Below, in pieces: positions 1-64,000 of a DNA stretch of 64,000 nt. Made by a program: the position numbers and the translations under genes. A model generated the notes under the pieces. It worked only from the letters and a program-made list of their open reading frames with translations, did not search any database and was not told where the DNA came from. Within the stretch, counting starts at the first letter, position 1. Each line of letters starts with the position of its first letter. Origin of the DNA: Gammaproteobacteria bacterium. GTDB lineage: Bacteria; Pseudomonadota; Gammaproteobacteria; Pseudomonadales; Pseudohongiellaceae. Location of the stretch: NCBI GenBank assembly GCA_008081045.1, contig VMDC01000029.1, positions 1 through 64,000 of the forward strand, given 5' to 3'.

Positions 1-554
1 GATCCCTGCAGAAACTGGGCACCGATGAGGTCGAAGTTAACGTGATTGCCTCAGGTGTGGGCGGAATTTCCGAGACAGACGCGCATCTGGCCACCACCTC
101 GAGAGCGATGGTGATCGGCTTTAACACTCGCGCTGATAAATCGGCCAGGGACATTCTGGAAAATGAGAGCTTGCAGCTGCGTTACTACAACGTCATCTAT
201 GATGTCATTGATGATACTAAAGCCATTATGGGCGGCATGCTTGAGCCGGAAATCCGTGAGGAAATTGTCGGCATAGCCGAGGTTCGCGATGTGTTTAACT
301 CGCCCAAATTCGGCCAGATTGCCGGCAGCATGGTGATCGAAGGCACGGTCTACCGCAGCAAGCCGATTCGAGTGCTGCGCGACAACGTCGTGATCTACGA
401 AGGAGAGCTGGAATCTCTCAGACGATTCAAGGATGACGCCAACGAAGTGCGTAATGGCATAGAGTGCGGCATCGGCGTTCGGAACTATAACGACGTCAAG
501 GTGGGTGACAAGATCGAAGTCTACGAGACTACTGAGGTCGCCCGGAGTCTATAG
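1..554 (+). CDS. infB: Translation initiation factor IF-2, C-terminal part (5' truncated by window edge)
   Basis: The reading frame is open from base 3 and runs to a TAG stop, so only about the last 183 residues of IF-2 are present. IF-2 is the GTPase that places initiator fMet-tRNA on the 30S subunit and promotes subunit joining. The visible part begins with the [20 protein letters not shown] stretch that precedes the domain 3 helix, and continues through the C2 fMet-tRNA-binding beta-barrel ([20 protein letters not shown] and the [16 protein letters not shown] region). The GTPase domain lies outside the window. rbfA follows after 36 bases, as in the conserved nusA-infB-rbfA operon. Identification is secure. 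Confidence 0.97.
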
Positions 555-590
555 GCGAGTTTTTGCTGCAGGGAAAAAAAGGGTAGTCCC

Positions 591-1019
591 TTGTCAGAAA
601 TGAGTGCCAGAGCTCAGCGCATCGCTGACCAGATACAGCGTGAGATCGCCACCCTGATACAGCTGGAGGTGAATGATCCGCGCGTCGGTATGGTTTCGGT
701 AACCGGAGTTGACGTCAGTAATGATCTGGCGCACGCGAAGATTCTGTTCACCGTACTGAACACCCATCCGGGTGATGAAGGGCTGGTATCGGATACGCTG
801 ACCGATCCCGGCGCCCTGGATCAGCTGGAGATAGATGAAAATCTAAAAGCCTTGCGCAAGGCCTCAGGTTTTCTGAGGACGTTGCTGGCCAAGCGCTTGC
901 GGCTCAGGTCGACACCGAAGCTGCAGTTTATTTACGACAGTAGCGTTCAGAGAGGTCAGAGACTGTCAGACTTAATCGATGATGCGCTGGCAGCGGATCG
1001 CAAGTTGCAGGACGGCTGA
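591..1019 (+). CDS. rbfA: 30S ribosome-binding factor RbfA
   Basis: A 142-residue protein matching RbfA, the cold-shock-linked factor that binds the 30S subunit during late 16S rRNA maturation. The N-terminal helix (ARAQRIADQIQREIATLIQ) is followed by NDPRVGMVSVTGVDVSNDLA and AKILFTV, the typical KH-like fold signature, and the C-terminal RSTPKLQFIYDSS strand. I prefer the TTG at 591 because the purine-rich GGG at 581-583 is properly spaced from it. An in-frame ATG at 600 would shorten the product by three residues. It lies between infB and truB, the usual operon position. Confidence 0.95.
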   Translation: MSEMSARAQRIADQIQREIATLIQLEVNDPRVGMVSVTGVDVSNDLAHAKILFTVLNTHPGDEGLVSDTLTDPGALDQLEIDENLKALRKASGFLRTLLAKRLRLRSTPKLQFIYDSSVQRGQRLSDLIDDALAADRKLQDG

Positions 1020-1044
1020 CGGCTCGAAACAGCGAGAACGAAAT

Positions 1045-1986
1045 TTGAAAAACCACGGTAATCGCCGAGGTCAGAGCAGCAAACGCAATCGCCGTCAGAT
1101 CAGCGGTATTGTCCTGCTCGATAAAGGCCTGGGTCTCAGCTCCAACGCGGCGCTGCAGGAGGTCAAGCATCTGTATGAGGCCGCGAAGGCGGGCCATACC
1201 GGCAGTCTGGATCCGCTTGCTACCGGTGTGTTGCCGCTGTGTCTCGGAGAAGCGACTAAGGTCTCGCAGTTTTTGCTGGACTCAGACAAGGCTTATCGCG
1301 CGCGTATCAAGCTTGGCGTGCGGACCGACAGCGGCGACCGGGATGGCACTGTTGTGTCGCAGGCGGACGCTTCGCAGATTTCGGAGCGCGAGATCAAACG
1401 CGAGCTTGAGCGCTTTATGGGGGTTATCCAGCAGGTGCCACCCATGCATTCAGCGATCAAGCGGGATGGTGTACCGCTTTACAAACTGGCGCGCAAGGGT
1501 ATCGAAGTTGAGCGGGAAGCCAGGGAAGTGGAGATCTATGACATCGGTCTTTTGCGTACTGAGGGCGATGAGATAGAAGTCGAAGTAAGCTGCAGTAAAG
1601 GCACTTACATCAGGACGCTGGCAGATGACCTCGGTGAGAGGCTTGGCTGCGGCGCCCATATTTCGGGTTTGAGACGCACGCAGGCGGGTGCATTTCTGGA
1701 GCCGCAGTGCGTCACAGTCGAAACATTAAAACAGATCAAAGAAGCCGAAGGATTGGCGGGTCTGGACAGGATACTGGTCCCTATGGACCGGGCAGTCGAG
1801 CAGCTCCCTGAAGTTCGATTGCCAGGCATTGCGGCTGACAGTGTGAAGCACGGTCAATCCGTATTGGTGAGGCACTTGCCGGCTGAAGGGCTGGTAAGGC
1901 TTTACGAAGAGGAGCAATTTATTGGCATCGGTGTCATTGACGATGATGGCAAGGTTGCTCCGAGGCGTCTGGTGACAACTCACTAG
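1045..1986 (+). CDS. truB: tRNA pseudouridine(55) synthase TruB
   Basis: TruB isomerises U55 in the T-loop of tRNAs to pseudouridine. The signature is clear: SGIVLLDKGLGLSSN, then GHTGSLDPLATGVLPLCLGEATK carrying the catalytic Asp of the GSLDPLATG loop, YRARIKLGVRTDSGDRDG, VPPMHSAIKRDGVPLYKLAR and CSKGTYIRTLADDLG. The open frame extends upstream to 979 inside rbfA, but the TTG at 1045 gives the normal N-terminus (KNHGNRRGQSSK, a basic leader before the core) and about 313 residues. A weak purine-rich site lies just before it. The C-terminal PUA-like part is present. It is in the operon with rbfA (25 bases upstream). Confidence 0.95.
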   Translation: MKNHGNRRGQSSKRNRRQISGIVLLDKGLGLSSNAALQEVKHLYEAAKAGHTGSLDPLATGVLPLCLGEATKVSQFLLDSDKAYRARIKLGVRTDSGDRDGTVVSQADASQISEREIKRELERFMGVIQQVPPMHSAIKRDGVPLYKLARKGIEVEREAREVEIYDIGLLRTEGDEIEVEVSCSKGTYIRTLADDLGERLGCGAHISGLRRTQAGAFLEPQCVTVETLKQIKEAEGLAGLDRILVPMDRAVEQLPEVRLPGIAADSVKHGQSVLVRHLPAEGLVRLYEEEQFIGIGVIDDDGKVAPRRLVTTH

Positions 1987-2120
1987 ACTTTTATAGGCAG
2001 GAAAGTGCCAGGTGACTATCAATATGCGTGGTTATCCTGGAGTTATAGGGAAATTGTGTGAGGCACATGGCTATCTGGCGTAGTGCTCATTGTTCAATCG
2101 CATATTACGGAGAAATTAAC

Positions 2121-2390
2121 ATGGCTTTATCAGCTGAAAGAAAAGAAGAAATCATCAAAGACTACGCGTTAAGCGATGGTGATACCGGCTCACCAGAAGT
2201 GCAGGTGGCGCTTCTGACAGCCAACATCAATGACCTTCAGAGTCATTTCAAAGAGCATATTCATGATCATCATTCTCGCCGCGGACTCATCCGCATGGTG
2301 AACAGCAGAAGAAAGCTGCTTGATTATCTAAAGCGCAAGAATGTCGAGAGATATTCGAGCCTGATCAAGCGTCTCGGCCTGCGTCGATAA
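2121..2390 (+). CDS. rpsO: 30S ribosomal protein S15
   Basis: An 89-residue protein with the full S15 sequence pattern: [58 protein letters not shown] and the C-terminal [14 protein letters not shown]15 is a primary 16S rRNA-binding protein that organises the central domain of the 30S subunit. An upstream in-frame start at 2058 is rejected: the ATG at 2121, preceded by ACGGAG, gives the exact family length. The 130-base leader before it could hold an autoregulatory structure as in other bacteria, but I did not verify one. pnp follows. Confidence 0.97.
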
Positions 2391-2418
2391 GCTCACTTAA
2401 AAACTCATTACTGGAACT

Positions 2419-2450
2419 CTGCGCTCGAAATAGGCATCAGCGCAGGTTTT
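2419..2450 (+). terminator. Hairpin with short T run between rpsO and pnp
   Basis: CTGCGCT (2419-2425) pairs with AGCGCAG (2439-2445) across a 13-base loop and is followed by GG and four T. In enterobacteria a partial terminator and RNase III-processed structures occupy this same rpsO-pnp junction. Here the T run is short, so this is likely a leaky attenuating hairpin rather than a full stop. Confidence 0.5.
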
Positions 2451-2469
2451 GGATTTATAGGAAAAAAAT

Positions 2470-4581
2470 ATGTTTAATCCAGTAAGAAAGACATTTCAAT
2501 TCGGTGGGCAAGAAGTCACTATTGAAACAGGCAAAGTCGCGCGACAGGCCACTGGCGCTGTCGTCGTGACAATGGGCGACACTCAGGTGCTCGCAACGGT
2601 AGTTGGAAGAAAGCAGGCCAATCCGGGTCAGGATTTTTTCCCGCTTACCGTCAATTATCAGGAAAAGACCTATGCGGTTGGCAAGATCCCCGGCGGTTTC
2701 TTCAAGCGAGAAGGTCGGCCAACCGAGAAAGAAACGCTGACCTCGCGTCTGATCGATCGGCCAATCCGGCCCCTTTTCCCGAAAGGCTTTATGAACGAAG
2801 TACAGGTGATCTGTACGGTCGTTTCTGGCGGTAAGACACAGGATCCGGATATCGCCGCCATGATCGGCGCGTCTGCTTCTCTGGCCATTTCAGGAATTCC
2901 ATTCGCCGAACCCATTGGTGCTGCTCGCGTCGGCTATGATGCAGAGCAGGGATATGTACTCAATCCCAACTATGAAGCTCTTGAGGGTTCGCTGTTGGAC
3001 ATGGTGGTTGCGGGTACGCAATCTGCGGTCCTGATGGTTGAGTCTGAGGCCAAGCAGCTCAGTGAAGATCAAATGCTGGGCGCCGTGCTTTTTGCACATC
3101 AGGAAATGCAGGCGGTCATCAACGCGATCAATGAGCTGAAAGCGGAAGCCGGCAAACCGGCATGGGACTGGCAGCCTGAGGCAGAAAACACCACGCTTAA
3201 GGATGCTCTCGTTGAGCGCTTTGGCGCCGCCGTTGCCGAGGCGTACAAGATCTCGGAAAAAATGCAGCGATATGAGGCTGTCGGTGAGATCAAGCAGCAG
3301 GCGATCGAAGCGCTTGCCAGTGAGGAAGGCGGGCCTTCGGCTGGAGAGGTATCGGATGCCTTCGGCGCACTTGAGAAGCGGACTGTGCGCAACAGCATTC
3401 TTGACGGGTCGCCAAGAATCGACGGCCGCGATACGACGACTGTTCGTGCCATCGAAGTGGAAACCGGCGTTCTGCCGAAAGCGCACGGGTCTGCGCTGTT
3501 TACGCGTGGCGAGACTCAGGCACTGGTTGTTACCACGCTGGGTGCGGTTCGAGATGCACAGCTGATTGAAGGTCTGGACGGCTCGAAAAAAGACCCCTTT
3601 ATGCTGCACTATAATTTTCCGCCCTTTTCTGTCGGCGAGACAGGCTTTATGAGCGGACCCAAGCGTCGCGAAATAGGCCATGGCCGTCTCGCGCGCCGTG
3701 GGGTGGCGGCGGTGATGCCCAGTGAGGAGGAATTTCCCTATGCGATTCGAGTGGTTTCTGAAATCACCGAATCCAACGGTTCCAGCTCCATGGCCAGCGT
3801 GTGCGGCAGCAGCCTGTCAATGATGGATGCCGGTGTTCCCGTATCCGCACCGGTTGCCGGTATCGCAATGGGTCTGATCAAGGAAGGAGAGCGCTTTGCC
3901 GTTCTGACCGACATTCTCGGAGATGAAGACCACCTCGGCGACATGGATTTCAAGGTTGCTGGTACTTCAAACGGAGTCACCGCCCTGCAAATGGACATCA
4001 AGATTCAGGGTATCACTGAAGAAATCATGGAAATCGCCCTGGCTCAGGCTCATGACGCACGCCAGCACATCCTGGGCGAGATGAATAAGGTGATCTCAGA
4101 AGCGCGGCCAACGGTGTCTGAAAATGCGCCGGCCATGGCGACAATTAAGATTGACCCGGACAAGATTCGCGACGTCATCGGCAAAGGCGGAGCGGTCATT
4201 CGCGGCATCACCGAAGAGACAGGTGCTTCGGTTGATATTGATGACGACGGAAACGTTCGCATTTATGGTGAAGATGCAGATTCCCGCGACGCAGCGCTGG
4301 ACATGGTGAATGCGATTACTGCCGAAGCGGAAGTGGGCAGGCTGTACAAGGGCAAGGTTGCGCGAATCGTTGATTTTGGTGCGTTCGTAACGATTCTGCC
4401 CGGCAAGGACGGCCTGGTGCATATCTCACAAATTTCTCAGGAAAGAGTTGAAGATGTGAACCAGTATCTCTCTGAAGGTGAGGAAGTGCTGGTTAAGTGC
4501 ACTGATCTGGACGCCAGAGGACGGATCAAACTCAGCATCAAGGAAATCACTGAGGAAGAAAAGGCAGAGTTTGCCGAATGA
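2470..4581 (+). CDS. pnp: Polyribonucleotide nucleotidyltransferase (PNPase)
   Basis: A 703-residue protein of full family length. PNPase degrades RNA from the 3' end by phosphorolysis and is a core component of the degradosome. Domains in order: first RNase PH-like domain (residues about 1-220, with [20 protein letters not shown] and [11 protein letters not shown]), alpha-helical linker, second RNase PH domain ([36 protein letters not shown] and the [17 protein letters not shown] active-site segment), then KH ([20 protein letters not shown]) and S1 ([29 protein letters not shown]) RNA-binding domains. The start ATG follows a purine-rich AGGAAAAAA. Transcription probably ends at the hairpin at 4604-4631. 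Confidence 0.98.
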
Positions 4582-4892
4582 TTCGGCGGATTCCCTGATC
4601 GACAAAAACCCGGGCCAGTCCCGGGTTTTTTATGGGGCCGTTTTGCCGGGCTCCCCGATTCACCGGATTTCCGCCGGCACTGAGTTTCGCGGGAATGGTC
4701 TTGGATTTTGCTGCTACCCTCACTCAAATTTGAGTAAAATCAGATACTTGAAACTCTCAAGGCGGAAGACCTGTTGCCTGCGCCAATTCTTGATAGAATC
4801 CGAGATTGACCGCTATTGATAAGAGCATTGCGACAGCGAAGACTGTGCCGCAGCCCCGGCTGCGGAATAACCGAAATTCCAGGAGATAGCGC
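4582..4892 (+). promoter_or_regulatory. Intergenic region with 14-bp palindrome and possible promoter
   Basis: Beyond the terminator, this 311-base gap contains a perfect palindrome ACTCAAATTTGAGT at 4722-4735 and, just after it, the smaller inverted repeat CTTGA-5-TCAAG starting near 4747. A possible sigma-70 promoter is TTGATA (4790-4795), 18 bases, TATTGA (4814-4819). The palindrome has the size of a dimeric regulator's operator but I cannot name the regulator. It would control the cytochrome/copper protein gene starting at 4893. Confidence 0.35.
4604..4631 (+). terminator. Rho-independent terminator after pnp
   Basis: Perfect inverted repeat AAAAACCCGGG (4604-4614) / CCCGGGTTTTT (4620-4630) with a five-base loop and a run of six T. 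It closes the infB-rbfA-truB-rpsO-pnp operon. Confidence 0.9.
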
Positions 4893-6326
4893 ATGAAACT
4901 TCGAATCCTTTCTCAGCTTACACTGGCGCTGGCCAGCCTGGCCGGGATGGCCCTGACGATGTCGGCTGCCCGAGCGCAGGAAGTCACCTTCCACAGAGAC
5001 ATTGAGCCCATACTGCAGCGCAGCTGCCAGAATTGTCATCGCGCAGGCGGGGTCGGCCCCATGCCACTGGTAACCTTTGAGCAGGTCGCGCCTTATGCCG
5101 GTCTGATTGAGTACAAGACCGGTTTACGTGACCGGGCAGGTGCCATGCCTCCGTGGTATATGGAAAAAGACGTGGGGATCCAGAGCTATAAGAATGACCC
5201 TTCGCTGAGCGAGGCGGAGCTTGCGGCCATCTCGACCTGGGCACGAACCGGCACGCCGAAGGGGGACCCGGCCGATGCTCCGGAACCGCTGGTGTTCGAT
5301 GACAGCCTGAAATGGACAGCCGGTGAGCCTGACCTGATCGTGAAAACGAATTCGGTAACCAAGCTGGCCGGAACCCCTGACTGGTGGGGTGAGATCGACA
5401 GAGTGCCGGTTGGTCTGGATGAAGACCGCTATGTGAAATCGGTTGAGATTGTTGAGGTGAATGATGTTGATAATCAGGCAGGGACGGGTCGAGAGACGGT
5501 CGGCGGGCGGTATATCTTTCATCACATGATCTGGAGCACCGCGCAGCTCGACGAAAACGGGGACCGGGTTGAAGACACTGTCACCAGCTGGCCCGTGCAT
5601 GAAGTGGGTCGCAATCCTGATCTGTTTGATCCCGATGGCGGACGCCTGCTCAGAGCGGGTACCTACATCTACTCAGATTCCGTGCATCTGCACTCCAACG
5701 GCCTCGACACCACCGGCCATCTGGAGATTGGATTCCGCTTTCATCCGAAAGGCTATGAGCCCAAGTACCAGCGCGCAACCCTGGGCCTGGGCAATGGCGT
5801 TGACATCAGTATAGCGGGCAATCAGGACGAGCAGGAGCTGCATGCCTATCGCGTGCTCGAGGAGCACACCAAGATCATTACTTTCGAGCCCCACCTGCAT
5901 GCGCCGGGCGAGCGCATGTGTCTTGAGGCAATCTGGGGGTACACCGTTGAGACTCTGTCCTGTGTCGGCTATGACCACAACTGGGTGAGGGGTTATGCCT
6001 ACGAGGCAGACGCGGCACCGCTGCTGCCAAAAGGCACAATTCTTCATATCGTGGGCTACATGAATAACACCGAGACCAACCCCAATGTGCCTGATCCGAG
6101 GAACTGGCAGGGATCGGGCAACCGATCGGTGACCAATATGTTCATCGACTTGGGTATGCGCGTTACCATGAATGACGAACAGTTCCAGCAGGAAATGGCC
6201 GACAGGCGGGAGGCCCTCGATCTGGGGCCGAATGACCACGTTATCGGATGCCCGCTGTGTCTGGCGCCGCTGGTCTCGCCGCTGGAGCGTTTCGAACGCG
6301 CCACCAGCGCTCAGAGTGATGATTAA
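4893..6326 (+). CDS. Exported cytochrome c / copper type II (PHM-like) monooxygenase-like protein
   Basis: A 477-residue protein with a signal peptide ending near AARAQ (residue 29). Residues 31-125 form a small cytochrome c-type domain with one heme site CQNCH (45-49) after FHRDIEPILQRS. The rest resembles copper type II ascorbate-dependent monooxygenases of the peptidylglycine hydroxylase fold: a His pair in FHHMIW (210-211), SVHLHS (His265, 267), the PHLHAPGERM motif (His334, 336), YDHNWVRGY, LPKGTILHIVGYMNN with a candidate copper Met390, and NPNVPDP. The fold assignment follows from this motif order. Substrate is unknown and monooxygenase activity is inference. ATG 4893 follows CAGGAGAT. 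The 6354 gene follows immediately and is probably co-transcribed. Confidence 0.72.
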   Translation: MKLRILSQLTLALASLAGMALTMSAARAQEVTFHRDIEPILQRSCQNCHRAGGVGPMPLVTFEQVAPYAGLIEYKTGLRDRAGAMPPWYMEKDVGIQSYKNDPSLSEAELAAISTWARTGTPKGDPADAPEPLVFDDSLKWTAGEPDLIVKTNSVTKLAGTPDWWGEIDRVPVGLDEDRYVKSVEIVEVNDVDNQAGTGRETVGGRYIFHHMIWSTAQLDENGDRVEDTVTSWPVHEVGRNPDLFDPDGGRLLRAGTYIYSDSVHLHSNGLDTTGHLEIGFRFHPKGYEPKYQRATLGLGNGVDISIAGNQDEQELHAYRVLEEHTKIITFEPHLHAPGERMCLEAIWGYTVETLSCVGYDHNWVRGYAYEADAAPLLPKGTILHIVGYMNNTETNPNVPDPRNWQGSGNRSVTNMFIDLGMRVTMNDEQFQQEMADRREALDLGPNDHVIGCPLCLAPLVSPLERFERATSAQSDD

Positions 6327-6353
6327 GTGGAATATGCAGGAGAATCAGGAAAG

Positions 6354-7334
6354 ATGAAAATGAAGATTTCTAACAACGCGGTGGTTAAGGCCTTGGCTGT
6401 ATCGCTTGTTATGCTCATTTCAAACGGCGTGTTGGCTCAGACCTACCGCAGTGGTCAGCATGTCGAGCCGGCATTCGAAGGTTGGCGTCCCAACGAAGAC
6501 GGTACCTTCAACATGATGTTTGGGTATATGAATGAAAATTGGGAAGAGGAACCTGATGTCGAGGTCGGTGAGGACAACTATTTTTCTCCGGGTGAGGCAG
6601 ATCGCGGCCAGCCGACTCACTTCCTGCCCCGGCGTAATCGTTTCACGTTTGAGGTTACCGTGCCGGCTGACTGGGGCGACCGGGAGCTGGTGTGGACGCT
6701 GAAAGTCAACGGTGAAGAACGTAAGGCCTACGCGACACTGCGTCAGGATTACCTCGTGGACAACATGGTGATTGCTTCAGAAACCGGGTCCTTGGGGGCG
6801 GGCACCAGTTCTCCGGAATCACGCGCGAACGTTCCCCCGGTCGTTACCGTTCAGGGTGATGGTATTCGCAGTGCCAGAGTGGGTGAGCCAATCGCCGTCG
6901 ACACCCTGGTAGAAGACGATGGCTTACCCCAACCTACGGATCCTGTAGAAGACGCCCGAAGGTTTGCTGAGTTTGCCGGTGGTGCACTGGCGGCAGTGCT
7001 GGTGACGCCGGAAGCGGTTATGCAGCGCCGGTTGATGTCACCACCGATCAAACCGACAGTCGATAAGGTCAACGGCCTTTATTATTCCTGGAATAAGTAC
7101 CGCGGCCCGGGGGAAGTAAGCTTCGACCCGCCCCAGGTCAAAGTCTGGGAGGACACCCGAACCAGCGCCAATTCTCCCTGGGGTGCGCTGTTCTTGCCTC
7201 CGCCCGTCCCGGAGGATGGCATCTACGGTGTAAGCATGACCTTCAGTGAGCCCGGTGAATATGTTCTCTGGGGCAGGGCAGATGACGGAGGTCTTTATCA
7301 TGATGCTTACATCACGGTGAATGTGTCCGAATAA
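6354..7334 (+). CDS. Exported protein of unknown function, partner of the cytochrome/copper protein
   Basis: About 326 residues with a signal peptide (KALAVSLVMLISNGVLAQ). The frame opens at GTG 6327, right after the upstream stop, but ATG 6354 is preceded by a good AGGAAAG and gives a normal signal sequence. The mature part carries NEDGTFNMMFGYMNENWEE, a PADRGQPTHF-like segment (EADRGQPTHFLPRRNRFTFE), VPADWGDRELVWTLKVNGE and a later PPQVKVWEDTR segment. It reads as two beta-rich, Ig-like portions with no cofactor motif and no recognisable catalytic residues. I do not know a name for this family. The 27-base gap to the upstream gene suggests a shared transcript and function. Confidence 0.75.
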   Translation: MKMKISNNAVVKALAVSLVMLISNGVLAQTYRSGQHVEPAFEGWRPNEDGTFNMMFGYMNENWEEEPDVEVGEDNYFSPGEADRGQPTHFLPRRNRFTFEVTVPADWGDRELVWTLKVNGEERKAYATLRQDYLVDNMVIASETGSLGAGTSSPESRANVPPVVTVQGDGIRSARVGEPIAVDTLVEDDGLPQPTDPVEDARRFAEFAGGALAAVLVTPEAVMQRRLMSPPIKPTVDKVNGLYYSWNKYRGPGEVSFDPPQVKVWEDTRTSANSPWGALFLPPPVPEDGIYGVSMTFSEPGEYVLWGRADDGGLYHDAYITVNVSE

Positions 7335-7352
7335 GTTTGCGTCGCGTTTCTC

Positions 7353-7383
7353 AAAAAGGGGCGGAGTTATCGCCCCTTTTTTT
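7353..7383 (+). terminator. Rho-independent terminator
   Basis: AAAAAGGGGCG (7353-7363) pairs with CGCCCCTTTTT (7371-7381) over a seven-base loop and ends in a long T run. It closes the two-gene unit 4893-7334. Confidence 0.9.
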
Positions 7384-7698
7384 ATCTTTCATCGCCGGAT
7401 CTTCTGCCTGGCGGCTCTCTGTTTACCACGGGTTCGCGGACATGCTGTTTGCCGGACGATTTCCGCGTTTGAGTAAGCCTCAAGAGTCACCCGGCGGCCG
7501 AATCGGTGCACCGCTGCATCGTTTGGCAACCCCCGGGCTGATTGACGCGAGATGACAAGGTCGCGTTGAAGCAGAAGCCAGCAGATAAAGGCTCGGAATA
7601 ACGCGTTTTTCAAACGCGTTACCGAATAACCTCAAACCGAGGTGTTCATACCGGCAGAAATTCTCTAGCTTGGGTTTTTTACTGGGAGGGTGATTGAT
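7384..7698. other. Noncoding gap with a 9-bp perfect hairpin
   Basis: No convincing gene was found in this 315-base stretch. It contains a perfect inverted repeat AACGCGTTT-TTC-AAACGCGTT at 7600-7620, upstream of the next hydrolase. It is not followed by a T run, so an operator or RNA hairpin is as likely as a terminator. A good ribosome site GGGAGGG (7684-7690) fixes the next start. Confidence 0.4.
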
Positions 7699-8820
7699 AT
7701 GCGTCAGAGCTGTTTAGGTTCTTTGTGGGTTGTGTGCGTGCTGTTCTTACCGGCACTGTCTGCCGCAGAGGATAATCTGTTCTATTCAGACCTGGCCCGG
7801 GCCTGGTTCGAGGGCGGGGACAGTTTTGAGTGGCAGTCCACGACGCCCAACAACCATGGCGCGAAGGTTGATGTGTTCTACAGAACCTTCGGTGATCCGA
7901 CAAACCCGCAGCTGTTGCTGGTTCACGGTTTTCCAAATTCCAGCTTTGACTTCTATAAGCTGGTGCCCTTACTGTCAGACGATTACTACATTGCCACACT
8001 GGATTTCCCCGGGTCCGGTTTTTCGGACAAACCTCTGGAAGGCTTTTCCTACATGTTGGCGGACAATGCCAGGCTGCTGGATTACTTTGTCCGGGAAATT
8101 GTTGAGTTTGACGATTTTGCTCTCTACACGCATGATCGCGGCGTCAGTATAGGCCTGTCATTTCTGGGCGATTACCTTGAGTCTGACCCGGATTACCGAA
8201 TTAACTACCACTTCCTGTCAAACAGCGGCATGTATCTGCCTCTGGCTAATCTTGTTCCGTTTCAGCTGGCCATGCTGGATCCCGCACGGGGCCCGCAAAT
8301 CATTGCCGCGCGCAAGGCCAGGCCGAGAGTGACCGAAGGAGATCCCGAGGCAGTGGCTTATGACGATATCTTTAAATTCAATGACGGAGATTCGGCGCTG
8401 CTGCATGTCGGTAAATATCTTCTGGAGCGGGCCGAGAATGAGACCCGCTGGCTTGAGAATCTGCCGCGTAGCCCGGTGCCGGTCGCCTATCTGTGGGGCC
8501 TGCTTGATGTGGTGAATCCGCCGCGCATTGCGCACCATGTCTGGGATCGCTACCTCAATGATCGGGATGCTGAGAGCTCGTTCTGGATCCTGCCGACTGC
8601 CGCGCACTATCCGCAGAGAGAAAAACCGGAGCAAGTGGCCAAGATTGTTCGCCTAGCTCTGGAGGGTAATGTGCCGGACCGCGAATCTGAAAATGCGTTC
8701 ATGAGGAATTATGCGGCGGGTCGCAGTGCCGAAGACGCTATCTATATTGGCCGTTCAGAGCCCCGGCAAATGACGTTTCCCTTCCAGGAGCTGTACACCC
8801 CGGACGGCTATCTGCCGTAG
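7699..8820 (+). CDS. Exported alpha/beta hydrolase, haloalkane dehalogenase/epoxide hydrolase-like
   Basis: About 373 residues with a signal peptide (LWVVCVLFLPALSAAED). The alpha/beta hydrolase core is clear: LLLVHGFPNSSFDFYKLVP (oxyanion HGFP), TLDFPGSGFSDKP, and the nucleophile elbow LYTHDRGVSIGLSF. The residue in the nucleophile position is Asp, not Ser, as in epoxide hydrolases and haloalkane dehalogenases. A likely acid lies in WGLLDVVNP and the catalytic His in PTAAHYPQREKP. The start is ATG 7699, eight bases after GGGAGGG, not the upstream GTG 7690. A periplasmic location is inferred from the signal peptide. The substrate cannot be told. Confidence 0.82.
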   Translation: MRQSCLGSLWVVCVLFLPALSAAEDNLFYSDLARAWFEGGDSFEWQSTTPNNHGAKVDVFYRTFGDPTNPQLLLVHGFPNSSFDFYKLVPLLSDDYYIATLDFPGSGFSDKPLEGFSYMLADNARLLDYFVREIVEFDDFALYTHDRGVSIGLSFLGDYLESDPDYRINYHFLSNSGMYLPLANLVPFQLAMLDPARGPQIIAARKARPRVTEGDPEAVAYDDIFKFNDGDSALLHVGKYLLERAENETRWLENLPRSPVPVAYLWGLLDVVNPPRIAHHVWDRYLNDRDAESSFWILPTAAHYPQREKPEQVAKIVRLALEGNVPDRESENAFMRNYAAGRSAEDAIYIGRSEPRQMTFPFQELYTPDGYLP

Positions 8821-8931
8821 CGTGGGTCATTCAAACAAGCCTTGTGAGGCTCAGCGGAAAATAGAACGCCTGCGTGCTTTGCGCGCTTGCCCGCAGGTCT
8901 TGTGGGTCGGCGCTGCCTGTAAAAGGTTTGT

Positions 8932-9717
8932 TCAGTTGCTGGTTTCGCTGGCGCTGGTAAATTTATTTTTCGGAATTTTGAAAGTGGGCTGCATCGTCGC
9001 AATGCTGGGGTCCGGCTCGAGGCGTTGGCCGGTCAGTCCCTTGTCTTCATATTTCATCTTGTTCAGAACGTAGCGCATGGATTCAAGGCAGGCCTTGTCG
9101 CGGTCATTGCCGTCAATCACCAGCCAGGGACTGTCGGTGGTCGATGTCCTTTCAAACATCGCTTCCTTGTGCTTGGTGTACTCATCCCATTTTGCCTGAG
9201 CCAAGGCGTCCACCGTGCTCAGTTTCCACTGCTTGAGGGGATTGGTCTGACGCTCGATCATGCGCTTGGCCTGTTCTTTCTCATCAATCGAGAACCAGAA
9301 CTTGATCATGTGCAGGCCATCTTCCTTCAGCATCCGTTCCAGCAGTACGACTTGCTGAAGGAAAAATTTGTATTCTTTCTGAGTGCAAAAACCCATCACC
9401 GGTTCAACAACCGCCCGGTTGTACCAGCTGCGATCGAAAAAAACGATCTGTCCCGGATTCGGCAGTTCTTTGATGTAACGCTGAAAATACCACTGGCCTG
9501 CTTCCTGTTCGGTGGGTTTGGCCAGTGCCACGATCCGGTAGTGGCGGGGGTTGAGGAAGCGCACGAAGCGCATGATTGTGCTTCCCTTGCCGGCGGCGTC
9601 TCGCCCCTCGAAAATTATCAACAGACGTTTGCCCGTCTTGCGGATCGAGTCCTGCAGACGGACCATCTCCACCTGCAGGTCGAGAAACTCCTGATCATTT
9701 TCAAGCGCGAAAAGCAT
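8932..9717 (-). CDS. ppk2: Polyphosphate kinase 2 (class I, single domain)
   Basis: A 261-residue PPK2-family kinase, which transfers phosphate between polyphosphate and nucleoside diphosphates or monophosphates. Walker A is GRDAAGKGS, followed by FVRFLNPRHYRIVALAKPTE, and the Walker B/lid region reads IVFFDRSWYNRAVVEPVMGF. The basic lid KQWKLSTVDALAQAKWDEYT and the terminal WLVIDGNDRDKACL are typical. Length and composition fit the single-domain class I enzymes. An in-frame stop upstream of ATG 9717 excludes a longer N-terminus. It stands alone, convergent with the hydrolase at 7699. Confidence 0.93.
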   Translation of the reverse strand: MLFALENDQEFLDLQVEMVRLQDSIRKTGKRLLIIFEGRDAAGKGSTIMRFVRFLNPRHYRIVALAKPTEQEAGQWYFQRYIKELPNPGQIVFFDRSWYNRAVVEPVMGFCTQKEYKFFLQQVVLLERMLKEDGLHMIKFWFSIDEKEQAKRMIERQTNPLKQWKLSTVDALAQAKWDEYTKHKEAMFERTSTTDSPWLVIDGNDRDKACLESMRYVLNKMKYEDKGLTGQRLEPDPSIATMQPTFKIPKNKFTSASETSN

Positions 9718-10075
9718 GGCGTCGATCGGTTTGGGCTAAAACTGCAGTTTACCAAAATTCCTGCCACGAAATATGACAGTTTTGCGTCGAAGTTTGTGTA
9801 TATTAATGAGATCAGGCTACGCAGAGGCGTTCTCAGGGGCGTGTCGCCTGCTGATCAGTCTGAAAGACAGCCTTGCCAACCTGCGTTAAGCTTGCAGGCA
9901 AGCGTGAAGCAGACAGCCGGTCACAACGCTGACTGGAGCGCAGACGAGGGAATCGGTCAGTCAACCGGCCAGCGCTGGACAGGAGGCTAGCCGGGAAGAA
10001 GATAGCAAGCCCGGTCGCAATTCAGTTGAAACACTGACCCGCAAGGGCTGCTCCGGGCAGTGCGCGGAGTCAATA
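9718..10075. other. Noncoding gap between divergent genes
   Basis: This 358-base stretch separates ppk2 (leftward) from the hydrolase at 10076 (rightward) and should hold both promoters. I could not place a convincing -35/-10 pair. A CTTGCC/GGCAAG inverted repeat (9872-9877 and 9897-9902) is weak. No coding frame here looks real. Confidence 0.4.
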
Positions 10076-11125
10076 ATGAACAAGAGGCAAATAATGAGAA
10101 CAATGAACATCTGGTCTTTGAGAGGGTTTCTGTCTTTAACCCTGGGTTTGGGTATGACCCAGCTTATGGCTGCTGAGGACTGGCCGGCGGAACCGCCTGC
10201 TGAGGCGCCGACGCACTGGGGTCCCGTGTCATTAAATCTCGAAGAAATCGAGTATCCCTGGCCAGTTCAATACCTGGAGCTGCGCCGCTACGGTCAGAAA
10301 ATGCTCATGGCTTATATGGATATCCCACCAACCGGCCCCGCTAACGGCCAGGTGGTGTTTTGGCAGCACGGGCATAACTTCTACTCGGAACCTTATCAGG
10401 ACAGCTTCCGCAGGCTGGCCGCTGCGGGGTTTCGAATCATCGCGGTTGACCGTATCGGCTACGGTAAATCCTCTAAGCCGCTTATTTCCTATAACTTCAA
10501 TTTTGTCGCGGCCAACATGAAGGCCCTGATGGATGAGTTAGGTATCGAGAAAGTAGCGGCTGTTGGTCATTCGATGGGCGGTATGGTCGTCAGCCGTTTT
10601 ACCATGCTCTATCCGGAAAATGTGACGCATGTGGCCATGGTCAACCAAATTGGCCTGACTGACTCAAGGCAGAGCCGTCCGTGGCGTGACCCCCTGGCCA
10701 GTGATCCTGCGCCTCCTTCTTATCAGTCAGTGCTCCGTGGGCACCGGCGCTACTACCCCCGGGACTGGCCGCCCGCGCATCTTGAATATGTTCGCCGCCA
10801 GTACGGACAGACACTGAGTGGTGACTATCCACGCTATGCGCGTGTCAGGGCAATGGTCAGTGACATGCTGTACACCGATCCGGTGGTGTACGACTGGCAG
10901 CACATTGAAACCAAAGCGCTGGTCATTGGAGGTGAGGAAGATGACCTGGCCGATGACTTCGTGGCCCGGGTCAACCATGTGCACAATGAATTGCCCAATT
11001 CAGCTCTGCACCTCTATCCGGAAATTGGCCATAATCCTCAGGTGGAAATACCTGATCAGTTCCATGCAGATCTGATTCGCTTTCTTGAGTCCGATCCGGA
11101 TGAGCCGGCCAGCGACTGGCGCTAG
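10076..11125 (+). CDS. Exported alpha/beta hydrolase (serine type)
   Basis: A 349-residue protein with a signal peptide ending near LMAAED. Core motifs: VVFWQHGHNFYSEPYQ (oxyanion region), VDRIGYGKSSKP, the nucleophile elbow GHSMGG with Ser166, and a C-terminal EIGHNPQ His. EDDLADDF is a plausible acid segment. The sequence resembles pimeloyl-ester-type hydrolases with a lid around 200-270. Two in-frame ATG codons compete: 10076, and 10094 with AGAGG upstream. The second would still leave the signal peptide intact. Substrate unknown. Divergent from ppk2, followed by the SOUL-family gene after about 160 bases. Confidence 0.8.
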   Translation: MNKRQIMRTMNIWSLRGFLSLTLGLGMTQLMAAEDWPAEPPAEAPTHWGPVSLNLEEIEYPWPVQYLELRRYGQKMLMAYMDIPPTGPANGQVVFWQHGHNFYSEPYQDSFRRLAAAGFRIIAVDRIGYGKSSKPLISYNFNFVAANMKALMDELGIEKVAAVGHSMGGMVVSRFTMLYPENVTHVAMVNQIGLTDSRQSRPWRDPLASDPAPPSYQSVLRGHRRYYPRDWPPAHLEYVRRQYGQTLSGDYPRYARVRAMVSDMLYTDPVVYDWQHIETKALVIGGEEDDLADDFVARVNHVHNELPNSALHLYPEIGHNPQVEIPDQFHADLIRFLESDPDEPASDWR

Positions 11126-11283
11126 TCGCTTTCCGCCGTTTGCCTGTGCTCGGGGGCTCAGATGCCCCCGGGCCATCCTACCTTCATCCTAGCAGGCCGG
11201 GCGCTCTGCAGGATGTATCGCCATGACACCGATCTAAAGCCTGACCGGACTCGTAGAAAACAGAAACTCACGAGCTGTTTTCT

Positions 11284-11922
11284 ATGTTTTCCAAGCAACT
11301 GCGCGCGTCAGGGCTGTTCCTGCTGGTGATGCTGGCAAGCCCTCAAATCATGGCTATTGAAGAACCCGAGTACACGGTTGTCGCGGAAGTCGACGGTATT
11401 GAATACCGCCAGTACGCGGATTACATCGTGGCGGAGACCGTCGTCAGCAACGCCAGCAGCCGCAATCAGGCGGCCAATCGCGGCTTTCGGCGTCTGTTTG
11501 GCTACATCACCGGCGACAATCACTCATCCAGCAAGGTGGAAATGACCGCTCCGGTCCAGCAGCAGCGCAGTGAGAAAATTGCGATGACGGCGCCGGTTCA
11601 GCAATCTGAAGGTGCCGAAGGCTGGAAAATAGCCTTCGTGGTACCCAGCGAATACAGCTGGGAATCGGTGCCGCAGCCCACCAATCCGGACGTTTACCTG
11701 CGTGCAGTCGCCGGTGAGCTGATTGCCGTCAAGCGATACTCCGGACGCTGGACAGACAAAAACCTGGCTCGCCGCACAGAAGAACTGCTTGCCGCTCTGG
11801 AGGCCAGCAATATCGAGCCGCTTGGCAATGTGGTCAGTGCCGCCTACAACGCCCCCTTTACCCTGCCATTCATGCGCAGGAATGAGGTGATGGTTCCGGT
11901 CAATCGCGTGCCGGAAAGCTGA
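11284..11922 (+). CDS. Exported SOUL-family heme-binding protein
   Basis: A 212-residue protein with a signal peptide ([15 protein letters not shown]). The SOUL/HBP signature is strong: [19 protein letters not shown], the [15 protein letters not shown] segment, two copies of the MTAPVQQ motif (KVEMTAPVQ and KIAMTAPVQ), [15 protein letters not shown] and [19 protein letters not shown]. Family members bind heme or porphyrins weakly. A secreted bacterial version has no proven role. ATG 11284 has no strong ribosome site, but no better start lies nearby. katG follows about 200 bases downstream on the same strand. Confidence 0.88.
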
Positions 11923-12010
11923 CAGTCTGATCCTCCGACCAGCCGGCGCGCGTTCTGCGTAGACAGGGCGCGCGCCATTTTCAGGCATCTGACGTGAAAG
12001 CAGGAATCAC

Positions 12011-12050
12011 ATCGGAATTTTCGATTAAGCTGATCGAAATAAATCGTTAT
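12011..12050 (+). promoter_or_regulatory. Possible OxyR-like operator upstream of katG
   Basis: ATCGGAATTTTCGAT (12011-12025) is a 15-base palindrome with ATNG/CNAT-type ends. After a 7-base spacer a second related element begins at 12033 (ATCGAAATAAATCGT). Two 15-mers separated by seven bases is the geometry of an OxyR tetramer site, but the match to the ATAG-N7-CTAT consensus is imperfect, especially in the second half. This is a suggestion from pattern and from the katG context. Confidence 0.3.
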
Positions 12051-12130
12051 GCCGATCACAAAACAAAGCGTATCTTCCACCCTGATAAGAAGTAACCAGC
12101 GCATTTCGCGCTTTATTGGAGAAACACCCT

Positions 12131-14380
12131 ATGATGTTTAGAAAGACCTTTTCAGCGCTGACCCTTGCAGCCCTGAGCGTATCTCCGCTCAGTCAGGCGA
12201 TCGCCCAGAGCAGCGCGCCTGATAATGACTATTGGTGGCCGAACCGTCTGGATCTGACTCCGTTGCGCGTCGAGTCGGTCGGCATGGATCCCCGTGGCGA
12301 AGACTTTGACTATGCAGAGGCTTTTAACTCGCTGGATATGGATGCCCTTGTGGCAGATCTGAAGGCGCTGATGACTGACTCTCAGGATTGGTGGCCGGCG
12401 GATTTCGGGCACTATGGTCCATTCTTTATTCGTATGGCATGGCACAGTGCCGGCACCTATCGCGTGACGGACGGCCGGGGTGGCTCTGACGGCGGCATGC
12501 AGCGCTTTGCCCCGTTAAACAGCTGGCCGGATAACGCCAATCTCGACAAGGCCCGACGTCTGCTGTGGCCGGTCAAGGAAAAATATGGCCGCGCGATTTC
12601 CTGGGCAGACCTGATGATTCTGGCAGGCACCGTCGCGATGGACGACATGGGCTTTGAAACGCTGGGATTCGCCGGCGGCCGCGTCGATGAATTCCAGCCT
12701 GAAGATGTGAACTGGGGTCCGGAAGGTGAGTGGCTCGGGGCCGATCGTCGCGATGCCATGGGCGCGCTACGACAGCCATTTGGTGCAGTACAGATGGGTC
12801 TGATTTACGTAAACCCTCAGGGTCCTGATGGCAACCCGGATCCGATGGCTTCAGCCCAGCGCATTCGGGAATCGTTTGGTCTGATGGCCATGAACGATGA
12901 GGAAACCGCTGCGTTGATTGCGGGCGGGCACACATTCGGTAAAGCGCACGGTGCCGCCAATCCCGGACAGTATGTGGGTGCAGATCCGGAAGCGGGTAAC
13001 CTGGAGCAGCAGGGATTCGGTTGGCAGAACAACTACGGTTCAGGTAACGCCGGTGACACCATCACCAGCGGCTTTGAAGGCGCCTGGACTGCGACACCGA
13101 CTGACTGGTCAAACGGTTATCTGGTAAACCTTTACAACTACGATTGGGAGCAGACCCAGAGCCCTGCCGGTAACACTCAGTGGATTCCGACAGATGGCGC
13201 GGCAGCGAACCTGGTGCCGGATGCGTTTGATGCCAATACGCGTCACGCCCCGATCATGTTCACCACCGATCTGGCCCTGAAGATGGACCCGGCTTATGCA
13301 GAAATCACCGAGCGCTGGTTGCAAAACCCCTCTGAGTTCGAAGATGCGTTTGCCCGTGCCTGGTTCAAGCTGACGCACAGGGACCTGGGTCCAACCACCC
13401 GCTATCTCGGGGACATGGCGCCAGATCAGACTTTTACCTGGCAGGATCCTGTCCCGGCAGTGGACCATGATCTGGTCAGCGATCGCGATGTGGCTGAACT
13501 GAAGCAGGAGATCCTGGATTCCGGCCTGAGTACCGGCGAGCTGGTACGAACAGCATGGTCATCGGCTTCCAGCTTCCGGGGAACTGATATGCGCGGCGGC
13601 GCTAATGGCGCGCGCGTTCGCCTTGCCCCCCAGAACAGCTGGGCGGCGAACAGCCCCGATGAGCTGGACAACGTTCTGACTACTCTGGAAGGCATCCAGT
13701 CCAACTTCAACAGTGCCAACCGTCGTAAGCAGGTCTCACTGGCAGATCTGATCGTTCTGGGCGGTGCAGCCGCTATTGAGCAGGCTGCAGAGCGGGCAGG
13801 CGTTGATGTAGAAGTGCCTTTCATTCCCGGTCGAACGGATGCATCGCAGGAGCAGACTGATGTGAGTTCGTTTGCTTATCTGGAGCCGACGGCGGATGGA
13901 TTTCGAAACTTCTTTGCTCGTGGCAATGAGCGCAATCCAGCTGAAATGCTGATTGAGAAGGCGGCACTGTTGGACCTGAACGTGCCTGAAATGACGGTCC
14001 TGGTCGGAGGCTTGCGCGTGCTGGATGCCAACACAGATGGCGCACAGCACGGTGTGTTCACCGACAACCCAGGTACCTTGAGCAACGACTTCTTCTCCAA
14101 TCTGGTTGACATGTCAACGGTCTGGGTGCGATCGCCTTCTGATGAGGGCATCTACGTGGGCCGGGATCGCGATACCGATGAAGTGAAGTGGTCAGCCACG
14201 CCGGTCGATCTGATCTTTGGATCAAACTCTGAGCTGCGTGCAGTCTCTGAGTTCTATGCTCAGAATGACGCACGGGAGCAGTTTGTGCATGACTTCGTGG
14301 ACGCATGGACCAAGGTGATGACAGCAGATCGCTTTGATCTGACCGCAGAGCAGCGCAGTGACCTGGTTGCCAGCAACTGA
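12131..14380 (+). CDS. katG: Catalase-peroxidase with signal peptide (periplasmic type)
   Basis: About 749 residues, full bifunctional catalase-peroxidase length with both the active N-terminal and the inactive C-terminal peroxidase-like domains. Distal heme side: [11 protein letters not shown] (Arg101, Trp104, His105). The covalent Met-Tyr-Trp adduct residues appear as Trp104, Tyr226 ([10 protein letters not shown]) and Met252 (SFGLMAMND). The proximal ligand is His267 in [11 protein letters not shown]. The N-terminus [26 protein letters not shown] is a signal peptide, so the enzyme is probably periplasmic, like KatP-type proteins. ATG 12131 (or 12134) follows TTGGAG. The frame also opens at TTG 12116, which overlaps the ribosome site. 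It likely removes external hydrogen peroxide. Confidence 0.95.
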
Positions 14381-14430
14381 TCTGGTCGCAAAATCAAACA
14401 GGCCGGGCATACCAGCGTCTGTTGAAATCA

Positions 14431-14462
14431 AAAAAAGCGGCACCTTAGGGTGCCGTTTTTGT
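14431..14462 (+). terminator. Bidirectional terminator after katG
   Basis: CGGCACC (14438-14444) pairs with GGTGCCG (14449-14455), flanked by A and T runs on the two sides, so it can act for katG and for the convergent NTF2-like gene. Confidence 0.85.
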
Positions 14463-14467
14463 TTGCA

Positions 14468-14815
14468 CTATCGACTGCGCACCTCGATGTGGCGGATTGT
14501 CCCCGACGCGGCAACAATCCTTTCGACCCCGAGGCGTTCCGTCTGATTGCCCTCACGGTCTGTCGAGGCCACTGCGAAATCCACTTCAGTGATGTGCTTT
14601 GACAGTTCCCTGAGTTCAAGAATCGTCCAGTGAATAGAGGGGTAGTCTGCGAAGAATGCGGTCATCATTTTGCGGATGTCTTCCAATCCGTAAAATAAAC
14701 CGGTGTTGTCTGAGCTGTAGGTTGCTTCCGGATCGAGCAGGGAAAAGATCGATGTCAGGTCCCGGGCATTTGACAGGGCAAAATATTTCTCAGTGAGTGC
14801 TCGTGCGTTTTTCAT
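14468..14815 (-). CDS. NTF2-like / SnoaL-like small protein
   Basis: A 115-residue cytosolic protein (no signal peptide). The pattern ALTEKYFALSNARDLTSIFSLLDPEATYSS, LFYGLEDIRKMMTAFFADYP and VDFAVASTDREGNQTERLGVERI is typical of the cone-shaped NTF2/SnoaL fold: helix, DPEATY strand, G-x-x-x-I helix and long antiparallel strands. The fold hosts ketosteroid-isomerase-like enzymes and binding proteins alike, so no function can be given. It is convergent with katG and upstream of nothing obvious. Confidence 0.7.
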   Translation of the reverse strand: MKNARALTEKYFALSNARDLTSIFSLLDPEATYSSDNTGLFYGLEDIRKMMTAFFADYPSIHWTILELRELSKHITEVDFAVASTDREGNQTERLGVERIVAASGTIRHIEVRSR

Positions 14816-14885
14816 GGGCTTACCGGGTCGAGCTTAAGTTGTCCGCGTTGGTGATTGTCAGTGCAATCCAAGTGGACAAACGGCG

Positions 14886-15674
14886 TCAAACCCATGTCCG
14901 TCTGATCAGCCTGTCGGGGATTTTATCTGCCAGGCGTTCGTGAAGCCTGGGTAGCTTCGACCAGTGCAGCCCTCCATTGTGATGATGGGCCGTGTGATAC
15001 CCCAGGTTTCCGGTAAAGAGGTTGTACCACTTGTTGAGGTTATTGAACGAGGCTTCATAAGGATTGTCCGTACTTAACCCGCTGTGATGTTCGAATGTCG
15101 CCCAGGCGGTCATAAAAAGACCCATCGGCATCGGTAAGACAAACAGGAATAAAGCGGGGATCGGTTTATACCAGATCAGGAAAGCCAGCATCAGAAAGGT
15201 GATTGCGCTGAACAGCACAAATGTGTGCCGCTCGGCGGGAAAGTCTTTCCCTACCTGATAACCCCGCCAGTAGGAAGTCGCTGCGACATTCAGGCTGTAC
15301 TCCAGTTCTCCCATGGTGCTGCCGTCCTTGCGCTGCCACCGGCTCTGGTCCTTGCTCTGGTCCAGGTAGTGTTGATGGTGTCCGTAGTTGTGATGCAGCA
15401 CCCACAGATTGGTAGTCACTCCGGTATGCAAGGCATAAAAGAATTCCAGCAGCCGGTTCAGGCTACTTTGCAGAAACGTCGGGGCATGCTGATGGTGGTG
15501 ATTCCAGGCGCAGATTTGCGATTTCGGGATAATCATCGCAAAGAAATAACAGCCCAGCACATAGGGGTTGGACACGGTGAAGTACAGGATGAAGTCCAGC
15601 GCACTGAGTGCGAGAATACACGCCACCGGGAGCCGGTCCTCAGCGTGCTTGAAGACTTTGAGTCGAAAAGCCAT
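14886..15674 (-). CDS. Membrane fatty acid desaturase-like protein
   Basis: About 262 residues. Three histidine boxes bind the di-iron centre: NHHHQH (residues 58-63), HHNYGHH (94-100) and HTAHHH near the C-terminus, with an additional FEHHSG. Hydrophobic segments (ACILALSALDFILYF, PYVLGCYFFAMII, FVLFSAITFLMLAFLIWY, ALFLFVLPMPMGLFMTAW) fit a membrane desaturase or hydroxylase. The frame opens at GTG 15704, but ATG 15674, preceded by ACAGGGA, is the better start. It might act on fatty acids or carotenoid-like lipids. The substrate is not evident. Confidence 0.8.
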   Translation of the reverse strand: MAFRLKVFKHAEDRLPVACILALSALDFILYFTVSNPYVLGCYFFAMIIPKSQICAWNHHHQHAPTFLQSSLNRLLEFFYALHTGVTTNLWVLHHNYGHHQHYLDQSKDQSRWQRKDGSTMGELEYSLNVAATSYWRGYQVGKDFPAERHTFVLFSAITFLMLAFLIWYKPIPALFLFVLPMPMGLFMTAWATFEHHSGLSTDNPYEASFNNLNKWYNLFTGNLGYHTAHHHNGGLHWSKLPRLHERLADKIPDRLIRRTWV

Positions 15675-15770
15675 TTTCCCTGTCCCACTAAAATCCGTTT
15701 GCACTCAATTCTGGCACAGGGGTCCGGAATCTGCCAGTACGGGCAAGCCGCCGCCAGGGATGGGAGCGCT

Positions 15771-16217
15771 TCAGAAACTCGGCGTGAATACGTAGGGCTC
15801 GAAGATGAGTTCTGCCATTCTGTTCTCCGTGCTCAGTGTCAGAAGCTCAGTACCCAGCTCGACTTGCCGTGTGTTCTGCAGATGCATGATGTAGAAATTG
15901 AACAGCGACGGGGCAACGCAGAGTTTTCGGGTGGTCACCAGTGCGGTTAACCGCAGGGAATTTCCTTCATGCTCCCAGGTGGCCCCTGCTTCGTTACAGT
16001 CGGCGGTAATCTGGGCCCGACTGTTTAGGCGAAAGCGCAGCAAATAGTTTTCGGGATTTCCGGGCCTTTGAACGGCGCCGGAACTGCTTTTGATTTCGAC
16101 CAGTTGCCAGGAGGTGTTCTCAAGCGGTGAAGAGTCCTCGCCCTGAGCGTTTAGGTAAGCGCTTGCCAGCAAACCAATCGTGGCAGCAAGCCAGAAATAG
16201 TGGCGTTTATGTGTCAT
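15771..16217 (-). CDS. Exported META-domain (HslJ-like) protein
   Basis: A 148-residue protein with an N-terminal signal or anchor (FWLAATIGLLASAYLNAQ). LENTSWQLVEIKSSSG starts the META fold and LNSRAQITADCNEAGATWEHEGNSLRL gives its core, matching the D-C-N-x-x-x-x-x-W pattern of HslJ-like proteins. Family members are small outer-membrane or periplasmic proteins of unclear role, some linked to motility or novobiocin tolerance. It sits between the desaturase and the ADP-ribosylglycohydrolase-like gene, all leftward. Confidence 0.75.
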   Translation of the reverse strand: MTHKRHYFWLAATIGLLASAYLNAQGEDSSPLENTSWQLVEIKSSSGAVQRPGNPENYLLRFRLNSRAQITADCNEAGATWEHEGNSLRLTALVTTRKLCVAPSLFNFYIMHLQNTRQVELGTELLTLSTENRMAELIFEPYVFTPSF

Positions 16218-16338
16218 TGCAGGCTGCTCTAGTTTATGAAATGTTCAGAAGGTCAGCGTCGTCCGGGAAACGAAAGTGTAGCCCACCCGAAACATGATTG
16301 GGAGCCGGGCGCGGCCCCTCAGACGGAATGAGGCACAG

Positions 16339-17451
16339 TCAGGCTGCGGTCACTGCCAACAGCAAATCGTCAATTTCCTTTTCGATCTCTGCGCTGTGTC
16401 GAAGTTGCGTGAATAGAGCATCTATCGTCGCGCCGTTGCTCAGGCCCAGTAGTGTGCCGAGAACGGTGCCCCGATGCACATTGTCGCCCCCCAGATTGGT
16501 GTTGGCGAGCAGCCCGGATTCTGGTGCGTTGCAATATTTGTAGGCCAGATACAGTGTACATGGCCAGGAATCTGTGATGTAGCAGGCGGAAGAGAACATG
16601 CCACCCACCACCTCGTTGTCGCCGTGAATTCTGGGAAAGATCTCCGACATTTGCAGGCTGATACTGCGTTTACTCCAGGCGCTGATCAGCGCCTTCGCGT
16701 CTGATTCCGGGTCCCGAAAAAGCAGGTCGTTCAGCAGTCCGACGTAGTCGCGGCACACTTTTGCCAGATACGCATCAGGATGCGTGAGCGCCAGATGATC
16801 CAGGCAATGCTGGGTGACCTGTTCCAGTGGCGTGCCCGCCAGGCGTTCAGCAAAAACGATGGGCGCTATTGTCACCAGCCCGCCGATGGATGCGGTGTCA
16901 TGGGTCACCGCACCGCATTTATGAGCCGGACGGCCTTGGTCCAGGTTGGCAAAAAAACCGCGATGATAAGACTCAGCATAGGTGTCTGGATGCTGAGGAG
17001 GCTCGGCCGTCATAAGTTCGATGTAGGCGTCGAGGAAGTTATCGCGATGATAGTGACCGCAGTCTCCCGCCAGCACGCGAAGCAGGGCACGACAGCAATA
17101 GGCATTCAGCGTATTTTCCCCTGCCGGCATGCCGTGGTGATAATGCTGATTCGCTTTTCCCCAGAATTTTTTGCGGCCCTTGAGTATGACATCTCCGACG
17201 ATCTCCCGCTGTGTGTCGGCTCCTCCACGAGCGCTTCTGCCCCCTTTACGGGTGGAGTGCAGCGACATAATGGACGAAGGGTGATGATCGGGCGCGGCTT
17301 CGAATTGGGTAATGCCGCCCGGAAACTGGCGGAAAATATCCATCGGGTTGTAGTACCAGTGGACCGGCATCGCCAGGGCATCGCCGACGAATGCCGATTT
17401 CAGGGCAGCCGCTGCGCGCAGTTTGGTGGGTAGATCTGGCATTTGGTCCAT
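16339..17451 (-). CDS. ADP-ribosylglycohydrolase-family protein with altered metal motifs
   Basis: A 370-residue cytosolic protein. AFVGDALAMPVHWYYN near the N-terminus, the CGAVTHDTASIGGLVTIAPIV segment and NTNLGGDNVHRGTVLGTLLGL near the C-terminus follow the all-helical ADP-ribosylglycohydrolase pattern. In standard members the N-terminal motif is followed by a D-D-T Mg site and the C-terminal motif reads G-D-T-D-x-x-A. Here these are GADTQRE and GGDNVHR, so the di-magnesium site looks changed. Hydrolysis of ADP-ribose is therefore uncertain. The start is ATG 17451 (or the ATG three codons later). Confidence 0.75.
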   Translation of the reverse strand: MDQMPDLPTKLRAAAALKSAFVGDALAMPVHWYYNPMDIFRQFPGGITQFEAAPDHHPSSIMSLHSTRKGGRSARGGADTQREIVGDVILKGRKKFWGKANQHYHHGMPAGENTLNAYCCRALLRVLAGDCGHYHRDNFLDAYIELMTAEPPQHPDTYAESYHRGFFANLDQGRPAHKCGAVTHDTASIGGLVTIAPIVFAERLAGTPLEQVTQHCLDHLALTHPDAYLAKVCRDYVGLLNDLLFRDPESDAKALISAWSKRSISLQMSEIFPRIHGDNEVVGGMFSSACYITDSWPCTLYLAYKYCNAPESGLLANTNLGGDNVHRGTVLGTLLGLSNGATIDALFTQLRHSAEIEKEIDDLLLAVTAA

Positions 17452-17640
17452 CCTGTCGGATCCGGGTAGATGTCAAAAAAACGTTCTGTCTACCTGCGCG
17501 GATCAACCGCGCTGTCGTGCGGGCAACCTGACCGCCGAAGGGCAGCGCTGTGAGTGCGCCGGGGGCTTCGCTACCGTTTGCCGGCGCCCGGATGCCGGTG
17601 ATGGATGACCCGCAGCCTCAAACACTGCGTAACAGGCTTT

Positions 17641-17931
17641 ATGCGGAAAAAATCGGAGACACCCAAGCGCTGTAGTTTATGTGATCGAAGGGTTGATTTG
17701 ACCTTTCATCACCTGATCCCGCGCAAAGTTCATCGCCGCACGTATTTTCGCAAGCACGTGGACAAGCGCACGCTGAATGCGGGCATCTGGATTTGCCGGC
17801 TGTGCCACAAGGGCATTCACAAGCGCTTTGATGAGATGGCCCTCGCCAAGCATTTCAACAGCCTCGAACTGCTGCGCAGTGATGAGTCCTTGCGGCGTCA
17901 TTTTGCCTGGGTGGCCAAACAGAAAGCGTGA
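17641..17931 (+). CDS. Small HNH-endonuclease-like protein
   Basis: About 96 residues. It carries a zinc-finger type HNH layout: CSLCDRR, LTFHHLIPRKVHRR (the His-His of the active site), and IWICRLCHKGIHKRFD with the second Cys pair and a His. Such small HNH proteins may nick DNA or RNA. Many are chromosomal genes of unknown role. The frame opens at ATG 17605, but ATG 17641 gives a start just before the conserved part. Divergent from the ADP-ribosylglycohydrolase-like gene. Confidence 0.72.
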   Translation: MRKKSETPKRCSLCDRRVDLTFHHLIPRKVHRRTYFRKHVDKRTLNAGIWICRLCHKGIHKRFDEMALAKHFNSLELLRSDESLRRHFAWVAKQKA

Positions 17932-18034
17932 GCTTGAACGCAGGTGACACTGACCGGCGCATTCGGTGTGGCCTCTTGGGCCGGGTGACGATTTGGCAGC
18001 ATTGCCGGCTTATATCCGGATAAATGAAATCGCA

Positions 18035-18053
18035 AATCGCAATGATTCGCATT
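18035..18053 (+). promoter_or_regulatory. Candidate Fur box upstream of bacterioferritin genes
   Basis: AATCGCAATGATTCGCATT has the spaced arrangement AAT-3-AAT-G-ATT-3-ATT of overlapping Fur hexamers, matching 13 of 19 positions of AATGATAATGATTATCATT. It lies about 90 bases upstream of the first bfr start in an AT-rich leader. The mismatches are concentrated at the same three-base positions on both sides, so the match is suggestive only. Confidence 0.35.
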
Positions 18054-18143
18054 CATAAATCATTGAAAACATTAGAAAAATAGCGTTTTTCTGTAATTCG
18101 GAGTACACTTCGATTCATTGTTATCTGTCTTGAGGAATCAGGC

Positions 18144-18620
18144 ATGCAGGGTCAAAAAAACGTTGTTTCGGCGTTGAATAAGATACTCAAACTCGAACTG
18201 ACATCGATCAATCAATACTTTCTTCATGCACGGATGTACCGGAACTGGGGTATCACCCGATTGAATGAAGCGTGCTACAACAAGTCCATCAAGGACATGA
18301 AGCAGGCTGATGCCTTGATGAATCGAATTCTTTTTCTGGAGGGCCTTCCGAATCTGCAGGATCTTGGCAAGCTCTATATCGGCGAACACACCGCCGAGAT
18401 GCTGAGTCTGGATCAGCGGTTCGAGCTTGAGCAGATTCCCGTGCTGAAAGAGGCAATCGCGCTTTGTGAGCTTGAGAAAGATTATGTCAGTCGTGAGCTG
18501 CTGGAAGACATACTCGAAGCGGAAGAGGACTATATCGACTGGCTGGAAGCGCAGGAATATCAGATCGAACATATGGGTATTCAGAACTATATCCAATCCC
18601 AAACCGTTGACGGAGACTGA
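18144..18620 (+). CDS. bfr: Bacterioferritin, heme-ligand subunit lacking ferroxidase histidines
   Basis: A 158-residue bacterioferritin subunit. ELTSINQYFLHARMYRNWG and RILFLEGLPNLQDLGKL are diagnostic. Met52, the axial ligand to heme at the subunit interface, is present. The ferroxidase ligands are incomplete: Glu18, Glu94 and Glu127 remain, but position 51 is Asp, 54 is Gln instead of His, and 130 is Tyr instead of His. This subunit therefore probably cannot oxidise iron alone. ATG 18144 follows GAGGAA. The second subunit gene starts two bases after this stop, and the pair likely forms a mixed 24-mer iron-storage shell. A candidate Fur box lies upstream. Confidence 0.93.
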   Translation: MQGQKNVVSALNKILKLELTSINQYFLHARMYRNWGITRLNEACYNKSIKDMKQADALMNRILFLEGLPNLQDLGKLYIGEHTAEMLSLDQRFELEQIPVLKEAIALCELEKDYVSRELLEDILEAEEDYIDWLEAQEYQIEHMGIQNYIQSQTVDGD

Positions 18621-18622
18621 TC

Positions 18623-19111
18623 ATGAAAGGCAATCAGAAGATTATTGACGCATTGAATGGTTTGCTGGCGATGGAGCTGGCTGCAATGGATCAGTATTTC
18701 ATTCACTCCCAGATGTATCTGGATTGGGGATTACAAAAACTGTTCGACCGTATCAGTCATGAATTCGATGATGAGAAGGGTCATGCCACTGTCCTGATTG
18801 AGCGCATGCTCTTTCTTGAAGGCGTACCAGACATGGTGACGCGCGATGGCTTCAAGGTGGGCTCTGACATCAAGTCCATGCTGGAAAGTGATTTGCGCGT
18901 GGAATATGAGGTGGCAAGCCGGCTTAAGAGTGCGATTGCGCTGTGCGAACAGGAACGGGATTTTGTCACCCGGGATGCGTTGGTCCCCTTACTCGACGAT
19001 ACCGAAATGGATCACGCGCACTGGCTGGAGCAGCAGCTGGGTATGATCGAGCGTCTGGGCATCGAGCTTTATACCCAGTCACAACTCGGCGAGGCGAAGC
19101 CCCATGCCTAG
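18623..19111 (+). CDS. bfr: Bacterioferritin, ferroxidase subunit lacking heme Met
   Basis: A 162-residue partner of the preceding subunit. Here the di-iron ferroxidase ligands are complete: Glu18, Glu51, His54, Glu94, and Glu128/His131 (shifted by one through a local insertion). The heme ligand Met52 is replaced by Lys in DDEKGHA. This is the mirror image of the upstream subunit. Mixed bacterioferritins made from a heme-type and a ferroxidase-type subunit are known from Magnetospirillum, Neisseria and Pseudomonas. ATG 18623 lies two bases after the upstream stop, so translation is probably coupled. Confidence 0.93.
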   Translation: MKGNQKIIDALNGLLAMELAAMDQYFIHSQMYLDWGLQKLFDRISHEFDDEKGHATVLIERMLFLEGVPDMVTRDGFKVGSDIKSMLESDLRVEYEVASRLKSAIALCEQERDFVTRDALVPLLDDTEMDHAHWLEQQLGMIERLGIELYTQSQLGEAKPHA

Positions 19112-19134
19112 CTGAACAGGTGAGCTTCCTGATA

Positions 19135-19159
19135 GCTGCCGGGCCGAAAGCCCGGCAGC
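19135..19159 (+). other. Strong 10-bp hairpin after the bfr pair
   Basis: GCTGCCGGGC (19135-19144) pairs perfectly with GCCCGGCAGC (19150-19159) over a CGAAA loop. There is no T run, so it may protect the mRNA 3' end. A true terminator follows at 19174. Confidence 0.6.
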
Positions 19160-19173
19160 GTGTGCAGCACCGG

Positions 19174-19213
19174 CCGGATTGACGATGCCAATATCGACAA
19201 TCCGGTTTTTTTT
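19174..19213 (+). terminator. Rho-independent terminator after the bfr pair
   Basis: CCGGATTG (19174-19181) pairs with CAATCCGG (19198-19205), with inner CGAT/ATCG pairing, followed by eight T. It ends the bfr operon before the deacylase gene. Confidence 0.88.
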
Positions 19214-19256
19214 GTTAGTCTCCGGAACACGCCATTGTCTGCCATACAGGTGCCCC

Positions 19257-20804
19257 ATGACTTTCTCGATCAAGCCCGGAATTCTTTGTTTGCTGTTTCT
19301 CAATGTCTTGCTGCTGTCATGCAGTGATGAACCGGTACGGGTGTCCTTGCGTTTCGACACCGTGGTTGAAAACGGTACCGTGATTGACGGAACGGGCGCT
19401 GCGGCCTATTCCGCCGACGTGTTTATCACCGATGGAAAACTCGTCCGTATCGGTCAGCTCGAAATGCTCAGCGAGCAGGCTGATGTGGCAATCGGGCGCC
19501 GTATTGACGCCAGCGGTCGTCTGGTTGCTCCCGGCTTTATCGATGTGCACTCCCACGGGGATCCCTTGCAAACGCCGCAATTCGAAAATTTCCTCGCGCA
19601 GGGAGTTACCACGATCACCCTTGGCCAGGACGGCGCGAGCCCCGATACCGAAGATCTGAGCGACTGGATGGAGCAGGTCAGCGATCGGGGCATTGGCGTT
19701 AATCTCGCTATGTTCGTCGGACACGGCACCCTTCGCGAACTCAGCGGCATTGGCCGGAACCCTGAGCCCGGCCCGGACGCGATGCAGCGCATGCTGGAGC
19801 TGCTTGACCGCAACCTGAAGGTCGCTTTTGGTCTCAGTACCGGGCTGGAGTACACCCCGGGTCTCTACGCAGATTCCTCAGAACTGCTGGCGCTGGCTGA
19901 GACAGTGGGCCGCAACAACCGGGTCATCATGAGCCACATGCGGAACGAGGATGATGACCAGATAGAAGCTTCCATGGCTGAGCTGATTGCCCAGGGTGAG
20001 TATGCTCCGGTACACATAGCGCACATGAAATCTGTCTACGGGAAAGGGGCAGCGCGGGCCGAGGAGTTGCTTGACCTGATGGCGCAGGCCAGGAGCCGAG
20101 GCTTTCAAGTCACTGCCGATGTCTACCCTTATAATGCAAGCTACACCGGCATCGGAATCCTGTTTCCGGCCTGGGCTAAGACACGGGAACAGTTTGATCA
20201 GGCACTTGATTTACGGCGCGAAGAATTGGCAGAGCACCTGAGAAACCGGGTCAATCTTCGCAATGGCCCTCAGGCGACATTGCTTGGGACTGAACCCTAT
20301 ACGGGTAAAACGCTGGCAGATCTGGAGGCAGAGCTCAACCAGAGCTTTGAGCAAATCCTCATCGACGTCATTGGTCCTGAAGGGGCGTCCGGCGCCTATT
20401 TTGTGATGGATGATGCGCTGCAGTCACGTCTGCTGTCGGACCCGTTCGTCGGAGTGTCGTCGGATGGCAGTCCCACCGGATTCCATCCCAGAGGCCACGG
20501 AACTTTTGCCAAGATTATCGAAGAATATGTCGTCAATCGGGAAAGCCTTGAGCTCACTGAGGCGATTCGTAAGATGACTTCATTTGCAGCAGATGTGCTC
20601 GGGATCGCCGACAGGGGTCGCATCGTCTCCGGAATGGCTGCAGATCTCGTTATTTTTGATCCGGCCAGAGTCACAGCGACCGCCACCTATCCACAGCCGC
20701 ATCAACTGGCCGCCGGCTTTGATCTGGTGATGGTGAACGGGGAAGTGGCGTTTGCCGATGGGGCCGCAGCATCGGAGCTGTTCGGCCGGGTACTGCGCCC
20801 TTGA
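19257..20804 (+). CDS. N-acyl-D-amino-acid deacylase family lipoprotein (amidohydrolase)
   Basis: About 515 residues. The N-terminus has a lipobox (LNVLLLSC), so it is probably a lipoprotein anchored on the periplasmic side. The amidohydrolase barrel shows the metal motif PGFIDVHSHGDP, then NLAMFVGHGTLRE, GLSTGLEYTPG, IMSHMRNEDDD, VHIAHMKSVYGKG and VSSDGSPTGFHPRGHGTFAKI, in the order seen in D-aminoacylases and dihydroorotase-like deacetylases. It would remove acyl groups from N-acyl-D-amino acids, perhaps from peptidoglycan turnover. The frame opens earlier (19179) inside the terminator. ATG 19257 after ACAGG gives the lipoprotein start. The DUF169 gene starts 20 bases downstream of its stop. 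Confidence 0.85.
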   Translation: MTFSIKPGILCLLFLNVLLLSCSDEPVRVSLRFDTVVENGTVIDGTGAAAYSADVFITDGKLVRIGQLEMLSEQADVAIGRRIDASGRLVAPGFIDVHSHGDPLQTPQFENFLAQGVTTITLGQDGASPDTEDLSDWMEQVSDRGIGVNLAMFVGHGTLRELSGIGRNPEPGPDAMQRMLELLDRNLKVAFGLSTGLEYTPGLYADSSELLALAETVGRNNRVIMSHMRNEDDDQIEASMAELIAQGEYAPVHIAHMKSVYGKGAARAEELLDLMAQARSRGFQVTADVYPYNASYTGIGILFPAWAKTREQFDQALDLRREELAEHLRNRVNLRNGPQATLLGTEPYTGKTLADLEAELNQSFEQILIDVIGPEGASGAYFVMDDALQSRLLSDPFVGVSSDGSPTGFHPRGHGTFAKIIEEYVVNRESLELTEAIRKMTSFAADVLGIADRGRIVSGMAADLVIFDPARVTATATYPQPHQLAAGFDLVMVNGEVAFADGAAASELFGRVLRP

Positions 20805-20824
20805 GCGGAAATGAGGAGGAATTT

Positions 20825-21616
20825 ATGACGGACCTGATCGGAACTGATACTGATTCGGTAGACCTTGCGGACGTGCTCGCTTCCCTGAATCGCTTGCTGC
20901 GGCTCAGAACGACCCCTGTTGCAATGAAGCTGTTTGATCATGTTGAGGCTATGGAAGCTGTGCCCCGCATCCGTCGGCCCAGTGCGATTCACACCACTGA
21001 TCAAATTGTCGGTATGGCGGCGCGCAACGGATGGACTGTTGGCATTACCGCGGAAGATCTGGTTGGTACGCAGTGCCGCGCCGTCATTGGACTCTCGCCC
21101 CACGATGAGGAATGGTTACGCGGTGAGCGCTATGAGGGTGTCTGGTATGCGGACTCAGAAAGTGCCAGTTCTCATCAAAAGGCTATGGATGTTGTGCCTT
21201 TCGGCAGGTATCAGGCGATGGCGGTGAGTCCGATGGCCAGTGGCAGGCTTGACCCCCCGGACATTTGTCTGATTTATGCAACACCTGCTCAGATGATTCT
21301 GTTCATCAACGGTCTCCAGTACAGCGGGTACAAGAAGCTTGAATGGGGCTGCGTCGGCGAGTCTTCGTGTGCCGATTCCTGGGGCAGGGCACTCAAAACG
21401 GGTGAGCCCAGTTTGTCAATTCCGTGTTTTGCTGAGCGCCGCTACGGCGGTGTGATGGAGGATGAATTACTGATGGCCATTCCGCCAAAATTCCTGCCTA
21501 AAGTGATTGCCGGGCTGGAGCAGCTGTCCGCCAATGGTTTGCGCTATCCGATTCCGGCTTACGGGGTCAGTAACGACGCGCGTGCGGGCATGGGTGTAAG
21601 TTACGAGAGCCGATGA
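20825..21616 (+). CDS. DUF169-family protein
   Basis: About 263 residues of the uncharacterised DUF169 family. Recognisable pieces are LLRLRTTPVAMKLF at the N-terminus, MAVSPMASGRLDPPDICLIY, AQMILFINGLQY, EWGCVGESSCADSWGRA and the characteristic IPCFAERRYGGVMEDELLMAIP. Cysteines in the GESSCAD and SIPCFAERR regions are conserved in many members and may bind a metal or cluster. That is inference. ATG 20825 is preceded by a strong AGGAGGA. It is close enough to the deacylase gene to share its transcript. Confidence 0.82.
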   Translation: MTDLIGTDTDSVDLADVLASLNRLLRLRTTPVAMKLFDHVEAMEAVPRIRRPSAIHTTDQIVGMAARNGWTVGITAEDLVGTQCRAVIGLSPHDEEWLRGERYEGVWYADSESASSHQKAMDVVPFGRYQAMAVSPMASGRLDPPDICLIYATPAQMILFINGLQYSGYKKLEWGCVGESSCADSWGRALKTGEPSLSIPCFAERRYGGVMEDELLMAIPPKFLPKVIAGLEQLSANGLRYPIPAYGVSNDARAGMGVSYESR

Positions 21617-21833
21617 AACGGGCGGGCCGTTTTATAGCTGCACACTCGCTGACTGCGGGTGCTGCCTGGCGCCATCGCTGTAACAGATAATGACTTTTCA
21701 CTCCCGACCAGAGCGGTTATGTTAAGGGGTCGAAACGACACGGGCGACGGTGACCCGATGGCCTGTGCGTCTATGAACACAAAAATCCTGTCGAAAAAGG
21801 ACAGCTCTACAAGATAGCTCATGGGAGATTGTT

Positions 21834-22418
21834 ATGAACAGAATTAAACACACTGCCGCTTTCATTACGGCAGGCCTGCTCAGTGCCACAGGCGCTACCG
21901 CGCAGACCGATCAGGCAACGATTGACAAGGCCCTGTCGCCGCTGCCGATGGATCTTCGCGCTGATGCCACCGTTTATACCTATGACGATGAAGGCAACCG
22001 TGTGACCTTGAAAGTCGGCAGTAATCACGTTGAATGTCAGCCCACTGACGATGAAGGTTTCACCCGCTGCGGACCTGTTTCCCAGCGCGCCAGACGTGAC
22101 CTTCAGGCCAAATTGTCTGCGCAGGGTATGGAAGGCGATGAACTGCAGATGGCGTTGCAACGCGCTGAAGACGCCGGTGACATTCCTCCGCGGCAGTTCG
22201 GTGCGCTGAGCTATCGACGCTTCGACACTTCTGATCGCATTCAGTATCTGTTCGTGGTGTCGCTTCCCAACGCCACTGCGGAACAACTGGGTATGCCTAC
22301 CGGCTCTCAGCGAGATAATTCGCTTGCTGGCGAGGGCACTCCCTGGATGATGCGGTCCGGCACTTCGGGTGCGCATCTGATGATTCCTGTTAACGGCACG
22401 GAATACTCCAATCAATAG
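21834..22418 (+). CDS. Exported protein of unknown function
   Basis: A 194-residue protein with a signal peptide (HTAAFITAGLLSATGATAQ). The mature part reads MDLRADATVYTYDDEGNRVTLKVGSNHVECQPTDDEGFTRCG in its first half, with two Cys, and ends with GTPWMMRSGTSGAHLMIPVNG. I do not recognise the family, and no cofactor motif is visible. It precedes the Tat/DsrE-like gene by 31 bases on the same strand, so the two are probably co-transcribed. ATG 21834 follows GGGAGATTGTT. Confidence 0.65.
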   Translation: MNRIKHTAAFITAGLLSATGATAQTDQATIDKALSPLPMDLRADATVYTYDDEGNRVTLKVGSNHVECQPTDDEGFTRCGPVSQRARRDLQAKLSAQGMEGDELQMALQRAEDAGDIPPRQFGALSYRRFDTSDRIQYLFVVSLPNATAEQLGMPTGSQRDNSLAGEGTPWMMRSGTSGAHLMIPVNGTEYSNQ

Positions 22419-22449
22419 GAATCCGCCTCGCTGGCAGGGAGGAAGGCTC

Positions 22450-23154
22450 ATGAGTGAGGACCGGAATGCTCCGCGGACCCACCGTCGGCGCTTTCTAGCG
22501 GGTGTCGGCGTGGCTGCAACTGCGGGTGCCCTGGCGGCCGGCAGTCGCGCTGCCAAGGCGCAGGGGCTGGATGGCGAGGGGTTTCGACCTCCTCGCCACG
22601 ACAAGGACGCCTGGATGGGGAGTCTGGCCGGCGATAAGGATCATCGGGTTTTTATCGATTCAGCGAGCGGGGTGGGGGGCGCCACCGCCGTGCTTTATGC
22701 AAACAACATTCTTTCTGCGCATCAGGAAGATTACGCGGGTGCAGATGATGAGTACGCGATGATTGTCTGTTTCCGGCACGCCGCAACCGCATTAGGCTAC
22801 ACCGATGCCATGTGGCAGAAGTACGGAGAAGTGTTCAGCCGTGTCACCAGGCTCTCTGTTCCCGGTGGGGACAGCCCGCTTTCGGTGAATCCGCTGAACC
22901 TTGAAGGGGCGAATTTCGGCAATATCGGCAATACGCTTGATCATGTTCGCGGGCGCGGCGTTCAATTTGCCATCTGCAATCGTGCAACGCACTCCATGTC
23001 ACGCCGGCTCTCTGCGGTTACCGGACAGTCTGCAGCCAGCCACTACGCGGAGTTGATACAGGAAAACATCGCCACCAGTCGGTTTGTGCCTGCCGGCGTA
23101 ATGGCGGCCACCCGGTCGCAGGAGTATGGCTACAGCCTGCTCTATGCAGGCTAG
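22450..23154 (+). CDS. Tat-exported DsrE-like protein
   Basis: A 234-residue protein with a twin-arginine signal (THRRRFLAGVGVAATAGALAAG). The mature part contains MIVCFRHAATALGYTDAMWQKYGE and a later RGVQFAICNRATHSMSRRLS segment, which resemble the strand-loop pattern of DsrE/DsrF-like sulfur-relay proteins, with Cys in both segments. Exported members of this type are poorly studied. ATG 22450 follows GGGAGGAAGG. It is convergent with the tsdA operon, so a link to sulfur metabolism is possible but only by position. Confidence 0.6.
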   Translation: MSEDRNAPRTHRRRFLAGVGVAATAGALAAGSRAAKAQGLDGEGFRPPRHDKDAWMGSLAGDKDHRVFIDSASGVGGATAVLYANNILSAHQEDYAGADDEYAMIVCFRHAATALGYTDAMWQKYGEVFSRVTRLSVPGGDSPLSVNPLNLEGANFGNIGNTLDHVRGRGVQFAICNRATHSMSRRLSAVTGQSAASHYAELIQENIATSRFVPAGVMAATRSQEYGYSLLYAG

Positions 23155-23224
23155 TCATTCATTGACGTTCGGTCAGTCGCTCAACTGTCAGCAAGTGCCT
23201 GTTGAAAAGCCCTTGAATGGCTGC

Positions 23225-23255
23225 GCCCCCGAAGCCAATTCTGTTCCGGGGCTTT
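23225..23255. terminator. Possible bidirectional terminator between convergent units
   Basis: GCCCC-C-GAA (from 23225) pairs with TTC-C-GGGGC (to 23252) with one C-C mismatch and a ten-base loop, followed by TTT. It lies between the Tat/DsrE-like gene and tsdA, which converge. Confidence 0.4.
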
Positions 23256-23288
23256 CCTGATTCGGACTGTTTTGGAATCGAGCCGGAT

Positions 23289-24242
23289 TTACTCCAGCCC
23301 GCGGTAAAAATCACGGATCGGCTGGAACGGCCCCAGTCGATGCTGTTCGATCGGGAATTCATCAGCGTAGGGCGGATAGGGGCTGTCGACTGGCTTATTT
23401 TTTAAATCAGGATAGTCGACTTCCAGATTCGGTCGCTGCGGCCTTTCGTGGGAATTCATATACGCTGCGACATCGTAGGCCTCGTCGTCAGTCAGGTCTG
23501 GCTTGCCCAGAGGCATCCGTGCCTTGATAAAGCGCGCCGCAGTCAGAAGACGCGTCATGCCCGCGCCGTTGTTGAAACTGTCCGGCCCCCATAACGGGGG
23601 AAACAGATACCCTTCTGATCTATCAATCGCAGCCAGCAGGCCCTGACCGTCGGACCCGTGACAGACTGCACAATTCGCCTCAAAGACCAGCCTGCCCGCA
23701 GCCACATCAGCGGCCCGGTCAGGCTCAGTAAACGTGGGTGGCTCGTCCGGCATCTGGCGGGTCTCTCCCATGACAGCGTACTGATTATTGAGCTGTCTGA
23801 TATACATTTCCATGGAGCGCATCTGAACGCTCTCCCGATCCAGTTCCCTGCCGTTCATACTGCGCGTCATGCAGCCATTGATGCGGTCTCTGAGATCTCC
23901 CTCCCTGCCGTCGCGGCCGGAAAATCGGGGATAGCGCTGGGCAGCCTGTAACAGCGACAGCGTGCCGGGCCGGGTGCCGGTGTCGAGGTGACAGGAGGCG
24001 CAGTCCATGGAAGTGCCGGTATATCGCATGGTCGGGTCTTCATGGGCCGGGCCCATATTCCGCGCGGTGTCACGAATAAGCTGGCGTCCATATTCCACAC
24101 TGGGTTCGCTGTAGCGTTCTGCTGACGGTTCGCTTTGTAACCACAGCGTGCCCAGAACCACGCACAGGCCGATGGCGGCGGCAATAAGCAGTGCGGCCTG
24201 CGCAACGCCACGCTGTGGGTGAAGAACTCGCTCTCGGCTCAT
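23289..24242 (-). CDS. tsdA: Thiosulfate dehydrogenase/tetrathionate reductase TsdA-like diheme cytochrome c
   Basis: A 317-residue protein with an uncleaved-looking N-terminal membrane segment (residues 15-36) and two heme c sites, CASCH (81-85) and CAVCH (191-195). The TsdA hallmark is present: RINGCMTRSMNG with Cys124, the unusual cysteine ligand of the active-site heme. YLFPPLWGPDSFNNGAGM and the terminal DVAAYMNSHERP complete the family pattern. TsdA oxidises two thiosulfate to tetrathionate or does the reverse. Its ATG overlaps the stop of the 56-residue membrane peptide gene, and a fused cbb3-type oxidase starts the operon. This suggests thiosulfate oxidation coupled to oxygen reduction. 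Confidence 0.88.
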   Translation of the reverse strand: MSRERVLHPQRGVAQAALLIAAAIGLCVVLGTLWLQSEPSAERYSEPSVEYGRQLIRDTARNMGPAHEDPTMRYTGTSMDCASCHLDTGTRPGTLSLLQAAQRYPRFSGRDGREGDLRDRINGCMTRSMNGRELDRESVQMRSMEMYIRQLNNQYAVMGETRQMPDEPPTFTEPDRAADVAAGRLVFEANCAVCHGSDGQGLLAAIDRSEGYLFPPLWGPDSFNNGAGMTRLLTAARFIKARMPLGKPDLTDDEAYDVAAYMNSHERPQRPNLEVDYPDLKNKPVDSPYPPYADEFPIEQHRLGPFQPIRDFYRGLE

Positions 24243-24409
24243 GGGTCGCTCTCGTCTGGTTGTTGCTGACTATCATACGCGTCCAGCTGACGCTGGAAAA
24301 TATGCTTTGGCTGCTCAATACTCTGGCGCCATCCGGGTTTCAGCCAGTACAGCAGGCTGTAGCTGACAACGGCACCAAGGGTCCCATAAACAATCAGTGC
24401 GCTGATCAT
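24239..24409 (-). CDS. CcoQ/CcoS-like small membrane peptide (56 residues)
   Basis: A short gene coding 56 residues beginning MISALIVYGTLGAVVSYSLL, with one transmembrane helix, then YWLKPGWRQ and a polar charged tail ending QPDESDP. Its ATG overlaps the stop of the fused oxidase (ATGA, 24406-24409) and its stop overlaps the ATG of tsdA (24239-24242). This double coupling argues that it is a real gene. Position and layout resemble CcoQ, the small single-helix subunit of cbb3 oxidases that stabilises the complex. Sequence similarity to CcoQ is too short to prove it. Confidence 0.7.
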   Translation of the reverse strand: MISALIVYGTLGAVVSYSLLYWLKPGWRQSIEQPKHIFQRQLDAYDSQQQPDESDP

Positions 24410-27099
24410 TCGCCAGCTCCTGTTTCAGGCTGATAAAGCGTTTGCAAATAACTGGCGACAGCCCTGATTTCAGTCTCGCTGAGCCGGTCGCCCCAGGGCG
24501 CCATGGTGGTTCCGGCAACGCCCTGATTCAGAACCCTGAGGCTGGCTGCCATGCTGAGCCGCTCCCGGGTGAAGTCGGTCGGTGGAATTGGGATGGGCAG
24601 ATTCGCGACCGCAAAGCCGTTCCCATCACCTGCCTCGCCGTGGCATTCGGCGCAGTGTGTCTGAAAAACTTCGGCGCCGAGTGTGGTGTTGCTGTCGCTG
24701 GGGATTGGCTCGATTTTGCTGAAGCTCTGGATGACCTGAACCAGCGCGGCCAGCTGCGCAGGGCTGTGGTCGCGCCAGCCCGGCATCGAGCTGCCGTATA
24801 CCCCGTTATAGAGTATGTCAGCCAGCAAATCTGTGCGGTACTCATGCTCTGTCAGGTTGACCGGCGCCGGCTGCAGCCAGGCTGCGGCAGGGCCATCACC
24901 GGCGCCGTCTTCGCCATGGCAGCCTTCGCAATTTTGTGCCCACAGCCTGCGGCCTTCGCGGGCAGGTGCCTGATCCCGCAGGCTGGGGGCGTTGCCACGG
25001 GGACGAGTGCGCGCTGGATGCGCATTAAGCTGGTCGGCGTCCAGCGACATCAGAGTCCACTGATCGTCCCCGGCAGCCTGGCGCATAGCGATCTCGCCTT
25101 CTGGCCACGCCAATTCCCGACTTCGACCTAAGGTGTTGAGATAGGCAACCAGATCCAGTGCCTCCTGGCGGGGCCTGGTGGGAGTGCCATCGAAAAATTC
25201 GGGATAGGAGGGCATGATTGACCTGGGTACCACGCTCCGGGGCGCGAACAGATGAGCCAAGTGCCACTGATCCGTGCGGGTATTCGCTGCTCTGGACAGA
25301 TCGGGGCCAATCCGCCGTGTCCCGAGCATGTGAGGAGTTTCCATGCTGTCTTCCCAGGCCAGAGTCGCTGCACCGAAGCGTTCGATGTCGGCCTCGACGA
25401 ACCGGATCTGTTGCGTGTGACAATAGGCGCAGCCTTCTCTGGCATAGATTTGCCGACCCCGGTGCTCAGAGGCAGTCAGTTCCAAACTGGCCGTCGGTGC
25501 CAGTGATGCAATCTGATCATTCAGGGTCGACCGGGGCAGCAGTCCCAGCAGAGAAACCGAAAGAATGAAGAAGGTGACTCCCGCAACTGAGGCTGCAATA
25601 TAGGACATCCGCAGCGCTTTAAGCGGATTCTGATGACTTTCGCCGGTGACTGACTGTCCAGCTTGACTGATCGTTGCCCTGGCTTCGGCCAGTGCTCTTG
25701 CGCCGGCTCCTCTTGGCCCCTTGAGCAAGCCGTAGCACAACAGACCGAAGCCAGCGGTGACCGGAATGGCGGAAAGGGTTCTGATCACCCAGTAGGGCTC
25801 GGAGGCGCGCAGCGAGACGACCCATGGCGCCCCGGATTTCCAGAGGTCCCCCTGCGCGAGACCGGCGAGCGTCAGATCACTGACCATCACGACGATGCCG
25901 ATCGTGGTCAGCCAGTATGCGGCGTTAATAGCTCCAGCGTGATACGGGGCATCCGTCATTTTCTGCCAGGCGTGAAGCAGTCCTGCGATGCTGGCAAAGG
26001 TCGCGAAACCCAGCATCGCGAGATGAGAATGCCCAATGACGTAGTCGGTGAAATGAATCGTCTCACTGAACCCCATGTTGGCCTGTGCGGAGCCTTGCAG
26101 GCTGACGATGAGGTAGAACAGCACAGACGTTGAGGCAAAACGCAGCGCAGGATCTTTCGCCAGCCAGCCGGCGCCGCGCTGCGAAAGCATGAGATTGCTC
26201 ACCACTACCACCACTACCAGGCCCAGGAGAGTCGAGGCCAGAATTGCGATGGTCTGGGTGGCCATGGGGATGACCGAGTAAATGTAGTGGTGGGTTCCGT
26301 TCAGAGGGTAGAGAAAGAACAGGCCCCAGAATCCTAACATGGACAAAAAATGGCTGAAGACCGGGCGACCCGTACTGGCCGGAATGACATAGTAAAGAAT
26401 CGCCAGTGCCATTGGTGTCACAAAAAGGCCGACAGCATCATGAATCCAGAGTCCACTGAAGGCAGCACCCGCAGCCCCGGGTATAAATTCCGGAACGATG
26501 TTGCCCATCGGAAAACTCATCAGTGAGAACACCAGCCCACCGATGATGTACCAGCTTGAGACGTACAGATTTTCAAATCCGCGTCTGAAAAAGGGCGGTA
26601 AGAATTGAATTGCCGCGAGCGTGAGCCCGCCAATCATGACAGCATCGACCAGCAGCGGAAATTCTGCCCATTCCAGTGGCTGGCTGTAGCCGTTAAGTAC
26701 CAGAAGCCATCCGGGCAGGAGTACACCGAAATTCCACAGACCAAACAGAAACCAGCCAAGCTTTTCACTGGTGACGGGTCTCCCACTTAAAACCGGTACG
26801 GCGAGATAAAGAAACGCGATAAACGCATTGCCCAGCCATCCCAGCATGATGCCCTGTGTGTGAGCGAAGCGGAGGCGGCCCCAGCTGGCTATCTCGCTGG
26901 TTAACTCTGGCAGGAAAAACTGCAAGGAAGCGACGATTCCGAAGGTAACCGCCAGCAGCAGCATGGTGAATGCGGCGATCCCGTGGGCACGAATCAGGGC
27001 GTTATGGGTAATCGCGTCTGGCAAAGGGTGGTTTTGACCTTCGGGCGCAGGTGAAGGTGGCGATTCGCGGACGGCGCTGGCGTCAAGTACTTCAGACAA
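24406..27099 (-). CDS. ccoNOP fusion: Fused cbb3-type cytochrome oxidase: CcoN-CcoO-CcoP-like in one chain
   Basis: An 897-residue protein. Residues about 30-465 are a heme-copper oxidase subunit I: His80 (HTQGIMLGW), His220 (WIHDAVG), the crosslink Tyr264 (FFLYPLNG), His270-271 and the His357/His359 pair (IGHSHLAM). After a linker, a new membrane helix (499-521) leads into a CcoO-like domain with CAYCH (557-561) and RIGPDLSR. Two more cytochrome c domains follow, CEGCH (724-728) and CAECH (816-820), matching CcoP. Normal cbb3 oxidases have these as separate subunits. The start is TTG 27099 with AGAGAG upstream. It would reduce oxygen at the membrane and accept electrons from TsdA or other cytochromes. 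Confidence 0.85.
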   Translation of the reverse strand: MSEVLDASAVRESPPSPAPEGQNHPLPDAITHNALIRAHGIAAFTMLLLAVTFGIVASLQFFLPELTSEIASWGRLRFAHTQGIMLGWLGNAFIAFLYLAVPVLSGRPVTSEKLGWFLFGLWNFGVLLPGWLLVLNGYSQPLEWAEFPLLVDAVMIGGLTLAAIQFLPPFFRRGFENLYVSSWYIIGGLVFSLMSFPMGNIVPEFIPGAAGAAFSGLWIHDAVGLFVTPMALAILYYVIPASTGRPVFSHFLSMLGFWGLFFLYPLNGTHHYIYSVIPMATQTIAILASTLLGLVVVVVVSNLMLSQRGAGWLAKDPALRFASTSVLFYLIVSLQGSAQANMGFSETIHFTDYVIGHSHLAMLGFATFASIAGLLHAWQKMTDAPYHAGAINAAYWLTTIGIVVMVSDLTLAGLAQGDLWKSGAPWVVSLRASEPYWVIRTLSAIPVTAGFGLLCYGLLKGPRGAGARALAEARATISQAGQSVTGESHQNPLKALRMSYIAASVAGVTFFILSVSLLGLLPRSTLNDQIASLAPTASLELTASEHRGRQIYAREGCAYCHTQQIRFVEADIERFGAATLAWEDSMETPHMLGTRRIGPDLSRAANTRTDQWHLAHLFAPRSVVPRSIMPSYPEFFDGTPTRPRQEALDLVAYLNTLGRSRELAWPEGEIAMRQAAGDDQWTLMSLDADQLNAHPARTRPRGNAPSLRDQAPAREGRRLWAQNCEGCHGEDGAGDGPAAAWLQPAPVNLTEHEYRTDLLADILYNGVYGSSMPGWRDHSPAQLAALVQVIQSFSKIEPIPSDSNTTLGAEVFQTHCAECHGEAGDGNGFAVANLPIPIPPTDFTRERLSMAASLRVLNQGVAGTTMAPWGDRLSETEIRAVASYLQTLYQPETGAGE

Positions 27100-27223
27100 A
27101 GGAGTTGCTCTCTTTGAAAACCGGAACGTTCAGACATGGTACTAAAATTCGCGAAGGCAAGGAATGACATTCAGGCCCGTGGTGCCCGGCAGCAGGGTCC
27201 TAGATCTGGCCCTTATCAAGCCT

Positions 27224-28288
27224 TCATCTGGCCCTCACCTGGGGGCCTGAGTCAGCGGCTCTCTGCTCTTCTGCCCGGGCGCCGCGCAAAATATTCAGTA
27301 ACCCGTAGTTGCCTTCCTGGCAGGCATATTCATAAAGCAATCCCGCGACTTTGGCCATGGGCAGCACTGCAGTAATGGAGTCTGTGAAGGTTGCCGGATC
27401 TTCCAGAGTCCACTGATACTCGAGGCTGTCATAGCTGCTGCGGGTAAACCGCTCGGTCAGAAATTTGTCCCGGCCAGTTCCCATATTGGCTACACTGGCG
27501 GTGTAGAAACTGAAATTGCGCGTTTCTACCACCAGAGTCTCTTCGTCCCAGTAGCCTCTGGAGTCCCCTGTCCACTGTTCGATATGCTCTGGCAGTGGTG
27601 GTGTGTCGCTGAGCGGGACGATGCGGGCGTTATGCAGCATTTCAGACATGATCACCACATGGTCACGGTTCTGGAAGATCTGCAGGTTGTTGTTGTACCG
27701 GCTCGGCCGGTAAGGGGGCAAACCATTCAGACCAAGAATGCAGCGTTCGGGCAGTCCCCGGTCCTCAGGCCCGTCTTTACCGATGCCGCCACTGCCGGTG
27801 CGCACAGGACGTTGCCCCTGGGCATCCGCCAGAAAACCACTCTGCCCGCGTGGCGCGTCTGCTACCAGTGCAGGCAGCCGGCCGTTTTTTGGATAAATGA
27901 TTTGCGAAGTGCGCACTGTATCGGCAATCGGCGCCATCTCGTACCAGAAATGATCGTAACCGTAGACAAACCGCTCGTCAGTCGACGGTGCGCCCCGGTC
28001 CGCCATGGCGGCATCCGGGCTCACCCGGGCGCCCGCGGCAGCTTCTGCCCTGAGACGCGTCTGAATTGTTGAGATTTCTTCGGGCGTCAAAAATTCCCGA
28101 TATCCGAATTCTTCGGGTCGCTGAAACGGGATATCGCTTGAAAAATTCCAGACGCCCTCGAGGTCAGGATGACCCCACTCGGTTTGGAGAGGTTCGGCTT
28201 TTTGCTGTGCCACAGCGGTGGAAGCAGACCCCAGAACACTCAGAAGCATGAGAAGCACCCCGAGGCTGAGAGGTTGTGGCTGAGTCAT
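27224..28288 (-). CDS. Conserved exported protein of unknown function
   Basis: About 354 residues with a signal peptide (LGVLLMLLSVLGSASTAVAQ). It belongs to a family often seen in acidobacteria and marine gammaproteobacteria, recognised by DLEGVWNFSSDIPFQRPEEF, RYNNNLQIFQNRDHVVIMSEMLHNARI, a QWTGDSRGYWDEETLVVET segment and the C-terminal LLYEYACQEGNYGLLNILRGAR. The Trp-rich beta pattern suggests a lipocalin-like or beta-propeller-like fold, which is inference. The frame extends to 28351. ATG 28288 gives the cleanest signal peptide. No catalytic motif is evident. Confidence 0.7.
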   Translation of the reverse strand: MTQPQPLSLGVLLMLLSVLGSASTAVAQQKAEPLQTEWGHPDLEGVWNFSSDIPFQRPEEFGYREFLTPEEISTIQTRLRAEAAAGARVSPDAAMADRGAPSTDERFVYGYDHFWYEMAPIADTVRTSQIIYPKNGRLPALVADAPRGQSGFLADAQGQRPVRTGSGGIGKDGPEDRGLPERCILGLNGLPPYRPSRYNNNLQIFQNRDHVVIMSEMLHNARIVPLSDTPPLPEHIEQWTGDSRGYWDEETLVVETRNFSFYTASVANMGTGRDKFLTERFTRSSYDSLEYQWTLEDPATFTDSITAVLPMAKVAGLLYEYACQEGNYGLLNILRGARAEEQRAADSGPQVRAR

Positions 28289-28587
28289 GACGGGTGTTCC
28301 GTTTACTGGGTTGGCATTCATGAGCATCGTCTCATCGCGCTTGATTGCCACATTGTCTATATCCCGCGCGCCGTTGGAAAGCAGGCGTTACAAATGGTTA
28401 TAACTTTGCCCTGTGTCGGTTTGTCGTCATCGATGCACCGCGCATTGCGCCTGAGATCGCTTTGCGGCTTTGCACTGCGTCGGTTTCACAGTACTCTTTT
28501 CAGGCCCTTTTGACTGGGCGGGGAGTCAGACTGGGCTCTTCCCCAAACAAGTGAATCAAACCATGACGATAGGGAACAAAGGATATT

Positions 28588-31146
28588 ATGCTGCGCTGGA
28601 GACTGTTTGATGGGCTGACTCTGCTGACAGTCCTGCTGCTGTCGAGTGCTGTCGTGGCGCAATCGACGTTGATCGAAGGTCTGAGGCCGGGAGTCACGCA
28701 GCAGCTGGCTGAGCATCGGAAAACCGTCCTGAGCCGGCTGAGCTATGATCTCAGCTTCGACCTGCCTGCCAGCCCTGATCAGCGCATTCCGGCGTCGGCT
28801 GTCATTGAGTTTGAACTCTCAGAAGCCGACGAGCCGCTGGTGCTGGATTTTAAAGAATCGGCAGAAAAACTCGGCGCCGTCGAAGTCAACGGTCAACCGT
28901 CGGATTATCGGTTTGAATCTGAGCATCTTGTCATCCCGGCAGGAGAGCTCCGCCCCGGTCAGAACAGAATAAGCGTGCAATTCACGGCCGGAGACAGCTC
29001 GCTCAATCGCAATCCGGAGTTTCTCTACACACTTTTTGTCCCGGATCGGGCGCGAACAGCCTTTCCTCTTTTTGATCAGCCCAACCTGAAGGCGCGTTAC
29101 ACGCTGACGCTGACGATGCCCGCCGATTGGGAGGCCATTGCCAATGCGCCGCTACAGCAGCTTGAAGCGCTGGGGGAAAGAAAGCGCCTGCGCTTTGCCC
29201 CCACGGAGTTGATCAGCTCCTACCTGTTCTCCTTTGTCGCCGGAAAATTTCAGCGCGAGACTCGACAAATAAACGGCCGTCAAATGACGATGCTGCACCG
29301 AGAGAGCGACCGGGAAAAGGTCGCGCGCAATCTTGATGCGATTTTTGACCTGCACGGCGCCGCACTGAGCTGGCTGGAAGAGTACACCGCCATTGACTAC
29401 CCTTTCCAGAAATTCGATTTTGCCCTGATTCCCAGCTTTCAGTATGGAGGCATGGAGCATGTCGGGGCGATTCAGTATCGTGCGGACAGCCTGTTGTTGA
29501 ATGCGCAACCCAGTCAGACCCAGCTGCTGAGCAGAGCAAGTCTGATCGCCCATGAAACAGCCCACATGTGGTTCGGGGATCTGGTGACTATGGACTGGTT
29601 CAATGACGTGTGGACTAAAGAAGTTTTCGCGAATTTCATGGCTGCCAAGATCGTCAATCCGAGCTTTCCCGAGATCAACCACGATCTCAATTTTCTTATC
29701 CGCCATTTTCCCAGCGCTTATGCAGTCGACCGGACGCAAGGTGCCAACCCTATCCGTCAGGACCTGCAGAATCTGAACCAGGCGGGGACGCTGTACGGCA
29801 ATATCATTTACAACAAAGCGCCGATTATGATGCGGCAGCTGGAGACCCTGACCGGTCAGGACGAGTTTCGCTCAGGCATGCGGGAATATCTGGCAAACTT
29901 TGCGTACGGGAATGCCACCTGGCCTGATTTGATTGCCATTCTGGAACGCAAGACGGAAGTCGATCTGCAAAGCTGGAGTGAGGTGTGGGTGAACACAGCG
30001 GGCCGCCCGCATTTTCTGCTTGAGGAGTCGGCAGGAACTACGGCCCTGCGACAAGTCGACCCAGAGGGGGCAGGTCGCGTCTGGCCCCAGCAGTTTTCGG
30101 TGAGTGAGCGGACCGAAGGAAACTGGCGGCTTGAATCGGTTGAGAGCGGGCGGTCAGAGATCGCGGTTTTCGATCCCGGGGCCTCTGCGGGCCTGCTGAA
30201 TGCGGACGGCCGGGGTTACGGTCTGTTTCCGGCTGATCCGGAGTTACTGTCCGACTGGGAAAGTCTCGACGATATTCAGCGGGGCAGTTTGCTGGTTTCC
30301 TTGTTTGAAAACCTGCTGGAAGGGAACCGACTCTCCGCTGATGAGTACCTCAATCGATTGATAGGCATCATTGAGCTTGAAGACAATCAACTGCTGCTCA
30401 ACCTGATGCTGCGTCAGGTCCGCATTCTCTACTGGAATTTTCTCAGTGAGGCGGCGCGGGCTGACGCCGCCGTCAATGTTGAAAACTCACTGTGGGCACT
30501 GATGCTGGCCGCGGACAGCCCGAGCAGCAAAAAGATTTTCTTTGAGGCGTATCGTGACCTGGCGCTGACCACACCGGCACTTGATCAGCTGCTGCGGGTT
30601 TGGCGCGCAGAGATCGTCGTTGAGGGGCTGGTCCTTTCAGAAACGGATCAAATTGCGCTTGCCACCGGTCTGGCTATCAAATTGCCGGAGCAGGCAGACC
30701 AGATTGTGACGCGGCAACTGGCGCAGATTAACAATCAGGACCGGCAGCGCCGCTTCGACTGGATCCGTCCCGCACTTTCCCCCGTGCCGTCGACGCGCAG
30801 GGCTTTTTTTGAAACGCTTGCCGATGAAGACAACCGGGGCATTGAATCCTGGGTACTTGGCGCCCTTGATGCGCTGCATCACCCCGTGAGAAGAGATGAT
30901 GCTGAAGCATATATTCTGCCCAGCCTGGAGCTGCTGGAGGAGATACAGGTCACCGGCGATATTTTCTTTCCGGCGCGATGGTTAGGGGCCACGCTGGGTA
31001 GCCACAACACGCCGGCGGCGGCAGCTGTCGTCCGGGAGTTCCTGGCGCAGCGCCCGGAGTATAACCACCAGTTACGGCTGAAAATTCTGCAGGCCGCAGA
31101 CCCACTGTTTCGCGCCGAGCGCCTGCTGTCTCTGCCAAACTTCTGA
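28588..31146 (+). CDS. Exported M1-family aminopeptidase
   Basis: An 852-residue zinc aminopeptidase with a signal peptide (LLTVLLLSSAVVAQ). The N-terminal beta domain is followed by the catalytic region: GGMEHVGAIQY (residues 288-298, a variant of the exopeptidase GAMEN), the zinc site HETAHMWFGDLV (His322, Glu323, His326) and the third ligand Glu345 in WTKE, 19 residues after His326. The long helical C-terminal domain resembles PepN-type enzymes. It would trim N-terminal residues from peptides in the periplasm. The Met-Glu-His in place of Met-Glu-Asn is a small deviation. ATG 28588 follows AAAGG. Confidence 0.9.
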   Translation: MLRWRLFDGLTLLTVLLLSSAVVAQSTLIEGLRPGVTQQLAEHRKTVLSRLSYDLSFDLPASPDQRIPASAVIEFELSEADEPLVLDFKESAEKLGAVEVNGQPSDYRFESEHLVIPAGELRPGQNRISVQFTAGDSSLNRNPEFLYTLFVPDRARTAFPLFDQPNLKARYTLTLTMPADWEAIANAPLQQLEALGERKRLRFAPTELISSYLFSFVAGKFQRETRQINGRQMTMLHRESDREKVARNLDAIFDLHGAALSWLEEYTAIDYPFQKFDFALIPSFQYGGMEHVGAIQYRADSLLLNAQPSQTQLLSRASLIAHETAHMWFGDLVTMDWFNDVWTKEVFANFMAAKIVNPSFPEINHDLNFLIRHFPSAYAVDRTQGANPIRQDLQNLNQAGTLYGNIIYNKAPIMMRQLETLTGQDEFRSGMREYLANFAYGNATWPDLIAILERKTEVDLQSWSEVWVNTAGRPHFLLEESAGTTALRQVDPEGAGRVWPQQFSVSERTEGNWRLESVESGRSEIAVFDPGASAGLLNADGRGYGLFPADPELLSDWESLDDIQRGSLLVSLFENLLEGNRLSADEYLNRLIGIIELEDNQLLLNLMLRQVRILYWNFLSEAARADAAVNVENSLWALMLAADSPSSKKIFFEAYRDLALTTPALDQLLRVWRAEIVVEGLVLSETDQIALATGLAIKLPEQADQIVTRQLAQINNQDRQRRFDWIRPALSPVPSTRRAFFETLADEDNRGIESWVLGALDALHHPVRRDDAEAYILPSLELLEEIQVTGDIFFPARWLGATLGSHNTPAAAAVVREFLAQRPEYNHQLRLKILQAADPLFRAERLLSLPNF

Positions 31147-31427
31147 TTCGTCTTTCTCAGGCTCAATACTCAGATGCGGCACAATGCGCGCCATATTCGA
31201 AAGCTGAGTGCTGTCTGATGTTTATTCAGGAAATGGCCCCTTGAAAGTGGGCTCTGCGGCGGATACGGTGGGATTTAGATGCCCAGCTGCCGTTCGCTGC
31301 CTTGTCGCTCGTGGCCCTGCGACTCGCTTTTTCCTTACGCGCGGGATTTAAATATAATAGCCGGAAAGTAATCCGCGTGCTGGTTGCCGTTCAGTGCCCG
31401 GGTCAATCAAACGGATCTGTTTATTTT

Positions 31428-32798
31428 ATGTCTCATTACTCTCAGATGAATCTTATGCGCGTGATTCAGCATTTTTCTGCTCCTCTTCTGTTATGGATTC
31501 TCGCGGCAACGATTCCCCGATCAGCCTACGCGCAACAAAGCGGTGGGCTGCCCGATTGGCTGTCTGTCGGATTCGAGCAGCAAAGCCGCATCCAGTTTCT
31601 GGATGGGCAGTTTCGCAACGGCCTTGAGGGCAGTGATCAGGGCTTTGAGTGGCGCAATCTGTTGAAGACAGAGGCCAGGTTCGACCGGTTCTCTCTGAAT
31701 GCTGAATTTGCCGATATGCGAACCTATCTGACGGATGAGGGTTCGCCACTGGACAGCTTTTTCGCCAATCCTCTGGATATCCTGCAGGCCAATGTGAGCT
31801 TTCCGATCAAAGACGTTTTTCGCGAGGGCGACAGCGGATTCGTCAAGGTAGGCCGCTTTACGATGGATCAGGGAAGCCGGCGTTTTGTTGCCCGTAATCG
31901 GTTTCGCAACACCATTAATTCTTTCGCGGGGGTTCATGCCGGTCTTGAGTCAGGCGGAACGACCATAGAAATGTTCTACACGCGGCCAACAACGCGACTG
32001 GTAGAGGGCGACTGGATCGATAACGAACCCCGCCCCGACAAACAGTCGAGTGACTTCTTCTGGGGTGCTTACGTCACCACAGCACTGGGCTCGCAGGGAG
32101 ATTCGCTTCAGTTCTACTTCCTGGGCGCCGATGAGCGGCGGGATCGACCGGCCAATCAGCGTTTCGATGTGCTGAATCCCGGGGTACGTCTGTTCAGAAG
32201 CCCGGCTGCTGGTCGCTGGCACTATGATGCAGAAGCCGTGTATCAATTCGGCGATGCGCCGGCTCTGGATGCATCCGGACCACTACGGGACCATAAGGCA
32301 CGGTATTATCATCTCTCATTCGGCTACAGCTTTCAGGCGAGCTGGCAGCCACGTCTCAGTTTTGTCTATCACTACGGCAGCGGTGATAAAGATCCACTGG
32401 ACAACGAATCCAACGAACTGGATCACCTCTTCGGCGTGCCGCGTCCAGACTTCGGCCCGACTGGCTCCTTCCGTGCTTTTCAGCGGGTCAATACCAGCTC
32501 TCCGGGCCTGATGCTGAATCTACAGCCAGCCACCAATGTGGACGCGTACATCCGGTGGCAGCGACCTTCACTTGCCGCGCCTGCACAGGGCTGGCGCATC
32601 ACGCGCTATCGGCATGAGGGCGGTCTGGGGGAGGATCATCTCGGCGACCAGCTGGAGACGCGAGTCCGCTGGCATCTGTTCTCTGGCAAACTGACGATCG
32701 ACAGCGGCTATGTGTATATTGCGCCCGGCGCGTATATGGACCGGGTGCAGAAAGGGGACAGCCATTACTTTTATGCACAAACCATCCTGAGGCTGTAA
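31428..32798 (+). CDS. Outer-membrane beta-barrel protein, alginate-export/porin-like
   Basis: About 456 residues. A signal peptide (LLLWILAATIPRSAYAQQ) is followed by alternating amphipathic strands. GFEQQSRIQFLDGQFRNG, FVKVGRFTMDQGSRRFVARNRFRNT and the Trp/Tyr-rich terminal strands ending in Leu (FYAQTILRL) fit the Alginate_exp/AlgE-like porin family. These act as channels for anionic sugars or other small solutes. Start candidates are ATG 31428, 31446 and 31455, all leaving the signal peptide. The frame upstream to 31302 is rejected. No sugar-utilisation genes are adjacent, so the substrate is open. Confidence 0.68.
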   Translation: MSHYSQMNLMRVIQHFSAPLLLWILAATIPRSAYAQQSGGLPDWLSVGFEQQSRIQFLDGQFRNGLEGSDQGFEWRNLLKTEARFDRFSLNAEFADMRTYLTDEGSPLDSFFANPLDILQANVSFPIKDVFREGDSGFVKVGRFTMDQGSRRFVARNRFRNTINSFAGVHAGLESGGTTIEMFYTRPTTRLVEGDWIDNEPRPDKQSSDFFWGAYVTTALGSQGDSLQFYFLGADERRDRPANQRFDVLNPGVRLFRSPAAGRWHYDAEAVYQFGDAPALDASGPLRDHKARYYHLSFGYSFQASWQPRLSFVYHYGSGDKDPLDNESNELDHLFGVPRPDFGPTGSFRAFQRVNTSSPGLMLNLQPATNVDAYIRWQRPSLAAPAQGWRITRYRHEGGLGEDHLGDQLETRVRWHLFSGKLTIDSGYVYIAPGAYMDRVQKGDSHYFYAQTILRL

Positions 32799-32816
32799 GG
32801 CGTTCTCGGCGCTGAC

Positions 32817-33248
32817 TCAGGCCGGGCTGCTCGCCTCAAACAGCGTGAGTATGATCAGGTAACGCGCGATTCGTCCGCCAAACACAAGGAGTGCAAATAC
32901 CCACCAGCGTGTACGCGCAGCCCCGGCCAGCACCGTAAGCGGATCACCGATCACCGGCATCCATGCCAGCAACAGAGCCCACGCCCCATAGCGCTGATTC
33001 AGAGTCTGCAGTTTGGCTTCTGTAGCCGGTGTCAGCCCCAGATATTTTCTGGCGGCCAGCAGCCCGGCCATCCCAATCACATAATTGACGGAAGTGCCCA
33101 GGCAATTACCAAGCGAGGCAATGATCAGACAGGCACTTTTGCTGTAACCCAGCGCCAGGTATCCCGTGAAGACAATTTCAGAGGAAACCGGAACCAGAGT
33201 GGCAGCCAGAAAGGCAGCCAGTCCCAAAAATAGTATTTCAGTTTCCAC
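32817..33248 (-). CDS. YqaA/DedA-like small membrane protein
   Basis: A 143-residue integral membrane protein. The pattern FLAATLVPVSSEIVFTGYLALG, ASLGNCLGTSVNYVIGMAG and LLAWMPVIGDPLTVLAGAAR is that of the YqaA/VTT (SNARE-associated Golgi) family, short relatives of DedA flippases. The start is GTG 33248, six bases after the stop of the acyl-CoA ligase gene, so the two are in one transcript. Confidence 0.82.
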   Translation of the reverse strand: METEILFLGLAAFLAATLVPVSSEIVFTGYLALGYSKSACLIIASLGNCLGTSVNYVIGMAGLLAARKYLGLTPATEAKLQTLNQRYGAWALLLAWMPVIGDPLTVLAGAARTRWWVFALLVFGGRIARYLIILTLFEASSPA

Positions 33249-33254
33249 AGAAGC

Positions 33255-34817
33255 CTAACTGACTTGCCTCTGTTTTCCTTCCCAGTAGGGCTGGCGAAGT
33301 TTTGTCTTCAATGATTTGCCGCTGGCGTTGCGCGGAATGGCATCAATAATTTCCAGTTTGCTGGGAATCTTGTAACCCGCCAGCCGTTCACGGCAAAAAG
33401 CCTGCAGGGTCTCAAGCTCAAGCGTTTGCCCGGGTTTGAGTGCGACAAATGCCAGAACAGTTTCGCCCCACTGCTCATCGGGGATGCCGACGACCGCGGT
33501 GTCGGCGACAGCCGGGTGTTCGAAGATGGCGCGCTCCACCTCTGCCGGATAAATGTTCTCCGCGCCTGAGACGATCATGTCCTTGATTCGATCCTGAATG
33601 TAGATAAACCCCTCTTCATCCATATAGCCCGCATCGCCGGTATGCATCCAGCCGCCTTTCAGCGCGCTGTCAGTCGCTTCGGGCAAGCGCCAGTAGCCCA
33701 TCATGGTCTGAGGGCCACGCACCAGAATCTGGCCAACCTGCCCGCGGGGCAGTTCTTCATCGTTCTCGTCGGCGATTTTTATCTCGGTCCCCATCTGCGG
33801 GCGGCCGGCGGAGAGCAGCAGTCCCGGCTCGCCTGAAGCGGCTCGCTCATGGACAGCCGGAGTCATATTGGTGGCAATACAGGTCAGCTCGGTCATACCG
33901 AAGCCCTGGGCGAATCCGCAGCCAAATACTGACATGGCTTTCTGCAGGGTATCTTGCGCAATCGGGCTCGCGCCGTAGGAGATCAGCCGGAGTTTTTCAA
34001 ATTTCCGGGTGGCTATATCAGGAACAGCCACCAGGCAGGCCTGAATCATCGCAGGCACCATCGTGGTCATGGTGATGGCTTCTTCATCGAGGCTTTGCAC
34101 GACCCGGGCCGGAACAAACTCGTGGTGGATGACCAGCGTCGAGCCGCTGGCGACCATCGCCATCATGCTCAAAGCTGCGGCAGCATGGAAAACCGGAGCC
34201 ACGATCAGGTTCCGTTCTTGTCGGGGCGTGATGCTGGAGGCGAGATGGGCCATCTGGATGTTGTTGGTCACATTCCCCTGGCTGATCATGGCGCCTTTGG
34301 GCAATCCGGTGGTCCCGCTGGTATACATCTGATAACACTGGTCGGATTCGCAGACAGATGCGGCAGGTTTTGTGGCGTCCTCCTCTAACCAGTCGGACAG
34401 CGTCTGCCAACCCTCCGGCTTGCTGTCACTGCCCAGCGTGACCCAGCGTTTGACCGAGGGTATTTCCGATTTTACGGAATCGATTCCGCTCGCGTACTCA
34501 TCCTCACAAAACAGCATCAGGCTCTCAGCGTCACTGACGATGTATGCCCATTCTCTTGGTGCCAGTCGATAGTTCAGCGGTACCGGAATAATGCCTACCT
34601 TCGAGGCGCCGAAGAACATCAGACAAATTTCCAGATTGTTTTTAGACAGCCAGGCAAACCGGTCCCCCTTGGCCAGCCCGCTTGCCAGCAGACTGTTCGC
34701 GAATCGGTTAGCCCAGGCGTCGGCTTCTCCGTAGCTCAGTGTCTGTCCCTGATATTCTGCAAACGGTTGATCAGGATATTCGCGGCCGAAAAATTCCAGG
34801 AAGTTATGCAATAACAC
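33255..34817 (-). CDS. Acyl-CoA synthetase (AMP-forming)
   Basis: A 520-residue ANL-superfamily ligase, which activates a carboxylic acid as acyl-AMP and then acyl-CoA. The P-loop motif YTSGTTGLPKGAM, GFGMTELT, HTGDAGYMDEEGFIYIQDR and the A10 motif with its catalytic Lys (NASGKSLKTKL) are present. The length and the RIKDMIVSGAENIYPAEVE segment fit medium- or long-chain acyl-CoA ligases. The precise acid is not deducible. The start is GTG 34817 with AGGAG at proper spacing. It is followed in the same direction by the YqaA-like gene. Confidence 0.9.
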   Translation of the reverse strand: MLLHNFLEFFGREYPDQPFAEYQGQTLSYGEADAWANRFANSLLASGLAKGDRFAWLSKNNLEICLMFFGASKVGIIPVPLNYRLAPREWAYIVSDAESLMLFCEDEYASGIDSVKSEIPSVKRWVTLGSDSKPEGWQTLSDWLEEDATKPAASVCESDQCYQMYTSGTTGLPKGAMISQGNVTNNIQMAHLASSITPRQERNLIVAPVFHAAAALSMMAMVASGSTLVIHHEFVPARVVQSLDEEAITMTTMVPAMIQACLVAVPDIATRKFEKLRLISYGASPIAQDTLQKAMSVFGCGFAQGFGMTELTCIATNMTPAVHERAASGEPGLLLSAGRPQMGTEIKIADENDEELPRGQVGQILVRGPQTMMGYWRLPEATDSALKGGWMHTGDAGYMDEEGFIYIQDRIKDMIVSGAENIYPAEVERAIFEHPAVADTAVVGIPDEQWGETVLAFVALKPGQTLELETLQAFCRERLAGYKIPSKLEIIDAIPRNASGKSLKTKLRQPYWEGKQRQVS

Positions 34818-34892
34818 GAGTCAGTACTCCTGTAGGGCTAGAGAAAACGAAGCAAAGTAAGGTCAAAGAACATCGCCATGCCCGCGAGCCTG

Positions 34893-36290
34893 TCACGCCA
34901 TCTGTTTTTCATTGTATGCCTCCAGATAGTTCAAGGTGGACCGGTAATGTTTGCTGCCAAAGTACAACAGCACCGCTGAGAGCAGGCCAAAGAAGGTGCC
35001 CACCCACATCAATGACAGATTGACCTTGTTGGGATCCTGGAACACATAGTCGGTGCACCAGGCTACTGCCGACGGGCCCAGCCCGAGCCCAATCAGATTA
35101 ATGACGAACAGATAAAGCGCCGAGCCCTGGGCTCTCATGTTGGCAGGCATAATCTGCTGAATGGCCGCTGCGGCGACACCCAGCGGCATGGCCGCGGCAA
35201 AAGCAGCCGGGCAGAGCGCCAGCAGCGCGGCAGTCGGTGTAGGCATCAGAGGGTAGATTATGGAAAAAGGCACACCCAGCAACGCTCCGCACATGGCAAC
35301 CTGCATCTTCGCTTCAGCTTTGCCGCGCTGCGTCAGGACGTCTGCGAGATAGCCTCCCAGCACGATCCCCGCGGTTCCGAATATGACTACCACCCAGCCA
35401 TAATAGATGCCTGTTTCCTGCGCGCTGAGCCCGTGGACCCGTATCAGGTAGGAAGGCACCCAGTAAGCCGCGCCGTATGACACAAAGGAGGTAAATGCGA
35501 TACCGAGATTGTGAAAGAGAAAAGTCCTGCTGTTTGCCCTGATATAAGCCACCACCTCGCTGATTGGTGGGGGCTGAATCACTTTGCTTGGATCTGATTT
35601 GCTGCGATTGCGCCTGACCGGTTCTCTGACGGTCAGTAAAGCCAGCGTGAAGAGCAGGCCAGGAAAACCGACCGCGAAGAAGACATACTGCCAGGGTGCC
35701 ACAGGGCCCACAAAGGGTACGGTCAGTTCTGTGGCTGAGACGGCGAAGCCGATTACGATGCCGCCGAAAACCTGCGCCAGTCCGCTGCCGATGTAGATGC
35801 CGGCGGAATACAGACTGATGGCAACGGCCAGTCGTTCCGGCCTGAACATATCGGTAATGATCGAGTAAGCGGACGGTGAGAGAGTTGCCTCGCCCACGCC
35901 GACTCCCATGCGGTAGAAAGCAAACGTCCAGAATCGGCTCGCGGTGCCACACAGCATGGTGAAGAAACTCCACACTGCGAGACCGACGGTAATCAGCACA
36001 GTCCGGTTTTTGCTGTCTGCCCAGCGTGCAATCGGTATGCCGAAGAACGTATAGAAGAGTGCGAAAGTGAAGCCGCCGAGATAGCTGATCTGAGTATCTG
36101 AAAGCCCCAGATCTGCCTTAATCGGATCAACCAGCAGTGACAGTATCTGGCGATCGACGAATGAAAAGACGTAGACGATCATCAGGATGATGACCACGTA
36201 CCAGGCATAGCGCTCGGACGGATAGGGAATGCTGGAGCTGTTACTCTGTGCCGAAGCGGGGCTGTCAGAAGATTCTGGGGCTGACATCAT
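34893..36290 (-). CDS. MFS transporter, spinster-like
   Basis: A 465-residue protein with 12 predicted membrane segments. WYVVIILMIVYVFSFVDRQILSLL at helix 1, the GFTFALFYTFFGIPIARWADSKNR loop A motif and GYLADVLTQRGKAEAK at the mid loop fit the spinster-type branch of the major facilitator superfamily, in which the FVDRQ-type motif in helix 1 is frequent. Substrate unknown. It may share a transcript with the ligase gene 75 bases downstream. Starts are the double ATG at 36290 and 36287, with GAGGG upstream. Confidence 0.85.
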   Translation of the reverse strand: MMSAPESSDSPASAQSNSSSIPYPSERYAWYVVIILMIVYVFSFVDRQILSLLVDPIKADLGLSDTQISYLGGFTFALFYTFFGIPIARWADSKNRTVLITVGLAVWSFFTMLCGTASRFWTFAFYRMGVGVGEATLSPSAYSIITDMFRPERLAVAISLYSAGIYIGSGLAQVFGGIVIGFAVSATELTVPFVGPVAPWQYVFFAVGFPGLLFTLALLTVREPVRRNRSKSDPSKVIQPPPISEVVAYIRANSRTFLFHNLGIAFTSFVSYGAAYWVPSYLIRVHGLSAQETGIYYGWVVVIFGTAGIVLGGYLADVLTQRGKAEAKMQVAMCGALLGVPFSIIYPLMPTPTAALLALCPAAFAAAMPLGVAAAAIQQIMPANMRAQGSALYLFVINLIGLGLGPSAVAWCTDYVFQDPNKVNLSLMWVGTFFGLLSAVLLYFGSKHYRSTLNYLEAYNEKQMA

Positions 36291-36504
36291 CTTGACCCTC
36301 TGTTGTTGTTCTTTTTTTTGTGTTTTTTATTGCTTATACAGACCCAAAAGCAGACTCCGGCCAGTACCAGCTTGATGTCAGGATAACAGCTTTCAGCAGA
36401 TTTGGGACGAAAGTCAGACGCAATTTTCTCGCCCTGAGAGGCCGTGGATTCTGTTGCTGTGACTTGATTGCTGCTCCGCTAATCCCTCTGGTGTTCTGCC
36501 GCGT

Positions 36505-36529
36505 ATTCTTGACTTAAATAGTCGGGTAT
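36505..36529 (+). promoter_or_regulatory. IscR type 1 binding site over the iscR-suf promoter -35
   Basis: The 25 bases match the type 1 IscR consensus ATASYYGACTRWWWYAGTCRRSTAT at 23 positions, with mismatches only at the third and eleventh. The core is TTGACTTAAATAGTCGGGTAT. The embedded TTGACT (36509-36514) can serve as -35, with AACACT at 36532-36537 as -10 (17-base spacing). IscR bound here with its Fe-S cluster would repress the operon, giving feedback control of Suf synthesis. Confidence 0.85.
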
Positions 36530-36570
36530 GGAACACTCCGCAATCCTTATTAAAACACTCAGGTATTCCC

Positions 36571-37065
36571 ATGCGACTGACTGCGAAGGGGCGCTATGCC
36601 GTGACTTCCATGCTGGATCTCGCGCTCCACCATCGTGAAGGACCGACTCCGCTCTCTGCGATTTCTCAACGGCAGGACATTTCACTGTCGTACCTTGAGC
36701 AATTATTCTGCGCCCTTCGCCAACAGGGTCTGGTCAGAAGCGTTCGGGGCCCCGGCGGAGGGTATAATCTGAGTCGCGCAGCGTCTGAGATCAGCGTGGC
36801 TGAGGTAATAGAGGCCGTCAATGAAACGTCAGATGCAACCCGCTGTGGTGGCGCCGGCGATTGCCAGAACGGGGAGACCTGCCTGACTCATCATCTGTGG
36901 ATGGATCTGAGCGAGCAAATTCGCTCTTTTCTTGCGGAGATCTCTTTGGGAGACCTGATGCGTCGGCAGGAAGTCAGAGCGATCTCAGAAAATCAGGATA
37001 CCCGCGTGCCCGGTCGGATCGACCAGGAAGCCGTGCCGCTGACGCTGATGGGCAGTTCCCATTAG
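36571..37065 (+). CDS. iscR: Fe-S cluster assembly regulator IscR
   Basis: A 164-residue Rrf2-family regulator that carries a [2Fe-2S] cluster. The winged-helix DNA-binding part starts [19 protein letters not shown] and includes [13 protein letters not shown] and [10 protein letters not shown]. The cluster ligands fall at the positions known for E. coli IscR: Cys92, Cys98, Cys104 and His107. It is first in the suf operon, with sufB starting 37 bases downstream and a type 1 IscR site in its promoter, so autorepression is expected. Confidence 0.96.
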
Positions 37066-37102
37066 CGTTCGCTGTCAGTTAACTCCAGGAATTTGAAAGA
37101 CC

Positions 37103-38542
37103 ATGTCGCAAGAACAGATTGACCGAGCCATTGCCAAGGATTATGCAGCCGGATTCACCACTGACATAGAATCCGACACGCTGCCGCCCGGCCTGACCGA
37201 AGACACGATTCGTTTTATTTCGGCAAAAAAGAATGAGCCGGAATGGCTGCTCGAATGGCGTCTGGGGGCATTTCAGGTCTGGCGTGAGATGGTGGGCCCC
37301 GATTGGGCGCACGTCGATTATCCGGAAGTCGACTTTCAGAGTATCTCCTATTATTCCCAGCCAAAAAGTATGGAAGACCGGCCCAAAAGTCTCGACGAAG
37401 TCGATCCGGAGCTGCTGGCGACCTATGAAAAACTGGGCATCCCGCTCCACGAGCAGGAGGCACTTGCCGGTGTGGCGGTTGATGTGGTGTTTGATTCGGT
37501 CTCTGTAGCGACTACTTTCCGAGAAAAACTGGCGGAAGCGGGTGTGCTGTTCTGCTCTATATCGGAAGCGGTGCAGCAGTATCCTGATCTGGTACGAAAA
37601 CATCTGGGCAGCGTCGTGCCGCGCAAAGACAATTTCTACGCGGCGTTGAACAGTGCCGTCTTCAGTGACGGCTCTTTTGTTTACATCCCCAAAGGCGTTC
37701 GCTGCCCCATGGAGCTCTCCACGTACTTTCGAATTAACGAAGCCAACACCGGTCAATTCGAACGCACTCTGATCATTGCCGACGAGGGCAGTCATGTCAG
37801 CTATCTGGAGGGGTGTACCGCGCCCATGCGTGATGAAAATCAACTGCATGCGGCGGTGGTTGAACTGGTTGCGCTGGATGATGCTGAGATCAAATACTCA
37901 ACCGTGCAAAACTGGTATCCGGGAGATGCTGAGGGCAAGGGTGGTATCTACAACTTTGTCACCAAACGAGGCCTGGCGCATACCAATGCCAAGATATCCT
38001 GGACTCAGGTAGAGACCGGCTCGGCGGTTACCTGGAAATATCCAAGCTGTATCCTGCGCGGTGATAACAGTGTGGGTGAGTTTTACTCTGTCGCCCTGAC
38101 AAATAATCTGCAGCAGGCCGACACCGGCACCAAAATGATCCATTTGGGGAAGAATACGCGCTCGACCATCATCTCCAAGGGAATCTCAGCCGGTAAGAGC
38201 AGCAACGCCTACCGGGGTCTGGTGCGGGTCGGGCCAACGGCAAAAGGCGCGCGTAACTATACCCAGTGCGACTCACTGCTGATTGGTGATCAGTGTGCGG
38301 CGCACACCTTTCCCTACATCGAAAGTAAGAATCCGACTGGGATTATTGAGCATGAGGCCACCACCTCCAAAGTGAGTGATGACCAGCTGTATCTGTGCCA
38401 GCAGCGTGGGCTCGACCCCGAAAAAGCGGTCTCGATGATTGTGAACGGCTTTTGCAAGGAAGTTTTCAAGGAGCTTCCTATGGAGTTTGCGGTAGAAGCG
38501 GGCAAGCTGCTGGAAGTGAGCCTTGAAGGGTCAGTGGGATAG
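37103..38542 (+). CDS. sufB: Fe-S cluster scaffold subunit SufB
   Basis: A 479-residue SufB, the scaffold subunit of the SufBC2D complex on which new clusters form. Recognisable parts: [20 protein letters not shown] near the N-terminus, the basic-domain helix, the beta-helix core, and [16 protein letters not shown] with the conserved Cys that takes part in cluster assembly. [18 protein letters not shown] follows. Start ATG 37103 is preceded by CAGGA. It is followed by sufC after 68 bases. Confidence 0.97.
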
Positions 38543-38610
38543 TTGCGCTGAAAATCCGCTCTTATTCGTTATATCAAACTTAGATTGTTTCGACCGGGAG
38601 ACTGAACGAC

Positions 38611-39363
38611 ATGCTCAGCATCAAGGACTTGCACGCTGAAGTCGAGGGCAAGAATATTCTCAAAGGGCTTAATCTGGAAATCCGTGAGGGTGAAGTGCAT
38701 GCCATCATGGGGCCTAACGGCTCCGGGAAAAGCACCTTGGGGCATGTGCTCTCCGGCCGCCCCGGCTATGAAATTACTCAGGGAAGCGTCGAATTTCTCG
38801 GCAAGGATCTGCTGGAACTGGATACCGAGGAGCGCGCTCATTTAGGGTTGTTTCTGGCTTTTCAGTACCCCGTTGAAATCCCCGGGGTCAGCAACATGGA
38901 GTTTCTCAAGGCGTCGGTGGATGCGGTGCGCGAGAGTCAGGGCGCATCGGCTTACGACACTGTCGGTTTTATGCGTCGGGCCCGTGAAGCCTGTACTGCG
39001 GTTGATCTGGATCAGGCCTTTCTCAAGCGGGGCGTGAACGAAGGCTTTTCCGGTGGAGAGAAGAAGCGTAACGAGCTCATGCAAATGATGCTGCTGGAAC
39101 CCAGGCTGTGTATTCTGGATGAGACTGACAGTGGCCTCGACATTGACGCGCTTCAGGTGGTGGCCAGTGGCGTGAATGCCATGCGCAGCGAATCGAGATC
39201 CTTCCTGCTGGTGACCCATTACCAGCGCTTGCTTGACTATATCGAGCCGGATTTTGTGCACGTGCTGGCAGACGGCCGTATCATCAGATCAGGTGACAAG
39301 TCGCTGGCTCTCGAGCTCGAAGCGAAAGGCTATAGCTGGCTCGACGACGGTGAGGTGGCCTGA
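38611..39363 (+). CDS. sufC: SufC ATPase subunit
   Basis: A 250-residue ABC-type ATPase that drives shape change of the SufBCD scaffold. Walker A GPNGSGKST, the Q-loop LFLAFQYPVEIPGVSN, signature FSGGEKKRNE and Walker B LCILDETDSGLD are intact, followed by the H-loop LLVTHYQRLLDYI. Start ATG 38611. It overlaps sufD by one base (TGATG). Confidence 0.97.
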   Translation: MLSIKDLHAEVEGKNILKGLNLEIREGEVHAIMGPNGSGKSTLGHVLSGRPGYEITQGSVEFLGKDLLELDTEERAHLGLFLAFQYPVEIPGVSNMEFLKASVDAVRESQGASAYDTVGFMRRAREACTAVDLDQAFLKRGVNEGFSGGEKKRNELMQMMLLEPRLCILDETDSGLDIDALQVVASGVNAMRSESRSFLLVTHYQRLLDYIEPDFVHVLADGRIIRSGDKSLALELEAKGYSWLDDGEVA

Positions 39364-40661
39364 TGGCTGACCTGCTGACGCCTCAGTTAAACGCAGAGAC
39401 TCCGGCCCCCGACTGGCTTCAGGCCCGTCGTCTGGCCGGCCGTGCTGCCTGGGAAAGCAGCGAGCTGCCGACGCGCAAGACTGAGGCGTGGAAATACACC
39501 AGCCTCTTTGCCCTGCAGCAGCCATTCATGGCAGCACGCGAGAGTGCAGAAAGTGCCGAAGAGCTCGGCCTTGAGCTGCCGCAGCTGGCAGGCAGCAGAC
39601 TGGTTTTCGTTAATGGCTTCTGGCGCGAAGATCTGTCTGAGATTGAGCCCGATGCAGCGATTGAGCTGGTGCGTTTCTCAGAGGCGGACCAATCGCAGGC
39701 TGCCTTGATTGCGCAGCACCTCGGCTCCGTCGTACCCGGCAATAAGCATCCGTTCTCCGCTCTGAACGATGCGGTTTTAGCGGACGGAGTTTTTCTCAGG
39801 ATCCTGAAAGGCAGCAAAGCCGCTCGTCCGGTGCAGCTTGTCTGGCACAACAGCCCGCAAGTGGACGCTGCGATCAACTCGCAGCGTTTACTGGTGCTGG
39901 CAGAGCAGCACAGTGAAGCCACAGTCGTGGAGCATTTCAGTGGACAGGGGCACTCATTCACCAACGGGCTGACTGAGTTGATTCTGGCGGCAGGCGCTAC
40001 GCTTAGCCATAGCCGACTTCACCTCGAAAGCGCTGAAGCGTTGCACGTCGGCGGTCTGCACGCAGCCCTTGAACGGGACGCAACGCTCAACAGCTTTCAC
40101 GTCGCCTTCGGTGGCAAACTCAAGCGGATCGATATCGTGATCAATCATCTGGGTCAAGGCGCCCACTGCCAGCTGGACGGTATGTATTTGCTGCGTGGGC
40201 AGGAACATGTGGACTATCACACGTGTATTGAACACGCAGTGCCGCACTGCACGACCGATGAAACTTTTCGCGGCATTGTCGGAGACAAGGCGAGCGCGGT
40301 TTTCAACGGCAGGATTCATATTCATCCTGATGCGCAGAAGACCCGGGCTGAGCTGAGTAATAAAAACCTGCTGACCAGCGCAACGGCGGAAGTAAATACC
40401 AAACCCGAGCTGGAAATCTATGCGGATGATGTGCAGTGTGCGCACGGTGCTACCGTGGCGCAGCTGGATGAGTCTATGCTGCACTATCTGCGAACCCGGG
40501 GAATCCCAGCTGACGAGGCGCTGGTGTTATTGAGTTATGGCTTTATCAATGCACTGGTGGAAAAGCAAAGGCTTGAGTCCCTGCGAGACTACCTCAAGCC
40601 CCGGCTGGCAGATTACTTCGGTGCGGCCCTGGCTGTGGACTCTGACGATGCGGGGGGGTGA
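39363..40661 (+). CDS. sufD: SufD scaffold subunit
   Basis: A 432-residue SufD, paralogue and partner of SufB. RKTEAWKYTSL at the N-terminal domain, the beta-helix and the C-terminal DDVQCAHGATVAQLDE, with the conserved His implicated in cluster formation, are visible. Its ATG overlaps the sufC stop, pointing to coupled translation. sufS follows after 51 bases. Confidence 0.96.
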   Translation: MADLLTPQLNAETPAPDWLQARRLAGRAAWESSELPTRKTEAWKYTSLFALQQPFMAARESAESAEELGLELPQLAGSRLVFVNGFWREDLSEIEPDAAIELVRFSEADQSQAALIAQHLGSVVPGNKHPFSALNDAVLADGVFLRILKGSKAARPVQLVWHNSPQVDAAINSQRLLVLAEQHSEATVVEHFSGQGHSFTNGLTELILAAGATLSHSRLHLESAEALHVGGLHAALERDATLNSFHVAFGGKLKRIDIVINHLGQGAHCQLDGMYLLRGQEHVDYHTCIEHAVPHCTTDETFRGIVGDKASAVFNGRIHIHPDAQKTRAELSNKNLLTSATAEVNTKPELEIYADDVQCAHGATVAQLDESMLHYLRTRGIPADEALVLLSYGFINALVEKQRLESLRDYLKPRLADYFGAALAVDSDDAGG

Positions 40662-40712
40662 TGTGCCGGAAGGTCCGTGTCTGCCCGTGCGGCGCGTTAT
40701 CAGGATAAGCCT

Positions 40713-41933
40713 ATGAGCTTTAACGTAGAGGAGATTCGCGCACAGTTTCCTGCTCTGAAGCAGGAGGTGAACGGCAGGCCGCTGGTTTATCTGGACAGTG
40801 CGGCGACCACGCAGAAACCGCAGGCGGTTATCGACGCCATTGTGCATTACTATCAGCATGATAATGCCAACGTGCATCGGGCGGCCCACGCTCTGAGCGG
40901 TCGCGCCACATCAGCTTTTGAGGACAGCCGCAGGGTTACCGCTGAATTTCTGGGATGCGCCAATCCCGCGCAGATTATCTGGGTGAGAGGCGTGACCGAG
41001 GCGATCAATCTGGTTGCCGCGAGTTGGGGGCGTAGCAATTTAGCCGCGGGTGATAAGGTTCTGGTCTCGGCCATGGAGCATCATTCCGATATTGTCCCCT
41101 GGCAGCTGATCTGCGCCGAGCGAGGGGCTGAAGTGATCCCTGTCCCTGTGACTGATGATGGCGAGATTGACCTGCAGGCGCTGGATGCTCAGCTTGATGA
41201 GCGCGTAAAGATGGTCGCGGTAAATCACGTTTCCAACGCGCTTGGCACCATCAACCCGGTGCAGGAGATTGCAGCCAAAGCGCACGCTGTCGGGGCTCTT
41301 TGTATGGTGGACGGCGCTCAGGCCATCGCCCACTGGCCGCTGGACGTACAGCAATTGGGCTGCGACTTTTATGCCTTTTCCGGACACAAGCTGTTTGGCC
41401 CGACCGGCATTGGCGTGCTCTGGGGACGCGAAGCGCTGCTTGAAGCCATGCCGCCCTTTCTGGGCGGAGGGGAAATGATTGACCGGGTCAGCTTTGACGG
41501 TACGACGTTCAATCGCCTGCCCTTCAAATTTGAGGCCGGCACGCCCAATATTGCCGGAGTGATCGGATTAGGTGCCGCCGTGCGCTGGGTGCAGGGTCTG
41601 GACCGGGGGGCAGCTGAGGAGCATGAGCAGCAGCTGCTGCGGCGCTGTGATGAGCTGGCTGAGTCGGTGCGGGGTCTGCGGCGCCTCGGTCCCGAGCGGA
41701 ACCGGGTTGGTGTGTTCAGCTTCTTGCTGGAGGGCACGCATCCGGAAGATCTTGGTACCTTGCTCGATCAGCAGGGCATCGCCATCAGGACGGGGCATCA
41801 TTGCGCACAACCCTTGATGTCCCGATTTGAGGTGCCGGGTACAGCACGCGCCTCGTTCAGTCTGTACAACACGCTGGACGAGGTGGAAGCGCTGTTCGCC
41901 GGACTGGCAAAGATTCAGGAATTATTTGCGTGA
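40713..41933 (+). CDS. sufS: Cysteine desulfurase SufS
   Basis: About 406 residues of a group II cysteine desulfurase, the PLP enzyme that extracts sulfur from L-cysteine as a persulfide. The PLP lysine lies in FYAFSGHKLFGPTG and the persulfide Cys in IRTGHHCAQPLM. LVYLDSAATTQKPQAVIDA and VHRAAHALSGRAT are typical of the N-terminal part. The frame extends to GTG 40677, but ATG 40713 with AGGATAA upstream is the natural start. SufE is encoded at the end of the same operon. Confidence 0.96.
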   Translation: MSFNVEEIRAQFPALKQEVNGRPLVYLDSAATTQKPQAVIDAIVHYYQHDNANVHRAAHALSGRATSAFEDSRRVTAEFLGCANPAQIIWVRGVTEAINLVAASWGRSNLAAGDKVLVSAMEHHSDIVPWQLICAERGAEVIPVPVTDDGEIDLQALDAQLDERVKMVAVNHVSNALGTINPVQEIAAKAHAVGALCMVDGAQAIAHWPLDVQQLGCDFYAFSGHKLFGPTGIGVLWGREALLEAMPPFLGGGEMIDRVSFDGTTFNRLPFKFEAGTPNIAGVIGLGAAVRWVQGLDRGAAEEHEQQLLRRCDELAESVRGLRRLGPERNRVGVFSFLLEGTHPEDLGTLLDQQGIAIRTGHHCAQPLMSRFEVPGTARASFSLYNTLDEVEALFAGLAKIQELFA

Positions 41934-41982
41934 ACCGGCAGGCAGCTGTCATGCGAAGAGACGAATTCGCTGGAGTAAAAAT

Positions 41983-42354
41983 ATGAGTGTAGAAATTTTT
42001 GACGTGGCCCAAGACTCGCAATCTGTCATCTCTGTCACAGAAGCGGCCGCCGCGCACCTGCTTAAACAGGTTCAGCTGAAAGGCATGTCGGCGGTGCGGC
42101 TCAGCGTCAAAGAGAGTGGCTGTACCGGCTACATGTACGTCATGGAAGAGGTCAGTGCGCCGCAGAGCGGTGATCTGACGGTCAGTGCAGGAAATGATCT
42201 GACAGTGTATGTCGATGTCGGCTCGCTGCCTTATTTGCGCGGAACTGAACTCGACATGGTGCAGCAGGGTGTGAATCGAACGCTGCAGTTCAACAATCCG
42301 AATGTCAGTGTCGCCTGCGGTTGTGGCGAAAGTTTTGATATCTCGGCGTCCTAG
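41983..42354 (+). CDS. sufA: A-type Fe-S carrier, SufA-like
   Basis: A 123-residue A-type carrier that hands clusters from the scaffold to apo-proteins. The three conserved cysteines are present: SGCTGYMYV and the C-terminal ACGCGESF pair. The real start is ATG 41983, preceded by TGGAG. The longer open frame from 41827 is an overlap with sufS in another frame. It is encoded between sufS and the SufT gene. Confidence 0.9.
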   Translation: MSVEIFDVAQDSQSVISVTEAAAAHLLKQVQLKGMSAVRLSVKESGCTGYMYVMEEVSAPQSGDLTVSAGNDLTVYVDVGSLPYLRGTELDMVQQGVNRTLQFNNPNVSVACGCGESFDISAS

Positions 42355-42365
42355 AGTCTCTCTTC

Positions 42366-42908
42366 ATGACCAGCAAAGAACGGACGATACTCACCACTAC
42401 CCGGGATTGCCCGGGCCGTCTGGTGCCGGTGGGTGACCCGGTGACGATTCCGGCGGCCACCTTTGTCACTCTGGTGCAGTCTCTTGGCGGCAGTTATACG
42501 GTGACTCATCAGGGCAATATGATTCGCGTCGATGGCACTGACGCCGACGCTTTGGGTCTGGAGCCGATCAGGCTGGAGTTTGACCCCCGCCCGGACGGTC
42601 AAATTGATGAGACGCAGGTCTGGGAAGCCCTGCATACTGTATATGATCCCGAAATCCCCGTGGATATTGTAAATCTGGGGCTCGTTTACAAAGTGGCGAT
42701 CAGCCAGGCAGAGGGTGCGGTCGAGATTGACATGACCCTGACTGCACCGGGTTGCGGTATGGGGCCGGTTCTGGTGGGTGATGTTGAAGTGCGGCTTGCG
42801 CGTGTGCCCAATGTGAAGAAAGTCAGTGTTGATCTGGTGCTGGACCCGCCCTGGAGCCGCGAGATGATGTCTGAAGAGGCGCAGCTGGAAACCGGTATGT
42901 TCTTCTGA
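42366..42908 (+). CDS. sufT: SufT / MIP18-family Fe-S assembly protein
   Basis: A 180-residue protein. The C-terminal half is a MIP18 (DUF59) domain: VWEALHTVYDPEIPVDIVNLGLVYKV, DMTLTAPGCGMGPVL with the conserved Cys, and VLDPPWSREMMSEEA. The N-terminal part is the extension found in SufT proteins. SufT is needed for Fe-S maturation in Staphylococcus and others under high demand. It starts 11 bases after sufA. Confidence 0.9.
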   Translation: MTSKERTILTTTRDCPGRLVPVGDPVTIPAATFVTLVQSLGGSYTVTHQGNMIRVDGTDADALGLEPIRLEFDPRPDGQIDETQVWEALHTVYDPEIPVDIVNLGLVYKVAISQAEGAVEIDMTLTAPGCGMGPVLVGDVEVRLARVPNVKKVSVDLVLDPPWSREMMSEEAQLETGMFF

Positions 42909-42972
42909 CGCTTGCCGGCTCTTTCAGTTATACTGCGCCGCCTTCACTTCCAACCAGTAAGTTGTAAACCAC

Positions 42973-43401
42973 ATGAGCAATCACCCGTTCGGGCACTCGA
43001 TCAGCAGTGATGACATCAAGGACACCCTGGGTTTCGTTGACAGTTGGGAAGAGCGCTACAAGTACATTATTGATCTTGGAAAAGACCTGCCTGAATTGCC
43101 TGTAGCCAAACGCACCGAGGACAGGCTCGTGCGAGGCTGCCAGAGTCAGGTGTGGATTGACGAACACATCGAAGAAGGCAAGGTTCAGCTCGCTGTCGAC
43201 AGCGATGCCTTTATCGTAAAAGGGCTGCTGTGCATCATTCTTGCGGCCTACAACAACCGCACTCCTCAGGACATTCTGGATTTTGATATCGACGCGTACT
43301 TTGCTGAACTGGAGTTGCTGAATCATCTCTCTGCCTCCAGAGGTAATGGTCTGCGCGCCATGGTGGCGCGGATTCAGTCCATTGCCCGCAGTGCGCTCTG
43401 A
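42973..43401 (+). CDS. sufE: Sulfur acceptor SufE
   Basis: A 142-residue SufE, which takes persulfide from SufS and stimulates it. The acceptor cysteine is in RLVRGCQSQVWID. FVDSWEERYKYIIDLGKDLPELP and LNHLSASRGNGLRAMVARIQ are typical of the family. It is last in the suf operon, 64 bases after sufT. Transcription terminator not seen in the following 170 bases. Confidence 0.95.
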   Translation: MSNHPFGHSISSDDIKDTLGFVDSWEERYKYIIDLGKDLPELPVAKRTEDRLVRGCQSQVWIDEHIEEGKVQLAVDSDAFIVKGLLCIILAAYNNRTPQDILDFDIDAYFAELELLNHLSASRGNGLRAMVARIQSIARSAL

Positions 43402-43572
43402 TCCGAGCGTTGCCTTTCCAACCTGCCTCAGCATGAAGTGGCGCAGGCCCGTTGGCCGATACTCCGCCTGAAGGCAGCCTTTTACCCGGACGTCTTGGTG
43501 TAGCATTGCTGATCGGTTCATCAGTATTTACGGCCCCGCGCTGATTTAAACCGGGCGGACGAACGGGTAAGC

Positions 43573-44661
43573 TTGGCGAAACCCTTGAGAGTAAATAAGG
43601 ATCTGTGCGCCGTGACGATCACCGCTTCTTTGTTCCTGTTGTCCTGGCGACAACTCAGTCCCGGTCATCTGGCCGGGCTGCTGGTCTGTGTGTCTGTTGG
43701 CCTCGCACCGGCCCTGTCCGCACAGGAGACAGCAGATGTGGAACCGGCGGGACTGGCCCAGCTCCTTGAGGCGGCCGGGGAGTCGGCGGAAGGGAAAGTG
43801 CTTCTCTCTGGGCCGGTCAATCAACTTTACGATGAGATTACCCGGCTCAGCGTGCTCGCGCTCATGCCCGAGTGGGCAGATACCCATCAGATAGAAGCGT
43901 TTCAGGTGGGTTCCGGTCAGCTGGCGGAGCACAGTGCTCGTCTGGTTTCGATTCAGCTCGACACCCGCCTCGTCCATCTGCTGGAAATTGCCGGAACAGT
44001 CCGAATCTACACCAAAGACTTGGCCAAACCGGACATGACACGCGCGATTCGCTATTTTGTTCAGGAACTGCAGATCGACTCCAGTTTCAATGGCATGGAG
44101 CGTGCCTCACGCGACCTCTATGACAGTTTAATCAGCCCCTTTGTTGCTGACCTGAGTCAGGCCGAAATCGACACACTGATCATAACCGCCACGGGTGGCC
44201 TTCGCGCTGTGCCCTATGCGGCGCTCTACTCCGGCAGTGAGTATTTGTTGGAAGATTTTATTCTGCAGATCGCGCCTATCCCGGCAGAAGTGACTTACCG
44301 TGCGACAGGTTCCGCCGGTTCTTCTGCGCCTGAGGCTGTCCCCTCGTCAGCAAATGATGCGCTGCAGATTTCACTTGCCGAAGAATCTCTGGCTCTGGCC
44401 GTCAGCAGATCTCCCGTCACTGCAGCTGCTGAGGCGAATCGCCTGTTGGGTGCCCATTACAGTCTGGGTCTGCCGGCAAATCTGGCGAGTCTTTGGTCGA
44501 CCAACCCGACAGCGCACGAAAAGCTGATGGCTGATTACCGGGACGGCAGAGCAGCAGGCCTGCAGCCAGCGACCGCTCTGCAAGCCGCTCAGCGCGCAAT
44601 GCAGGCTTCACCCAGGTTCGGGCATCCTTATTTCTGGGGAGGATATCTGCTCGCTAAATAG
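43573..44661 (+). CDS. Exported CHAT-domain protein with degenerate protease site
   Basis: A 362-residue protein with a hydrophobic N-terminus ending near APALSAQ (residue 51). The C-terminal two-thirds align with the CHAT (caspase-like) domain: LYDSLISPFVADLSQAEIDTL, ATGGLRAVPYAALYSG, EYLLEDFILQIAPIP, LPANLASLWSTNPTAHEKLM and AALQ-type helix ending SPRFGHPYFWGGYLLA. The catalytic His-Gly segment is missing between residues 240 and 270. At the position of the usual S-A-C motif it reads VSRS (277-280), so Cys appears to be Ser. It has no TPR repeats. Peptidase activity is doubtful. The start is uncertain: TTG 43573, TTG 43585 or GTG 43612, the last with AAGGAT upstream. Confidence 0.7.
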   Translation: MAKPLRVNKDLCAVTITASLFLLSWRQLSPGHLAGLLVCVSVGLAPALSAQETADVEPAGLAQLLEAAGESAEGKVLLSGPVNQLYDEITRLSVLALMPEWADTHQIEAFQVGSGQLAEHSARLVSIQLDTRLVHLLEIAGTVRIYTKDLAKPDMTRAIRYFVQELQIDSSFNGMERASRDLYDSLISPFVADLSQAEIDTLIITATGGLRAVPYAALYSGSEYLLEDFILQIAPIPAEVTYRATGSAGSSAPEAVPSSANDALQISLAEESLALAVSRSPVTAAAEANRLLGAHYSLGLPANLASLWSTNPTAHEKLMADYRDGRAAGLQPATALQAAQRAMQASPRFGHPYFWGGYLLAK

Positions 44662-44713
44662 AATGCCGCCTTGCTACAAGTTACTCCGCTGTCTGTTGCT
44701 CTTTTCACAGTAA

Positions 44714-44737
44714 ACCGGCCGCGGCGACCTGGCCGGT
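44714..44737. terminator. Hairpin between convergent CHAT and nhaC genes
   Basis: ACCGGCC (44714-44720) pairs with GGCCGGT (44731-44737) over a ten-base loop. No T run follows, so termination is possible but weak. Confidence 0.35.
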
Positions 44738-44743
44738 ATGACT

Positions 44744-46258
44744 TCAGACGCTGCTCCTGGCCTCGCCTGTGATCAGTCGCTGCAGACCCATCAGAAGGAT
44801 GATCTGCAGAGCGATCAGCATCAAAAGTATCCAGTACTCACCGTGCAGGCCGGCCAGCAAGAATCCGCCTAAACTGATCATTCCATTAAAAAGCGCATAG
44901 GGTAGCTGGGTCCTGAAATGTTCGATCTGAGCACATCCGGCACCTGTTGAGGAAAGGATTGTCGTTTCAGATATAGGCGAGCTGTGATCGCCAAACAGCC
45001 CGCCCGAGAGCACTGCCCCCATACAGGCGTACAGTGGCGCCCCCACAAGGCTTGCCGTGGGAATGACCAGTGGAAACATAATGGCAAAGGTTCCCCATGA
45101 CGAGCCCGTGGCAAAACTCAGCAATGCTGACAGCACAAAGATGACTGCCGGCAGTAACCAGACGGGCAGGGCAGCTTCGGTGACCCCGGAGATAAAGACG
45201 TCGGCGCCGAGACTCCGGCCGATATCAGAGAGCGCCCACGCGAGCAGCAGGGTCACTGCTACCAGCGTCATGTTCGTCATGCCTTTCAGGTAAATGTCGA
45301 TGCTCTGCAGAACGGGTCTGACTCTGAGCAAGGCCATCAGAGTAATCAGGGTGACCGCCGCACTGAAATAGGCGCTGGAGAGCCCGGCGCGAAACAGTGA
45401 GCCGGACACCGGCTTGAGAGGGAACCCGAGTGGGACCAGCTGCCAGCAGAGCACACCCGCGAGTACGGCCAGCGGCAGCCAGACCAGCATGGGTCGGGCA
45501 TTGGCGTGTGTGAAGCCTTTGATCTCGCCGCCGTCAGATTCGGCTATTGCGGGTGATGAATGAGTGTCCTGACGGGCAGTAATTTCGGCCTTCTGCATGG
45601 GGCCAAAATCCAGCTTCAGCACGCTCATCAGTGGCACCATGCCGACCGCCAGCCAGGCATAAAACTGAAAAGGCATGGTCTGAACAAACGCGGCGAACTC
45701 ATTCTGCTCAAGACCCACAGCGGTGAACTCCTGACTCATCAGGCCCATGATATAGACGCCCCACCCGATAAAAGGCACCAGGATCGCGACCGGAGAAGAC
45801 GTTGAGTCAATGATGAATGCCAGTTTCTGGCGGGAGATTTGCAGGCGGTCGATCAGTGGTCGAAAAACGGGCCCGATGATGAGTGGCGTACCGAGATCAG
45901 AAAAGAAAATGGCAATCCCACCGAGCCAGGCGGCCAGCTGAGCCTGGAGACGCGATCTGATCCGGGAATTGATAGATTGAGCAAAGGCTGCGCCCCCTCC
46001 GCTTTTTTCCATCAGAGCCACGAAGCCACCGATGAATGCCAGCAGCACGAGTACACCGGCATTATAGGAATCGGTGAGTTCAGGCACGAGGTGCTCGATG
46101 ACCATTTGGCTCATGGCGGCCAGCGGAGATGGGCCGTGCACCATCATCACTCCGACGAACACGCCACTGAAAAGCCCCACAATAACGTTGCGGGTGGTGA
46201 GAGACAGCACAAGGGTAACGACGAGAGGGAGGAGGGAGCTGGCGTCAGGCTCAAGCAT
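44744..46258 (-). CDS. NhaC-family Na+/H+ antiporter
   Basis: About 504 residues with 11-12 membrane segments. DASSLLPLVVTLVLSLTTRNVIVGLFSG, a GGGAAFAQSINSR loop and the diagnostic GDHSSPISETTILSSTGAGC near the C-terminus place it in the NhaC branch of ion transporters. It would exchange sodium for protons, or possibly carry an organic ion. The frame extends to TTG 46327, but that would overlap the promoter and TetR operator for the divergent hydrolase. I therefore prefer ATG 46258, though it has no strong ribosome site. Divergent from the TetR-controlled operon. Confidence 0.85.
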   Translation of the reverse strand: MLEPDASSLLPLVVTLVLSLTTRNVIVGLFSGVFVGVMMVHGPSPLAAMSQMVIEHLVPELTDSYNAGVLVLLAFIGGFVALMEKSGGGAAFAQSINSRIRSRLQAQLAAWLGGIAIFFSDLGTPLIIGPVFRPLIDRLQISRQKLAFIIDSTSSPVAILVPFIGWGVYIMGLMSQEFTAVGLEQNEFAAFVQTMPFQFYAWLAVGMVPLMSVLKLDFGPMQKAEITARQDTHSSPAIAESDGGEIKGFTHANARPMLVWLPLAVLAGVLCWQLVPLGFPLKPVSGSLFRAGLSSAYFSAAVTLITLMALLRVRPVLQSIDIYLKGMTNMTLVAVTLLLAWALSDIGRSLGADVFISGVTEAALPVWLLPAVIFVLSALLSFATGSSWGTFAIMFPLVIPTASLVGAPLYACMGAVLSGGLFGDHSSPISETTILSSTGAGCAQIEHFRTQLPYALFNGMISLGGFLLAGLHGEYWILLMLIALQIILLMGLQRLITGEARSSV

Positions 46259-46320
46259 CGGCGCAGTAAATACCGAAAATCCAACTATTTCAAGCCAGTG
46301 GGAAAATGTCGGGCTGATAT

Positions 46321-46349
46321 TTGACAAACTACCTACCGTTCGGTAGTTT
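46321..46349 (+). promoter_or_regulatory. Sigma-70 promoter with TetR operator in its spacer
   Basis: TTGACA (46321-46326), a 17-base spacer and TAGTTT (46344-46349) form a strong promoter. The spacer and -10 contain the near palindrome ACCTACCGTTCGGTAGTT (46331-46348) with inner CTACCG-TT-CGGTAG, the classic ACCG-NN-CGGT operator of TetR/AcrR regulators. A repressor bound here blocks RNA polymerase. The hydrolase and its tetR gene follow. Confidence 0.8.
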
Positions 46350-46371
46350 TTAGGCTGAAGGAGATAATCTG

Positions 46372-47484
46372 ATGAAAAATAAAAATCCTAAGCAGACCAT
46401 GCTGCGACTTTCGGTAGCTTTACTTGTCCTGTTGACCTCAACCATAGCCCGGGCGCAAACAGCGCCTCAGGCAAACAGTGAGCCCAACGATCAGTTCGGC
46501 GGTGCGTTCGAGAATGACGAAAGTGATGTGACGCTTTTTCGCGGTGCTGCGAACAATTCCTGGTTTCCCGTATATTTCAACGCCGAACCTGAACCGGGCG
46601 CCGAAGACGTGCCCGTCGAAATCCGGGAAATCAATTTGCGACCGGAAAGAGACGTGACTCTCCACGTCGAGATTTACAATCCTGAGGGGTCGATTCCCCT
46701 TATCATCACGCCGGGCGGAAACGGAGACACCAATGGCTTCGGCGGGTTTGCACGCAACGTCGCTGCAGCAGAGCCGGATTTCAGGGTGATCATTTACGAC
46801 CGTCGGAACATCGGTCTGTCAGAAGTCACGTTCGGCAGCCAGCCACAGATGGTAGAGGAGGGTGAGGATCTGCACATTTTGGTTAAACGCCTTGGTGTGG
46901 CGCCTGCCGCATTCTATGGCATGTCCTCTGGTGGTCGTTCCAACATGATACTGGCCTCACGCTATCCGGAAGACATTGCAGCGCTCATTATTGCGCCGCT
47001 CACTGGCGGCCCTTATGCGGCTGCCCGTCTGTCTGAGGATTATTTCTTTAAGTATCTTCCAGAGAAAACCCTGATGACGAGAGAACATCTGGATAATCTG
47101 CCTCTTACGTCAATGCAGGACGTTGCTGAAACGGAATATTGGAGCGCTTATCTGGACCGTAATACGCCGGAGCGGCGAGCGCGATTCTTCGCGGCCAATG
47201 TGTCAGATTTCCTCGCGGCGATGCGAACCTCAGGTGAACACTTGCAGGCGACACGCTTTCAGACGGCGCTGGGGATGCCGGATGAAGCGCTGGCCGCGAT
47301 CCGGGTTCCTGCGACTCTGCTGCTGCATCACGATCAGTACAGCGATAACCTGCATCCGATCACGAACTCAAGAGCTGCCACGACGCTGATCAATAACTCC
47401 ACGTTTGCATTTGGCAGAGAGCTTCCGCAAATACTGGAAGCGATGGTTCCCTTTGTAAAAGCGCACACGCCTCCGCTTAACTGA
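46372..47484 (+). CDS. Exported alpha/beta hydrolase under TetR control
   Basis: A 370-residue protein with a signal peptide (LLVLLTSTIARAQ). Core motifs: IPLIITPGGNGDTNGFGGF (oxyanion region), VIIYDRRNIGLSE and the nucleophile elbow YGMSSGGRS, with Ser in the G-x-S-x-G position. LLLHHDQYSDNLHP contributes likely acid or His residues. The ribosome site GAAGGAG lies upstream of ATG 46372. The stop overlaps the tetR start by one base. Expression is probably induced when the TetR protein releases its operator, so the substrate may be the inducer or a related compound. Confidence 0.82.
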   Translation: MKNKNPKQTMLRLSVALLVLLTSTIARAQTAPQANSEPNDQFGGAFENDESDVTLFRGAANNSWFPVYFNAEPEPGAEDVPVEIREINLRPERDVTLHVEIYNPEGSIPLIITPGGNGDTNGFGGFARNVAAAEPDFRVIIYDRRNIGLSEVTFGSQPQMVEEGEDLHILVKRLGVAPAAFYGMSSGGRSNMILASRYPEDIAALIIAPLTGGPYAAARLSEDYFFKYLPEKTLMTREHLDNLPLTSMQDVAETEYWSAYLDRNTPERRARFFAANVSDFLAAMRTSGEHLQATRFQTALGMPDEALAAIRVPATLLLHHDQYSDNLHPITNSRAATTLINNSTFAFGRELPQILEAMVPFVKAHTPPLN

Positions 47485-48077
47485 TGAATGCAACCGCAGA
47501 CAGGATTCTCGATGCCGGTCAGGAGCTGATTCAGACCGGGGGGTTCTCGGCGATGAGCTTTCAGGACATAGCCTCTGAAGTCGGCATCAGAAAGCCCAGT
47601 ATCATCCACCACTTTCCCACCAAAGCGGAACTGGGTGTTGCGATCATCCGTCGTTACCGAGATACGTTTGCCGCCCAACTGCAACAGATCAGCGAGGACC
47701 CTGCCAAGTCCTCCTGGGATGCATTGGAGTTCTACTTCTCACCCTATCTGTTTTTAGCTTCCACCCCGGACAAAGTATGTCTTTGCGGCGCACTCGCGGG
47801 TGAGATACCTGTTCTGCCGGAAGTCATGCGCGTTGAAGTGAAGCAATTTATTGAAGCGCATCAGCGATGGCTTGAGGAGATCTTGCGAGAAGGAGTCGAA
47901 CGCGGCGAACTAATGCTCATCGACTCGTCGAAATCTTTGTCCCGGGTAATCTTTAATTCTCTCCAGGGTTCTTTGCTCGTCAGGCGTTCGACAGAGGATG
48001 TAAGCCAGTTGAAAGAGATTATCAATGCAATGCGAAAATTAGTGAAAAGCGAATCTAGTATCCAACAGATTCGATAA
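47484..48077 (+). CDS. TetR/AcrR-family regulator
   Basis: A 197-residue repressor. The N-terminal helix-turn-helix reads ADRILDAGQELIQTGGFSAMSFQDIASEVGIRKPSIIHHFPTKAEL, textbook TetR. The C-terminal part contains CLCGALAGEIPVLP, a pattern found in AcrR-like ligand-binding domains. Its ATG overlaps the stop of the hydrolase gene (TGATG), so they are translated together. The operator at 46331-46348 is its probable target, giving autoregulation. The last 23 bases overlap the end of the convergent, AT-richer hydrolase gene. Confidence 0.92.
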   Translation: MNATADRILDAGQELIQTGGFSAMSFQDIASEVGIRKPSIIHHFPTKAELGVAIIRRYRDTFAAQLQQISEDPAKSSWDALEFYFSPYLFLASTPDKVCLCGALAGEIPVLPEVMRVEVKQFIEAHQRWLEEILREGVERGELMLIDSSKSLSRVIFNSLQGSLLVRRSTEDVSQLKEIINAMRKLVKSESSIQQIR

Positions 48078-49050
48078 ACGCTTTGATACTCGCGACGCCG
48101 TTGCGGCTCCTTGCAAGATCACAATGGTCAACTCCGTCTAATTCTATGAATTCTGAGTTGGGAATATTGGAATGCAAGAACCGTCCCATTCGAATCGGAA
48201 CCGCGAGATCTCCAGTAAAGTGCACAATTAAAGTAGGACAAGTAATTTTTGAAAGTAATGGCCTTACATCGAGCGTCTTCATGTATTCGACAATCTGGAT
48301 CATCGATCTCTTGTCCGCAAGTAATTTTTCGAACCCGCGATAAGTCTCATCATCAATAGTTTCGGCGCTAATACTGGGGAATAAGATATGTCTGCCGTTT
48401 CCTCTGCCCCATGATTCGGCAAGGCCATCGAGAGTCTTGTTTGAAAACCCCATTGGGAAGTCATCGGATCGTGAGAACTTCGGTGTTGTTCCGAATAAAA
48501 TCAACCCGCGAACCCGATGAGGATTTTCCACAGCATATTTAATGCTCATTGGGCCGCCTTCCGATATGCCCATTAAGAAAAAGCTATCTGAGCCAGAAGC
48601 ATCAGCCACACACTCGATGTCACTGACCCTATCCTCCATTGTGGCAACAGAGCTCGTTGGATCGGACAATCCTTGGCCTCGTTTATCGAAGTTAATAACT
48701 TTTGCGAAACGGGCAAGCCCATCCATCGAATCCTTGATCGGAGGCAAATTAGATGAAACATGGAGATTGGAAATGATGCCTGGAGTTACTATCAGCGTTG
48801 GGTTTTCTTTACCGAATACCGAATACGCTATATTTATCCCTCCAGAGTTTCCGTAATTGATGGTATGGGGGGATGGGGCGCTCAGCTCAGCCAGTGTGAG
48901 CCGCTCCGAGAGACTACCTGGCTTTGCGGGTTTTGACATCCGAGCGATGAAATTCTTTCCAGCTGTGGCAAAAAAGCCAACAATCACGGCGAGTGCGGCA
49001 AGGGCACTAAGCAGACTTTCATTCTCTGTAAAAAAATCTAAAGCTTGCAC
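48055..49050 (-). CDS. Membrane-anchored alpha/beta hydrolase, likely acquired
   Basis: A 331-residue protein with an N-terminal membrane helix (LLSALAALAVIVGFFATAG). It keeps the hydrolase core: LIVTPGIISNLHVSS, VINFDKRGQGLSDP, the nucleophile elbow LMGISEGGPM and a C-terminal GVDHCDLARS His. This layout is close to hydrolases found beside adenylate cyclase-like domains, but no cyclase is present. The gene and its flanks are visibly AT-richer than the surrounding DNA and the codon choice differs (many AAT, ATA, TTA-type codons), suggesting recent transfer. It overlaps the 3' end of tetR by 23 bases. Confidence 0.8.
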   Translation of the reverse strand: MQALDFFTENESLLSALAALAVIVGFFATAGKNFIARMSKPAKPGSLSERLTLAELSAPSPHTINYGNSGGINIAYSVFGKENPTLIVTPGIISNLHVSSNLPPIKDSMDGLARFAKVINFDKRGQGLSDPTSSVATMEDRVSDIECVADASGSDSFFLMGISEGGPMSIKYAVENPHRVRGLILFGTTPKFSRSDDFPMGFSNKTLDGLAESWGRGNGRHILFPSISAETIDDETYRGFEKLLADKRSMIQIVEYMKTLDVRPLLSKITCPTLIVHFTGDLAVPIRMGRFLHSNIPNSEFIELDGVDHCDLARSRNGVASIKAFIESVGY

Positions 49051-49125
49051 AAGTTAGTCCTCGGAATGAGCTTAATAGCAGATCGATTGGCTTATTCTGA
49101 CGCTAGTAAATTATTGGAAAGCATA

Positions 49126-50547
49126 CTAAGGATTGCGAGATCTAGTTTCTTCGGTTGCTTTTCTCCATTCATATTCATATGTATCCGGAAGCACTTTAGT
49201 ACCAGAGCTGAACTTGAACGGAACACCGGCGATGCCGCTTTCATACTCTGCTTCGAGGTAGTAGGCCACGTATCCTGACTCGGGTTGTTCCATCTGGATT
49301 TCGTAGACGCCGGGCGCCGTGGCACGGATTTCGGAACTGCTGTAGGCACGACCGATTTTTGCCTGAGTGAAGTTTCGTTCAGATTCGTTGGTGGCCTGCC
49401 AGAGCAGGACTTTTGTCGGCTCGTCCAGTGAAAACAGGGTGATGGTCCCAGTGTCGGAAACACGCCACGAGTAGCGCGGCAGTGGCACGTTATAGACAAC
49501 TGAGTGATACCAGGAGTCCAGACTGTCTATTACATCGGTATCGCGCATGCTGTGATTGGAGTTGGGCACGTACCGCAGATGCTTCTCTCCGACAAGATCG
49601 TCCCAGTAGAATTGCCATGAATCGGGCAAGAAAAACTCGTCTCCCGTAGAGTTAAGGATGTATTTGGGCAAGGTAAGCCGTTCCCGGTATTCATAGGGTT
49701 CTACCATGTCCATCAATTCATCCCATTCGGGCGTGTCTATCCAGTTGACCACGCCGCTGGTGACATAATCGATGACGGCCAGCGAATAGGCTCCGTATAC
49801 GGAGTAGTGATGCTTGAAAGAATCACTGATATTGAGCATATCGATTACAATCGGAGCGATCGCAATCACTCTCGGATCTACTATCGCGGTTGTCCAGGTA
49901 GTCCAGCCGCGCTTTGAACCGCCTGCGACAACAAATTTGTCTACGGTCAGTGCGTTTTCAGATGTGCTCGATACCACAGAGGTGACTGTATCCATGGCCC
50001 TGACGGCAGATTTTGTCATGGGCAGCCTCAGCGGCCACTTTTCATCACCGGTGCGGAAATATTTGTCCCAGGTGTAAGCGATGATTGCATCTTCGGTTCT
50101 TCCGATATCAGGGCTGTCAGTAAAACGGAGAGGTTGATTCGGCACCATGTAAAGCGTGCTGACGACGGTCTGGGTTCTGAGTGCCCGGGTGATATCACTT
50201 TCAGGCGCCGTCTCAGGCAGACTGTTCGACTTGCTGCCTCCGGTGATATACAGAAAAGCAATGTTGCTGTTGACAGTATCCGGAATGGTCACTGTCATGT
50301 AGTGTTGCCAGATGGGGTCGTTGACTTCAGCCTTGGTCAGCCATTGCTGAGAAGTCATTTCTATTATCAGTGTCCTGTATCCCGGTCCTGCAACGGTGTC
50401 GGCAACGGTATAGGCATAATTCTCGTCTGCGGTGTTTACATATTCGTCCAGGGCTGTGTAGCTCAGACCGTTCGCCAGAACGACCGCCGAATGTGTGATG
50501 AGCAGCCCGAAAGCAATCCGCCTGAGTATTCTGATGATGTCTGTCAC
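49126..50547 (-). CDS. PhoPQ-activated pathogenicity-related (PqaA) family protein
   Basis: A 473-residue exported protein (signal LRRIAFGLLITHSAVVLANG). TALDEYVNTADENYAYTV, QQWLTKAEVNDPIWQHYMTVTIPD, and VVAGGSKRGWTTWTTAIVDPRV follow the PqaA family, an alpha/beta hydrolase relative whose elbow reads GGSKRGW with Ser. FLPDSWQFYWDDLVGEKHLRYVPNSNHSM supplies the later conserved block. In Salmonella the founding member is PhoPQ-regulated and linked to antimicrobial peptide resistance. Its enzymatic role is unclear, and no PhoPQ site was tested here. Start is GTG 50547. Confidence 0.85.
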   Translation of the reverse strand: MTDIIRILRRIAFGLLITHSAVVLANGLSYTALDEYVNTADENYAYTVADTVAGPGYRTLIIEMTSQQWLTKAEVNDPIWQHYMTVTIPDTVNSNIAFLYITGGSKSNSLPETAPESDITRALRTQTVVSTLYMVPNQPLRFTDSPDIGRTEDAIIAYTWDKYFRTGDEKWPLRLPMTKSAVRAMDTVTSVVSSTSENALTVDKFVVAGGSKRGWTTWTTAIVDPRVIAIAPIVIDMLNISDSFKHHYSVYGAYSLAVIDYVTSGVVNWIDTPEWDELMDMVEPYEYRERLTLPKYILNSTGDEFFLPDSWQFYWDDLVGEKHLRYVPNSNHSMRDTDVIDSLDSWYHSVVYNVPLPRYSWRVSDTGTITLFSLDEPTKVLLWQATNESERNFTQAKIGRAYSSSEIRATAPGVYEIQMEQPESGYVAYYLEAEYESGIAGVPFKFSSGTKVLPDTYEYEWRKATEETRSRNP

Positions 50548-50811
50548 TTCGTCGTCTCCTTTCTGATACCGGCCCGAGGCCAGTGACCCCCTGCAATTGA
50601 CTTCCTCTGACCCTGCTGTCGCCCTGCACCAGCGCGCGATGCGGCCTGATCAACCCGGGCGTGTTTTGCCTTACCTTAGCACAGTCCGACGCGGGCGTGA
50701 CAGGTAGCCCGAAGATGCAGTCTGCTGACCACGCGCCGGCTTGCGAAGGTGCAGGGGCGCGCTAAGGCAAACTTACAACTGTCTCTGGTTAGACCGGAAT
50801 CAGGCGCTCAT

Positions 50812-51963
50812 TCAGCTCAGCCGGAGAAGGACTTGCGCTGTGAGCAGGCCGAGGAATGAACCCAGCAGTGAGCCGAGCAGTGACATCAGGATCGCTGTCG
50901 GGATAAGCCGTTGTTCAAAGGTGGCGGCAACCACCGTGGCAGACGGTGCGCTGCCGATATTCGCGACGGAGGCAATAGCCGCCAGGGCGATATCGATTTT
51001 GAGAACTTTTGCCGCTGCAATCATGGCAAATCCGTGCAGACCGAGTATGAAAAAGCCGGACAGGATATAGAACGGTGCATCCAGAATGGCAGTCAGGCTC
51101 ACCTCGGCTCCGATCAGAGCGACGATGATATACAGCATAACTCCCGAAACTTCTTCTGCGGCGGGTAACTTTCTCAAAGGAGTATGTGCGGCAAGAGTAC
51201 CCAGAGCGGTGGACAGAATCACTGTCCATAACATGGCTGAGGAGAGTCCGATTGACGCAAGTTTTGATCCCAGAGAAGTGCTAACAGAGGCTGCCAGCAG
51301 TGAGATACCAAGACAGCTCATCAGCCCAGAGGCATCAATCCGTTCCCTCTCTGGCTCCGGCACACGATAGGCGGCTTTATCTGCGACTGTCTCTACGCCG
51401 AGCTTTTGGTTGATTGCCTGCCGATGCGGCTTCATCGCCATGACAACCACCAGCCACACCGAGTAGCACAGGGCGCCCATCAGCAGCGTATAGCTCATGG
51501 CACTGTCAGTCACCTGCAACGCCTCCTTGACGGCAACGAAGTTCTGGGTGCCCCCGGTCCAGCCCGCGGCCATGACGCCAAACGTCTGGCTGCTCTCTTG
51601 TCCCAGGAAACCGCGCATTAGCAAATGGGTAATCACAAAGCCAACTACAATAGTCGCGGCGGATACCAGACACAACAGTATGGTTTTAACGCCAAGTTTT
51701 TTCAGTTCCGTAAAGCTGAATTTGAGCGACATCAGAAACAGCATCATCGGGATCATCAGATCCCGGGTTGACTCTCTGGTTGCGCGGACCGATTCGGTGA
51801 ACTCCCAGATGCCGAGGGTGTAGCCAAGCATCGCACCGAACATGATCAGCACAATGGGGGGAAACCAGGTAAACAGCCTGACGGTGAAAGCCCGTTCCAT
51901 CGCCAACAGTGATGCACATAAGATCACGATTGCTGTCAGGAAAACGAAGCCATCATCTATCAT
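50812..51963 (-). CDS. DUF819-family membrane protein
   Basis: A 383-residue integral membrane protein with about ten helices. PMMLFLMSLKFSFTELKKLG, FGVMAAGWTGGTQNFVAVKEAL and ASVANIGSAPSATVVAATF, with the GG and N-x-G-S-A-P motifs, are typical of DUF819 (YjcL-like) transport proteins related to bile-acid:sodium-type folds. Substrate unknown. Start ATG 51963. Its neighbours are the PqaA-like and methyltransferase-like genes, all leftward but separated by 170 to 260 bases. Confidence 0.85.
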   Translation of the reverse strand: MIDDGFVFLTAIVILCASLLAMERAFTVRLFTWFPPIVLIMFGAMLGYTLGIWEFTESVRATRESTRDLMIPMMLFLMSLKFSFTELKKLGVKTILLCLVSAATIVVGFVITHLLMRGFLGQESSQTFGVMAAGWTGGTQNFVAVKEALQVTDSAMSYTLLMGALCYSVWLVVVMAMKPHRQAINQKLGVETVADKAAYRVPEPERERIDASGLMSCLGISLLAASVSTSLGSKLASIGLSSAMLWTVILSTALGTLAAHTPLRKLPAAEEVSGVMLYIIVALIGAEVSLTAILDAPFYILSGFFILGLHGFAMIAAAKVLKIDIALAAIASVANIGSAPSATVVAATFEQRLIPTAILMSLLGSLLGSFLGLLTAQVLLRLS

Positions 51964-52133
51964 TCGATTGACCGCCCGGTGGCGCTGTGTGGCATGGCTT
52001 GCTGGCTCTTACTGCGGAAGAAAGCTGGCACTCAGTGCGCAAGCAGTTGCCCTGAGTGTCAGCTGCATCTGCGCGCCCTTTTCCGGTGGATTCGAAGGTG
52101 TTCCGTGGCCAGGGAAAAGGGCGGCGAAGGGGT

Positions 52134-52886
52134 TTATTTCGTCTTGATGACCCTGAGGACGAAGCGGTCGGTGGCTCCGCGCAGGCCCGGAGCAAAGACA
52201 CCGGCACTGCGATCGTCATCCGGATTGCGCAGGATGGAGGAACTGGCGGAGGCGAACATGCCAGCTGCCTGTACATCAGCTACCACCTGAGACTCTATGG
52301 CGCGATGCAGCGGACCCGGATCGAAGGGCGCTGAACCCGCGTGCTCGATGATCCCCAGAACACCACCCGGCTTGAGGACTCGGCGCGTCTCGGCCAGAAA
52401 CTCGGCCACAGCGTTTGGATTGTCTGATCGATAGAGTTCATGGAACTCCAGTGCGATGATGATGGTGTCCACGGAATTATCGGGCAGACCGAGATCATCG
52501 GGATCACGGGTCAGACGTTCGACGTTTGCGAGTCGACCGTTGGCCAGTCGGCTTTCAATGGCAGCGGCGGTGCGCTCGCCCCGCTCGCCAGTCAGAGAAG
52601 CGGCTGAATTTTGCATGTAGACCTTGCCTGAAGGCCCGACTGCGTGAGAGAGCACTTCAGTGTAATAACCAGCGGCGGCGATGAGATCAACGACGGTCTG
52701 GCCGCTCTGAACTCCGAGAAAGCTCAGAACTTCGGCGGGTCTGCGGCCCGCATCCCGAGCCTTGTCAGCATCCGGTCTGCCGGCATCATTGGTCAGCAGC
52801 GCCTGCAGCGCCGCGCTGTCCTGCGCCTGCAGTGGTGCACAGAGCACGGGCAGGGTCGTCAGAAGTGCAATCAGTATTTTTTTCAT
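52134..52886 (-). CDS. Exported class I methyltransferase-like protein
   Basis: A 250-residue protein with a signal peptide (LIALLTTLPVLCAPLQAQ). The SAM-binding fold is recognisable: motif I region TVVDLIAAAGYYTEVLSHAVGPSG, acid loop, DDLGLPDNSVDTIIIALEFHELY, and RVLKPGGVLGIIEHAG. Such exported methyltransferase-like proteins are common in related bacteria although SAM is a cytosolic cofactor. It may act before export, use imported SAM or bind something else. ATG 52886 follows GGGAGGA. Confidence 0.82.
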   Translation of the reverse strand: MKKILIALLTTLPVLCAPLQAQDSAALQALLTNDAGRPDADKARDAGRRPAEVLSFLGVQSGQTVVDLIAAAGYYTEVLSHAVGPSGKVYMQNSAASLTGERGERTAAAIESRLANGRLANVERLTRDPDDLGLPDNSVDTIIIALEFHELYRSDNPNAVAEFLAETRRVLKPGGVLGIIEHAGSAPFDPGPLHRAIESQVVADVQAAGMFASASSSILRNPDDDRSAGVFAPGLRGATDRFVLRVIKTK

Positions 52887-53039
52887 GCTGGGGTCCTCCC
52901 TTGGCGGACTCTATAAAGCCCGGGACTTGTTGTTGTACTTCGCCTGAGTATAAGAAGGATAGGTAGCGCTTGCCAGCGCTCTGTGATGCCGCTTTTAGCT
53001 CTTCTGCACTGCTGCGGTAACGTTTCCCGCCAGCGCCGA

Positions 53040-55109
53040 CTATGGACGGGGGCCGTAGTGCGGCACCGGAGCGTCGTATTCCAGTGCGCCGAGGTCCGGA
53101 GAACCGCCATTGAAACCCTCTGTAATGGTGGGCAGCGGCATACCTCTGTCGATGGCGCTTGCTCCCGCACGCAAGCGGAAATCCAGTGTATCCGCGTCAT
53201 AAAGCTTTTGGACGGTATCGATATTTTTGGCGCTGAGCTGAGGGACATTAACGAAAATGTCGTAGTCCACCAGGATACTGTTGCGGTCCTGTCCGGTAAG
53301 TGACGAATAATCGGCCAGGGTGGCCGCTTCAACAGACTGCAGCTGCGCTTCGTAATCCGGATCGGTAATGTCCGCCAGCGAGCCAGCCCGGGGTGAACGC
53401 CATGAAAACGCAGCCGCCGCGGCAGGGTTGGGACGAAAGCCGTTGAAGTCGGAGCTGGACGAATCAGTCAGCGACGTCACGCTGAAGATCATATCCTGTG
53501 ACTCCTCACCCAGAAAAAGATTGTTTCTCCAGTGAGCATTCGAGGCGCCTGCGACAGACGTTTCTGAAAGAATGGTGTTGTTGTAAAACACCACACCCGC
53601 GGAGCCGGCCGTGATTCGGGTTGAGCCGCCGGGCAGGTGGTAGGCAATGTTCCTGATCCAGTAGACAGGCCCTCCTAATGCAGGCTGATTACAGAACGCA
53701 TGAGAGGGATGATTGATCAGCATGTTGTTCATGATGCGGATGTTGTGCATCCCGCCGTCCGCTTCAATCGGGTTGTCGTGGCTGTTGGTGATGTAATTGC
53801 CGTAGAAATCTATTGCCACCGGGCGTCGGTCCCAGTAATCCCGGGTCGGATATTTGGGCCCGTCGGGGATGTCCGGGCCCGAGGGGGTTGAACCGTCCGG
53901 GTTGCCGTAGGTTTCTATGTTGATGCCATCATGAAAGTTGGCGATATAGTTATGGGCCACAATGTGACCGGGGCCATAAAGTTTGACAGCGACATACGAG
54001 CGCATTGGCGGAGGGAAGATCTGATTGTCCACGCCTTCGAACTGCGCCCACAGCTCGCCACGCCAGCCGATGAGATGGTCCGGATCATTCCTGCCAACAA
54101 AGTGACTGTCGGCAATATAAAAGCCGCGGGAACCGGAGTAATTGGTGAAGACGCCGGCACCGACATCTTCAAAGCGACTATGTTTTACGGTCAGCCCCTG
54201 AGCGCCGGCGATGAACTGAGTGCCTGCCAGAATAGCAATCTCTGAATTTCTGAAAGTGATGCCTTCAAAATAGGTGTGGTCGGCAGCGCGTACGTCAAAC
54301 AGCGCATAATTGCCATTGCCGTCGAAGATCACCTCGCCATCACCGGCCGCTACGATGGCAATGGGTCGCTCGGCTGTGCCATCTGCGGTCAGGTAGTAGG
54401 TGCCGTCAAGCGGGGTGGTGCGATTGACCGTTGCATCATTGGTGTACTCATAACGGTTGTACTGATAGGTCCCTGCATGCACGATGATCTTGTCGCCGGC
54501 CCGCACCCGAGGCCGGCCCGAGGTTGCCCAGTCAGTGCCGGCGCACCAGTAATTGTACGCGCACATGAGTCCTTCAAAGGCCGGCTCCTGTTTCGCACCC
54601 GCATAGCCATGCGGATAGACATGGAATTCCCGACCGCCCGTGTAGGGTTCCGGTTCGGCGCGGGTGCTCACGGTGGCAAGCCGTTCAGGGTTACCTACTA
54701 CACCGTCGGGATCACGGATACTGAACTTCACTTCATAACGCGTGTCCGGATCCAGGTTCAGTACACTGCCGGCAAACATGTTGGGCGTGATAACGTCGAG
54801 TCGGGACTCACTGTAGATGCGCTCGCCATTCAGTCTCAGCATGGGTAGAGCATCTTGCCAGATCGCTTCCCCGGTCTTTCGATACCACACCTCGACCCGC
54901 GCATTGCGATTCTCATCGCCCTGAATCAACCACTCAAAACCGAGATTGATGAGCGTGGGCGGTTCGGTGAACAATTCACCCGGCACCACGGCGTTGGGGT
55001 TATCGGCTGCAAACGGAGAAGGCTCCGCAGCAATCTGCGCATAGCTGGCCTGTGCAAGGCTTGTCAGGCTCAGCAGAAGCAGCAGAGTCTGGAGGCTGGG
55101 GTGGCGCAT
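53040..55109 (-). CDS. Exported right-handed parallel beta-helix protein
   Basis: A protein of about 689 residues with a signal peptide (TLLLLLSLTSLAQASYAQ). An N-terminal fibronectin-like part (VEVWYRKTGEAIWQDALP, LDPDTRYEVKFSIRDPDG) is followed by a beta-helix of repeated short strands: YFEGITFRNSEIAIL, GLTVKHSRFEDVGAGVF, HIVAHNYIANFHDGINIE, AIDFYGNYITNSHDNPIEAD, NIRIMNNMLINHP. Such helices often bind or cleave polysaccharides. No lyase catalytic residues can be assigned. ATG 55109 with AAGGTG upstream is a better start than the frame's 55139. The C-terminus GSPDLGALEYD is typical of these secreted proteins. Confidence 0.8.
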   Translation of the reverse strand: MRHPSLQTLLLLLSLTSLAQASYAQIAAEPSPFAADNPNAVVPGELFTEPPTLINLGFEWLIQGDENRNARVEVWYRKTGEAIWQDALPMLRLNGERIYSESRLDVITPNMFAGSVLNLDPDTRYEVKFSIRDPDGVVGNPERLATVSTRAEPEPYTGGREFHVYPHGYAGAKQEPAFEGLMCAYNYWCAGTDWATSGRPRVRAGDKIIVHAGTYQYNRYEYTNDATVNRTTPLDGTYYLTADGTAERPIAIVAAGDGEVIFDGNGNYALFDVRAADHTYFEGITFRNSEIAILAGTQFIAGAQGLTVKHSRFEDVGAGVFTNYSGSRGFYIADSHFVGRNDPDHLIGWRGELWAQFEGVDNQIFPPPMRSYVAVKLYGPGHIVAHNYIANFHDGINIETYGNPDGSTPSGPDIPDGPKYPTRDYWDRRPVAIDFYGNYITNSHDNPIEADGGMHNIRIMNNMLINHPSHAFCNQPALGGPVYWIRNIAYHLPGGSTRITAGSAGVVFYNNTILSETSVAGASNAHWRNNLFLGEESQDMIFSVTSLTDSSSSDFNGFRPNPAAAAAFSWRSPRAGSLADITDPDYEAQLQSVEAATLADYSSLTGQDRNSILVDYDIFVNVPQLSAKNIDTVQKLYDADTLDFRLRAGASAIDRGMPLPTITEGFNGGSPDLGALEYDAPVPHYGPRP

Positions 55110-55278
55110 GGAGTCACCTTCGCGGTAAAGTCTGACCAATAATAAGAGGCATGGTAATTGATCTGGACGTGAGACGAAATGCTCCAGCCTGCCGGCGCCG
55201 ACACCAGTGCGTGGGCCGGGCAGAGGATCGATTTCCAGCCATTACCGTTTTCAGGACTTTCTTCGACAGGGACAAGAC

Positions 55279-57312
55279 ATGAGCTTCTCACGCCGCAACA
55301 CTCTCGTACTGACCTGGGTCATGATGCTGTCCGCACAGGGCGAGGCTGCTGAATTTTCGCAGGTGCGACCGGATGCCGATGCCCTGATGCAGCTGCCGGT
55401 AACCGAATGGCTGACCAACGGAGGTGATCTGTACAACAGGAATTTTTCTCCGCTTGATCAGATCAATACCGATAACGTCGGTCGCCTGGGTCCTGTCTGG
55501 CGCACACATCTGAATGGATCAGGTCTGGAAGCGAAATACTCGGGTGAAGCACAGCCTCTGATCATTGACGGTATCATGTATGTCATCACCGGTGCCGATG
55601 ATGTCTTCGCGCTCAGCGTCGAGACCGGAGAAATGCTCTGGTCGAATGAAGCGCAACTCAGCAGTGAAATCTCAACCATTTGCTGTGGCTGGACGAGCCG
55701 GGGCGTGGGTTATGGTGAAGACAAAATATTTGTGGGCCAGCTCGATGGGGTGCTGAAGGCACTCGATGCCGAAACCGGAGAGCAGGTGTGGTCGATTCAG
55801 GCGGAAAGCTGGGAAGAGGGCTACACCATCACCAGTGCGCCGTTGTACTTTGACGGCATGGTCATCAGCGGATTCGCTGGCGCTGAGTTCGCTGCGCGCG
55901 GCCGGGTGAAGGCCTATGATGCCGCGGATGGCTCTCTGCTCTGGACGTTTTATACCGTGCCGGCACCGGGCGAATTCGGTTCGGATACCTGGCCTGCCGA
56001 CAGTGATGCCTGGGAAACCGGCGGTGGTACAGTCTGGCACACGCCAGCGGTGGACCCGGAGCTGGGTCTGATTTACTTCTCGACCGGCAATCCGGGGCCT
56101 GACTATAACGGCGCAATCAGGCCCGGTGACAATCTGTTTACAGCCTCTATTGTTGCTCTTGACGCCTATTCTGGTGAGTACCGCTGGCACTTCCAGCAGG
56201 TCCACCACGACATCTGGGATTTCGATGCGCCGAATCCTGTTGTCCTGTTCGACCTGGAGTATGAGGGTGTTCTGAGAAAAGGGCTTGCACAGGCGGGCAA
56301 GACGGGCTGGGTGTATATCCTTGACCGGATCACCGGAGAGCCACTGGTCGGCATCGAAGAGCGCCCTGTTCCACAGGAAGAGCGACAGGCTACCGCCGCT
56401 ACCCAGCCCTATCCGGTCGGTGATGCGTTCGTGACGCATACGCTTGATATCGCCCCGGAAGGATTTCGCATGGTGAACGACGGCGATATTTTCACGCCTT
56501 TCTGGGATGACCCGGTGCTGCTTCGGCGAGGGGAAGCGAATTGGCCACCGAGTGCCGTTGATCCGGACAAGGGCGTGATTTATGTCTGCGCCGGTGATCG
56601 TCAGGCGGCCTATACAACCAACGCAGATACCGATTCAGCCGAGCCGGGTGATCGCTACACCGGTGGCAACATGCGTTTTGCCCCCATTGCGGTCACCGGA
56701 ATTGTCGCGGCCATGGACCTGCGAACCAACAGACGCCTGTGGTCGCAGCGGTGGCCGGGACGCTGCTACAGTGGACTGGTCGCAACCGCGGGGAATCTGT
56801 TGTTCGCAGGACGCAATGACGGGCGGTTTACCGCCATGGATGCCGCGACCGGTCAGAAGCTCTGGGAGTTCATGACCGATGCCGGTGTCAATGCGCCTCC
56901 GACTGTTTTCGAACATAACGGCGAGCAATATGTGACTGTGCTGTCTGCCGGCAATTTGCTGGCCGGCTCTGCACGGGGTGACAGCATCTGGATGTTCAAG
57001 CTGCTGGAAGAGGGTGAGGAAACGGCGATCGCACTGGAAAAGGTGACACCACCGCAGGCCAACACAGAAGGCCTTGGTCTGTATCGAAGCACCTGCGTCT
57101 TCTGCCATGGACTCCGGGGCGAGGGCGGTCATAACGGCATGCCTCTGGAGGGGCTTGCTGCATTTTCAACAGACTATGTGGCCAGCATTATTACCAATGG
57201 CCAGAACAACATGCCGTCGTTTGGACAAACGTTTGAGCCAGCCCAGATCAGGGCGATTGCCGAGCACGTTCGCACTCTTAACCGCGGCATTCAGAATCGA
57301 AACAGCCGCTGA
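55279..57312 (+). CDS. PQQ-dependent quinohemoprotein alcohol dehydrogenase (type II)
   Basis: A 677-residue periplasmic enzyme with a signal peptide (LTWVMMLSAQGEAAE). The eight-bladed propeller shows the disulfide Cys135-Cys136 (STICCGWTSRGVGYG), FSTGNPGPDYNGA with the Ca-binding Asn, and IWDFDAPNPVVLFD with the catalytic Asp of the W-D-[FY]-D motif. A C-terminal cytochrome c domain carries CVFCH (606-610) and a Met in NNMPSF. It oxidises alcohols with PQQ and hands electrons to its own heme and then to respiration. ATG 55279 follows ACAGGGA. No PQQ synthesis gene is in the window. Confidence 0.92.
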   Translation: MSFSRRNTLVLTWVMMLSAQGEAAEFSQVRPDADALMQLPVTEWLTNGGDLYNRNFSPLDQINTDNVGRLGPVWRTHLNGSGLEAKYSGEAQPLIIDGIMYVITGADDVFALSVETGEMLWSNEAQLSSEISTICCGWTSRGVGYGEDKIFVGQLDGVLKALDAETGEQVWSIQAESWEEGYTITSAPLYFDGMVISGFAGAEFAARGRVKAYDAADGSLLWTFYTVPAPGEFGSDTWPADSDAWETGGGTVWHTPAVDPELGLIYFSTGNPGPDYNGAIRPGDNLFTASIVALDAYSGEYRWHFQQVHHDIWDFDAPNPVVLFDLEYEGVLRKGLAQAGKTGWVYILDRITGEPLVGIEERPVPQEERQATAATQPYPVGDAFVTHTLDIAPEGFRMVNDGDIFTPFWDDPVLLRRGEANWPPSAVDPDKGVIYVCAGDRQAAYTTNADTDSAEPGDRYTGGNMRFAPIAVTGIVAAMDLRTNRRLWSQRWPGRCYSGLVATAGNLLFAGRNDGRFTAMDAATGQKLWEFMTDAGVNAPPTVFEHNGEQYVTVLSAGNLLAGSARGDSIWMFKLLEEGEETAIALEKVTPPQANTEGLGLYRSTCVFCHGLRGEGGHNGMPLEGLAAFSTDYVASIITNGQNNMPSFGQTFEPAQIRAIAEHVRTLNRGIQNRNSR

Positions 57313-57333
57313 ACCGTGGCGGGCGCGGCGTTG

Positions 57334-57915
57334 CTAGCGTGACCGCTGCGGGCTGGCGTGTGGCGAACGGCGGTGATACCACACCAGCAGCGCAAGGCCG
57401 GCGGCAGTCAGCAGATGGAGAAAGTCGCCCGGCTGGAGCAGGTTCGGCACGCGCTGACCTGTCGCAAACAGGATGAAACCCAATTCCAGCGCGATCGCGC
57501 CCACCAGAGCGCTCAGCAGTCTGTGTCTGGCCGAGTAAATGATTATCTGTAGCACGCACAGCACCGCCACAACTTGTCCGAACCGGGTCAGCTCGAACAA
57601 ATCCACCATCACGAATCCAATAGCACCTGAAACGATCAGCAGGATCGAAGCATACTTGGCCCGGGTAGCTCCGGCACTGCTGTTCCAGACGGTGCTGACT
57701 GCCATCAGCAGAAAGGCGGAAGAGGCACTGAAAGTTGAGAAGAAACTGTGCAGCGTAGGCAGCGGCAGCAAGTCGCTGAATCTCAGAACCCCCAGGCCTG
57801 CGGTGACGGCAAGAAGCGCCGACCCCATGCGAAACGCCAGCGGCAGTCTGTTGGTGACTACTGCCGCTGCGGCAACCAGACACAGCAGACCGTCGGTAAT
57901 GGCCAGGCTAGTCAT
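57334..57915 (-). CDS. Small integral membrane protein of unknown function
   Basis: A 193-residue protein with about six hydrophobic segments: LAITDGLLCLVAAAAVV, FRMGSALLAVTAGLGVL, FSASSAFLLMAVSTVWN, ASILLIVSGAIGFVMV, FGQVVAVLCVLQIIIY and LLTAAGLALLVWY. I do not recognise a family. Its ATG 57915 overlaps the stop of the sterol-desaturase-like gene by eight bases, so the two are translationally coupled and probably work together. Confidence 0.65.
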   Translation of the reverse strand: MTSLAITDGLLCLVAAAAVVTNRLPLAFRMGSALLAVTAGLGVLRFSDLLPLPTLHSFFSTFSASSAFLLMAVSTVWNSSAGATRAKYASILLIVSGAIGFVMVDLFELTRFGQVVAVLCVLQIIIYSARHRLLSALVGAIALELGFILFATGQRVPNLLQPGDFLHLLTAAGLALLVWYHRRSPHASPQRSR

Positions 57916-59002
57916 GCTGGGCTGCCTGAAACTTCTCGAGACTCCAGAATTTGCCGATACCGGCGAACAGCCCGATCACAATGGCGACAAACATGAGCTG
58001 CGCGGCAAGCGGCATCTGATCACGCGTGCCCAGATAAAGTATCAACAGCGTCAGTGACACCAGCGTGGTGGCGATGCCTGAAAGCCGGATTGAGGCCGGC
58101 GCGAGAGAACTGTGCTTTTGGTAGGAATCGACCGTTGGGGATTCGGTTGACGGATTTTCTTGATCAGTCGGCGACCAATCCGGCTCGGCCACCACAAACA
58201 TCAGCCCTTCGCGCCAGCTTCTGGCATGTTTCACCTTCAGCCAGAGCGTTTTGTAGTAGTGGAGATTACTCCACACCGGACTCCAGCTTTCGAGTGGCTT
58301 TCTGATGCCGTACACAATGGGCTCTTCCTCGCGTTCATCGGCATAGGTGCCGAACAGCCTATCCCACAGACAGAAGATTCCGCCGAAGTTCCGGTCGATG
58401 CAGTAGTCGTTCTGCCCGTGATGCACCCGATGGTTTGAAGGGGTGACGAGGAACCATTCCAGAAAGCCGAGTCTGCCGATCAAGCGGGTATGCACCCAGA
58501 ACTGATACAGCAAATCGATCAGGCCGACGATGACATAAACCTGAACGGGAATGCCAAGAACCGCCAGAGGGAGGTAAAACACCCATTTGAAGTAGAAACC
58601 CGTTGACGCCTGTCGCATCGCGGTCGACAGATTAAATTCTTCGCTGCTGTGATGGGTGATGTGAGCTGCCCAGAAGATGTTCACCATGTGCCCGGTCCGG
58701 TGCACCCAGTAGTAGAGAAAATCATACAGTAGCAGAGCGAAGACCCAGGTGAACGGGCTTGCGGTGGACCATTCAAAGGTGCCATAGCGCGCTTCAATCA
58801 GGGCATACATCACCGCGCCGAACACCGCGCCGGTGGAATTGACGAACTGGCTGAGCAGACCGATGTTGATGGAAGTGATCGAATCCTGAAAGTTATAGAC
58901 TTTCCGTCCTTTGAGGTAAGCAAAGCCCAGTTCGATAAAGACCAGAGCCAGCAGGACGGGAATGACCAGAATCATCGGTTTGAGTGAAAAATTGTCAATC
59001 AT
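57908..59002 (-). CDS. Sterol desaturase / fatty acid hydroxylase superfamily protein
   Basis: A 364-residue membrane di-iron protein. Histidine boxes: WVHRTGHMVN, AAHITHHSSEEFN and NHRVHHGQND. These are followed by RNFGGIFCLWDRLFGTYADE, the usual end of the catalytic domain. The C-terminal 100 residues add two further hydrophobic segments. It probably hydroxylates or desaturates a lipid. The exact lipid is unknown. The small membrane protein gene overlaps its 3' end. Confidence 0.88.
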   Translation of the reverse strand: MIDNFSLKPMILVIPVLLALVFIELGFAYLKGRKVYNFQDSITSINIGLLSQFVNSTGAVFGAVMYALIEARYGTFEWSTASPFTWVFALLLYDFLYYWVHRTGHMVNIFWAAHITHHSSEEFNLSTAMRQASTGFYFKWVFYLPLAVLGIPVQVYVIVGLIDLLYQFWVHTRLIGRLGFLEWFLVTPSNHRVHHGQNDYCIDRNFGGIFCLWDRLFGTYADEREEEPIVYGIRKPLESWSPVWSNLHYYKTLWLKVKHARSWREGLMFVVAEPDWSPTDQENPSTESPTVDSYQKHSSLAPASIRLSGIATTLVSLTLLILYLGTRDQMPLAAQLMFVAIVIGLFAGIGKFWSLEKFQAAQHD

Positions 59003-59385
59003 GATGTGCCGCTTATTGTTCTTATGACTGAATGATCAGATGCAGCCTGAGATTCTGCTGCTTGTTCCATCCTCAGTTAATCACGGATTCGCAAAAAATA
59101 CACGTTCGGATTGCGCGGCGGGAAGTGACCTCACGGCTGGATTACGGGACACGCCGGGAGTCGCCCCCGGCGTCGACGGAACCGCGAATGACAGCCCGGA
59201 AATGCTCAGTTCTGGCACGCACCACCGACGCAGCCGCTTGCTGGCAGATTACCGGCGTTACCAGCCGGGAATCGGGTCAGTCCGCTGCTCAGGATTCCGG
59301 CGCAAGTCCCGGCGCAAAGTCCCGGGGAAAGTCTCGGGAAAAGTCCCGAGATTGCCGGGCGGCGCAGTCTGGTGTCTTGCTGCGC
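59003..59385. other. Gap with a short degenerate tandem repeat
   Basis: The 383-base stretch between the sterol-desaturase gene and glutamate dehydrogenase has no convincing gene. It contains four copies of AAGTCYCGR (59304, 59317, 59329 and 59341), spaced 13, 12 and 12 bases. An apparent frame on the plus strand covers this block but its composition looks like repeat translation, not protein. Confidence 0.5.
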
Positions 59386-60810
59386 TTAATGTCCTCTGAC
59401 CCGATAGCTTTCTGCGATTTTCTCGATGGCCACCAGATAGGCTGCGGTTCTGAAGTCGCTGACGCCGTCTTTTTGCTGCAGCACCGTCCGCATCTCCTGA
59501 AATGCTTTTCGCATTGTGTCATCAAGACCTGAGCGCACCAGATCGATTTCATTGGCGCCGGCTCTGAACTCGTCCCGAAAACTTTCCGAAAGCGCCCACG
59601 CGTTACCCAGGGATTCCGACAGAGCATCCAGCTCCCTGATAATCAGCTCGTTGCGCGCCTCCTGCTCCCGGCGCTGCATGCGACCAAAGCGCATGTGACT
59701 GAGATTCTTGACCCACTCAAAGTAGGAAACCGTCACGCCGCCTGCGTTGGCATAAAGATCAGGAATGATGACGCACTTTTTCTCGCGAAGGATCTGATCT
59801 GCTTCAGCAGTCACCGGGCCATTCGCAGCTTCGATGATCAGCGGCGCACGGATTCTGGCCGCATTACCGGCATGGATCACCCCTTCAGTGGCAGCCGGAA
59901 TCAGGATATCGCATTCCAGCTCCAAGGCCGTCTCGGGTGAGGCAACCGCTTCTGCGCCCGGAAATCCGGTGACCCCGCCGTTCTCCTGAATCCAGCTTCT
60001 GAGTGCGTCAACATCGATACCGGATTCCGCCGTAACCGCTCCGTCTCTTTCAACTACCGTGGTGATGATCGCGCCATCCTGCTGACTGAGGAATTTTGCT
60101 GCGTGGTAGCCCACGTTTCCCAATCCCTGAACGAGGATTCTTTTACCGTCAAGTGAGCCGGACAGGCCGGCCCGGGCGACATCGTCACTGTCCCGGAAAA
60201 ATTCTCTGAGCGCGTATTGGATTCCCCGGCCGGTCGCCTCTGTGCGGCCGGCGATTCCTCCCATCGACACGGGTTTGCCGGTGACGCAGGCCTTTGCATC
60301 AATGTCGGTGGGCTGAATTTGTAAATACTGATCCGCTATCCATGCCATTTCGCGCTCGCCTGTTCCCATATCGGGAGCAGGGACGTTCTGCGCAGGGTGG
60401 ATGAGATCTCTCTTGATCAGCTCTGCTGCGAACCGGCGCGTGATCTGCTCTAACTCCTCTGCGCTGTAATCTCCGGGATCAATGCAAAGGCCGCCCTTGG
60501 ATCCGCCGAAAGGCACGTCAACCAGCGCACACTTATAGGTCATCAGCGCGGCCAGCGCTTCGACTTCATCCTGATTCACCGATGGCGCGTAGCGGATGCC
60601 GCCCTTTACCGGTTCCATGTGCTCGGAGTGAACCGCCCGGTATCCGATAAAGGTGTGAATTTCTCCGCGCAGGCGTACCCCGAATCGGGTGGTGTAGGTG
60701 GCATTGCAGACTCGGATTTTCTCCCGCAGGCCCGGTGAGATGTCTACCAGGTCGGCGGCTCTGTCGAACATGAGATCGACGCTTTTGCTGAAGGATTTTG
60801 TTTGCGACAC
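59386..60810 (-). CDS. Glutamate dehydrogenase
   Basis: A 474-residue enzyme of the Glu/Leu/Phe/Val dehydrogenase family. MEPVKGGIRYAPSVNQDEVEALAALMTYKCALVDVPFGGSKGGL contains the substrate Lys, followed by PAPDMGTGEREMAW with the catalytic Asp and TGKPVSMGGIAGR. The nucleotide-binding fold reads RILVQGLGNVGYHAAKFL. It interconverts glutamate and 2-oxoglutarate with NAD or NADP. Coenzyme choice cannot be fixed. The start is GTG 60810 without a strong ribosome site. Confidence 0.93.
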   Translation of the reverse strand: MSQTKSFSKSVDLMFDRAADLVDISPGLREKIRVCNATYTTRFGVRLRGEIHTFIGYRAVHSEHMEPVKGGIRYAPSVNQDEVEALAALMTYKCALVDVPFGGSKGGLCIDPGDYSAEELEQITRRFAAELIKRDLIHPAQNVPAPDMGTGEREMAWIADQYLQIQPTDIDAKACVTGKPVSMGGIAGRTEATGRGIQYALREFFRDSDDVARAGLSGSLDGKRILVQGLGNVGYHAAKFLSQQDGAIITTVVERDGAVTAESGIDVDALRSWIQENGGVTGFPGAEAVASPETALELECDILIPAATEGVIHAGNAARIRAPLIIEAANGPVTAEADQILREKKCVIIPDLYANAGGVTVSYFEWVKNLSHMRFGRMQRREQEARNELIIRELDALSESLGNAWALSESFRDEFRAGANEIDLVRSGLDDTMRKAFQEMRTVLQQKDGVSDFRTAAYLVAIEKIAESYRVRGH

Positions 60811-60973
60811 GTGCTATTTGCTCTTTTGTTGAACGCGGGTTCAGGATTGTTGCGCTGTTTTCACTGCAGCAACGCTGCTCGCGCGATGGTAATTGAAAAA
60901 CTGCTGGCGGGCAGCAAAATTCTCACCAGCTGATGGGCGGACAGGCTCTACCTGCTATCACCTGCCCGGACTG

Positions 60974-61000
60974 CAGCGCTTTCCGCAGAAAGCAGCGCTG
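60974..61000 (-). terminator. Hairpin after the PhoD-like gene
   Basis: CAGC-GCTTTC and GAAAGC-AGC-GCTG form an imperfect stem over a four-base loop, downstream of the leftward PhoD-like gene. No T run is seen, so the role is uncertain. Confidence 0.3.
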
Positions 61001-61044
61001 GGCCGGCGCGGCCGTCTGGTGCGAGCGTTATCAGGCGGGTCGCT

Positions 61045-62709
61045 CTAGGGCCGTTCCACCACAAATGCATGGTAGGGTTCCAGCGAATCAATGGCGCTGA
61101 GGGGCTGTGAATTAACGTCCCACTTGAACAGCTTGACCTCAATGCGATCCCGCTCGAAATCGACAATGCTGAAACCATGCTCCTCAATAGGCGGAATTTG
61201 CTCCTGAAAATCCAGATAGGCCGAAGGCGCTGCCGCAACCCCTCTGACGTTAGAGGGAAATCCCCACTCTGCGGTGCTGACAGGGCCGCACAAGACCGTG
61301 GTGATCGGGTTGTCGGCAAAACTGCGGTTGCCGGAGCCGAACATGGTGCCTACCCCTGTTGCGTGAAGATCACCGGAAATCACCATCGGGTTGCGGTGCT
61401 TCATGTCCGCCAGAGACTGCATGATTCTGTCATGCTGGTCAGCCCAGCCCTGTCGCCAGTGTGGCTTCGGAATCTGAGTGGTCAGCTCGCCGGTTTCAGG
61501 ATGCAAGACATCCGGATACCACTCTCCCCACTTGCCTGCCGTCCAGCCGGGTGGATTGGACGGGACGTGAATCAGATGCCGTGTGTCTGTTGAGGCGGTT
61601 CGCTGGGCGAGCCAGTTTTCAACGGTTCGATCCAGAAACACCGAGTTCAGATCTCCCACATTGAGGGTGCGCCTGACGTCATACAGCAGCACTTCCAGTA
61701 AGTCTCCGTAGCGCAGTGTGCCGAAGCTTTCGGAGAGCTCGCCGCGTTCCGAGCGGGTGGAATAGGGCAGGCCGACAGAGCGATTGGCATCGGGGAGAAA
61801 CTCCGGGTAATACAGCTGTTGCGTCGTCCGGGCCAGTTGCAGCTGGAACCAGGGCACCGGATAGGTCAGCGGCGAGTCATTCTCCCAGTGGTCGTGATCG
61901 TCCTGCAGGAAATAGACAGGCGTTGACCGGAAGGTGGTGCCGTACAGTGGCACGATCTGCGGGCCGGCGGCGAGCTTCAGGGCCATTTCATTGCTGCCGC
62001 CGAGCACTCTGATTGCGAAGTCAAAGTTGGACTGTCGTCCCTGCGCACTTAACTCACCCGCCTGTTCTCCCTGCCAGGTGTGCAGATCCCAGTAGATGTG
62101 ATCGCCATTGGCAACTGCGGCTTGTGGTGCGAAGGACAGGCCTCTTTGTAAAATTCTCTTGCGAATCGCAACGGGTAAGTTGTCCCGGCGGTCCCCGATA
62201 CCGAAATATTCCCCTTCACGGCCACCGGCGCAGGTATAAAACAGGACCCTCACCCGGTCAGGATTCTGCTGCGGCGAGGGAAAGGTAGAAAGCGGCCAGG
62301 ATTCACACAGTGGATTGCCTGCGCCATCCCGCAGCGTGAGTTCATACTGCGTATCGGGACGCAGATCGGCAGTGTAGAACTGCCAGAATTCACCCGCAGT
62401 GTCGTTCAAGATACCGATTGTCTCGCGGCGGTTTGCGCCATCCCGGATCTGCAGGGTCGGTGCTGACTCAAGGGGGCGATTGAAAGAGGCTTTGATCAGG
62501 AAGGTCGAATGATTTACAGCCGGCAGCAGATGTCTCACGATCCCGGCATCCCAGTTTTCTTCAGTCGGGTTGAGATCCTGCTGCGCCATGAGTTCATGCC
62601 AGGGCCAGGCAGACAGCCAGGCGCCAGCCATGCTGCCGGCGCCTTTTCTCAGGAATTGTCGACGCCCGCGAGAAGACAGATAAAGCGCTTTGTTGTTTTT
62701 GATCTTCAT
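61045..62709 (-). CDS. Tat-exported PhoD-like phosphatase
   Basis: About 554 residues with a twin-arginine signal (SSRGRRQFLRKGAGSMAGAWL). After an N-terminal Ig-like part with LRPDTQYELTLRDGAGN, the metallophosphatase core shows AAVANGDHIYWD, PVYFLQDDHDHWEND, HLIHVPSNPP and MVISGDLHATGVG, the Asp, Asn/His and His clusters of PhoD-type enzymes that bind Fe and Ca. It would release phosphate from organic esters in the periplasm. ATG 62709 with CTGGAG upstream is used. The longer frame to 62871 is rejected. Confidence 0.85.
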   Translation of the reverse strand: MKIKNNKALYLSSRGRRQFLRKGAGSMAGAWLSAWPWHELMAQQDLNPTEENWDAGIVRHLLPAVNHSTFLIKASFNRPLESAPTLQIRDGANRRETIGILNDTAGEFWQFYTADLRPDTQYELTLRDGAGNPLCESWPLSTFPSPQQNPDRVRVLFYTCAGGREGEYFGIGDRRDNLPVAIRKRILQRGLSFAPQAAVANGDHIYWDLHTWQGEQAGELSAQGRQSNFDFAIRVLGGSNEMALKLAAGPQIVPLYGTTFRSTPVYFLQDDHDHWENDSPLTYPVPWFQLQLARTTQQLYYPEFLPDANRSVGLPYSTRSERGELSESFGTLRYGDLLEVLLYDVRRTLNVGDLNSVFLDRTVENWLAQRTASTDTRHLIHVPSNPPGWTAGKWGEWYPDVLHPETGELTTQIPKPHWRQGWADQHDRIMQSLADMKHRNPMVISGDLHATGVGTMFGSGNRSFADNPITTVLCGPVSTAEWGFPSNVRGVAAAPSAYLDFQEQIPPIEEHGFSIVDFERDRIEVKLFKWDVNSQPLSAIDSLEPYHAFVVERP

Positions 62710-63037
62710 GAATTTCTCCAGGTGATGTCCTGCGGCCGGTCTGCTCAGGTCGCGGGTCGCGTTCAGCGAGCGAATCCGTCCCCGGGCTGCAGTCTGGTCG
62801 CCCGTGAGACTGCCAACCGGCAGACTCCCAACCCGCAGACGCCTGAATAATCCCGTGGTAGCCGGACCCATCAGGGTGGTTATCAGATCCTACCGCAAGT
62901 GGTGCGCCACGGCGACTGGTCTGAGGGCAGAGCAGGCTGTGGGCATGCTCCTCAATCTTATGGTAGTGTTCAGCGAATCGCGTACATTACGTCCCAGTGC
63001 TGAGTCATAACCCTAACAACAATCAGGAACCCGCACT
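62710..63037. other. Intergenic region upstream of two divergent genes
   Basis: This 328-base gap separates the PhoD-like gene (leftward) and the metallo-beta-lactamase-like gene (rightward). It contains a short direct repeat, CCAACCGGCAGACT and CCCAACCCGCAGAC, near 62814-62842. No pho box or strong promoter could be assigned by eye. Confidence 0.4.
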
Positions 63038-63913
63038 ATGAATGCCTCGCTTCGTTTCGCTGCCCTGTTTTTCGTGGCCCATTGTTCTGTGATCTTTTCG
63101 ACGGCCGCGGCCGCGCAGTCCGAGCCGCCTGCCGGCTGGGTCACGCCGCACCCGCCCTTCAAAATCATCGGTCCGCTGTATGGGGTCGGTATGCTTGATC
63201 TGAGTGTCTTTCTGATTACTTCGGAGGAAGGTCACATTCTGATTAATACCGGGCTGGTCGATTCGACTCAGCACATCAAGGACAATATTGAAGCGCTGGG
63301 GTTTGATTTTCAGGACATCAAAATACTGTTGACCATGCAGGCGCACTGGGACCACACCGCTGCCATGGCTGAGATTAAAGCGCTGACCGGGGCCGAGGTC
63401 TGGGCAACACCGAAGGATGCCCGGATTCTCGAAGATGGCGGATTCAGTGACCCGCACTTTGGCGGCAGGCAGAGCTTTGAACCGGTGACCGTTGACCGGC
63501 GCATCACTCAGGGCGACATCATCACGCTGGGCGATCTGCGTATTGAAGTCCACGAGCATCCCGGCCACACCGAGGGCAGTTCCAGTTACACGTTCAGCGT
63601 CAGGGAGCAGGGCCGGGATTATGTGGTTGGCGTGATCAACATGGGAACGATTAACAGCGGTAAGCGTCTGGTGGTCGAGCCTACCTATGAGAATGTCGCG
63701 TCAGATTTTGCCTCAACTTACAACGCCCAGAAAAAATTGCCGATTGATATCTGGGTTTCCGCGCACAATGGCCAGTATGACATGCACAGTAAGTATCAAA
63801 CCGGGCAGGCCTACTCACCGGAGACTTTCTATGATCCGGCGGGCTATGTGCGCGCCATCGAGCGGCTGGAAACGGCGTATCTGGAGGTCATTTCGGATGA
63901 ACTCGATGATTAA
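63038..63913 (+). CDS. Subclass B3-like metallo-beta-lactamase, Gln metal-site variant
   Basis: A 291-residue protein with a signal peptide (HCSVIFSTAAAAQ). The metal motif reads QAHWDH: Gln101, His103, Asp105, His106, where most B3 enzymes have His at the first position. This Gln is the feature of GOB-type enzymes. His177 in HPGHTEGS and His243 in SAHNGQYDMH complete the site. SVFLITSEEGHILINTGL and GPLYGVGMLDLS follow the B3 N-terminal pattern. It may hydrolyse beta-lactams or be a relative with another substrate. Activity cannot be decided from sequence. ATG 63038 has only a weak ribosome site upstream. Confidence 0.82.
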   Translation: MNASLRFAALFFVAHCSVIFSTAAAAQSEPPAGWVTPHPPFKIIGPLYGVGMLDLSVFLITSEEGHILINTGLVDSTQHIKDNIEALGFDFQDIKILLTMQAHWDHTAAMAEIKALTGAEVWATPKDARILEDGGFSDPHFGGRQSFEPVTVDRRITQGDIITLGDLRIEVHEHPGHTEGSSSYTFSVREQGRDYVVGVINMGTINSGKRLVVEPTYENVASDFASTYNAQKKLPIDIWVSAHNGQYDMHSKYQTGQAYSPETFYDPAGYVRAIERLETAYLEVISDELDD

Positions 63914-63926
63914 GTCTGTTCAGAAT

Positions 63927-64000
63927 TCAGATGCTCAGATCCAGCAGGTTGTAATCCTTTAGTTCCGCCCTGGCGCTGTCATTCCAGCGGAAAGTCTCAT
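63927..64000 (-). CDS. C-terminal end of a leftward gene, product unknown (partial)
   Basis: On the minus strand a frame enters from the right edge, ending at a TGA at 63927-63929. The last residues read ETFRWNDSARAELKDYNLLDLSI. The spacing (13 bases after the convergent metallo-beta-lactamase stop) fits a real gene end, but 24 residues are too few to name the family. Confidence 0.4.
   Translation of the reverse strand, partial: ETFRWNDSARAELKDYNLLDLSI

Follow-up and report, generated by a model that had tools for sequence, protein, structure and literature searches.

To our knowledge, the recipient of the electrons of the thiosulfate dehydrogenase TsdA, and the way in which energy is conserved in tetrathionate-forming oxidation, are open in many bacteria. 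PMC9237845 states that the electron acceptor of TsdA varies among organisms, and PMC5146829 describes some TsdA enzymes as acting mainly as tetrathionate reductases. Neither a printed CcoN-CcoO-CcoP fusion nor a printed TsdA-oxidase gene row was recognised among the matches listed, which were mostly from open-licence literature. Here we describe a gene row in the window (the whole stretch of DNA analysed, 64,000 nucleotides), which suggests a compact thiosulfate-to-oxygen line in Pseudohongiella, with three oxidase parts in one protein beside TsdA.

The row lies on the minus strand, in the order FUS, PEP, TsdA. FUS (24406..27099, TTG start; ORF and Pfam assignment) codes for a single-chain C-family oxidase of 897 amino acids, PEP (24239..24409) for a 56-amino acid peptide with one membrane span predicted by eye, and the third gene (23289..24242) for a TsdA-type diheme thiosulfate dehydrogenase of 317 amino acids, with an N-terminal hydrophobic segment, Cys124 at heme 1 and Met243 at heme 2. 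A fused oxidase, a membrane peptide and TsdA had been proposed in an initial annotation, and the ORF coordinates, Pfam domains and ligand residues bear this out. That annotation also reported four-base overlaps, which are present at both window junctions (window ORFs) but are not universal: in 16 loci, some of them duplicate copies of the same genome, the spacing was -4 or -8 bp between fusion and peptide, and -17 to +13 bp between peptide and TsdA. The gene order and the close or overlapping junctions are retained down to about 63% identity. A neighbour convergent with TsdA had been missed: a plus-strand gene (22450..23154) for a 234-amino acid protein that carries a Tat signal and is predicted to fold like DsrE. 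On the same strand, UP (21834..22418) codes for a 194-amino acid protein with a signal-like start and no Pfam match. In near relatives UP lies beside the Tat gene, and in far relatives it is divergent, upstream of FUS.

FUS consists of a CcoN-like part (residues 1-465), a linker (about 465-500), a CcoO-like part (500-650) and, towards the C terminus, a pair of cytochrome c domains (about 705-790 and about 800-890). Pfam matched COX1 at 37-444 (E 1.2e-59), FixO (PF02433) at 508-636 (E 1.1e-34) and Cytochrome_CBB3 as two stretches. The CxxCH motifs first read at 557, 724 and 816 were all invariant in 10 aligned fusions, as were C557-H561 and M629 of the CcoO domain. H80, H220, H270, H271, H357 and H359, which we take to be the CuB and heme His ligands, and Y264, presumably the catalytic Tyr of helix VII, did not differ in any of the canonical CcoN rows compared (8 of 8), an alignment that had been set beforehand as a check. 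These residues, together with E143 and E146, are identical across the fused, unfused and canonical rows.

The CcoN part is just about 25-32% identical to canonical CcoN and forms a separate long branch in the tree. Such low identity, and NO reductase structures as the next fold matches after cbb3, could be taken to mean that FUS is not an oxygen reductase but belongs with the NO reductases or elsewhere in the superfamily. However, the best sequence and fold matches were cbb3 chains (TMt 0.82-0.86 for the CcoN part of the predicted model), Tyr264 is retained in helix VII, and position 224, which we take to be the site of the NO reductase glutamate, is a glycine, as in canonical CcoN. The retained Tyr264 and the Gly at 224 led us to reject the NO reductase assignment, which is very improbable. 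FUS would act as a C-family oxygen reductase, with oxygen as its substrate.

The tail of FUS had been called CcoP-like. The two C-terminal cytochrome domains agree with this description, but Pfam did not find the membrane domain with which CcoP begins (FixP N-terminal) in FUS, and the score with the TIGR00782 model was 59.8 bits, under its cut-off of 179.95. As judged by its domains, the chain is N plus O-c-c, not a full CcoP; the tail may work in a CcoP-like manner, while it is not CcoP by the TIGR00782 model. TsdB was rejected as an identity for the C-terminal domains: a PDB search at E 0.001 gave 23 matches, and 5lo9, which has a TsdB domain, was not one of them. For this reason the domains are called CcoP-like. 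The CcoG/CcoS models (TIGR00847, TIGR02745) found no match in the host, although a gene missing from a draft, here 96% complete, counts for little; as controls, they matched in 1 and 6 of 14 genomes.

The assembly that contains the window is a draft of 62 contigs, and an error of assembly or annotation might have joined separate genes. Against this, which had been set in advance as a point to check, the fusion was found in 18 of 61 Pseudohongiella genomes, including a single-contig assembly, at 63-100% identity (drafts of varying completeness, raw counts with kin genomes included). FUS is an open frame without internal stop, and stop-free fusions at 63-98% identity occur in many assemblies, among them OX638378.1 (titled chromosome 1, 6.59 Mb), and also in records with single-cell style names (AG-...). 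This rules out an assembly artefact, to which we attach practically no weight.

The three-part fusion, first thought unusual, is indeed rare but not unique. In two other loci, L106 and L107, the N and O parts share one open frame with a pair of cytochrome c domains (976 and 1038 codons, respectively); these fusions belong to another CcoN clade, 32% identical, and are apparently independent of FUS. A TsdA search of the 18-19 kb fetched for L106/L107 matched only the fusions' own cytochrome domains. A single origin of the fused rows was tested and rejected (AU test p 4.2e-6), and the tree, which has long branches, points to at least two origins of the three-part fusion. The tree contained 8 genus fusions and the fusion alignment 10; like the alignments of 12 peptides, 11 TsdA and 7 Tat proteins described below, these were subsets of the available sequences.

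In 12 aligned peptides PEP has a conserved tail (P25, R28, E32, P34, K35 and F38), and it is homologous to the 63-amino acid protein encoded after CcoO-c-c in the plasmid loci of P. fungorum and A. ascendens. CcoQ was ruled out as its identity: the CcoQ/FixQ model PF05545 gave a best E of 0.042 in 1 of the 12 peptides, which was not that of the window. FixP_N likewise reached E 0.049 in 1 of 12.

Wherever the contig of a genus genome extends beyond the fusion, FUS and TsdA are adjacent (14 of 14 genomes), with the peptide between them in every such genus locus read. Cognate TsdA was not seen in 4 of the 18 fusion genomes, and in all four a contig end cuts the fusion on the TsdA side. DN375, the single flank gene tested outside the module, was present only in one type of relative (L003/L040) and absent from the equally close L036. 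SoxB gave one weak match under the cut-off in the host, and such matches occur in 10 of 14 control genomes. In TsdA, C81-H85, C191-H195 and C124 are invariant in 11 cognate sequences and, in a separate comparison, 6 distant ones. Cys124, which had been singled out as the hallmark of TsdA, lines up with the Cys within DCFERS of the A. vinosum enzyme (4v2k), and this assignment stands. M243 at heme 2 is also invariant, and the Lys/Asn position before it is Arg242.

According to PMC5146829, TsdA is bifunctional and the surroundings of heme 2 influence its direction. Since Arg242 occupies the Lys208/Asn254 position, and some TsdA are mainly tetrathionate reductases, the direction is not readable from sequence. 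TsdA could reduce tetrathionate at low oxygen, in which case it and the oxidase would be two alternative sinks of one cytochrome pool; the Arg at the position of Lys208, which is Asn in six distant TsdA, like Asn254 of C. jejuni TsdA, is compatible with this. However, genes that overlap that of an oxygen-reductase-like chain fit an electron donor better, as does the protein resembling sulfite dehydrogenase that L105 encodes in its corresponding cluster (see below). We consider a tetrathionate reductase improbable, and the TsdA of the window would work in the direction of thiosulfate oxidation.

Every genus genome that has TsdA (E up to 1e-30) or the fusion also contains the Tat family (22 of 22), which was undetected in the other 39 of 61. 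In 4 of 18 fusion genomes it was found only on other contigs, because the contig of the fusion ends. Beside the fusion, the Tat gene is broken by stop codons in two genomes (G010, G047) and partial in a third (G044). Foldseek searches with the predicted model (pLDDT 76) gave as top matches, with weak E-values, 1l1s (prob 1.00, E 0.024) and 2pd2 (prob 0.98, E 0.081), which we take to be DsrE-like structures (record titles: unknown function). With E values up to 1 allowed, Pfam DsrE matched 0 of 7 Tat-family members and a PDB profile search with the family found nothing, and BLAST of plasmid DsrE proteins against the family gave nothing significant (best E 0.97). The NCBIfam thiosulfate dehydrogenase model NF052225, presumably of the A. 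ferrooxidans AFE_0042 type, matched 7 of 7 members within the same E limit of 1, the best of them at 4e-8; the window's protein scored 21.2 bits, below the curated cut-off of 300 bits. The family alignment held 7 proteins, intact copies only. No description of the Tat protein as a TsdA partner was found in open-licence literature; we propose the DsrE-like Tat protein as a candidate partner for TsdA.

Unfused relatives of the oxidase were found in other bacteria. Plasmids of Paraburkholderia and Acetobacter carry a diheme cytochrome, TsdA, CcoN, CcoO-c-c and a small peptide as a gene row, with a Pfam DsrE gene close by. In these loci (L119, L121) identity to the window's proteins was 31-40% for TsdA, 57-59% for CcoN, 40% for CcoO-c-c and 31-43% for the small peptide. 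Komagataeibacter (K. xylinus pGX3) has the same row by gene layout alone. In the Pseudomonadaceae-like L105, the same oxidase type follows two cytochromes and a SorA-like sulfite dehydrogenase (NF052245, E 2.6e-141, 471 bits, below the cut-off of 600). L105 had no TsdA match outside cytochrome domains, and the oxidase type is therefore not bound to thiosulfate alone. Among 149 genomes of the L105 genus, a close oxidase relative at E 1e-60 was found in one, L105 itself; in another family, 4 of 295 genomes had relatives at this threshold, 34-35% identical.

These loci also bear on whether FUS is a general-purpose cbb3-like oxidase, fed by bc1 via ordinary cytochrome c, with a merely co-regulated TsdA that reduces its own soluble cytochrome. 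Canonical cbb3 presumably works in this way, and the host has only one other COX1-family oxidase (in a search confined to that family), which would make such a role useful to it. However, a TsdA or a SorA-like protein stands beside this oxidase type in distant bacteria and on plasmids, the fusion was undetected in 43 of the 61 genus genomes (drafts included), and its long branch is apart from canonical CcoN. We regard such a role as unlikely.

It is probable, on sequence grounds, that the module is a dedicated thiosulfate:oxygen electron line. An electron flow that starts at thiosulfate and reaches oxygen via TsdA had been suggested in the initial annotation, and the unfused TsdA-oxidase row elsewhere supports it independently. 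Periplasmic TsdA would convert two thiosulfates to tetrathionate and might dock directly to the oxidase, with the small peptide as a constant accessory subunit in oxidases of this type. On the sulfur side, the DsrE-like protein, exported by the Tat route, would work together with TsdA, e.g., as a binder or carrier of a sulfane group. More tentatively, a C-family lineage might be dedicated to inorganic sulfur, with TsdA and SorA exchangeable on the oxidase and the small peptide replacing the CcoP anchor, and with a one-chain, TsdA-docked respirasome and a DsrE-like Tat partner in Pseudohongiella. The usual proton-entry residue, which we take to be borne by the CcoP anchor, would then be lost with the anchor. 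The gene row is a likely answer to the question of the electron acceptor of TsdA, and is small enough to be expressed whole; a one-chain C-family oxidase would ease structural and mutational study of proton uptake without CcoP. Pseudohongiella is common in marine data sets, and the module may therefore matter for how thiosulfate is turned over in oxygenated sea water.

With the CcoNOQP oxidases (cbb3, e.g., 3mk7 and 8smr) FUS shares the CuB/heme ligands, the helix VII Tyr, the paired Glu, the CcoO domain and two further cytochrome c domains, but it is one chain where they have three, and it comes with neither a CcoP membrane domain match nor a recognisable CcoQ. The two-part fusions CcoN-CcoO (NCBIfam PRK14485) and CcoO-cytochrome c (PRK14486) join the same adjacent domains, whereas FUS holds both joins in one chain (268.5 and 153.4 bits against cut-offs of 1080 and 447, respectively). 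The window's TsdA has in common with TsdA and TsdBA (4v2k, 4wq7, 5lo9) the two CxxCH motifs, the Cys ligand of heme 1 and the Met at heme 2, and differs in a hydrophobic segment at its N terminus and, at the C terminus, a conserved extension of about 45 residues. Unlike in TsdBA, no gene for a TsdB-kind cytochrome lies beside it, its neighbours being the peptide and oxidase genes. The plasmid row of P. fungorum, A. ascendens and K. xylinus pGX3 likewise has TsdA, CcoN, CcoO-c-c and the small peptide adjoining, but there CcoN and CcoO-c-c are separate genes with a 4-bp overlap, a diheme cytochrome occupies the TsdB position, TsdA lies upstream, and two substrate-binding proteins are nearby. FUS would be a sulfur-linked C-family oxidase, a known kind, here condensed into one chain.

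The initial annotation had described a row of a fused oxidase, a small membrane peptide and TsdA, and this was confirmed: three overlapping minus-strand genes code for the 897-residue chain (27099..24406), the 56-residue peptide (24409..24239), which overlaps both neighbours, and TsdA, a diheme thiosulfate dehydrogenase (24242..23289). Pfam placed COX1 at residues 37-444 of the fused chain, FixO at 508-636 and Cytochrome_CBB3 in two stretches. Its predicted model (pLDDT 73, pTM 0.64, from 17 alignment rows, the linker and much of the CcoO region being predicted at low confidence) shows twelve long helices to residue 459, followed by a linker that is helical in part, a long helix at 493-533 and then the cytochrome domains; the best fold match of the modelled core is cbb3 CcoN (TMt 0.82-0.86). 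In alignments, the heme and CuB ligands, Tyr264 of helix VII and the paired E143/E146 were the same in Pseudohongiella, unfused and canonical rows. Gly224, where NO reductases have a glutamate, is also Gly in canonical CcoN. The third gene product had TsdA structures as its top PDB matches (5lo9, E 2e-38; 4v2k, 9.1e-38), and its two CxxCH motifs, Cys124 and Met243 were invariant in alignments. Elsewhere in the window, the G+C content dips locally at 48001-50000 (0.477 vs about 0.56), and two adjoining ORFs at 18144-19111 (158 and 162 aa) appear bacterioferritin-like by eye from their sequence start.

The fusion row is real and is kept as a unit. A search with the fusion yielded 12 loci, in records titled Pseudohongiella, Gammaproteobacteria or Proteobacteria, of which 11 are clear relatives (at least 65% identity). 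The fusion is present in 18 of 61 Pseudohongiella genomes, and a cognate TsdA (E below 1e-180) in 14, all of which carry the fusion with TsdA adjoining; in G011 the fusion is spread over two contigs. In the remaining four fusion genomes (G005, G022, G040 and G045) the contig ends within the fusion on the TsdA side, the matches starting at base 4 (G005) and base 1 (G022). Across 16 loci the gene junctions ranged from -17 to +13 bp; the peptide of locus L017 gave no tblastn match, but was present on direct reading of the sequence. DN375, the sole flank gene tested, lies outside the three-gene row and, apart from the window, was found only in L003 and L040, being absent from the equally close L036.

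Sequence comparison indicates that the fused chain is a member of a sulfur-linked lineage of C-family oxidases, fused in this genus. An unfused oxidase of the same type, from a Pseudomonadaceae-like genome, is preceded by a SorA-like sulfite dehydrogenase and two cytochromes (L105:2601-8498). Its neighbours read as transposase-like ORFs, no such oxidase was detected in the other 148 of 149 genomes of its genus at E 1e-60, and the row looks horizontally acquired. In a plasmid collection, 379 records matched the L105 CcoN at E 1e-20; among the 40 matches listed, 33 had 35% identity or less and seven had 57-60% (four P. fungorum, two K. xylinus, one A. ascendens). Gene layout was examined in three of these seven and proteins were compared in two. 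The order is diheme cytochrome, TsdA, CcoN, a CcoO domain with two cytochrome c domains (CcoO-c-c) and a 63-aa peptide, with a Pfam DsrE gene (E 4.7e-8 and 9.3e-9; signal-like start by eye) and two substrate-binding protein genes nearby. K. xylinus has the same layout by annotation, the DsrE position being annotated as hypothetical, and sulfur transport and transferase genes are annotated nearby in P. fungorum. The plasmid CcoN and CcoO-c-c genes overlap by 4 bp, and therefore one lost stop could fuse the pair; in canonical cbb3 the ends that would join both lie on the cytoplasmic side. The window peptide and the plasmid small peptides have I6, V7, L23, P25, R28, E32, P34, K35 and F38 in common.

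Among the matches listed for 369 genomes sampled from the class and 398 from the phylum (sets that overlap, two candidates scored per genome, so that counts are lower bounds), at least two further single-chain proteins of this domain order were found, in G336 and G803. They group in another clade, alongside CcoN/CcoO-c-c pairs that are unfused, and a test on a 38-row tree, whose branches are long, rejected a single origin for the 10 fused rows (p 4.2e-6). In that clade, L108 and L109 have a SoxA/TsdA-like cytochrome upstream of the oxidase (Pfam tested for L108), and L110 has the same arrangement by eye. The full row consists of a Tat metallophosphoesterase (Pfam, L108), the monoheme cytochrome, CcoN and CcoO-c-c, and is possibly a further, putative dehydrogenase-oxidase pairing.

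Convergent with TsdA lies a gene (22450..23154, plus strand) for a DsrE-like protein with a Tat signal, a new candidate partner, which shares 49-98% identity with six other intact copies. At weak E-values, its predicted structure (pLDDT 76) resembles two small structures taken here to be of the DsrE type. NF052225, a model for thiosulfate dehydrogenase, is matched by all seven copies at scores far under its cut-off; this model presumably represents the AFE_0042 type of A. ferrooxidans. That enzyme is described in PMC6335251. The Tat family occurs in 22 of the 61 genus genomes, namely the 18 fusion carriers and G026, G041, G053 and G060, which have only a distant TsdA and no fusion. Its co-occurrence with TsdA/fusion gave a Fisher value of 4.5e-17, uncorrected for relatedness (thresholds E 1e-30 for TsdA, 1e-5 for the Tat family). 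The 14 genomes with TsdA next to the fusion are also those in which the Tat gene adjoins it; for the four contig-cut genomes, copies were seen only on other contigs. It forms a row together with the distant TsdA and a permease gene in G026, G041 and G053, and in G060 the genes lie on separate contigs; so, in this genus, the Tat family follows TsdA without the oxidase. The three rows (L126:6140-9261, L127:6772-9883, L128:7128-10232) run distant TsdA, SulP-like permease, Tat protein (permease tested as SulP in L127, judged by position and sequence start in L126 and L128), and probably form a separate thiosulfate module. In the near relatives G010 (C198:5761-6336) and G047 (C98:47431-48118) the copy next to the fusion is interrupted by in-frame stops, and in G044 it is partial, which counts against a strict need for the Tat protein. 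A parallel search of 36 genomes from other families found the Tat family in none and a TsdA in four; TsdA is therefore not everywhere dependent on it. The window's genome carries a second Tat family copy (G000:C31:8338-9003), as do many fusion carriers, with no obvious sulfur gene beside it by eye. A conserved 194-aa protein without a Pfam match (21834-22418) accompanies the Tat gene or the oxidase, and also adjoins two Tat paralogues in G040 (L132:6321-8612).

The path from thiosulfate through TsdA to oxygen proposed initially is supported as a candidate, and widened by the unfused sulfur-linked relatives and the candidate Tat partner. TsdA would oxidise thiosulfate, and electrons would pass through the tethered cytochromes to CcoO, heme b and b3-CuB. 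A single further oxidase of the COX1 type is present in the host. Its 2.75-Mb draft genome, 96% complete, gave no match for CcoG or CcoS, and the enzyme may therefore be assembled differently from canonical cbb3. According to PMC5146829, a change at the Lys208/Asn254 position affects TsdA direction; this position is Arg242 here, and direction is thus not readable from sequence. TsdB is reported as the immediate acceptor of TsdA electrons and suggested as a donor to cbb3 in PMC9237845. In the window, no gene for a cytochrome of the TsdB kind adjoins TsdA, and the oxidase has two extra cytochromes of its own.
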